Below, one piece after another: positions 1 through 24,633 of a stretch of 24,633 nucleotides of DNA. The translations under genes and the position numbers were made by a program. The notes beneath the pieces were generated by a model that worked only from the letters and a program-made list of their open reading frames with translations, did not search any database and was not told where the DNA came from. Each line of letters starts with the position of its first letter. Within the stretch, counting starts at the first letter, position 1. Source of the DNA: a virus; IMG/VR virus record IMGVR_UViG_3300036985_004253, positions 1 through 24,633 of that record, one strand, 5' to 3'.

Positions 1-2224
1 TTCCTTTCCAGTTTCCAAGGTATCCTTTCCCTAATGAAAACAGCCTGTTGAACTCATGTGACTGAGTGTTTGTCGGAACGCCGTCTTGGTCTGGGCGAGG
101 ATGGGCTGAATCGTACCAGTTTTCCTCCGTGAATGTTTTTCCGGTCAAGTGACTTGACTCTTCCATGCAGCGATCTTGAGGACCGTTCGGGAGCGACGGC
201 TTTGGAGCTTGCGGAACAGCAAATAGCTTCGCCTCCCCAAATCCTTCTGAGAACAAAGGATTCTCAAGGCTGTAAGTTTTTCCTAAAATGCTTGGGTTGC
301 TTTGACTTGGGGCAGCTACAGAATTTGGATCAATCAAACCTTTCAAAGCGTCGCGCCTGGCTTTGATAATGTCAAAAATTGAACTTGACGCAAGGCCTCC
401 AATCGGTGAACCTTGAAGCACGTTTCCTAAAACAGCGTTCAGTGTGGCGTCTGACAGATTGCCAGTCACGTCCTTGATTGACTGCATGACATCTATCTTC
501 GTCATCTCGCTGAAAACTCCAGCGGACGCCTTATTATTTCCATTGGGGTCGCGAAGAGAGTTGATCTCGCCGGGTATCTTACCGAACAGCGATCCTTTGG
601 GAGACCCTTTTGCGCGATAAAGAAGTGAACCTCCCACATCAATCCGGACCGCTCGTCCGTGAGAGTCTGTCATGAAGTTGTCGTTTGATAATCCAACAAC
701 ATCCCAATTGGCCAGCAGCGCATCTGCCGCAAAGCCATCTGCCGCTCCTGTTGTTCCTCCATTGGCTGGACCAACCAACTTCGTGAGACGCGAGGCTATC
801 ATGTTCGGATTGCCTTTGACCAGCTGAAGTTCTGGAGTTAACACGCCAACCGCATTGTAAAGTCGCGCTGCCAGAAGCTCATTCAAAGCGTGGTCTTTCG
901 ATTGAACTGTCTTGACATACCAAACCGCTCCGCTCGCGTCTTTGTATTGAGCCCCTGGATTGCTTCCTCCGAGCGAACCTCCGACATTTATCATCGCCGT
1001 TAAATCTATCGGGACGTTGCTATACGGATTTGGAACGGGGTGCTTGGTGAACTGACCGCCATGTTCGTTTCCTTTCCCAACTCGAGCGTGCTTGGTTTCG
1101 TCAAAGGTGTCGCTGCCGTGAATAGGTCCGCTTCCACCCGCTCCCTCAAGGTTGCACCGGCAGTTGATCACTTCTTCCGGTGGTCCGTTGGGGTCGCCGG
1201 GGAACATCAGACCGTTTTGAAATGGGGAGGAAACGGGAACAGCCCCTTGCTCCTCGCAGAGAAAGTGGCTGTCCCGCACCCTATCATCACCCATCGTCAA
1301 CCAAACCTTGCTCCGGTAACCAGCCAGAGCAAGAGCCTCCGCCTGTGACACGCCGTACGTCACCTGCGCTTCAGTTGCAGCCACCCGTTGTGCCGCACCC
1401 TCAGAAATGTCGTTAAATACTTCATTCGCCCGGCGAGCCAGAGCCTTGGGGCTCTCGCCTCCCGCTAGGCCTCGTTTGAGGCTGGCGGCCACTTTCTCCC
1501 GCACCGCCACTGGAAACGCTTCTAAAGGCTGTTTGCGGCTGGCGGCGAAGGCTTCTAGGACGTCTTCATCCGGGGTATTGGCGAACCCTTGGTGGGCTGA
1601 TAAGGCTCTGGCCGTAGTTTTGCGCGCCTTCTTGGCCGCTAGCATCATCGCTACGAACCAAGCGACGCCCATCGCGACGAGACCGGCGATGATTTCATCA
1701 AGGTCGTCCCTGCGCTTGATTCCTGACACCGTTTTGAAATTGAGCTCTGAGAGCCAGCCGTCTATTTCGGCTTTGTAGATTCCTTCAGCTACGACGCGAG
1801 CTTTCTCGTGGTAGTTGTCGGGAGCGTCTTCTGCTGCTGTGACAGCTTCAATCCGGCGAGCGATGCGTTCAGCGCGGACGGCGGAGAGGAGGCTGGTGCT
1901 GTTTCCGGCTTCTATGATAGGCTCAAGCCCCGCCATCCTCTGAAGGGTGTGGTCGGGATTGAGATTGTGATTCTTTATGAGCTTGCGCATCTTCGCGCTT
2001 GCCATTCCGATCTTAACATTATCGGAGTGCGGCCTGTCGTAGTGGCCTTTGTTTCCTCTTGAAAGGCTTTCCCAGTGGTTGTAAGCTTCGCGAACCTCTC
2101 CGTGCTTTGATTCGTCCCACTGGTTATGCCCCTCCGGGTTGCTCGCCATCACGGGCGATCGCGGCAGCCCAGCCATAAGCCGAGCAGCGCGCAACCGAGC
2201 AGGATGATTGAAAGTAACAGCCAC
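1..2224 (-). CDS. MuF-type head morphogenesis protein with C-terminal kinase-like domain (partial, runs off window)
   Basis: The frame is open for 741 codons, from a GTG at 2224 to the window edge, and its C-terminus is missing. Residues 29-94 are a NPEGHNQWD...KIGMASAKM module shared with the protein at 9430-9993. Residues about 177-198 are a hydrophobic helix. Residues 312-357 fit the MuF (Mu gp30 / SPP1 gp7) core, with GDDRVRDSH at 312-320 and NCRC at 354-357. Family members attach to the portal and act in head assembly, and some carry fused effector domains. Residues about 420-560 look like a HipA/PI-kinase-fold domain: K438 in WYVKT, E449 in NELLAARL, NWD at 506-508, NDN at 514-516 and IDVGG at 528-532. 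A HPR...G motif lies near the edge. The start is uncertain: neither the GTG nor ATG codons at 2176 and 2149 has a clear ribosome site. The MuF call is firm; the kinase call is an inference from motif order. Confidence 0.85.
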   Translation of the reverse strand, partial: MAVTFNHPARLRAARLMAGLPRSPVMASNPEGHNQWDESKHGEVREAYNHWESLSRGNKGHYDRPHSDNVKIGMASAKMRKLIKNHNLNPDHTLQRMAGLEPIIEAGNSTSLLSAVRAERIARRIEAVTAAEDAPDNYHEKARVVAEGIYKAEIDGWLSELNFKTVSGIKRRDDLDEIIAGLVAMGVAWFVAMMLAAKKARKTTARALSAHQGFANTPDEDVLEAFAASRKQPLEAFPVAVREKVAASLKRGLAGGESPKALARRANEVFNDISEGAAQRVAATEAQVTYGVSQAEALALAGYRSKVWLTMGDDRVRDSHFLCEEQGAVPVSSPFQNGLMFPGDPNGPPEEVINCRCNLEGAGGSGPIHGSDTFDETKHARVGKGNEHGGQFTKHPVPNPYSNVPIDLTAMINVGGSLGGSNPGAQYKDASGAVWYVKTVQSKDHALNELLAARLYNAVGVLTPELQLVKGNPNMIASRLTKLVGPANGGTTGAADGFAADALLANWDVVGLSNDNFMTDSHGRAVRIDVGGSLLYRAKGSPKGSLFGKIPGEINSLRDPNGNNKASAGVFSEMTKIDVMQSIKDVTGNLSDATLNAVLGNVLQGSPIGGLASSSIFDIIKARRDALKGLIDPNSVAAPSQSNPSILGKTYSLENPLFSEGFGEAKLFAVPQAPKPSLPNGPQDRCMEESSHLTGKTFTEENWYDSAHPRPDQDGVPTNTQSHEFNRLFSLGKGYLGNWKG

Positions 2225-2228
2225 GTAA

Positions 2229-2807
2229 CTATTGAGTGTTCATGTTGTTTGTGAGTCCGCTCACAACGATGCCGTCCGCTGTGATTCCAGCGTCGTATTC
2301 TGCGTCGTCGGCCACGCTGTCGCCCCACTTGATGCCGCTGATGGCCAGATTGCTGCTGCTGACCGCCGTGAGATAATCAACTCCGGTTGGGTCAGTTGGA
2401 AGCACGAAGCTGCCGCCTTCGCAAAGCTTCTTCATCCATTCTTTGGCGTCCTTGACCAAAGCGTTGAGCGGAGCATACACTCCGCCGTCGCCCATCACAA
2501 TCGCCAGCAGGCCGGGTTTCGTCATCACCAGCCGCCAAGCTGCAAGGGCAAGTGTGTGCTGAACCCCTTCCGGCGGTACAGCTGCTGCGGTGACGCTGAT
2601 TGGGTAACGACCGGCAGACTCAATCGCGCCTCTGACTTCAGCCACCGCGTGGTCAACCGCTTTGCTTGCGCGGCTGTCGAGTCCGGTGTCAAGGTCGTTG
2701 CTGTCGTTTGAACCGCCCGCGCTGTCCTCGTTTGACTTGAGGACAACAGAGCGGGAGACGACCTGCCAGAGATCGTCCCCCGTTGGAATTGACCAGTTTT
2801 TTGCCAT
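2229..2807 (-). CDS. gp36-like head-tail connector / head completion protein (DUF1320-like)
   Basis: This 192-residue protein starts at an ATG three bases after the stop of the 65-residue gene. It begins with a short segment (WSIPTGDDLWQVVS), then a helical stretch around residues 50-65 containing VDHAVAEVRGAIESAGRYPI. A helix-rich part (LALAAWRLVMTKP, then DAKEWMKKL) and a GGSFVLPTDP turn follow. This layout resembles the Mu gp36 (DUF1320) proteins that sit after the capsid gene and form part of the head-tail joint. Position after the capsid gene and before the MuF gene supports that role. The family call rests on pattern and context only, and the protein is somewhat longer than a typical Mu gp36. 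Confidence 0.7.
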   Translation of the reverse strand: MAKNWSIPTGDDLWQVVSRSVVLKSNEDSAGGSNDSNDLDTGLDSRASKAVDHAVAEVRGAIESAGRYPISVTAAAVPPEGVQHTLALAAWRLVMTKPGLLAIVMGDGGVYAPLNALVKDAKEWMKKLCEGGSFVLPTDPTGVDYLTAVSSSNLAISGIKWGDSVADDAEYDAGITADGIVVSGLTNNMNTQ

Positions 2808-2810
2808 GGC

Positions 2811-3008
2811 TTAAACGTCCGCTGCCTGTTTGGCCGACGTCCACGCGCCCGCCACCCAAGCATAGTAAACGCTCGTGTCGCTGGTGTCCCGATAGTCCTG
2901 CGCGGCAATTTCAGGCTTGTGCGTCGGTGCCCCTGACCCTGAAACCACTGGCGACTTCAGCAGTTCCTCGCGGGTGCTGACTTTGGTTGTTTGTAAGCCG
3001 AGTGGCAT
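2811..3008 (-). CDS. Small conserved-looking structural-region protein (65 aa), unknown
   Basis: The ATG at 3008 lies four bases beyond the stop of the signal-peptide gene (TAA at 3013-3015), and the TAA at 2811-2813 is three bases before the next start. This spacing is why I take the short form over a longer frame that reaches back to 3242. The protein starts MPLGLQTTKVSTREELL and ends in a Tyr/Trp/Ala-rich tail (YYAWVAGAWTSAKQAADV). No family is recognised. Its place between capsid and connector genes suggests a minor head or capsid-associated protein, but nothing in the sequence shows that directly. Confidence 0.7.
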   Translation of the reverse strand: MPLGLQTTKVSTREELLKSPVVSGSGAPTHKPEIAAQDYRDTSDTSVYYAWVAGAWTSAKQAADV

Positions 3009-3012
3009 AACG

Positions 3013-3462
3013 TTATTTGGCCGACCACTTGACCGTGTAGTTTGTAATGTAGCCAGTGTTTGCGTTCGCATTCGCAATCGAATACACCCGCAAGAACGGA
3101 AGACCGCCGACCGACAGGTTGGTGACAACCGTCGCCTCCGTTGTTCCTGCTGGTGTGACTGTGAATGAGGTGTGGGTGATCCAATGTGAACGATCAACCG
3201 ACTGTTGAAGCACCACCGTGTTCGCCGTTGTTCCAGCCCCACTCAACTCCGAGTTGAACGCGATCGCAACGGATGTAGCTTTTCCGAGCTCAATGACAGC
3301 GTTTGTTGGGTAGGCCGTTGTGTTGTTCGTAATCGCCGCATACGCTCCGGACGTTGACGCACTCACCACGGACGACTGCACCGAACCAATTTGTCCGTAT
3401 GATTGAACCGCGAACGCAACGATAACCAGCAACACCGACAATAATTTGAACTTGAATTTCAT
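3013..3462 (-). CDS. Signal-peptide-bearing beta-rich protein next to the capsid gene (149 aa), unknown
   Basis: The N-terminus is a textbook Sec signal: basic MKFKFK, a hydrophobic run LLSVLLVIVAFAV, then QSYGQ, with cleavage likely after about residue 23. The mature part is Ser/Thr/Val/Asn-rich and looks like one beta-sandwich domain, ending YITNYTVKWSAK, with no cysteine. AAGGAAAAT lies a few bases before the ATG and fits a ribosome site. The gene follows a strong hairpin after the capsid gene. Export from the cytoplasm is unusual for a protein coded in the middle of a head module. It could be a periplasmic or surface factor of infected cells or lysogens (superinfection exclusion or adhesion). 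It could also be a decoration protein whose first helix only mimics a signal. Function unknown. Confidence 0.8.
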   Translation of the reverse strand: MKFKFKLLSVLLVIVAFAVQSYGQIGSVQSSVVSASTSGAYAAITNNTTAYPTNAVIELGKATSVAIAFNSELSGAGTTANTVVLQQSVDRSHWITHTSFTVTPAGTTEATVVTNLSVGGLPFLRVYSIANANANTGYITNYTVKWSAK

Positions 3463-3491
3463 CTTAATTTTCCTTTCAGTTTGTTAGCTAA

Positions 3492-3521
3492 TTCGGGGAA
3501 GGCCACTCAGCCCTCCCCGAA
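3492..3521 (-). terminator. Strong hairpin just after the capsid gene (terminator-like, no U-tract)
   Basis: The arms 3492-3503 and 3510-3521 form a 12-bp stem with a 6-base loop. On the minus-strand transcript all twelve positions pair, one of them as G-U; on the plus strand that position is an A-C mismatch, so the structure belongs to the minus-strand RNA. It begins about 11 bases after the capsid stop codon. No run of U follows, so it may be an mRNA-stabilising or processing stem or a leaky terminator that lets capsid mRNA outnumber downstream messages, rather than a full intrinsic terminator. Confidence 0.55.
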
Positions 3522-3532
3522 CCGGCAATTGA

Positions 3533-5275
3533 TTACGCAGGCTTGATCACGATGCCCACGCGAGGGTCGCCCTGAGCACTGCCCCACATGACGCACACGC
3601 GCTGGCTGATGCTCATCTTGCCGTTGTCGGCGTAGCTGAACACCATCACGGTCAATCCGCTGTCAGGCTCAGTTACGAGACGGACGCTGGCGGTTGAAGG
3701 GATGCCGAGCTGAGTCAGCGTGGTCGTCCAGTCCTGCGGAGGACGGCTGACGAACAGGAAGCTGCTCATGTTGCCCGCGAAGCCCGTCATGGCCGTAGTG
3801 CCCAACGTAGCATCGTCAGTCCAAGTGGTCAACGCACCGGCTGCGGTAGCGGAGGCCAATTGGCTTTCGAGCGGCTTGACACCGAACAGCGACGGCACTT
3901 CACCAGACTCGAAGCTGGAGACGTCCTTGTTGATCAAAGCGAGAATCGCCTTGGCCGACAGAAGGTTGGAGTCTTCCAGGAGCTTGTCGTGGTAGAAGCT
4001 GTGCAGCAACACGAAGCGACCGACGTCCGGGATTTTGCTGATCGTCATTGCATTCTTCACGCCAATCATGCCAGTCAAGTTCCAGTTCGCAAGCGACTTG
4101 ATGTAGCTCGTCTTGATGCCCGTCCAAGTGGCGGCGAAGATGCCCGCCAACACGTTGGTGTTGATTTCCTGCGCGAGGCTGTAGGTCTGCGCGCCGTATT
4201 GTTCCGCGAACAGGTTGCGGATGGTGCCGCCGAGCAAGCTCACAGGGAACTCGACTTCGGTCGCCTTGAACATGTTCATCGTGACGGATTTGTCCGTGGT
4301 GGACGGAACGCTCTTCTTCGGGTGGCCGAAGATGTTCGTCGCGTCCAACGCTTGCGCGCCTGCCCCCTCAGTGGACAGCGGGAGACCGCCGGACTGAGTG
4401 GTGCCAGTGCCAGAATCGCTGATCTGGTTGGCTTGTGACGTGAATCCAACGCCAGGCACCCAGGTGAGCACGTCAGGCGGAGTGATATAGCGCGTCAGGA
4501 TGGCCTGACCGAACTTCGCAGGCTCGCCGGAGAAGTCCGTCGTGAGCTTGCCGAGCCACGGCAACTTGTACTTCAAGAAGCCAAGGTTGCGCATGAGGAT
4601 CAAATCCCCAGCCAACGCACCGACTTGCGCGTTCGGGTCGCTGAATGTCGCAGCGCGAATCGTGTTCGGGTCGAACCGGGTTGCGCCTTTGACGCTGTCC
4701 GTCATGAGCAGATCGCTCGCCTTCATGTGATGCTTGGCCAGGATGACAGCAGCCTCTTTGGACTGCTTGGCGGCTTCGCCCCATTGGTTGGAGCGGCACA
4801 GTTCGTTCTGGTGCTCCATCGCTTTGATGTAGCCGTTGGTCGCGTCCTTGATGTCAACGCCGGTGGACTCATACGTGGTGAACGGGATGCCACCGTTCAT
4901 GTCCTGCTGGAACCGCGTGGTGCGATTGCTGGCTTGCACGGCAGCTTTGCCGGGCAGACCGTCAATGAACGCCAACACAAACTCGGGGTCAGCCCCTTGT
5001 TCCAACTGCTTGACCGCTGTGGCGGTGACCTTCTCAACCGTGTTCTCGCCGTCACCTTTGGGGATGATGGCTTCGCGTTCGACTGCGCGGTTCACTGCGC
5101 TGACGACCAGCCCCTTGGCTTGGCTGCGGACACGCTCATTGGCGGCGTGTTCCGACGCGGTGATGTATTCGTGCCCGGCTTCGGCAAGAACGTCCAGCTC
5201 AGACCCTGAAAGGTCTAACGCTGCGCCCGCTCTGATCTTGCTGTCCTGCGGGACTCTTGTGATAACGATCTTCAC
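3533..5275 (-). CDS. Major capsid protein (HK97-fold expected)
   Basis: I take the GTG at 5275 as start (VKIVITRVPQDS...). It is preceded by AAAGGAAC at good spacing, and the longer in-frame start at 5332 would add about 19 very basic residues with no ribosome site. The resulting 580-residue protein lies directly after the prohead protease gene, where Mu-like phages keep the capsid gene. Residues about 25-130 are helical and charged, as expected for a scaffold-like delta region that could be removed by the protease. The rest has mixed alpha/beta composition with many Thr, Gly and Pro, for example TRYITPPDVLTW and TSYIKSLANWNLTGMIG, ending GIVIKPA. No other gene here is a better capsid candidate. 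The HK97 fold is inferred from context. The hairpin leader upstream and stem downstream suggest high and separately tuned expression. Confidence 0.8.
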   Translation of the reverse strand: MKIVITRVPQDSKIRAGAALDLSGSELDVLAEAGHEYITASEHAANERVRSQAKGLVVSAVNRAVEREAIIPKGDGENTVEKVTATAVKQLEQGADPEFVLAFIDGLPGKAAVQASNRTTRFQQDMNGGIPFTTYESTGVDIKDATNGYIKAMEHQNELCRSNQWGEAAKQSKEAAVILAKHHMKASDLLMTDSVKGATRFDPNTIRAATFSDPNAQVGALAGDLILMRNLGFLKYKLPWLGKLTTDFSGEPAKFGQAILTRYITPPDVLTWVPGVGFTSQANQISDSGTGTTQSGGLPLSTEGAGAQALDATNIFGHPKKSVPSTTDKSVTMNMFKATEVEFPVSLLGGTIRNLFAEQYGAQTYSLAQEINTNVLAGIFAATWTGIKTSYIKSLANWNLTGMIGVKNAMTISKIPDVGRFVLLHSFYHDKLLEDSNLLSAKAILALINKDVSSFESGEVPSLFGVKPLESQLASATAAGALTTWTDDATLGTTAMTGFAGNMSSFLFVSRPPQDWTTTLTQLGIPSTASVRLVTEPDSGLTVMVFSYADNGKMSISQRVCVMWGSAQGDPRVGIVIKPA

Positions 5276-5282
5276 TTTTGTT

Positions 5283-5337
5283 CCTTTGTTTGTTTGTTTA
5301 CCGTCCCGCTTTTCAAGCGGTTTCGCCCGCACGGGCG
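5283..5337 (-). promoter_or_regulatory. Capsid gene leader: two small hairpins and ribosome binding site
   Basis: Between the protease-scaffold stop and the capsid GTG lie two perfect small stems. One is at 5324-5337 (CGCCC/GGGCG around a four-base loop). The other is at 5306-5320 (six pairs around a three-base loop). An unstructured stretch of repeated AAAC units follows, then AAAGGAAC, which fits a ribosome site about six bases before the GTG at 5275. Such a leader can raise mRNA stability and keep the start region single-stranded. No clear promoter boxes were seen in it. Confidence 0.4.
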
Positions 5338-5354
5338 TAAATTGTTTTAATCAT
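5313..5354 (-). CDS. 13-codon mini-ORF between protease-scaffold and capsid genes (doubtful)
   Basis: An ATG at 5352-5354 overlaps the end of the long protease-scaffold gene in another frame and gives MIKTIYARAGETA before a TGA. The peptide repeats the IYARAET element found inside the long protein at about residue 1006, and a 16-base DNA repeat lies under it. It may be a remnant of one more repeat unit lost by frameshift, or a coupling peptide that carries ribosomes toward the capsid start. Translation is not shown. Confidence 0.25.
   Translation of the reverse strand: MIKTIYARAGETA
5329..5344. repeat. 16-base direct repeat, second copy at 5840-5855
   Basis: GCACGGGCGTAAATTG occurs at 5329-5344 and again at 5840-5855, 511 bases apart. 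Both copies encode the IYARA element on the minus strand: one in the long protease-scaffold protein, one in the 13-codon frame just after it. The identical DNA suggests a fairly recent tandem duplication of a module of about 500 bases, whose later copy was truncated or slipped out of frame. Confidence 0.7.
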
Positions 5355-8300
5355 CGGAGCCGTGTTTGTAACTGTAGTCTCTGCTTGCTTTTCTCCAATC
5401 AATTTCAGAAGTTGAGGAAGATTTCCCGGTCTGCTCCTTTTTGAGACGCGCCTGCTTGAATTGATTTGCACTTTCTTTTCCGTGAGCTTCTCCAATTCCG
5501 CTGTGCTTGTGATAAAGGTCTTCATTCCCTGCTGCGAGGTGTTTGCCGGACGCTTTATTGTGAGCGATGTTGGCTTCGTTGTGCGTTGCCCTTCCGGAAC
5601 CGTCTGACGCCTTTTCTCCAACGGAGTACGCTTCCTTTGATGCCTGATGAGCTTCAAAACCTTTCATGTCTCCAGACCTTGCAGCCTCATGAGACATCGC
5701 ATCGTGATGGAGCACCATCTTCTCTGTTTCGTCTGGATTTGGAATTGAAGCCACAGATGGAGCTGCTCCCGATTTCGCCATCCTCGCTTCGAACGCAGCC
5801 CTTCGAGATTCAGGACTCCAAGTAGCCGACACCGTCTCAGCACGGGCGTAAATTGAATTGAGGATATCGTCAACCGACTTATCGCTTGTCTGAATTGGGC
5901 CTCCCGCCGCCCCGGCTTTCAGTAAATACCTTGTCTTGTTGATGGCCTTTTCCATATCGGCTACTAAGTTATTCAAGTCCTCGCGGTCACCCCGCATCCC
6001 CGTGACGATCCTCTCGCCGGCATCGAGAACCGCCGCCGGGTCATTGGGGTCGCAGTCGCAAGATTCGGGAGTTACCTTTTCGGGTTTCTTGCCCATGCTT
6101 GACTCAACATACTCGTCAACCAAGCCGTCAAGTGTTTCGTAAAGCTTGCCTAAGGCTTCATGGTCGTTAGTCTGAGTCGGCGCGTTCCAGTGGGCGGCTC
6201 GCAAGCTGCCGAGCAGGCCGAGAAGCTTTCCGCAATGAGCTTTTACTACGTTAGTTGAATGACCGGAGCTAGCGTAAATCTTGTTCAAAATGTCCTGTGG
6301 TGTGGCGTCGGCGGCGAACGTCTTTCCGCCGCCCTTGTCGCCGCGTTCAATCTTTCTTCCGTGCTCGGCGATAGCAGCGTGCGGCACGTGGCCGTACATT
6401 GCACCGCCCCCGGTAGCTGCGAAGTGCGCCCGGCCACCGTCGTCGTGGTGGACGTTCCAGTGCTCGCCGGTTTCGTCCTTGAATGAGTGCGACTCGCCCG
6501 GCTTCAAAGCTGCGACCTTTGCAACGTCTTCGTGCTGAAGAATCGCCGACTTGCTGCTTCCTCCCTTTCCGAACTCAACCTTGCCGACATAAGCGTCGTG
6601 CGAGTAAGCGTGAGCTTGGTTGCGCCTCGCTTCCAAAGCGGCTTTCCGAGCTGAGTCACTCCATGCAGCCGACACCGCGCACTTGGAGTAAACGTCGTCC
6701 AAGGTTGTCCGGGCTACGCCGTGCTCTGTTGCGATGGCGTTGGCCTGCTCAAGCACCGAGGCTTGGCGGGCGAGAATGGTGTCGGGGGTGGTGGTGTCGG
6801 AGGCTCTTGTATTCATCCACTCGTCTTGGCCTTGATTCCCAAAATCGTCATTGGATGATTTGCTTTCGTTGTGCAAGCCTTTGTGCACTGACTCAAGTTT
6901 TTGATGAGCCTTCATAGCCGCTGCATGCTTTTCAGGATTCCCAATGTTGTGCTTGATGAGTCGCTTGTGATGGTCGGCGGCATCTCTGTGCCGAACCGAT
7001 GCTGTAAAGTGATTTCCTTTTTCAGCAAAGTTTGCGGCATAGTCAGCGTGAACATCAGCACCAGCACCCTTTTTCAGTTCGCTCGAATCAAAAGGCTTTG
7101 CGTACGGAGTGCCGGCCATTGCATCCTTGCTCAATGCGTGAGCTTTTCTTGATTCAATGGCGGCCTTCCGTGCTGCATCAGACCACACAGCTGTCACCGT
7201 GTCCGATGAAGTGGAACCCGTCACCTTGTCGTAAATCTCTTCCAGCGAAGCCTTGGCAGCCGGGTTGCGCTGCTTGCGAATCTCCTCAACTGCTCTGGTG
7301 TGCGAGCCGCCGTCCTTAAGGCACTTCTCGTAACACGCGACTTCGGCGGGTGTGGCGTCGGGCACGTCTTGTTTGAGGGTTTCAGCGCAGTGGGCGTTGA
7401 TGGTGGATGATGAGGTGGCGTCTCGCTTGAACGAGCCAAATACGGAAGCCGCTTGCCCCATGTTGCGATGCGATTCAGCGGCGTGCTTGTGATAGTTCTC
7501 AAAGTCCTCGTGGTCTTCAGAATAACTTTCGTGCCCCTTCATTTCAGCGTGTGAAGCGCGAGCCTTGTCATGGGCCGCGGCTGCGTGTTCGTGCGCTTCT
7601 GGGGTGTCTTTGTGCATTGCCGTGAAGTGCTCTCTGTCAGCAAGCGTCGTCAAGTTGCTGGCGTGCCGCTTGCGCGACTCCCAGCTTTTTGCAACCCCTT
7701 CGCTGGTGCCAGCCGCCTTCACCGCATCGCTCGCCTTCACCGGACTCATTGAGTGAAACGCCGGTTTGTTAGTGAGCGTCCCTACGCAGAAATCTACTCC
7801 CGTGATCTGCGCCGGGTTGCTCCGGCTGCCGCGTGCGCCTTCCGGGAACATCAACACGCCACCACATTCCGTCGCTTTGCTGTAGTCTGCGTCTGTGGTG
7901 AACGATGGCGACCAGCTGCGGTGAACACGCCCGTTGACGTTATTCGCTCCTAGAGTCGTAGGCTCGGCGGCCAGATACACGCCGTCGTCGTTCCACTTGA
8001 ACCCGCAGGAAGCTCCGACCCGGAAGCTGGCTTCTTGCTCTTTGTGTTCAATGCAGCCGAACGGCTCTTGCTTGGGGCGTTCCTCGCGCCAGTTTTCCAG
8101 CGAAGCCTGAACAGCGGCAGCGGTGTTCTCGTCGCAGTTGACGGTCAACTCAATTGAGCCTTTGCGGAAGCCTGCGCAAATGGTTGAGGTGCCAGCAGGC
8201 ATCCACATGAACTCAACTTGCTCGCCGGGTGACCACGGCTTGTCGGCGGCCAGAACCGAGCCAGCGGCAGAGTGGGAGCGGCAGTGGATGACTTCGGTAG

Positions 8301-8868
8301 AGGTGGCGTCAGAGGCTTTGGCTTTATCGCCTGATTCTTCAGCGTGTTCGAGTAGGCATTTTTCGTGAACGGCTTGAAGTTTTTCGTTTCCTTTTGCTTC
8401 TTCCATTGAGGCTAAGTGTTCAAGTCCAGCTTTGTGGTGGTCGTCTGATTTTCCCGTCTTCCAAGCCTTAACGCTAGCGAGATGCGCCCGCTTTCCGGTC
8501 AGGCTTTCAGTTTGCGCCATTTCGCTCAAATGGAAGCCGCGCCGCTCTACCCACCCCTTCTTCGCCCCTTCGCTCGTGCCAGCCGCCCGGACTACGTCGC
8601 TGGATTCGGTGGAGGTGGCTTTGTTCGCGCCGGATTGCTTGTCGTGAAACTCGGCCATTGAAATATGATGTTCAGATTTCTCTGCATGGCTGTCAGACCT
8701 TGCTCCGCTCGTGCTGATTGACAGCTCAGAATGGTGGTCTGCTGCAATTCCATGAAGGTCGGCTGCTGCTTTGTGGTCCGACGCCAAACCGGATGACTTC
8801 GCCTTCTTGCTTGCTGCGGCTGCGGCTCGTGCTGCGTCGCTCCAGGCTGCTTGAATTGTTTCGCTCAT
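5347..8868 (-). CDS. Prohead protease (Mu gpI-like) inside a long repeat-rich scaffold-type mosaic protein
   Basis: The protein has 1173 residues from an ATG at 8868, four bases after the preceding stop; an in-frame start at 8892 lies inside the upstream gene. Residues about 207-377 match the Mu gpI protease-scaffold pattern: FMWMPAGTSTI, then EH at 274-275 (likely catalytic His), then SWSPSF near 318-323 (likely catalytic Ser), ending VGTLTNKPAF. AAGTSEG elements flank the domain (residues about 95 and 385). A WS..AR.AA..SR/EAR unit recurs near residues 8, 560, 734 and 1015, each followed by His-rich helical segments. Residues about 872-987 look ferritin-like (LRAAHWNAP...LYETLDGLVDEYVE), as in the phage DUF5856 family. 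Mu gpI has about 360 residues, so this one is very long. It probably self-cleaves and trims the capsid protein; the roles of the extra units are unknown. Confidence 0.85.
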   Translation of the reverse strand: MSETIQAAWSDAARAAAAASKKAKSSGLASDHKAAADLHGIAADHHSELSISTSGARSDSHAEKSEHHISMAEFHDKQSGANKATSTESSDVVRAAGTSEGAKKGWVERRGFHLSEMAQTESLTGKRAHLASVKAWKTGKSDDHHKAGLEHLASMEEAKGNEKLQAVHEKCLLEHAEESGDKAKASDATSTEVIHCRSHSAAGSVLAADKPWSPGEQVEFMWMPAGTSTICAGFRKGSIELTVNCDENTAAAVQASLENWREERPKQEPFGCIEHKEQEASFRVGASCGFKWNDDGVYLAAEPTTLGANNVNGRVHRSWSPSFTTDADYSKATECGGVLMFPEGARGSRSNPAQITGVDFCVGTLTNKPAFHSMSPVKASDAVKAAGTSEGVAKSWESRKRHASNLTTLADREHFTAMHKDTPEAHEHAAAAHDKARASHAEMKGHESYSEDHEDFENYHKHAAESHRNMGQAASVFGSFKRDATSSSTINAHCAETLKQDVPDATPAEVACYEKCLKDGGSHTRAVEEIRKQRNPAAKASLEEIYDKVTGSTSSDTVTAVWSDAARKAAIESRKAHALSKDAMAGTPYAKPFDSSELKKGAGADVHADYAANFAEKGNHFTASVRHRDAADHHKRLIKHNIGNPEKHAAAMKAHQKLESVHKGLHNESKSSNDDFGNQGQDEWMNTRASDTTTPDTILARQASVLEQANAIATEHGVARTTLDDVYSKCAVSAAWSDSARKAALEARRNQAHAYSHDAYVGKVEFGKGGSSKSAILQHEDVAKVAALKPGESHSFKDETGEHWNVHHDDGGRAHFAATGGGAMYGHVPHAAIAEHGRKIERGDKGGGKTFAADATPQDILNKIYASSGHSTNVVKAHCGKLLGLLGSLRAAHWNAPTQTNDHEALGKLYETLDGLVDEYVESSMGKKPEKVTPESCDCDPNDPAAVLDAGERIVTGMRGDREDLNNLVADMEKAINKTRYLLKAGAAGGPIQTSDKSVDDILNSIYARAETVSATWSPESRRAAFEARMAKSGAAPSVASIPNPDETEKMVLHHDAMSHEAARSGDMKGFEAHQASKEAYSVGEKASDGSGRATHNEANIAHNKASGKHLAAGNEDLYHKHSGIGEAHGKESANQFKQARLKKEQTGKSSSTSEIDWRKASRDYSYKHGSDD

Positions 8869-8872
8869 AATC

Positions 8873-9151
8873 TTATTTCGCTCCGAAGCCACTTTGTTTC
8901 TGCGCCGGGATGAAAAACGACGCCCCGCCGCGTGGCTGTTCTTGCTTGATTGCGCTGACGATCTCTTGTGATTGAGTTACGCCCACGGGTTGTTCTGCGA
9001 CCGAACTCTCTTCGGGCGTCACGGTCTCCGCCGTGTCTGTGGGCGATGGCACTTCTGGTGCGCTCACCTCCGTGGGCGTGCCCGCTGGCGCAACGCTGAC
9101 CGAAGTCGCGGTTGGCTCATTGCGGGAAAATGTTTTGTTCTTTTTGCTCAT
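8873..9151 (-). CDS. Small disordered Pro/Thr/Val-rich protein (92 aa), unknown
   Basis: The ATG at 9151 is one base after the stop of the preceding gene, which favours it over a TTG five codons upstream. The protein starts MSKKNKTFSRNEPTATS, continues with a low-complexity stretch rich in Pro, Thr, Val, Ser and Glu, and ends in GGASFFIPAQKQSGFGAK. It looks mostly unstructured. Position immediately before the protease-scaffold gene suggests an assembly helper or minor head component. No family is recognised. Confidence 0.7.
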   Translation of the reverse strand: MSKKNKTFSRNEPTATSVSVAPAGTPTEVSAPEVPSPTDTAETVTPEESSVAEQPVGVTQSQEIVSAIKQEQPRGGASFFIPAQKQSGFGAK

Positions 9152-9152
9152 A

Positions 9153-9428
9153 TCAGAATTGTTCAATCCTCACAGTTCTCAGCGAGCCGTATTTGCTTTT
9201 TGCGTGATCGTCTTCAAGCTTCTTTTTGTGGCTCCTGGCTTTGTTGAGGGCATTTTCAGCAGCCCCGCCGGGGTCTGTTGTGAAAGTTTTCTTGTGCTCG
9301 TTGTAATCCCTGTCCGTCCAGATCACATGCGCTCCGCTTGCGTTCTTGTTTCCAATCGGCGCGCCAGCCTTGACGCACGCTCCTTGGCGTTGGGCTTTGA
9401 TGTAGATGGCTTCGAGTGTTGCGTTCAT
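9153..9428 (-). CDS. Small head-region protein (91 aa) with TLEAIY element and GAPIGNKNASG motif, unknown
   Basis: The ATG at 9428 sits one base after the upstream stop. The N-terminus MNATLEAIYIKAQ resembles the SLEEIYDK, TLDDVYSK and LNSIYARA elements that open repeat units in the long protease-scaffold protein, so the genes share a module. It is followed by GAPIGNKNASGAHVIWTD, a turn motif I associate with phage and mobile-element proteins, and a basic helical C-terminus (NKARSHKKKLEDDHAKSK). Function unknown; likely a minor head component or one processed by the prohead protease. Confidence 0.75.
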   Translation of the reverse strand: MNATLEAIYIKAQRQGACVKAGAPIGNKNASGAHVIWTDRDYNEHKKTFTTDPGGAAENALNKARSHKKKLEDDHAKSKYGSLRTVRIEQF

Positions 9429-9429
9429 G

Positions 9430-9993
9430 TCAAAACTTGATTCGGTTGTTCAACTGCTCAACGGCTTCTTCTACCGCCGTGACTTCGCCGTTCTTGTGCG
9501 GAGCGTTCTCAGCGGCGGTAAGCTTGGCTTCGAGCTCAGCCAGCTCTTCGTCGGTGGCGTGCACCAAGGCGTCGCGGAGGCTAAGGTCGGTGGCTTTGGC
9601 TGGCTCGTCCGGCTCGCTTGTGAGCATCGGCAGAACCTCGTTTGGGTTAAGATTGTGCTTCTTAATCAAGCGGTGCATCTTTGCGCTCGCCATTCCTATC
9701 TTGACGTTCTGGCTGTGTGGTCTGTCGTAATGCCCTTCTCCCCATCTGCCGAGTTTAAGCCATGCCCTGTAAGCGTCGCGAACCTCTCCGTGCTTCGCGT
9801 TGTCCCACTGATTGTGCCCTTCCGGGTTGTTCGCCCGCACTACATTGACCTTCACAGCCTGACTGCTTCTCACGCCACCGCCGAACACCGCGCTGATCGC
9901 GTCGTTCTTGGCCGTGGGCAAGTCAACGCCGTCGGCTTGTCCGGCGTAGGCCGTTTCAACAATCCGAGCTACTAGTTCAGGCGTTACTTTCAT
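9430..9993 (-). CDS. Head-region protein (187 aa) with a module duplicated in the MuF protein
   Basis: The ATG at 9993 overlaps the preceding stop in an ATGA arrangement. Residues about 56-121 (NPEGHNQWD...NVKIGMASAKM...HNLNP) match residues 29-94 of the MuF protein at 1-2224. By hand count 48 of 66 positions are identical, and the DNA is also clearly similar. The N-terminal 50 residues are helical and unrelated to the MuF protein. The C-terminal 60 residues are acidic and coiled-coil-like (LVHATDEELAELEAKLTAAE). The conserved module probably binds a shared partner such as the portal or DNA, but that is inference. Not assigned to a named family. Confidence 0.8.
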   Translation of the reverse strand: MKVTPELVARIVETAYAGQADGVDLPTAKNDAISAVFGGGVRSSQAVKVNVVRANNPEGHNQWDNAKHGEVRDAYRAWLKLGRWGEGHYDRPHSQNVKIGMASAKMHRLIKKHNLNPNEVLPMLTSEPDEPAKATDLSLRDALVHATDEELAELEAKLTAAENAPHKNGEVTAVEEAVEQLNNRIKF

Positions 9994-10409
9994 GACAAAA
10001 TCAACATGAGCTCTTCGTCGTTCAGGCGGTCAAAGTTCTGACGTCCAGAACCGCCGCCCGTCGCGCTGGCCGCAACTGCGACCCCCGCGCTGTTATGATA
10101 TCTCTTCTGCGCCCCTTTGGCTTGGCTTATCGAACTCTTCGCCACCGCACGGCCTGTTCCGGTGATGGTCTTTCTCGCCGGTAGCGATTCCGGCATGCCG
10201 TAGAACCTTACCCCGGCCAGCGTGCCGAGAGGGTTGACCGGTATCAGCTCCAACCCGAGTGCATAGCCGGTCGCCGCGCTCCCAATTGCCGATTGCGCTC
10301 CGCTGAATGCCTCAAGGGCAACAGCCGATGATGTCGCAGCACTTCCCGTCGCCACTCCAGTTCCTGTGGTGGAAGAGCTTCCGGACAATGTTTTGAGAAT
10401 TAAACTCAT
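9990..10409 (-). CDS. Ser/Gly/Ala-rich small structural-region protein (139 aa), unknown
   Basis: The ATG at 10409 follows the previous stop by three bases, and the stop overlaps the next start (ATGA). The first 55 residues are low-complexity Ser/Gly/Ala/Thr. A more ordered part (LELIPVNPLGTLAGVRFYGMPESLPARKTITG) follows, then a basic segment and an acidic end (NFDRLNDEELMLILS). The composition resembles phage minor head or decoration proteins. No family is recognised. Confidence 0.7.
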   Translation of the reverse strand: MSLILKTLSGSSSTTGTGVATGSAATSSAVALEAFSGAQSAIGSAATGYALGLELIPVNPLGTLAGVRFYGMPESLPARKTITGTGRAVAKSSISQAKGAQKRYHNSAGVAVAASATGGGSGRQNFDRLNDEELMLILS

Positions 10410-10412
10410 GGT

Positions 10413-11903
10413 TTAGACGAAATATCCAATGAAAGTAACGCCGCCACGAATCGCGCCTGAGCTTGTGGAAGTTCCGATTGCGCGGATGATGCAGTGCAGG
10501 ATTTCGCCGGGATTCACCGGGATAGGCGCGTTTGAAAAGTCGCGTTGAAAACCCGCAACCACAGTTCCAGCGGCAGCCGTGGCAGCGAAGCCTTGAACGC
10601 CTAGCGGATACTTGCGCGAAATCTTGGTTGTGCCAGTGGCAAACGAGGCCGATTCAGTAGTTGCCAAGGTTGCGGCAGTGCTGCCGAATCCGATTGCGTA
10701 ACAGATGGCAATCGGGCCTCCGGCTAACACCGTTGCGACTAAAGCCTCGGAAACGATAATGCCAGTGCACATGAAGATTTTTCCGGGCGCGAGGATTGTC
10801 GCCGCCGGGTTAGACCACGCAAACAAAGGATAGTCAGACTCGCCAGCGGTGATTGCCGCAGGAAGCAGGAACAAGCCGCCAAGCGTATTCGTTGCGGGTG
10901 CAGTGCTGGCTGTCAGCGTGACAGCACTTGGAGCAGCACCTAGAGCGTAAGTCGAAAGCTGCCCAACAGATGCAGTGCCGCCGTTTTGGATTTGCAATGA
11001 GCCGCCCTGACGAGCCGCCAGGGTCTGAACCGGGTATTGTGGCAAATCACCTAGCTGGACGCTGTAATCGTAAAAGCGAAGCGAGAACGCAGCACTGGCC
11101 GCCGTGCCGCCGATGGCGTGACGTATCTGCATCGGCAAGCTACTCGATTGAAACGGTTGACCAACGCCAACGGGAGTTGTGGTCGTCGCATACAGGACAT
11201 CATCAATCCAGAACTCGACTTTGCGCTCCGTGATGGCGATTACAAATTGATAAACCTGATTGATTGTCGGAGAGAAAGGCGTGACTCCATCTGTGGTAAA
11301 TGCGCTTGTGAGCGTTTCTGATCCGTTATTGACCACGCCAAAGACACCAGCCGATGTGATTCGGAAATAAACACCGTCCGCAGGCACATAGGGCGACGTG
11401 TCCGGGCCGGTTGTGATGAACATCCCAAAATCAACAGTGCTATTAGTGGCACGCGCAGCCGTGATAGCGGCTGAAAACTCGACTGTCAGCGGAGTCTGTT
11501 GACCCAGCAAAGAGAATGTCTGCCACGAACGGAAAGCCGCAGCGGTGTTGATCGTGGTGATGCCGCCATTGTTCGTCTGAAGGCTGCCAGAGTTCTGCGA
11601 CATCGTGAGCGTCGTGAACACATAGCGATAGCGTCCGGTGTTCTGAGATGTGTAGCTGAATGTGTCCGAATCAAGCAACACGTCTTGCCCGACGCGCAAG
11701 CGGTAGTCGCCAGACACCTCGGGCGACAGCAATGAAGCCACGCCAGTGACTGCGCCGGGGTCGCTCTCGCTGAACAATCGCACCGCGCCTACGTTGCCGG
11801 GATTGCTTGCGACGTTCGTTTCACCGACAACCTTTAGCTGGTTCGATGAATTGACCTCGGCGACATTGCCGCTCGTATTGCCTTCTAATCTTATTCCTGC
11901 CAT
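10413..11903 (-). CDS. Large structural protein (496 aa) with probable lectin-like beta-sandwich
   Basis: The protein is Thr/Ser/Gly/Ala-rich and almost free of charge clusters, as in virion surface proteins. Residues about 80-285 have the rhythm of a concanavalin/LamG-like jelly roll, with FTTLTMSQNSGSLQTNNG, PLTVEFSAAI, VYFRITSAGVFGVV and RKVEFWIDDVLYATTT as successive strands. The C-terminal 190 residues form a second beta-rich domain ending GGVTFIGYFV, an ending I associate with conserved phage structural proteins. Lying between portal and capsid genes, it is more likely a head-surface or vertex protein (decoration or fibre) than a tail-fibre protein; glycan binding is possible. No precise family. 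Confidence 0.75.
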   Translation of the reverse strand: MAGIRLEGNTSGNVAEVNSSNQLKVVGETNVASNPGNVGAVRLFSESDPGAVTGVASLLSPEVSGDYRLRVGQDVLLDSDTFSYTSQNTGRYRYVFTTLTMSQNSGSLQTNNGGITTINTAAAFRSWQTFSLLGQQTPLTVEFSAAITAARATNSTVDFGMFITTGPDTSPYVPADGVYFRITSAGVFGVVNNGSETLTSAFTTDGVTPFSPTINQVYQFVIAITERKVEFWIDDVLYATTTTPVGVGQPFQSSSLPMQIRHAIGGTAASAAFSLRFYDYSVQLGDLPQYPVQTLAARQGGSLQIQNGGTASVGQLSTYALGAAPSAVTLTASTAPATNTLGGLFLLPAAITAGESDYPLFAWSNPAATILAPGKIFMCTGIIVSEALVATVLAGGPIAICYAIGFGSTAATLATTESASFATGTTKISRKYPLGVQGFAATAAAGTVVAGFQRDFSNAPIPVNPGEILHCIIRAIGTSTSSGAIRGGVTFIGYFV

Positions 11904-11921
11904 ATCATATTGCTTCAGTCA

Positions 11922-12206
11922 TTAAGCCCACACCCAATTTACGTTAATCGTCCCAGTCAACCTCAGCTCTGTTGTGCCCGTAATCGTGAATCCAACCCCG
12001 TTGCTGATCGTGTGTGCAAGCAAACCGAGATTCGTCGTCATCAACTTGATCTCCTCCAAGTTGTGAGTGGCCGTCGCCACCGGACTCAACCACGCCTCAG
12101 CATACGAACTGCCATCGATGCCAGTCTGGCCTGTCACGGCCACCGACACCTGATTCGTCCCCGGCGTACTTCCAAAGTCTAAGATTGCTGATCCAGCTGC
12201 GCTCAT
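11922..12206 (-). CDS. Small conserved phage structural protein (94 aa)
   Basis: The ATG at 12206 overlaps the preceding stop (ATGA). The sequence opens with AAGSAILDFGSTPGTNQVSV, continues through VTGQTGIDGSS with AEAWLSP and ends ELRLTGTINVNWVWA. I recognise this ILDFG...G...EAWL...W.V.WVW layout as one recurring in small proteins of phage head regions, but it carries no functional name that I can give. All-beta composition. Likely a virion component. Confidence 0.8.
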   Translation of the reverse strand: MSAAGSAILDFGSTPGTNQVSVAVTGQTGIDGSSYAEAWLSPVATATHNLEEIKLMTTNLGLLAHTISNGVGFTITGTTELRLTGTINVNWVWA

Positions 12207-12604
12207 TGCGGCAGGGTGTATGTGAACGACGTCACTTGCGTTATTGCCCCGGATGAAATTGCAACGCTGTTGAGGTTCAGGTCAGCACCGCTGACTCCAA
12301 CTTCACCGTCCCACAAAGCTGTTGCTCCGTCGCTTTTCAGCAGCCGGTAGTAGCCCGCTGTTCCGCTCGCGTCGTTGCTGCTGTCTTGAGTGATTGCCGC
12401 TGCGGTTATTACGCCACCAGAAGCAGCACCGAACGCCGTTGCATTCATTATCAATTCAGCCAACAGCGTTCCACTTGCAGCAGTTTCGGGTGTCGCAGGT
12501 TGTGCGCCTGAATAAATGCGAAGCCTCCCGCTGTTTGCCAGTGGCGCGATTGCGTCCAGTGCTGCATTGCGAGAGACGATTGATGTTCTGATGTTGTTTG
12601 CCAT
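12203..12604 (-). CDS. Small conserved phage structural protein (133 aa)
   Basis: The ATG at 12604 comes two bases after the portal stop. Residues 24-45 (NSGRLRIYSGAQPATPETAA) followed by GTLLAELIMNATAFGAASGGV and a beta-rich C-terminus (ATALWDGEVG...LNLNSVAISSGAITQVTSFTYTLPQ) form a pattern I recall in many phage genomes as an unnamed structural protein. Its stop overlaps the next start. The beta fold and the place after the portal suggest a head or neck component. Function not established. Confidence 0.8.
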   Translation of the reverse strand: MANNIRTSIVSRNAALDAIAPLANSGRLRIYSGAQPATPETAASGTLLAELIMNATAFGAASGGVITAAAITQDSSNDASGTAGYYRLLKSDGATALWDGEVGVSGADLNLNSVAISSGAITQVTSFTYTLPQ

Positions 12605-12606
12605 TG

Positions 12607-14535
12607 CTAGCTCTCTTCAATTACAGCCTCAAGCCTGCCCTGCTCGTCGCGGACGACGCGCTTCGTAACAGTTCTTCCAGCCTCGGCTTTCAAGGTGATG
12701 TTGATCGGTTGAGCCTCCACAGGCTCTGAAGCCGCAACAGTGATGTTGATGGGCTGCTCTTGACGTTCGGGCAAATTGACCACCGGCGATTCTTGCCTGA
12801 TGTTGATGTTTGGAGGAGCGACATTGATCACATTCGGCGTTGGCGGAACAGGCAGGAGGTCGTCTCCGCAGCGGCTGGCGGCAATTGAAAGTTCGCTCAA
12901 GCTGTTAGCGTAGCCGCCAATAGCTTTGACTCTCTCGCTGGCTTGAACTTGCTGCTGCCCTTGCTGCGCTTCGCCCTGAAGTTCCATCTGGACTTCGGCC
13001 TGCTTGACCTGCTGGCCAAGCTGCTCGTTGAACTTGTCCTCCTTGGTCATGGCGGCCTCCTGAATCATCAGCTCGCCACGGACCAGCACCACTTCGCCCT
13101 CGTCCGGCTGGGTGAATCCGATCTTCTTGTAAAACTCATCTGCCCTGACAGGCAGTCCGCTGCTGCTGATTGCTGACGCCAGCATGCCCACCTGCTCGGT
13201 TTTGAGCGGCTTGGTAGTGTCAGGCGCAATCTCTGGACATTCGTCATCGTTGCCGTAGTTCCGTCGCAGCACCGCACGGGCAAATTGTCTGAGCGGGTTG
13301 CGCGCCAGCCAATTGGCCACGCCCATGATCCGCTCGGCTTTGACGTTCTCGTGTGAGTCATCGTTGCCGAGTTGACCAGGAACCGCCGTGGTCGTCCCCT
13401 TTTGGCCGAGCAGGAGGAACAGACAGGCTTCGTCGGCTTTCTCCTCGAGGACGCGCTGCGGGTTCTCCTTGCCCAAACTGGACGGCTGATGAATGACCGC
13501 TGTCGTTCCTTCGGGGTGAATCAAGCGGCGTTGTGCGCCTGCCGTCTTGAGCATCTCGTTGAGCTTCTCAAGCTCGCCGTTTGGTCCGGTGCTGACCGTG
13601 CCCGGCTTGTAGGTGATGTCAATGAACGGGCTGCCGTATTGCTTGGCCGTGTTCAGCATCCACTCGTTGTTGAACTGGCGAGCCGACCAATACCAGACGA
13701 GCGGACGCATGAAACCCGCCCCAAGTGAACTGCCAGCTTTGCTTATGAACTGCGCACAAACAAACTTGTCGGGGTCAGGGTTGATGCCCTTGCCCGCGTT
13801 GTTGTTTTGGGGCGAGATGCGGTTCCCGTCGTCATTGTAGAGAGCGATTGAGCCAGCAGTTGAGAAGGTGTAGTGACGGGGATGAACCCACGCCGAGGAC
13901 ACCGGCAGCCACTCTTTGCCGTGCTCGCTGGAGACTTTCGTCTTCCAGAGCAATTCGACCAAGCTCAGGCCATTCAGCATACCGTCGCACAACGCGTAGG
14001 CCATACCGCTGAATCCCTTTTCGTCGTTGAAAGAATCTGGAGCCATGCTGCGTATTGCCCGGCTGACCAAGTCGGCCTTCTCAATTGCTTTCTTTGACGG
14101 CTTCTTTCCCTCTTCGGCGCAAGGATGAACGGCGTACCGCATGTATGACGCGGCTTCGCAAAGCTGGTGGCTGGCCATCCGGAACGTCGGCCAAGTATCA
14201 AGCATCAGCTGGCAAAGGTTGTATTGCTGAAACAAGTCACCAGCCAGCGCGGCTCGCAGCATTTGAAGGCATTGCTGCGGCGTGAGCTTGTTCGGCATCG
14301 TCCAAAAGAAAGCCTCACGCGGGTCGTTGCGGATGATGCGGTCGCTGTTGCTCAAGGTTTCAATGCCTGTATTGTCAATCGGAAAGAGAACGCCGTTCGT
14401 CACAGGTTGTGACGGAAGCGTGTTTGACATCGGCATGCGGCTGGCAGCTGAAACGGGCAATTGAGAAAGGAAAACGCCCGCAGGAGCGTTCCTGCGAGCT
14501 TCTTGAATGTTTGAGCCTGTTGGCTGGCTAATCAC
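12607..14535 (-). CDS. Portal protein, DUF935 / Mu gp29-like
   Basis: Portal proteins form the dodecameric DNA gate at one capsid vertex. The 642-residue protein shows the DUF935 pattern: GMAYALCDGMLNGLSLVELLWK near residue 180, then LGAGFMRPLVWYWSARQFNNEWMLNTAKQYGSPF near residues 270-300, then LARNPLRQFARAVLRRNYG near 415. The C-terminal 150 residues are Gln/Glu-rich and partly coiled-coil. The start is a GTG at 14535, the first possible start after an in-frame stop about 24 bases upstream. It has no ribosome site and lies inside a hairpin, one base after the stop of an 18-codon frame, so coupled translation is likely. An ATG at 14436 is an alternative start. It follows the terminase genes, as expected for packaging. 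Confidence 0.88.
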   Translation of the reverse strand: MISQPTGSNIQEARRNAPAGVFLSQLPVSAASRMPMSNTLPSQPVTNGVLFPIDNTGIETLSNSDRIIRNDPREAFFWTMPNKLTPQQCLQMLRAALAGDLFQQYNLCQLMLDTWPTFRMASHQLCEAASYMRYAVHPCAEEGKKPSKKAIEKADLVSRAIRSMAPDSFNDEKGFSGMAYALCDGMLNGLSLVELLWKTKVSSEHGKEWLPVSSAWVHPRHYTFSTAGSIALYNDDGNRISPQNNNAGKGINPDPDKFVCAQFISKAGSSLGAGFMRPLVWYWSARQFNNEWMLNTAKQYGSPFIDITYKPGTVSTGPNGELEKLNEMLKTAGAQRRLIHPEGTTAVIHQPSSLGKENPQRVLEEKADEACLFLLLGQKGTTTAVPGQLGNDDSHENVKAERIMGVANWLARNPLRQFARAVLRRNYGNDDECPEIAPDTTKPLKTEQVGMLASAISSSGLPVRADEFYKKIGFTQPDEGEVVLVRGELMIQEAAMTKEDKFNEQLGQQVKQAEVQMELQGEAQQGQQQVQASERVKAIGGYANSLSELSIAASRCGDDLLPVPPTPNVINVAPPNINIRQESPVVNLPERQEQPINITVAASEPVEAQPINITLKAEAGRTVTKRVVRDEQGRLEAVIEES

Positions 14536-14549
14536 TTCACAGGAAGTGA
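14532..14549 (-). promoter_or_regulatory. Hairpin holding the portal start codon
   Basis: The arms 14532-14538 and 14543-14549 (TCACTTC / GAAGTGA on the minus strand) pair perfectly over seven bases around a four-base loop. The GTG start of the portal gene (14533-14535) and the TGA of the preceding 18-codon frame (14537-14539) both lie in or beside this stem. A ribosome translating the short frame would melt the stem and reach the portal start, so the structure could enforce translational coupling. Confidence 0.4.
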
Positions 14550-14593
14550 ATCATCTTTTCAAAAAGTGTAAACGAACGAAATACCTGGGTCAT
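14537..14593 (-). CDS. 18-codon mini-ORF coupling the 71-aa gene to the portal gene
   Basis: An ATG at 14591-14593 overlaps the stop of the 71-residue gene (ATGA). The frame encodes MTQVFRSFTLFEKMIHFL and ends one base before the portal GTG. The peptide is hydrophobic and aromatic. The stop/start contacts on both sides match the coupling seen all through this genome, which makes translation likely even if the peptide itself has no role. It is too short for homology to be informative. Confidence 0.4.
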   Translation of the reverse strand: MTQVFRSFTLFEKMIHFL

Positions 14594-14805
14594 TGTTTCT
14601 TCCACGGTATCTTGGCCTTGAGATGGGCGTGATGGTTGAGCAACTCTCTGGCCGTGTGGCTCACCTTGCCGACCCCGAATACAGACATCCAGAGCGATTT
14701 CTCTGAAACCGTGCATCCTACTTCGATAGCTTCTGACGACTTCTCCCAGCCGTTTGGCTGCGTCAGCGGTGGCTTTCTTGTTCTCAATTGCTTTGTCCTT
14801 TCCAT
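14590..14805 (-). CDS. Small basic protein (71 aa), unknown
   Basis: The ATG at 14805 lies inside the end of the preceding gene (22-base overlap) with AGAAG eight bases or so upstream. The protein begins with a basic, Pro-rich segment (TKQLRTRKPPLTQPNGWEKS), has an ordered middle (GCTVSEKSLWMSVFGVGKVS) and ends HTARELLNHHAHLKAKIPWKKQ. A competing 107-residue frame over the same bases was judged less likely because its composition looks random. No family is recognised. Confidence 0.55.
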   Translation of the reverse strand: MERTKQLRTRKPPLTQPNGWEKSSEAIEVGCTVSEKSLWMSVFGVGKVSHTARELLNHHAHLKAKIPWKKQ

Positions 14806-14978
14806 TTGAACTTCTGCTTTCCGTCTTTAGGCCTTCCGAAAACCTTGTATTTGTGATCAAGGAAGCGGTGCGCTACTGCGCAGTAGGCAGAGACAATCAA
14901 GATGTCGCCCTTTGTTCCTGAGCGTGCAATCTCAGCCGTCCCTCCGTCAAGTGGTCCTCCGAGCAGGTCTGCTTTCAT
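14784..14978 (-). CDS. Small GGPLDG-type phage protein (64 aa), unknown
   Basis: The protein starts MKADLLGGPLDGGTAEIA. The GGPLDG turn near the N-terminus is familiar from small phage proteins of unknown role. The C-terminus is basic (HKYKVFGRPKDGKQKFKWKG). The ATG at 14978 follows an AT-rich segment with no good ribosome site. The last 22 bases overlap the next gene. Expected cytoplasmic; no function can be given. Confidence 0.65.
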   Translation of the reverse strand: MKADLLGGPLDGGTAEIARSGTKGDILIVSAYCAVAHRFLDHKYKVFGRPKDGKQKFKWKGQSN

Positions 14979-15016
14979 TTATTTTTCAAACCAGTCAATT
15001 TAATAGATTTCTCCAA

Positions 15017-15125
15017 TCATAAAACAGGCTTTCGGGTGACCTGAATGTCAATTCCTTCTCCTTCTTCAAGCCTAAATTCCTCGAAAGGATTAAAAGGGAA
15101 ACCCCGAGAGCCTTAAATTGTTCAC
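15017..15125 (-). other. Possible small gene read through a +1 frameshift (or broken by an indel)
   Basis: A GTG at 15123-15125 overlaps the preceding stop (GTGA, as elsewhere here) and gives MNNLRLSGFPF before TAA. Just before that stop the RNA reads UUU UAA, where a tRNA on UUU can slip forward one base. The +1 frame then continues NPFEEFRLEEGEGIDIQVTR and KPVL to a TGA at 15017-15019, giving a protein-like, acidic 35-residue product. That second frame has no usual start codon of its own. Either a programmed +1 shift or a one-base sequence error would explain it. The rest of the 14979-15121 gap is AT-rich with no other clear signal. Confidence 0.3.
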
Positions 15126-15334
15126 GTCCTAACCTCCCACAACCGGCAGCCGCCACCCTGCTCAGGAACGACTGGCCACGCTGCCAGGTTGTCGTAGGGC
15201 GTTCTGATCTGAGGAGGATTGGCGTGACAGCGATGAACGCCGTTGCTCTCTCTGAGCGACCAGCGGCATGTTGAGCACGGCTCTCTGCTGACTGATGATC
15301 CTTGATTCATAAAAGGCTTTTGATTTTTGCTCAC
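15122..15334 (-). CDS. Small four-cysteine protein (70 aa), probable metal-binding fold
   Basis: The GTG start at 15334 overlaps the stop of the preceding gene (GTGA). The sequence has CSTCRW at residues 20-25, RCHANPPQ near 35-42, WPVVPEQGGGCRLWE at the end, giving four cysteines with a C-x2-C pair. The spacing, with Pro after the third Cys and Trp after the last, is one I associate with small Cys-rich phage proteins thought to bind zinc or a metal cluster. No enzymatic role can be given. It lies right after terminase and the 58-residue gene in one operon. Confidence 0.75.
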   Translation of the reverse strand: MSKNQKPFMNQGSSVSREPCSTCRWSLRESNGVHRCHANPPQIRTPYDNLAAWPVVPEQGGGCRLWEVRT

Positions 15335-15507
15335 TTTTTTCCTTTATCAATTTCAGCCATCTTGGCCTCAATTGCTTTTAGAGTGACCGACTCGAAAGGT
15401 TTTCGGTCTTCGTATTTTCGGCTGCCCGGGACACCTTTTAAGACTGGATCTTTGAACCCGCTAGCCGTTGCTCTCGGTGCATATTTACTTCTTTTTGGTT
15501 TATTCAT
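15331..15507 (-). CDS. Small basic protein (58 aa), unknown
   Basis: The ATG at 15507 overlaps the end of the large terminase gene by eight bases and opens MNKPKRSKYAPRATASG; a start 17 codons further upstream would lie deep inside the terminase gene. The protein is basic and hydrophilic with a C-terminal helix (VTLKAIEAKMAEIDKGKK). It is probably cytoplasmic and made by coupled translation with terminase. No family is recognised. Confidence 0.65.
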   Translation of the reverse strand: MNKPKRSKYAPRATASGFKDPVLKGVPGSRKYEDRKPFESVTLKAIEAKMAEIDKGKK

Positions 15508-16948
15508 AATTCTCGTCAGTTGCGTCAATGTTACTATTGTAAACGTCAATCGCCTCACCCGCTAGCCGCTGGTAGCCCGTTGTAGCCACTTGAATGTCTT
15601 GCCCGCTCCAAGCTCCCGTCGGGACTCGCAACGCTTCTAATGCCCCAGCGGCGGCGTCGGCTTGGTCGTTCTTTTCGTCCTCGCCTTTGCAGCCTTCAAG
15701 CTCGTCAACGAAATCCTGGTTCCACTTCCCTTTCACGATGAACACCCGTCCGTGTTCCGCAGCAGCGGAAAGCGGCGACCAGCGGAGCAGTTTCTTCTTT
15801 GAGCTTGGAACGCCGCTGAAGTCGTAACCAACGAGGACATTGCGGGCGTAGTGGCCTTCGTCGCCGCTCAAGCTCTTGCCGCTTGCTCCGCCTTCCTGCT
15901 CCATTCTGACCATAACCGATGGCCCATCAAGTGCGGCTGTCGCTTTGATTGTCTGCTCGTTCGTCAGTGGCGACCCCTGGAAGTGGACGCAATCAGCGAT
16001 ATAGATGTTGCCGCCAACTTCGCCCAGCTTGACTCCCGCCGTCCAGTCGGGGTCTTTCCCAGGAGCAGGGGCAGTGGCTGCCAAATCCCAATAGCGGCAC
16101 CAATTGAAGATTCCGGGCGGTGGCTGGTCAACAAACTTCCACCACTCGCGCTTGAAGATGTTGCCAGCGACGGCGATCTTCCAGTTCCCGCCGAGCAACC
16201 TCTCACGGTCAACCATCGGCAACGCCATCAGGTTCGCGAGGTATCCAGGGTCTTTCCGCATGAGCACCTGATTGTCATCCAGCTTGCTGAGGATGAACGT
16301 CAGGCTCTTTGGTTCGCTCTCTGGGTGCTTGGCCTTGGCTTCGAACTTTGTATTGAACCAACGCAGCCCGTCACCGATGCGGACAAACCAGCGGACTTTG
16401 CCGCTTCTCTCAGGAATGGCGTAACCGGTTTCTTCATCCCACCACCAACTGATCAGCTTGGCCAACCATCCGGGCTGTGGATTGCAGCTTGCCCGGATGT
16501 AGGGGCGAACACCGCACGTTGAGCGGCTGCGGCTGAGGAGGTAGAAGAATTGTTTCTCTGTGAAGGACTCAAGTTGATCAAACTCAATCAGCGGTATCTG
16601 TGCGCCGTCATAATCGTAACGGCTCTGCTCGTTCTCCATGCTGCGGAATTGAACAGTGCTGCCGCTTGGGAACGTCCACCGCAATGCGCCTTTGGTTCCG
16701 GTTGCTCCAGCGTAAGGGTAGATGGCTTCGCTTTCATCCCACAGCCCGCCTTCGAGAGTGATCTGGGGGTATGTCCGACGGAACACGATCGCGCCGAAGT
16801 TTGGATTGCCGATATGATAGAGCGGTTCGTAGAGCAAGCTCCAAGTCTTCCCACCTCCCGCCGCTCCGCCAAAGATCGTGATGTCGGCGGTGCTTTTCAG
16901 GAATTGTTCCTGCTTGGCTTGTGGCGTGAACTTTACCTCTTCGCTCAA
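15500..16948 (-). CDS. terL: Terminase large subunit (packaging ATPase-nuclease)
   Basis: The large subunit pumps DNA into the prohead and cuts the concatemer. The 482-residue protein has Walker A GGAAGGGKT at 27-35, an adenine-side segment FRRTYPQI, Walker B PLIEFDQ at 119-125 and the coupling segment SRSRSTCG at 140-146. The nuclease half begins RYWDLAAT at 285-292 (first acidic residue D288), continues with DPDWTAG near 299-305 and has a late acidic group in KNDQADAAAGALEAL. The usual catalytic Glu after the Walker B Asp is Gln here (FDQ, not FDE), which is odd for an active motor. The ATG overlaps the small-subunit stop (ATGA). The family call is secure. Confidence 0.95.
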   Translation of the reverse strand: MSEEVKFTPQAKQEQFLKSTADITIFGGAAGGGKTWSLLYEPLYHIGNPNFGAIVFRRTYPQITLEGGLWDESEAIYPYAGATGTKGALRWTFPSGSTVQFRSMENEQSRYDYDGAQIPLIEFDQLESFTEKQFFYLLSRSRSTCGVRPYIRASCNPQPGWLAKLISWWWDEETGYAIPERSGKVRWFVRIGDGLRWFNTKFEAKAKHPESEPKSLTFILSKLDDNQVLMRKDPGYLANLMALPMVDRERLLGGNWKIAVAGNIFKREWWKFVDQPPPGIFNWCRYWDLAATAPAPGKDPDWTAGVKLGEVGGNIYIADCVHFQGSPLTNEQTIKATAALDGPSVMVRMEQEGGASGKSLSGDEGHYARNVLVGYDFSGVPSSKKKLLRWSPLSAAAEHGRVFIVKGKWNQDFVDELEGCKGEDEKNDQADAAAGALEALRVPTGAWSGQDIQVATTGYQRLAGEAIDVYNSNIDATDENYE

Positions 16949-17535
16949 TGCCCTGCCTTTCCATTCCCGTTCGGCAGCCCGTTGCTCAGGTGCTTGGCGT
17001 GGCCGTTGCTGGTGACGTCTATGATCGTGTCAGTCAGCTCTTCCTTCCGGGGCTGGATGAACACCACTGTCGGAGCAATCACCGTCGTGCCGGCCACTGG
17101 GTTTCCATCCGCATCGCTGACCCTGACCGAATCACGCCGGGCGAACTGTTCCGGGTTACGTCGCTCCAGTGCCCATGCATCTGCCTGCCAGCTGCCTTTC
17201 ACTCCTGCCTTTTCTATCCTCGCCATCCGGCGTGCAATTCCTAACGCTTCGCCCTTTTCTATGGCTTTTCTGAATTTTTCCTCCAGTTTGCCGTCTCGGC
17301 TTTTCCAAATGCTTATCGTTGTAGCATTTACGTTCAGAATAGTAGCAATCTGACGCTGTGTCATGCCTTGCGCTGCGAGCTGCTCCGTTCTCTTGATAAA
17401 CTTCGGCGTTAGAAGTGATCCTCTTCCACCGCGACCGCCTCTCACCTTATTCCGGCGCTCGCGAGTATCCTTCGGCTTCCCTGGAAGAGGACCTTTTGGC
17501 TTCTTTTGGTTGGTTGATGGCTCGCTGCTGCTCAA
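16945..17535 (-). CDS. terS: Terminase small subunit (HTH DNA-binding)
   Basis: The small subunit recognises phage DNA to start packaging. The 196-residue protein has a basic, Gly/Arg-rich N-terminus (about residues 11-40) and a helix-turn-helix at about 49-80 with AAQGMTQRQIATILNVNATT. A conserved segment WALERRNPEQFARRD follows near 120-135, common in small terminase proteins. The start is a TTG at 17535: AGAAAGG lies nine bases before it, an in-frame stop lies a few codons upstream, and no ATG precedes the HTH. It overlaps the large-subunit gene by four bases. Role by family and position. Confidence 0.85.
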   Translation of the reverse strand: MSSSEPSTNQKKPKGPLPGKPKDTRERRNKVRGGRGGRGSLLTPKFIKRTEQLAAQGMTQRQIATILNVNATTISIWKSRDGKLEEKFRKAIEKGEALGIARRMARIEKAGVKGSWQADAWALERRNPEQFARRDSVRVSDADGNPVAGTTVIAPTVVFIQPRKEELTDTIIDVTSNGHAKHLSNGLPNGNGKAGH

Positions 17536-17580
17536 CTTAATTGGCCTTTCTTTAGCTTAGAATGGCTCGCCATGGCTTCT

Positions 17581-17997
17581 TTATGATTTAGGTGCGGTTT
17601 CATGTGGCTTGCTCGCTCCGTCGTCTCCTAGGGCTGTCTTGCAGCTTCCTGCAAGGTAACCTGCTGCCTCTTTCAGCTTTTGACTGATCTCCGGAGAAGC
17701 AGACGCTACCCCTTCGATCAAACCCCTTGCAAAGCTGATGATTTTTACTTCATTTAGCCGATGTTCCCAACTGCAAGCGTAATGAGAGCCGATTGGAAGG
17801 TCAATCACCTCAATTGAAGTCGGAACCATTGTAGCAAGCGGCCTTCCGTCCAATACCAAGCAGCATCTCTCAGCTGCCTCTGTCAGCGAGTATTCTGCAG
17901 CCTCGCTTCTTGAGTCTGAGCATTTCAGCGGACTTCCCTTCTTCAGCCAACCGCTCGACTTCGGGTCTGTAATCCAGATGTTGAATTTTCGATTCAT
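17581..17997 (-). CDS. Unknown protein (138 aa) after the HTH gene
   Basis: The ATG at 17997 overlaps the HTH gene's stop (ATGA), so the two are made together. The protein starts MNRKFNIWITDPKSSGWLKK, has a beta-like middle (CCLVLDGRPLATMVPTSIEVIDLPIG) and a helical C-terminal half (VKIISFARGLIEGVASASPE), ending in a flexible tail. No motif is recognised. Co-translation with a repressor-type protein suggests regulation, or only convenience. Confidence 0.7.
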   Translation of the reverse strand: MNRKFNIWITDPKSSGWLKKGSPLKCSDSRSEAAEYSLTEAAERCCLVLDGRPLATMVPTSIEVIDLPIGSHYACSWEHRLNEVKIISFARGLIEGVASASPEISQKLKEAAGYLAGSCKTALGDDGASKPHETAPKS

Positions 17998-18254
17998 GAC
18001 TGGCAGCGTTTGATTGTTTTACTTCCAGGACGCCGTCCAAGCGTGTGAGCTGGAACGGGGTGATCGAGAACTGGGAGGCTGAGCAAGATGAACTCAGCCT
18101 CTTTGCTGATTGGTATCTCTCCGCGTTCGCGTTTGTTGATCGTTGTGGGATGAACTCCAACCCTTGGAGCGATGTCAATAACCGTCCCTCTGGCCAACCT
18201 AGCCTTCCGGTATTGGTTTGATGTCATTGTTCTTGTCTTTGATGATTGTTTCAT
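17994..18254 (-). CDS. XRE/Cro-type HTH regulator (86 aa)
   Basis: The protein has one helix-turn-helix of the Cro/CI type at about residues 15-58: NQYRKARLARGTVIDIAP, then RVGVHPTTINKRERGEIPIS, where the second helix and the NKRERGE turn are typical of XRE proteins. It has no second domain, so it is a small one-domain DNA-binding protein. An alternative ATG at 18227 would remove nine residues. It lies between the replication genes and terminase, a fitting place for a switch of late gene expression, but operators could not be picked out. Confidence 0.8.
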   Translation of the reverse strand: MKQSSKTRTMTSNQYRKARLARGTVIDIAPRVGVHPTTINKRERGEIPISKEAEFILLSLPVLDHPVPAHTLGRRPGSKTIKRCQS

Positions 18255-18273
18255 ATTTCTTCAACTGTGTCCA

Positions 18274-18753
18274 CTACGACAGCACTTCTTGAGATTTCCA
18301 CTGGCTGCCTTCTTTCCACACTAACTTCCACCGCACGTCCGGCCACTGGGCTGCTGCGACCTTGATCACAAGCATCGCCCTCGCCATGTTCTTCATTTGC
18401 TTTGGCCCTTTGCACTCCCATGCCGTTTCGAATCCGTTGACGTTTGCTGTGATGTCTGGTTTATACCAAGCACCGTTCGCGATCTTGTATCGCTTGGCCT
18501 GAGCCCTGAGCGTCGGCTCATTGCAAAGCTCAGCCTTGAGGTAATTGAAGAAGCTCTGCTCAAGTTTGTTCATGAGCGGCTTCTCGTCTTGTCGCAGCCG
18601 CTTTCCCGACGTGACGACATTCACAGTCGCGGGATTCGAGAACACGCTGCTTCCTTTCAGGCCAGCTTCTGGAACTGCAAACAGATGCGGATTCAACTTT
18701 CGAGTTGACTCGCTCATGCTGGCGATAGCCCTTTCTGATGCTTTGTTAGGCAT
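18274..18753 (-). CDS. PD-(D/E)XK-fold nuclease (159 aa)
   Basis: Residues 59-115 carry the nuclease signature: helix PLMNKLEQSFFNYLK with E65, then WYKPDITA with D100, then AWECKGP with E113 and K115. A segment rich in Ala, Ile and Val (MARAMLVIKVAAAQWPDVRW) follows, as in phage proteins of the DUF1064 / VRR-NUC kind. The N-terminal 55 residues look disordered. These enzymes act as resolvases or structure-specific endonucleases in phage recombination and packaging; the exact substrate cannot be told. The start at 18753 overlaps the preceding gene by eight bases. Confidence 0.8.
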   Translation of the reverse strand: MPNKASERAIASMSESTRKLNPHLFAVPEAGLKGSSVFSNPATVNVVTSGKRLRQDEKPLMNKLEQSFFNYLKAELCNEPTLRAQAKRYKIANGAWYKPDITANVNGFETAWECKGPKQMKNMARAMLVIKVAAAQWPDVRWKLVWKEGSQWKSQEVLS

Positions 18754-19018
18754 GGGCGTATTTCTGAGAGCGAACTCGTTTCATTTTCTCTGCGGTCCAT
18801 TGACTTTTTTTCGGGTCGGGTAACCGATCAACCATCGACTCGTTCGATTCTGGAATGTAATCAATAGATTCGGCAACAGCTTTCGGAACTAACTTGGTTG
18901 AATCAAGTCGCTGCCTGATTTGGCAAGCCAGCGAGTAGTCCATTGTGTCAATGATGTCAAGCGCTCCTGTTCCGGTGCACGCGATTCGAAGCATTTCAAG
19001 GTCTGTCAAGTTTTTCAT
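18746..19018 (-). CDS. Small helical protein (90 aa), unknown
   Basis: The ATG at 19018 lies 12 bases after the clamp gene stop. The protein opens MKNLTDLEMLRIACTGTGAL, continues with helical SLACQIRQRLDS and ends in a basic tail (KKSQWTAEKMKRVRSQKYAHA). It contains no QL(S/D)LF-like clamp-binding motif that I can see, so a direct link to the clamp is not supported. Unknown function. Confidence 0.65.
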   Translation of the reverse strand: MKNLTDLEMLRIACTGTGALDIIDTMDYSLACQIRQRLDSTKLVPKAVAESIDYIPESNESMVDRLPDPKKSQWTAEKMKRVRSQKYAHA

Positions 19019-19030
19019 TTTGGTATTGGG

Positions 19031-20119
19031 TTAGGCTAGCCGCATTGGTGAAACGATGTAAAGGAACGGCCCTTCGTTTTTGATCACGAGCGGGCTTATC
19101 TCGTCGTTGATCTCCAAAGAAACGTCCTTATCGGAAAGAGCGTTCAAGGCGTCGGTGATGTATTTAGGGTTGAAAGCGATTGAAAAGTCTTTCTCTTTGT
19201 ATTTCAGCTCCATGCTCTCCGTCGCATCGCCAACCTCTGGAGAGTTTGAAGTTATGGTCAGGAGGTTGTTCGTGAATACAAGCTTCACAGACTGCCACTT
19301 TTCGCTCGTCATGATTGACACCCGCCGCAAGGCTCCAGAGAACTCTTCTCGAGGAACAGAGATTTTCATGCTATAGCTTTTTGGGATGATCTGATTGATG
19401 TCCGGGTATGCTCCTTCGATCAACTTTGTGTAAACTGAAACGTTCCCGATGGTGAACTTTGCAGAATTATCTCCAAACTCCGCAATCGCTTTTCCTTCAT
19501 CTCCAAGAAGTCGGCAAATGACCATCGCCGCTTTAGATGGAATGATAATTTTCACCCGCTCGGATATTTCACCGTCGACGCTGTTCAAAGCCAAGCGCCT
19601 GCCGTCCGCCGCAACGGCTTTGATCAGTTTTCCATCCGCTTCAATCATTGTCCCGCAAAGAACATATCGAGACGCTTCTTCAGACATGGCAAACATCACT
19701 TGACTGAAGACTTTTTTGATTGCGGACTGATCTACTGAAACCTTTTTCGGATTGACAATAGCTTGGAACAGTGGGAACTCAGACGATGCGATTCCTCTGA
19801 GGTTATACTTCGACGGCCCGCTTTTGATGCAGCAGACATTGTTTTCGTCAACCTCGATCTTCACGTCGTCTCCGATGATCTCCCTTGAAGCAGCTGAAAG
19901 CCGGAACTCTGAAACTGTTACGGAGCCTTCTTTCTCCACCGCGGCTGGAACCTCGCAAGAGACCATCAAGTCCAGATTCGTAGCTGTTATTTTCAAGCTG
20001 CTTCCAGACGCTTGAATGAGAAGGTTCGCCAGAACAGGCATGGCCGTCTTGCTTGCGACCACGCCGTCAACTGCCTGGATTGCCTTTAGGAGGTTTTCTT
20101 TTTTGATTGTTGTTTTCAT
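19031..20119 (-). CDS. dnaN: DNA polymerase III beta subunit (sliding clamp)
   Basis: The clamp is a ring dimer that holds the replicative polymerase on DNA. The 362-residue protein has the full bacterial length and pattern: KENLLKAIQAVDGVVASKTAMPVLANLLI at the N-terminus, ATNLDLMVSCEVPA near residue 45-60, VSEFRLSAASREI, then EFPLF. The C-terminus IVSPMRLA is the peptide-binding pocket ending of DnaN (usually MPMRL). All three repeats seem present. The start is an ATG ten bases after the preceding stop, without a strong ribosome site. A phage-coded complete clamp suggests its own polymerase or redirection of the host replisome; no polymerase is in this window. Confidence 0.95.
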   Translation of the reverse strand: MKTTIKKENLLKAIQAVDGVVASKTAMPVLANLLIQASGSSLKITATNLDLMVSCEVPAAVEKEGSVTVSEFRLSAASREIIGDDVKIEVDENNVCCIKSGPSKYNLRGIASSEFPLFQAIVNPKKVSVDQSAIKKVFSQVMFAMSEEASRYVLCGTMIEADGKLIKAVAADGRRLALNSVDGEISERVKIIIPSKAAMVICRLLGDEGKAIAEFGDNSAKFTIGNVSVYTKLIEGAYPDINQIIPKSYSMKISVPREEFSGALRRVSIMTSEKWQSVKLVFTNNLLTITSNSPEVGDATESMELKYKEKDFSIAFNPKYITDALNALSDKDVSLEINDEISPLVIKNEGPFLYIVSPMRLA

Positions 20120-20129
20120 TTGAATTTTT

Positions 20130-20363
20130 CTACATTAGAACCATTTGATTGTTGCTTCCTGCACCGTTAGCAAGCTGAGCGAAGCTCCACAGTCTCGCCG
20201 TTGATTTCTTACTTCGCTTCTTTCTTACAAGCAGCCCTTTTTCTGTCATTTCAAAAACGAACATTTTTGACTTCACATCCTTCGAATCGGCCACGACCGA
20301 AACGCTTGCGACGATACGGCCGCGAACTCTCTTAGCCCACTGGTCGCGAGGCTTTGTGATCAT
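20130..20363 (-). CDS. Small basic protein (77 aa), unknown
   Basis: The ATG at 20363 overlaps the stop of the mutase-like gene (ATGA). The protein is basic with a short beta-rich centre (RIVASVSVVADSKDVKSKMF, then FEMTEKGLLVRKKRSKKST) and a C-terminal helix (WSFAQLANGAG). It could bind nucleic acid judging from charge alone. It is the last gene of the tight chain that starts at 23466 and is followed by the clamp gene. No family. Confidence 0.65.
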   Translation of the reverse strand: MITKPRDQWAKRVRGRIVASVSVVADSKDVKSKMFVFEMTEKGLLVRKKRSKKSTARLWSFAQLANGAGSNNQMVLM

Positions 20364-21127
20364 TTTAATCCCAGGGAAGATTTCATGCTTTCATAATCTG
20401 TCATTGCCATTTTGTGAATATCTTGCCAGATAGTTTCATTGCGCTCGAAGTTAGGCGCTTCATCATTGAGATTCTTCCAGACATTGCTCTGGCGAGAATG
20501 CCTTACAAGTGGTCCGTTGAGGTTGAAGCACTTCCCTTCAGAGTACGCTTTTTTCTGCCAGAGAAATCCTTGCCAAATATCGTCGAACCGAGGAACGTCT
20601 ATGAACTTACACCACGGGAACTCGCTCACCCGAAACGCCAAGTTCATCCCGCACAGTGGAAAATGCTTTCCGTACATCGCTTTGCGGCTGAACTCCATCG
20701 GCTTGGTTGCTCCGTGAACAAGCTGCCCTGGAGCGTCATAGTCTCCGATGTGAGACCAGAAGCCCATGGAAGCAGCGACCGGCATCGCGATCGTCCTGTT
20801 GAAATACGGAGTCCCTCTGCTTGGAGGACTTGTCACGCACTCAAACATATCAACGTGCTGATCTTTTAAGGCGCTTTCGTGGTCCGCCATGAACTGTTCT
20901 ATGGATTGACCTTCATGAGGAAAGCAATCGTCGTCTAGGACGATAATGCTGTCGGCTCCAGTGTGGATTGCAGCTTGGATTCCCCTGTTCTTTGTTACCG
21001 CGCACCCTTCGCGAGCAGTGTCGAGTTGAAAAACAAACCTTGTGTCAAGGTCGCTGACATTCCAAGCTTTGAGGAAAGCTTTAATTTGGTCGTGGTTGTA
21101 CCACGGAACTACTATCTTTGTGATCAT
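20360..21127 (-). CDS. Reversibly glycosylated polypeptide / UDP-arabinopyranose mutase-like enzyme
   Basis: The 255-residue protein resembles plant RGP/UAM proteins, which convert UDP-arabinopyranose to UDP-arabinofuranose and glycosylate themselves on arginine. Visible matches in order are IVVPW at the N-terminus, CAVTKNRGIQAA, LDDDCFP with DDD at 65-67, SRGTPYFNR with Arg104 and Arg111, GFWSHIGDYDAPGQLVH near 122-138, CGMNLAF at 159-165, RFDDIWQGF at 180-188 and RHSRQSNVWKNLNDE near 209-223. Plant enzymes have the same two arginines seven residues apart. At 255 residues it is shorter than the plant proteins of about 350. The ATG at 21127 overlaps the stop of the glycosyltransferase gene (ATGA), so the two are made together. 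Fold and family are well supported; the substrate is inferred. Confidence 0.8.
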   Translation of the reverse strand: MITKIVVPWYNHDQIKAFLKAWNVSDLDTRFVFQLDTAREGCAVTKNRGIQAAIHTGADSIIVLDDDCFPHEGQSIEQFMADHESALKDQHVDMFECVTSPPSRGTPYFNRTIAMPVAASMGFWSHIGDYDAPGQLVHGATKPMEFSRKAMYGKHFPLCGMNLAFRVSEFPWCKFIDVPRFDDIWQGFLWQKKAYSEGKCFNLNGPLVRHSRQSNVWKNLNDEAPNFERNETIWQDIHKMAMTDYESMKSSLGLK

Positions 21128-21999
21128 ACTTTTCTGTGTTCTTCTCTGATGATTTTGGCCGCGCATCGCGCCCAGTTAATGTTGTGATGAAGTCTTCGGT
21201 GAGACTTTCCTATAAGTATTGAAACCTTTACAAACGACGGGTTGAGCATAACTGACAGGAACGATTTCACGTGAGTGCCGTATTGCTTATAGATCGCCGT
21301 CATGCCTCCGGTCGTTTGCGTCACCGGCTGCTGGAGGCGATACTGCATGAGGTTGATCATGAAATAGCCTTTGATTTGGAGTGAAGTATAGGCATTGACG
21401 TCTTCGTTCATGCAGCCGACGAATCGAATTCTCCGGTCTACAGAACAAAGCCAGCTGTTCATCGCTTTTCTCAGGCATCCAAAGTTCCACCGGCACTCCG
21501 GATTCTGCTTCGCCGGACCGCCAATGAAGTCTCCACCTTGCGCGAATGTAACCGCCAGGCAGTTCTCAGGAGTTGATTCAAAGAACCTCAGCATGTTATC
21601 AACGACCTTGTCGTATGATTGGATTTTGTTTACCAACTTGGTCGGCACATATTCCATCTTCGCATCGAAGGCAAAGTAGAAGCCGGTGTAGTCGTCGTCA
21701 AACTGTTGGAAGTATTTCAGCCCGAGGTTCTCCGCAATGTCGAAGCAGGCGTTGCGAGCGAACATAATGACTTTGGTTATGGCCAACCCCATTCTGTCCG
21801 ACTTCTCAACGTAGTCACTCTTCTTGAAGATCACACACTTGTCTCCAAACTTCTCTTTGTATTTGTCAGCCGTCGGGTCGTCGTCACCGACCACGATGAA
21901 CCACTTCCCAGTGTAGTTGCTTTTGATAAGGCTGTTCAACGTCTTCACGTTGTCAGGCCGGCCGTAAGACATGATCAAGATTGCAAAATCTTCTCTCAT
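21124..21999 (-). CDS. TAGT-like (TET-associated) glycosyltransferase
   Basis: The TAGT family was defined by its genes lying next to TET/JBP dioxygenase genes in phages, and it is thought to add sugars to hydroxymethylated bases. The 291-residue protein shows the family layout: FAILIMSYGRPDNVKTL, then GKWFIVVGDDDPTADKYKEKFGDKC near 31-55, MFARNACFDIAENLGLKYF near 79-97, DDDYTGF with DDD at 101-103, FAQGGDFIGG at 152-160 and the acidic group MNEDVNAYTSLQIKGYFM at 197-214. The DDD is the expected metal/nucleotide-sugar site. It overlaps neighbours on both sides by four bases. No TET or base methyltransferase gene is in this window. Glycosylation of a protein or surface sugar remains possible. 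Confidence 0.75.
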   Translation of the reverse strand: MREDFAILIMSYGRPDNVKTLNSLIKSNYTGKWFIVVGDDDPTADKYKEKFGDKCVIFKKSDYVEKSDRMGLAITKVIMFARNACFDIAENLGLKYFQQFDDDYTGFYFAFDAKMEYVPTKLVNKIQSYDKVVDNMLRFFESTPENCLAVTFAQGGDFIGGPAKQNPECRWNFGCLRKAMNSWLCSVDRRIRFVGCMNEDVNAYTSLQIKGYFMINLMQYRLQQPVTQTTGGMTAIYKQYGTHVKSFLSVMLNPSFVKVSILIGKSHRRLHHNINWARCAAKIIREEHRKV

Positions 22000-22394
22000 G
22001 GGTGCTCGCTTGTGTAGTGGGCGGTGATGTCTTCGCTCATTCTTACAAATCCAAGTTCGACGGCCTTGTTGAAGTCTACAATCACAAGGCCGGATTCCTC
22101 CATCAGCCTTTGAACCTGAGGACTTGCATGCGAATAGTAGTCAGCGATCAAGTCGAAGTTGAATCCATTGTGGCGCTGAGCCGCCATGATCAAAAATTCT
22201 TTTTCGGGCTGGCTTGCGTTCGACTTTTCAATGGCGAGCTCAAGTTCCAAGGTTTTGTTTCTGTCAACAAGTTCTACCAAGTGCGGCTTGCGCTTTGATG
22301 GTTCGTAAATGAGGTTTTTGGCGGTCGTCTTGCTGTAGATCGTTTCAGGAGCAGCAAGCCTCTGATCGTCTATGAAAAGTGATGCTTGTTTCAT
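21996..22394 (-). CDS. Conserved-looking phage protein (132 aa), unknown, in the glycosyltransferase operon
   Basis: The ATG at 22394 and the stop both overlap neighbours (ATGA). The N-terminus is polar (MKQASLFIDDQRL). The C-terminal half, AAQRHNGFNFDLIADYYSHA followed by PQVQRLMEESGLVIVDFNKA and VELGFVRMSED, has a pattern I recall from phage proteins near DNA-modification genes, some fused to ParB-like or methyltransferase domains. I cannot name the function. Its place directly before the glycosyltransferase pair suggests a part in the same modification pathway. Confidence 0.75.
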   Translation of the reverse strand: MKQASLFIDDQRLAAPETIYSKTTAKNLIYEPSKRKPHLVELVDRNKTLELELAIEKSNASQPEKEFLIMAAQRHNGFNFDLIADYYSHASPQVQRLMEESGLVIVDFNKAVELGFVRMSEDITAHYTSEHP

Positions 22395-23236
22395 TTTTTC
22401 AATTCTTCGATTTGCTGCTTGGTGAGAACTGCCCCAACCATTTTTCCACTCTTGCCAAGTCGGATGTTTTGACGGGCAGTAGCTTCGGAGATTTCGAGGC
22501 CGCTCTTTGTGATAAATGCTGCGAACTGCTCGTATGTTACTCCAGCCGCTCCAGCTGTCATTGCGACTCGGCAGATAGAGCTTCCAAAAAGAGCGTTTGA
22601 CCTCGAAGGCTTGGCTGACTTTTCCGCCTTGCTTGCGACAGGAGCGTCGGCGCGAGTTTTGAATACTTCCTGTTCTGATTTTTTTGATTTGTCTGTTTTT
22701 GTTTTCACGGTTTCGATGTGTGGTGTTTCTGTTTCGTCGCTGGTTTCGGTCTCCGGCAGCGGCGACTTGCGCTGCGAGAGAAAGTGAACTAGATTTTCAG
22801 CCCGCTCTTTTTCGTTAAGGCGGACGAGCTGGTGACAGACACAGTCTCTGAAGAAGAACTCGCTGAGCCAGCGGTCGTCCTGCCAGACGTTGCCGTCCAG
22901 ATCGCCAAGGACGCAACCGTCAGCAGTGACTTGGAACACGGTGCAGAACCCTCCTTCGTAGCAGAGCATGTCGCCGCACTCGGCTTTTATCTTGTCCTTG
23001 TGCTTGCCGCTTTTGGCTTCGGCCTGCTCTGCAAGAAAGTCGGCCACCCCGGCTTCGCCACGCCGCTCGAACAAACGGTCACGGCTGATGTCAACGTTGA
23101 TGCCGTTGTCAAGCGCGTGCGGGCGTCGCCCTTTGAACTCCGTCACCGGCTTGATGTTTGCCCGGTCGCCCTTGATTGACATGACGATGACCAGACCGCC
23201 GTCAATCTGTACTACGTCGCCGATTTGCGCATTCAT
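22391..23236 (-). CDS. Unknown 281-aa protein with Cys-rich middle and winged-helix-like C-terminus
   Basis: The ATG at 23236 overlaps the preceding stop and has GGAGG seven bases upstream, the best ribosome site in the window; a longer start at 23266 lies inside the upstream gene. The N-terminus is a beta-like KOW/SH3-style segment (IGDVVQIDGGLVIVMSIKG). Residues about 85-150 hold several cysteines (CGDMLCYEGGFC, FFFRDCVCHQLVR). A charged linker follows, then a compact C-terminal domain (ICRVAMTAGAAGVTYEQFAA... ATARQNIRLGK) that may be a winged helix. No family is recognised. The strong ribosome site suggests it sets expression of the downstream chain. Confidence 0.75.
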   Translation of the reverse strand: MNAQIGDVVQIDGGLVIVMSIKGDRANIKPVTEFKGRRPHALDNGINVDISRDRLFERRGEAGVADFLAEQAEAKSGKHKDKIKAECGDMLCYEGGFCTVFQVTADGCVLGDLDGNVWQDDRWLSEFFFRDCVCHQLVRLNEKERAENLVHFLSQRKSPLPETETSDETETPHIETVKTKTDKSKKSEQEVFKTRADAPVASKAEKSAKPSRSNALFGSSICRVAMTAGAAGVTYEQFAAFITKSGLEISEATARQNIRLGKSGKMVGAVLTKQQIEELKK

Positions 23237-23466
23237 TTCGTTTCCTCCAGTTTTGGGCCAGTCCAAGTTAGGACGTGCCCAGCCTCCTCAACCAGCCCGC
23301 AGTTCTTGAGCGTCTGGATGATCTTTTCGTAAGTTGCGAAATCCATGTGAGGCATGACGTTCGCGTAAAATGTTCCGCTCGGAACGCTGCCGAGCTGGCG
23401 GATGGCGTCAGCGAAGACGCGCACGGTGTCCAGCGCGGCTTTGACTTGTTCTTTGGTTGCTGTCAT
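23233..23466 (-). CDS. Small winged-helix-like protein (77 aa), unknown
   Basis: I take the ATG at 23466 (MTATKEQVKAALDTVR...); the longer frame to 23616 runs through an Arg-rich, unlikely N-terminus and a strong hairpin. The protein has two helices, a short turn (LGSVPSGTFYANVMPHMDFA) and a beta-hairpin-like end (GLVEEAGHVLTWTGPKL), a layout typical of small winged-helix proteins. It is the first gene of the overlapping chain that includes both glycosyltransferase-fold enzymes. A regulatory role is only a guess. Confidence 0.7.
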   Translation of the reverse strand: MTATKEQVKAALDTVRVFADAIRQLGSVPSGTFYANVMPHMDFATYEKIIQTLKNCGLVEEAGHVLTWTGPKLEETK

Positions 23467-23483
23467 AATTTGAGATTTAGTTT

Positions 23484-23517
23484 GGCAGCCGCTCCGAACG
23501 AATCGGTGACGGCTGCC
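23484..23517 (-). promoter_or_regulatory. Long hairpin in the gap before the modification operon
   Basis: GGCAGCCG (minus strand, 23510-23517) pairs perfectly with CGGCTGCC (23484-23491), and inside it CCGA/TCGG forms a second short stem, making a nested 34-base structure. No U-tract follows. It lies about 20 bases before the start at 23466, in the 98-base gap 23467-23564, and could be a terminator remnant, an mRNA-processing site or a protein-binding leader. Nothing else is evident in this gap. Confidence 0.4.
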
Positions 23518-23564
23518 GCCCCTGCGAAGAATGCGACTCCTAAGAAGCAGGGGAAATTGGCTTG

Positions 23565-23789
23565 TTATTGCAGCAACCTCTCGGCTGCGACGCCTTTTTG
23601 GAACGCGCTGCGACACGCTTCTTTTTCTTCGTCTGTGAGTTGAGAGAATGACTCAACTCCGTCACGGAAGTAATAGGCTGATGAATCGAGATATTCACGT
23701 CGGGAGCTTCCGGGATTGGCTTGATGCTCCGCTCCAAATTGGCGAGCGGCGAAAATGCCGCGCTCTTTGCTTCGTGTTCCAATGTCCAT
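23565..23789 (-). CDS. Small hydrophilic protein (74 aa), unknown
   Basis: The ATG at 23789 lies four bases after the preceding stop, which fits co-translation. The sequence MDIGTRSKERGIFAARQFGA, then YLDSSAYYFRDGVESFSQLT and DEEKEACRSAFQKGVAAERLL, is mostly helical and polar and reads like a real protein. Competing frames over the same bases are Arg/Ser-rich shadows. No motif or family is recognised. Confidence 0.65.
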   Translation of the reverse strand: MDIGTRSKERGIFAARQFGAEHQANPGSSRREYLDSSAYYFRDGVESFSQLTDEEKEACRSAFQKGVAAERLLQ

Positions 23790-23793
23790 GGTT

Positions 23794-24033
23794 TTAGTGA
23801 GTTAAGACTGCGCGTTGAAGTTCTGCGTTGTAGGCCGCCTGTGCGCTCGCCAGTGCAGCGAAGGCTGCGCTGCGCTCTGAGCGTGAGCTGTATTGGTAAA
23901 CGTCTTGAGCTTGGTGAGCGGCAGCGAGCAGTTGGCGCAGCTTCAAGTCTTGCGCACTCAGTGTCGGCCATTCGCCCTGGGGAAGAACCAAGTTTCCGCT
24001 TTTATCTTTTGGATAGTTTTTCATTTGTCGCAT
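23794..24033 (-). CDS. Small Ala/Gln-rich helical protein (79 aa), unknown
   Basis: The protein starts at ATG 24033 or, three codons later, at 24024, where GAGAAAG is better spaced. The second half is a long helix rich in Ala and Gln (LKLRQLLAAAHQAQDVYQYS, then AAFAALASAQAAYNAELQRA), probably a coiled coil. It is the first gene after a candidate promoter. No family is recognised. Confidence 0.65.
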   Translation of the reverse strand: MRQMKNYPKDKSGNLVLPQGEWPTLSAQDLKLRQLLAAAHQAQDVYQYSSRSERSAAFAALASAQAAYNAELQRAVLTH

Positions 24034-24074
24034 TCTTTCTCGGCCTCGGACTCTTCGCCCTCAACCGTGATTAG

Positions 24075-24103
24075 ATTAAAGCACAACGGTCCATGTCTGT
24101 AAA
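24075..24103 (-). promoter_or_regulatory. Candidate sigma-70 promoter
   Basis: On the minus strand TTTACA (24098-24103) and TTTAAT (24075-24080) are 17 bases apart, each one mismatch from TTGACA and TATAAT. An A-rich stretch just upstream could act as an UP element. Transcription would start near 24067 and reach the gene at 24033. CTGTAAAC occurs twice on the plus strand, at 24097-24104 (over the -35) and 24132-24139, and could be a paired operator. The second copy lies at the end of the HNH-like gene. Confidence 0.45.
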
Positions 24104-24125
24104 CGGTTTTTTTGGAGTTATTTTT

Positions 24126-24611
24126 TTACCCCTGTAAACACTGTTCAATTTCGCGCTCTGTCGGCCCGGGACGACCCCAGTCGCCTTTCGAACACAGCCA
24201 GCCGCGCTTCCGGGCTTCGTCCATATTAGCGTGCACCCAGCGGTGGCCTTGCTTTGAAATCGCCATCCAAAACCTCTCGTCGAGCAACAGGCTGCCAGCT
24301 CGCCCTCTGAGGTGGTGAACCTCGTTGAGCTTATTTGAGCACGGCCATCCGTAAATGACGCTCTCACGCAGTTCGTCGATCTCATTTACGACCAGACACG
24401 TTTCGCCGCGAGCGATCGCAGCAGCGACGAACGCTCTGGCCTTGTCGCGGTATTCCTTGCCAGTGACTTGCCGCTTCTTTGAAATCGGCTTGATGAACTT
24501 TCGAATCTTGGCGAGCTTCTCCGGCTTCGTCATGGTCTTGATTGCTTGCGACGGAAAAGCAGCGAGCCATGGTGCAGGTTTCCCTTTCTTGATGTATCCT
24601 CGAAGACTCAT
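24126..24611 (-). CDS. HNH-like endonuclease (161 aa)
   Basis: The C-terminal half carries the HNH pattern of phage proteins: NKLNEVHHLRGRAG near residues 94-107, SLLLDERFWMAISKQGHRWV near 108-126 and HANMDEARKRGWL after it. The EVHH pair and the later His of GHRW are the likely metal and catalytic residues. The paired cysteines that often bind zinc around this motif are missing (only one Cys lies before EVHH). The N-terminus is basic. The ATG at 24611 is used; M27 (24533) is an alternative. HNH proteins in phages act in packaging or as homing nucleases; near terminase genes packaging is common, but here it lies about 7 kb away. Confidence 0.75.
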   Translation of the reverse strand: MSLRGYIKKGKPAPWLAAFPSQAIKTMTKPEKLAKIRKFIKPISKKRQVTGKEYRDKARAFVAAAIARGETCLVVNEIDELRESVIYGWPCSNKLNEVHHLRGRAGSLLLDERFWMAISKQGHRWVHANMDEARKRGWLCSKGDWGRPGPTEREIEQCLQG

Positions 24612-24633
24612 AATTTTTCAAATACTTCGGTCA

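Follow-up and report, generated by a model that had tools for sequence, protein, structure and literature searches.

The results presented here reveal that the window, the whole 24,633-nucleotide stretch of viral DNA analysed, encodes a 1173-residue protein in which a Mu gpI-like core lies among units that are exchanged between relatives and between genes and that share a border site, the tripeptide [VI]-x-A. It is fairly probable that this is a gpI-like protease/scaffold gene with inserted, exchangeable cargo cassettes that are cut free in the prohead. The protein comprises a conserved 186-residue core, four WS..AR units, two AAGTSEG units, His/Ala helices and a DUF5856 segment (Table 1). The chosen start agrees with the start (MSETI) of the proteins of two relatives, L001 and L002; the GTG option would extend the frame to 5347-8892 and 1181 residues. 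The duplications on which the initial annotation had remarked are present, AAGTSEG at residues 95-101 and 385-391 and WS..AR.AA-type unit starts at W9, W562, W736 and W1017. BLAST self-comparison gave no off-diagonal match; the repeats are short, two unit starts being 61% identical over ~30 residues. At 3.2 times the 361 residues of Mu gpI, the protein is about as long as had been estimated.

Table 1. Features of the locus, in window coordinates. Slashes within peptide motifs mark candidate cuts; unit limits were set by eye.
Feature	Position	Strand	Basis or remark
Portal (Portal_Mu), VQA/S in C-terminal part	12607..14535	-	family match; motif read
Accessory gene	9430..9993	-	middle ~9599-9836, flanked by VVRA and AKA, forms an exchangeable cassette that differs from that of L001
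Accessory gene, LEAIYIKA and ACVKA-GAPIGNKNASG	9153..9428	-	L001 has one extra cassette between two IY tags
Polyprotein CDS, 1173 aa	5347..8868	-	ATG start at 8868 (GTG alternative 8892); start context as in L001, L002
Unit 1, WSDAAR start and His-heptad helices, residues 8-85; TIQA before, end NKA/T	8614..8847	-	85% identical over 78 aa in L001
Unit 2, AGTSEGAKKGW start and His-heptad helices, 96-185; VVRA before, end AKA/SD	8314..8583	-	motif read
gpI-like (assemblin-type) predicted protease core, 194-379, ends PVKA/SD	7732..8289	-	profile comparison, aligned cores
Unit 3, AGTSEGVAKSW start and His-heptad helices, 386-480; AVKA before, without KA/S end	7429..7713	-	motif read
Conserved block 1 (HCAETLKQDVPDATPAEV...), 493-540, scaffold-like by position; TINA before, end AAKA/S	7249..7392	-	blastn: 7250-7401 to L001 88%, 7296-7401 to L005 85%
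IY tag SLEEIYDKV, 541-549	7222..7248	-	motif read
Unit 4, VWSDAARKAA start and His-heptad helices, 561-689; TVTA before, end TRA/SD	6802..7188	-	motif read
Conserved block 2 (SDTTTPDTILARQASVLEQANAIATEHGVART)	6706..6801	-	blastn: 6689-6792 vs L001 88%
IY tag TLDDVYSKC	6679..6705	-	motif read
Unit 5, AWSDSARKAA start and predicted beta region, 735-853; AVSA before, end FAA/D	6310..6666	-	AlphaFold (10-residue block pLDDT 47-80 over model residues 1-60), motif read
IY tag DATPQDILNKIYASS, the C-terminal tag of the L001 protein	6265..6309	-	blastn: 6272-6315 vs L001 6608-6651, 95%
Unit 6, DUF5856/PHROG_858 domain, 869-990; VVKA at 874-877; without start motif or KA/S end	5899..6264	-	family matches
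IY tag SDKSVDDILNSIYARA	5839..5886	-	motif read
Unit 7, TWSPESRRAA start and His-heptad helices, 1016-1150; TVSA before	5419..5823	-	motif read
ATTTACGCCCGTGCGGGCG, DNA of the family's C-terminal IYARAG tag, other frame, just past stop	5324..5342	-	sequence read
Major capsid protein	3533..5275	-	PHROG_283, E 7.3e-08
Second copy of the 9430-gene cassette, N-terminus of Mu F-like protein	1943..2152	-	71% identical over 70 aa

The sequence comparisons support kinship of the core with the Mu gpI-type protease, and protease activity is predicted. Compared with a profile of 11 gpI sequences, the core reached a probability of 90 and a score of 45, against 23.9 for the best of 200 column shuffles, 12.3 for the reversed control and 13.6 for the best capsid-protein slice; the EH, SPxF-like and TN.P motifs co-align. 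A gpI match, the lack of which the initial annotation had named as evidence against its reading, was thus found. The protease region it described is real, although the conserved core is slightly larger than the ~170 residues it allotted, and its proposed His275 and Ser320/322 are, with Ser318, invariant in the 7 aligned cores. No Pfam, PHROG or NCBIfam model matches the core. Pfam PF10123 matches neither the window protein nor six relatives, and the core is therefore named gpI-like and not placed in that family. AlphaFold models of the window protein are poor (pLDDT 39.7 and 45.7); the first, of the core, gave T4 gp21 as top Foldseek match in the PDB (rank 1-2), weakly (E 0.085), and fold searches returned no PDB match with E <= 0.001. 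The gene belongs to a Mu-type head cluster, in which it follows the portal and immediately precedes the major capsid gene.

Seven relatives were found in IMG/VR, six of them distinct, with polyproteins of 397-830 residues (the smallest, L003, has 397; L004, with an identical polyprotein, is counted with it). Alignment searches of viral contigs with the protease and the capsid protein returned the same 7 contigs each time, and single-sequence queries 5; entries L006-L009, L012-L014, L028-L033, L035, L036, L038 and L044-L049 represent these seven contigs, cut differently. No relatives were found in genome contigs, and in GenBank phages neither the full protein nor its DUF5856 segment nor the capsid protein had a match. 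The IYARAG DNA pattern occurs in 14 stretches, 7 of them known relatives; in the other 7, searches with the protease, capsid, portal, terminase and Mu F proteins found no relative (best E 0.38). The core is 67-94% identical among the relatives, and the remainder of the protein is a mosaic. For example, the body of unit 2 is swapped for another module in L001, the nearest relative, and unit 4 with its tag and linker is missing there at the corresponding place. A portal cassette of L010 recurs in the next gene of L011 (87%), and L001 g3014a has a counterpart in a distant gene of L010 (70%).

Recombination appears to follow the unit borders. In blastn comparison with L001, 7 of 9 edges lie within 12 bp of a [VI]xA site or IYxK tag, a zone that covers 20% of the gene (p 2.5e-4 under random placement, edge 5342, just outside the gene, being excluded and the test framed after the sequences had been seen). 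Edges at such anchors are also expected if the units are mostly neutral passenger DNA, shuffled by repeats and homing endonucleases through conserved DNA recombination sites. A GIY-YIG/NUMOD3 gene does lie inside the polyprotein gene in L011, with a similar one (by eye) just upstream in L005. The reading frame is lost at the last unit in the window and L010. A point against the cargo reading is that 3/7 genomes have the final IYARAG tag in another frame or past the stop. However, the border codons vary, frames remain open over up to 1173 residues in seven genomes and the His heptads are regular, and passenger DNA is the least likely of the explanations considered here. Covarying RNA hairpins 3' of the gene were not supported: all 5 predicted pairs of the first are invariant with 0 compensatory changes, the second was not predicted, and Rfam has no match in the window.

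The border site [VI]-x-A directly precedes 32/34 unit starts of five motif types, whereas 24 offset controls gave 0-6 of at most 34; the starts are not independent because linkers may share descent, and the site rule was framed after the sequences had been seen. The 32 borders include 28 distinct 9-mers and use all four Ala codons, indicating that the constraint acts on the protein. The window protein holds 20 [VI]xA, against 12.8 expected (26/1000 shuffles reach 20). Since the tripeptide is common, with four copies inside the core (207, 232, 255 and 286), not every site can be cut. A closing KA/S or KA/T site is found at 3/7 window units and is lacking at 4/7; an IY tag (LxxIYxK...) stands in front of 4/7 and is lacking at 3/7. 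KAS alone was rejected as the cut site because [KQR]AS, enriched in the window, L001 and L005, is not clearly so in L002, L003, L010 and L011; [VI]xA with an optional KA/S replaced it. In 10/10 contigs from outside the group, a plausible Met stands <= ~30 residues from the GNKNAAGPH start motif (by eye). The shared tripeptide makes the self-cleavage at unit borders that the initial annotation had suggested more likely. Sites of like form, YLQA-T and VQA-S, are given for the herpesvirus assemblin in a passage of PMC4498786. In the major capsid protein, the first 135 residues contain about half of its [VI]xA tripeptides; a single VQA/S cut is not claimed because several candidates exist and no one of them stands out.

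The His-rich helices are real stretches by their spacing: in 13 modules picked by eye for His richness (5 window, 8 relatives), with limits also set by eye, His-His spacing of 7 occurs 48 times vs 10.1 in shuffles, 14 occurs 27 times vs 9.4, and 3 occurs 0 times vs 10.3. Ala is over-represented three and four residues to either side of His. Such His/Ala units are five of the window's seven, and vary as freely as scaffold filler could. Alternatively, the protein may remain uncut and serve as a long scaffold; its variable helical units would fill the prohead and then be degraded or expelled, and [VI]xA would be a linker habit passed on by duplication. The linkers do look related (KASDxTS...), and some units lack a closing site or a tag. 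This is unlikely, since VxA-bordered units are also part of non-scaffold genes (portal, Mu F and accessory), the five unlike start motifs have only VxA in common, and the DUF5856 domain is not obvious filler.

The segment near residue 900, previously described as ferritin-like and DUF5856-like, matches DUF5856 (PF19174, residues 902-983, E 3.2e-08) just over the cut-off, with 35.0 bits (35.8 also obtained) against 34.6, and PHROG_858 (871-984, E 4.2e-09). Membership of the ferritin/Dps family was dropped as unproven, "ferritin-like" resting on these two matches only. Ferritin PF00210 does not match the segment, 210/500 shuffles reach its pairwise score of 30 with E. coli Dps, hhalign gives a probability of 0.9 of 100, and Dps itself matches a different PHROG. 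Peptide patterns found no close relative of the unit in viral contigs, comparison with solved structures found none (best E 0.62), and the word DUF5856 was not found in the literature searched. DUF5856 excepted, the units of the seven scanned polyproteins have no significant family match. Of the polyprotein reading, the mosaic of units with a gpI-like core stands; cleavage and packaging are predictions, and a ferritin fold gains no support from the low-confidence AlphaFold model or from comparison with E. coli Dps.

The units extend beyond the polyprotein. Modules recur in portal, Mu F and accessory genes, and the portals of L010 and L011 carry cassettes just downstream of the VQA/S site. Polyvalent proteins, as described in PMC5512222, are phage proteins of several domains, in many cases with a peptidase among these, and include Mu F and portal fusions; the window protein likewise strings several unrelated domains in one head-cluster polypeptide. 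The architecture, new to the initial annotation, thus has described precedents in domain strings with an embedded peptidase. The peptidases treated in that source are mostly zincin-like and the assemblin-like ones always C-terminal; the present core instead lies in the N-terminal third (194-379 of 1173), and border sites are common to several genes. Exchangeable units present in several virion genes are, on this amended reading, the distinctive mark of the locus. A polyvalent-type effector string, injected whole and processed, if at all, in the new host, would fit the recurrence of units in Mu F and portal, known from PMC5512222 as fused to likely injected domains, and the weak HipA-like tail of the window's Mu F (HipA_2, E 0.052). 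That tail and DUF5856 are the only candidates for effector enzyme domains. Yet the units of the seven scanned polyproteins otherwise lack significant family matches, and the protease is of the capsid-maturation type and adjoins the capsid gene, making an effector string quite improbable.

Under the preferred reading, cassettes would have been inserted into a gpI-like prohead protease/scaffold gene. Units carry a cleavage-like [VI]-x-A site, usually followed by one of the start motifs AGTSEGxKKxW, WSDAARKAA and GAPxGNKNAAG, and then the variable body; some also have a short LxxIYxK... tag ahead and a closing KA/S or KA/T site. During prohead assembly, scaffold parts and docked IY tags would hold the cassettes within the shell. 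Cleavage by the protease after [VI]xA and KA would next trim the capsid protein at its N-terminus and release the cassettes; these would stay with the DNA as packaged cargo and may be injected.

Known systems show parts of this plan. As with Mu gpI/Z, the core is similar in profile and the gene lies directly upstream of the capsid gene; by annotation, the Mu scaffold Z is the C-terminal part of the protease frame. Unlike in Mu, Mu F is placed elsewhere in the gene order, PF10123 is not matched, the window protein is ~780 residues longer than its smallest relative, and units lie on both sides of the core. In T4, each internal protein is a protein of its own and is cleaved by gp21; here the units form part of the protease, portal, Mu F and accessory genes, only some have the tag, and the putative site is [VI]xA. 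T4 internal proteins are described as highly diverse, with only a conserved CTS (PMC3012670), so that a short common element precedes hypervariable packaged proteins, as it would here if the units are packaged. For a CTS-type plan, the site stands before 32/34 motif-marked units and the IY tag before only 4/7 in the window. Herpesvirus UL26, as presented in PMC4498786, likewise joins protease and scaffold in one chain and has predicted cuts of the window's form, with a C-terminal tail that binds the capsid protein; that source describes no cargo units. A related logic is used by T4 internal proteins and polyvalent proteins.

Finally, a broader view is possible, though held more tentatively: this phage lineage may possess a plug-in cargo system. 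A small phage protein could enter any of several head genes (protease, portal, Mu F, accessory) by capture behind a herpesvirus-like [VI]xA site. It would be carried into the prohead, excised by the gpI-like protease so that it regains its natural N-terminus, and delivered along with the DNA, while recombination at the borders swaps cassettes between genes and phages. If true, packaged and injected phage proteins could be recognised by a sequence rule, as whatever follows a [VI]xA border in head genes, and the locus would be a ready-made modular loading system for capsids. A phage protease with a predicted cut site of herpesvirus form would also bear on the common origin of both.

The 1173-residue polyprotein is encoded in a Mu-type head cluster on the minus strand of the window, a 24.6-kb virus record (see table), and, as with Mu gene I, its gene lies directly upstream of the capsid gene. 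The portal has 24 GenBank phage matches, every one distant; Akkermansia phage Chantilly (E 4e-16) and Faecalibacterium phage FP_Mushu (E 5e-16) are among the best, at 22-23% identity. By eye, window 19031-20119 (minus strand) looks like a phage-borne gene for a DNA polymerase sliding clamp.

Head cluster of the window
Feature	Position	Strand	Match
Large terminase	15500-16948	-	
Portal	12607-14535	-	Portal_Mu, E 1.7e-40
Several small genes	between the portal and 1173-residue protein genes	-	
1173-residue protein	5347-8868	-	
Major capsid protein	directly after the 1173-residue protein gene	-	PHROG_283, E 7.3e-08
Mu F-like protein	cut off by the left end of the window	-	E 8.2e-08

The only Pfam match of the polyprotein above cut-off is DUF5856 (residues 902-983, 35.0 bits; cut-off 34.6), its only PHROG match is PHROG_858 (residues 871-984), and NCBIfam gives none. 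The putative protease core (residues 194-379) matches nothing in Pfam, PHROGs or NCBIfam. Residues 195-385 as a single query matched five IMG/VR contigs and an alignment query matched seven; L003 and L004 share the same polyprotein, leaving six distinct relatives with cores 67-94% identical to that of the window. Against an alignment of 11 phage gpI proteases (Mu, D3112 and nine others, some end-trimmed), hhalign gave the core a probability of 90 and an E-value of 1.6e-06 for one comparison, with EH, SPxF-like and TN.P motifs co-aligning. A repeat scored 45.0, compared with 23.9 for the best of 200 column shuffles, 13.6 for the best capsid-protein slice and 12.3 for the reversed alignment. The AlphaFold model of the core from seven sequences was poor (pLDDT 39.7), and its two top PDB matches, both T4 gp21, were non-significant (E 0.085 and 0.11). 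Because the profile match exceeds its controls and the gene occupies the position of Mu gene I, the core is regarded as gpI-like, its fold being unproven; the Mu gpI-like protease region proposed in the initial annotation is thus retained.

The polyprotein differs greatly in length among seven distinct genomes: 1173, 830, 687, 397, 749 (counted from one residue ahead of Met), 568 (with its end in a shifted frame) and 583 residues (without the N-terminal piece, which precedes a homing endonuclease gene). A GIY-YIG homing endonuclease with NUMOD3 motifs (Pfam match) separates the N-terminal piece from the protease core in L011 (6174-6932), and by eye a similar gene lies directly upstream of the polyprotein gene in L005 (4634-5572). 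Between the window and the related contig L001, blastn finds DNA blocks 83-99% identical in and around the cluster, with differing modules between them. Window blocks 7250-7401 and 6689-6792 are contiguous in L001, and a whole unit between NPAAKA and SDTTTPDT, absent from L001 at this place, was gained in the window or lost in L001. Likewise, the cassette of gene 9430-9993 between VVRA (VVQA in L001) and AKA (NKA in L001) is replaced by another in L001, with DNA 93-94% identical on either side. Seven of the nine blastn edges within the large gene fall at most 12 bp from a candidate site or an IY tag (a short LxxIYxK-type peptide), as does 20% of the gene; the p-value of 2.5e-4 under random placement is indicative only, since the site rule was chosen after the edges were seen. 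The other two lie 44 and 38 bp off listed sites, near FAA-D and the end of a start motif. The portal cassette of L010 is found, 87% identical, in the next gene of its sister phage L011, whose own portal holds a different cassette. One accessory-gene cassette in L001 is 70% identical to part of a distant downstream gene of L010, and part of an accessory-gene module in L001 resembles the L002 end module (40% identity over 47 aa). Within the window, the Mu F-like protein begins with a second copy of the gene 9430 cassette (71% identity over 70 aa). The C-terminal region of this protein (window 2-1100, minus strand), behind a GNEHGGQFTK linker, matches HipA_2 kinases weakly (E 0.052) and is a possible injected effector. 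NUDIX domains are fused to Mu F on its N-terminal side in L002 (9905-11734, E 3e-14) and L011 (11683-13428, E 2e-15).

Five start motifs (GxSEGxxKxW, W[ST]..[AS]RxAA, GAxxGN[KQ]xAxG, NPEGHNQW and GH[KP]F[HY]GN) were searched in sense-strand ORFs of at least 60 aa in the available DNA of the seven genomes. They occur in 34 places in six genomes; such ORFs of L003 contain none of the five. [VI]-x-A ends 0-2 residues ahead of the motif in 32 of the 34 places, compared with 0-6 of at most 34 for 24 offset controls; of the other two, one has FVRG (portal of L011) and one, in L005, has VKA a few residues further upstream. Position P2 holds R, T, Q or K at 25 of the 32 sites, and 24 sites have A, G or T at P1'. 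Because the sites comprise 28 different 9-mers, and encode their Val or Ile with five codons and their Ala with all four, it is the amino acids, and not the DNA, that are conserved. VQA-S or AQA-S, similar in form, occurs in five of six portals. The first 135 of the 570-580 residues of the capsid proteins hold 43-54% of each one's [VI]xA tripeptides, and no single site stands out there. Assemblin-type sites of HCMV have the form VxA-S. For pseudorabies virus assemblin, YLQA-T is described as most likely and VQA-S as presumed (PMC4498786).

Candidate closing sites, KA-S or KA-T, are found only in units 1, 2 and 4 of the window's seven, an IY tag stands in front of only units 4-7, and unit 6 has VVKA and no start motif. 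The whole protein contains 20 [VI]xA tripeptides, with 12.8 expected, and four lie within the protease core. Selective cutting at [VI]xA would therefore need context. Beyond this group, GNKNAAGPH is present in 10 viral contigs (two pairs nearly alike). By eye, it lies within approximately 30 residues of a plausible Met in all ten, mostly in small proteins, and [VI]xA directly precedes it in none. This placement fits captured proteins whose start codon would have been exchanged for a cut site.

Thirteen units selected for being His-rich, including five of the window's seven, follow an H..AA.. heptad, in which His recurs every seven residues with Ala three and four positions to either side, and are probably helices with His along one face. 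Unit 5 (residues 735-853) contains a beta region predicted by AlphaFold (block pLDDT 47-80). Unit 6 (869-990), the DUF5856 segment, has an AHWN motif in common with E. coli Dps. It had been described as ferritin-like and DUF5856-like; the Pfam match upholds the latter, and the former follows from the family names, not from comparison with Dps. The pairwise score of unit 6 against E. coli Dps was equalled or exceeded by 210 of 500 shuffles, PF00210 does not match it, and E. coli Dps is assigned to a different PHROG. Gut phages with Dps-type proteins have been reported (PMC8008677).

The DNA ahead of the capsid gene (window 5324-5342, minus strand), ATTTACGCCCGTGCGGGCG, has a self-complementary CGCCCG/CGGGCG arm and is invariant in seven genomes save one loop base. 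It encodes the C-terminal IYARAG of the polyprotein in only four of the seven, and may have an RNA- or DNA-level role; the last tag is out of frame in the window, L002 and L010. The frames of the last unit and the conserved end tag disagree in L010 (8360-8860) and the window (5313-5360), which may reflect frame loss, a programmed shift or an assembly error.

The most economical reading is that the polyprotein is a protease/scaffold serving as a cargo loader. The protease would cut at [VI]xA and KA-S borders, the units would be packaged as functional cargo, and the IY tag may serve for docking, much as the capsid targeting sequence does in T4 and the scaffold tail in herpesviruses. The gpI relationship, the unit exchange and the border rule at unit starts are established at the level of sequence; the borders outside the rule and the loss of the last-tag frame in three of seven genomes count against a cargo loader. 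The idea is akin to the T4 internal proteins, described as highly diverse with the targeting sequence as the sole conserved part (PMC3012670), and to polyvalent proteins, described as strings of combined domains with embedded peptidases, the assemblin-like ones always C-terminal (PMC5512222). No description of such cassettes was found among open-access papers on polyvalent proteins, capsid targeting and prohead proteases, judged mostly by titles and abstract openings; the cassette arrangement appears to be a variant of an idea already known from related systems.

Follow-up and report, generated by a model that had tools for sequence, protein, structure and literature searches.

A conserved ParB-like/TAGT glycosyltransferase module joined by a GT75 gene in uncultured phages: a candidate phage glycosylation cassette

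Two overlapping genes with glycosyltransferase folds in an uncultured phage raise the question of which sugar their products handle and to what that sugar is attached. The genes lie in a 24,633-nucleotide stretch (24.6 kb, hereafter the window), a fragment of virus record IMGVR_UViG_3300036985_004253. A preliminary description had read them as a two-gene cassette, co-translated through an ATGA overlap in an operon near the sliding clamp gene, that would put arabinofuranose or a related sugar on the bases of phage DNA. Both open reading frames are present on the minus strand with the ATGA at 21124-21127, and the clamp gene (dnaN) is located nearby at 19031-20119. The features referred to below, in the direction of transcription, are these:

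22391 to 23266, minus strand: 291-aa gene, ATGA-coupled to the 132-aa partner gene
21996 to 22394, minus strand: 132-aa partner, a stand-alone C-terminal 'YAHA' domain (C-terminal part of phrog_620, E 8e-7; alignments)
21124 to 21999, minus strand: TAGT, 291 aa (PF20691, phrog_842, AlphaFold2 model)
21691 to 21699, minus strand: TAGT residues 101-103 (DDD motif), unchanged across 35 aligned homologues
20360 to 21127, minus strand: RGP-like protein, 255 aa from the ATG at 21127 (PF03214, PDB profile matches, AlphaFold2 model)
20927 to 20935, minus strand: DDD metal motif of RGP, residues 65-67, of which D65 and D67 are the same in all 42 viral homologues
20816 to 20818, minus strand: Arg104 of RGP, aligned to R159 of MtdL and invariant in the 42 homologues
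20130 to 20363, minus strand: 77-aa gene, ATGA-coupled to RGP and kept in L002 only
19031 to 20119, minus strand: DnaN sliding clamp (Pfam profile search)
16945 to 17535, minus strand: terminase small subunit, downstream of the cassette
15500 to 16948, minus strand: terminase large subunit, downstream of the cassette

The transcription order is thus 291-aa gene, 132-aa partner, TAGT, RGP, 77-aa gene and dnaN, with the genes for the terminase subunits, the portal and the major capsid protein further downstream in the window. On the coding strand, bases 21124-21127 are ATGA, the stop codon of TAGT overlapping the start codon of RGP. A longer RGP reading frame with a start at 21166 was rejected, as it begins inside TAGT and is not needed. 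The junction is one of four successive ATGA overlaps (22391-22394, 21996-21999, 21124-21127 and 20360-20363), and because it recurs at the other three positions, five consecutive genes are coupled and not two. The 291-aa gene at 22391-23266 has no match to a Pfam or PHROG family, and a homologue occupies the equivalent site in the closest relative (L002). The 77-aa gene is probably outside the general module, while dnaN is absent beside the cassette in L002, and relatives do not have it at this position. In the head-gene region, between the genes for the portal and the major head protein, the minus strand at 5350-8892 encodes an 1181-aa protein with a DUF5856/Dps-like domain towards the C-terminal end (PF19174, E 3e-8; phrog_858, E 4e-9).

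Profile matches and a structure model show the predicted product of 21124-21999 to be a TAGT-family glycosyltransferase. TET association gave this family its name and is not a catalytic feature; the paper that named it is reportedly that of Iyer et al. in 2013. The match to PF20691 covers the entire profile (1-205 of 205) at E 6e-26 and 92.1 bits, against a cut-off of 27.5, and phrog_842 is matched at E 8e-58. The best PDB folds for the AlphaFold2 model (pLDDT 85) are GT-A enzymes, and the modelled GT-A fold carries a DxD motif. Rows from annotated phage records were left out of the AlphaFold2 input alignments. In IMG/VR, single-sequence scans returned one relative for the TAGT query and none for the RGP query, and alignment queries were required. 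Two TAGT subfamilies were found among the loci in which TAGT is paired with RGP, both of them true members of PF20691.

The TAGT of phage T6, beta-glucosyl-HMC-alpha-glucosyltransferase, adds a second glucose to glucosyl-hmC (PMC13216743; PMC13390438) and has PF20691, the GT-A fold and the DDD motif region in common with the TAGT of the window. However, it belongs to a different subfamily: an HMM of the window subfamily gave no significant match to it (0.012 against a single target), and an HMM of the second subfamily recognised it weakly. Since the subfamily HMMs barely recognise the T6 protein, transfer of its function to the window TAGT is a lead and not a test. The T6 enzyme also acts beside a dCMP hydroxymethylase and an alpha-GT, and within the stretch of T6 that was read it has neither an RGP nor a ParB-like partner. 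There is also nothing to indicate that the phage of the window is related to the T-even phages.

The predicted product of 20360-21127 is likewise shown, by profile searches and a model, to be a member of the GT75 (RGP/UAM/MtdL) family. It matches PF03214 at E 1.1e-7 and 31.9 bits against a cut-off of 23.8 (profile positions 92-277 of 342), and its homologue in L002 scores 37.9 bits; both family assignments first made for this gene pair are thus borne out above the curated cut-offs. A profile of 42 viral RGP homologues, searched against all PDB sequences, found the bacterial NDP-pyranose mutase MtdL (E 2.4e-23) and the rice UDP-arabinopyranose mutase OsUAM2 (E 2.6e-18) and nothing besides these within the set limit. 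The AlphaFold2 model is very confident (mean pLDDT 96.6), and its top seven Foldseek matches are six MtdL chains and OsUAM2 (2e-11 for MtdL and 2e-10 for OsUAM2), with the next fold following at 1e-5. These matches make the protein a candidate NDP-pyranose mutase or autoglycosylating glycosyltransferase.

With the plant UAM/RGP proteins (OsUAM1, AtRGP) and MtdL, the RGP of the window has in common the family, the predicted fold, the DDD motif and the autoglycosylated arginine, Arg104 being the counterpart of Arg158 in OsUAM1 and Arg159 in MtdL (PMC9937993). Mutation of D109, D111, R159, D195, R257, D260 or H287 in MtdL kills activity or weakens substrate binding (PMC9937993), and in the profile alignment these residues correspond to D65, D67, R104, D129, R180, D183 and H210, which are invariant in the 42 viral homologues. 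Asp87, essential in MtdL for mutase activity, is not conserved in the window subfamily, where Cys or another residue takes its place; the equivalent region reads GCAxTKNxG, with C42 in 31 of the 42 viral sequences. The proposed likeness to the plant enzyme that makes UDP-arabinofuranose therefore holds for family, predicted fold and most catalytic residues, but not for the Asp87 equivalent. Judged from these residues, mutase activity is likely but not assured, and because the catalytic Asp87 of MtdL is Cys in the window subfamily, both this activity and an arabinofuranose product are unproven. Characterised GT75 enzymes are 347-376 aa long, whereas the window protein, at 255 aa, is about 100 aa shorter, and its sugar need not be arabinose. 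Pro8, at a site that is Pro in the plant enzymes and Thr13 in MtdL, would be compatible with a UDP-sugar.

The loss of the Asp87 equivalent would also fit an RGP that is a second glycosyltransferase and not a mutase, so that a disaccharide or branched sugar would be built from ordinary pyranose donors. Some plant RGPs show no mutase activity and do not autoglycosylate (PMC9937993), and second or tandem TAGTs are present in L002, L040, L041 and L042, as if sugars were added in turn. We consider this possible but rather doubtful, as every other catalytic residue that was mapped is invariant, the autoglycosylated Arg among them, and the best structural matches are mutases, which rank about five orders of magnitude above ordinary glycosyltransferases.

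Pairing of TAGT with RGP recurs in other phages. Eighty viral RGP loci were examined in IMG/VR, the 39 closest having 48-72 percent identity and the other 41 being more distant. In 26 of the 39 closest loci a TAGT on the same strand as RGP was no more than 4 kb away, in most cases directly adjoining it; in the 41 more distant loci no TAGT was near RGP. After removal of loci with RGPs at least 90 percent identical, 18 non-redundant TAGT-RGP loci remained, including the window, and in these the pair is nearly always behind a ParB-like gene. The pairing is confirmed as more than chance. Of the two-gene cassette originally proposed, the functional link stands, with order and coupling kept across many phages, but an obligate upstream partner had been missed. 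The RGPs paired with the first TAGT subfamily form one supported clade (98/95), and those paired with the second fall in another supported group, which suggests that the link between RGP and TAGT is old or has arisen twice. In the papers searched, no phage GT75 gene is described with a TAGT; the ParB-TAGT pairing may already be mentioned by Iyer et al. 2013, and possibly also in a 2025 preprint on glycosylated 5-hydroxycytosine.

Several other genes were observed around these loci. L002 carries a tandem TAGT duplicate before RGP (6360-8083) and, about 2 kb downstream, genes for TylF and Methyltransf_24 sugar-type methyltransferases (10663-11873). A sulfotransferase gene (PF03567) is located just downstream of RGP and a second TAGT in L042 (3175-3879), with related proteins in L043 and L044, and suggests a sulfated glycan there. 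A family of about 290-330 aa without a Pfam match is encoded between TAGT and RGP in L031 (9011-9997) and L040 (9114-9983), and L031 also encodes a protein with ParB-like and PAPS-reductase domains (5034-6356) close to its ParB-TAGT pair and RGP. In a 595 kb uncultured phage (LR756511; L010), a distant RGP with the plant-type DSA motif is found in a cluster of sulfotransferase-, methyltransferase- and glycosyltransferase-like genes adjoining likely structural genes, as judged by reading of the open reading frames. The closest cellular RGP found, with 54 percent identity, is from Gemmatimonadales (L173); it was rejected as a prophage copy, since the surrounding open reading frames, by reading, resemble surface-polysaccharide genes and include no TAGT.

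In most phages the gene upstream of TAGT encodes a ParB-like protein with an N-terminal ParB_N domain (PF02195) and a C-terminal domain that we label 'YAHA' after its sequence. The window, L002 and Vibrio phages some 195 kb in size have the YAHA domain on its own; ParB_N is absent from the 132-aa partner of the window and from L002, but present in most relatives. The YAHA domain has no Pfam family, and Pfam and PDB searches gave weak, unconvincing matches. By tblastn it was found in 28 of 50,697 phage records, always beside TAGT, and all 28 are among the 33 phage records that carry a TAGT of the window type. Of the remaining five, three have a remote TAGT (24-25 percent identity) and two are copies of the LL-Ku record, in which TAGT is at the very start of the record. 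When metagenomic and phage loci were combined, the YAHA/ParB protein was directly upstream of TAGT in 79 of 86; the seven exceptions are accounted for by contig ends, an inserted gene, duplicated TAGTs and an over-extended reading frame start in NTR1, where the annotation gives the same overlap of partner and TAGT. TAGTs of the second subfamily are preceded by a different ParB_N protein.

In all 11 partners tested, from both TAGT subfamilies, the ParB part was matched by the N-terminal end of a type II DNA methyltransferase profile (E 7e-14 to 3e-42). Phage fusions of ParB with a methyltransferase have been described (PMC12704722), and the ParB N-terminal module is common to these and the TAGT partners. 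In contrast to the fusions, the effector here is a separate glycosyltransferase, and the C-terminal domain of the partner is a distinct one without a Pfam family. The stronger finding of this analysis is that the conserved module consists of the YAHA/ParB-like partner and TAGT, and that a group of uncultured phages has RGP/GT75 as an addition to it.

The ParB-TAGT pair was found in viruses of E. coli, Salmonella, Lactobacillus, Nocardia, Vibrio and Haloarcula, usually immediately upstream of the terminase genes in annotated phages and in most of the sampled metagenomic loci. No RGP was found in the tested phage records of these groups. In E. coli the pair corresponds to ynaK-ydaY of the Rac prophage, downstream of trkG, and was matched in 1,575 of 5,426 complete genomes, in 887 of them over at least 80 percent of its length. 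The E. coli prophage TAGT is 43 percent identical to that of the window over its full length. In MG1655 (1425377-1425980; L220), ynaK and ydaY are short remnants of the pair, which many other E. coli strains carry at full length. In strain ECCHD184, ynaK is annotated as incomplete and the TAGT is intact. The Rac pair differs from the window in having no RGP and in that ynaK keeps ParB_N, whereas the partner in the window is the C-terminal domain only.

So common a pair in E. coli prophages could be a moron that modifies a host target such as a surface glycan, RNA or a defence factor, and the setting of the Gemmatimonadales RGP among genes that resemble, by reading, a surface-polysaccharide cluster points in the same direction. 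This explanation is improbable, however: no flippase or other gtr-type membrane gene was seen beside the pair in annotated phages, the pair adjoins late packaging genes and is also present in Haloarcula virus HHTV-2, and TAGT, RGP and the partner of the window match no PADLOC defence family.

A gene that prepares the base for glycosylation had been expected to lie outside the window. Pfam searches weaken this expectation, as none of Tet_JBP, DNA_methylase (C5) and Thymidylat_synt was found in the complete genomes of HHTV-2, phi jlb1, c5 and Nocardia NTR1, nor in the 24.6 kb window or L002. Across 50 records, some of them fragments, Tet_JBP was found in none; the control, Mycobacterium phage Nigel, was detected at 4e-8, and the DNA_methylase and Thymidylat_synt searches were positive in control genomes. 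A C5-methylase is present in three records that have RGP in other contexts. PF00303 is absent from the window, L002 and the complete ParB-TAGT phages; one Vibrio phage has a thymidylate-synthase-like gene, which was rejected as a hydroxymethylase because its motif, by eye, reads as that of an ordinary thymidylate synthase. With no TET, C5-methylase or thymidylate-synthase-family gene found, a base hydroxyl for the glycosyltransferase thus has no known source. The RB69/NP arabinosylation pathway has in common with the window the idea of a pentose on phage DNA. RB69-type phages encode a thymidylate-synthase-family 5-hydroxy-dCMP synthase, a sugar-modifying gene cluster and putative arabinosyltransferases (PMC13390438), whereas none of these was seen in the window. 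The arabinosyl-hydroxymethylcytosine earlier invoked for RB69 is outdated, since the arabinose sits on 5-hydroxycytosine (PMC13390438).

The absence of a base-hydroxylating gene from complete relatives counts in favour of the main rival explanation, in which TAGT and RGP build a small glycan, sometimes methylated or sulfated, on capsid or tail proteins and the partner is a scaffold that docks TAGT. The location of the cassette directly upstream of the terminase, portal and head genes would suit such a role, as would TylF/Methyltransf_24 in L002, Sulfotransfer_2 beside RGP in L042, and the distant RGP of the 595 kb phage among sulfotransferase-, methyltransferase- and glycosyltransferase-like genes near probable structural genes. 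Glycosylation of virion proteins is a less probable but serious alternative, given that the obligate partner is ParB-like, with a ParB part common to DNA methyltransferases, and that the sole functionally assigned TAGT works on DNA (PMC13216743).

The explanation that we tentatively prefer, at little short of an even chance, is a phage glycosylation cassette in which the GT75 protein supplies a sugar, TAGT transfers it to DNA, and the partner recruits or activates TAGT. We infer the following steps. The GT75 protein would bind a host NDP-sugar, form the usual arginine-linked sugar intermediate, and release an NDP-furanose or pass the sugar on. TAGT would then transfer the sugar to phage DNA, with the ParB-like/YAHA partner bringing it to the DNA or activating it, shortly before packaging. 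DNA is plausible as the acceptor by analogy with the T6 TAGT, which acts on DNA, and by the resemblance of the partner's ParB part to that of DNA methyltransferases. In the related complete genomes, such a cassette would do without any known base-hydroxylating enzyme. Against this explanation stand the complete ParB-TAGT genomes without Tet_JBP, C5-methylase or thymidylate-synthase genes, as well as the lost Asp87 equivalent, the short RGP and the missing ParB_N in the partner of the window. Genes for sulfotransferases and TylF-like methyltransferases close to some relatives are equally compatible with other glycans, and arabinofuranose on DNA bases would be one possibility among several. A bolder form of the DNA explanation, which we think unlikely though worth stating, is a widespread and previously unnamed ParB/YAHA-directed DNA glycosylation without TET or hydroxymethylase, in which GT75, recruited in the group of the window, would give a furanosyl sugar and hence a new hypermodified base.

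A 2026 survey found that 288 of 753 phage genomes with glycosyltransferases carry a TAGT yet lack both alpha- and beta-GT, and proposed novel transferases for these TAGT-only genomes (PMC13216743). TAGT with its ParB-like partner is among the commonest uncharacterised phage glycosyltransferase modules and extends to the Rac prophage of E. coli K-12. If DNA is the target, the absence of known hydroxylases would mean new base-modification chemistry. The partner domain and the recurrent GT75 gene provide handles on this module: both the acceptor (DNA or virion) and the sugar (furanose) can be tested, and E. coli offers a laboratory model.
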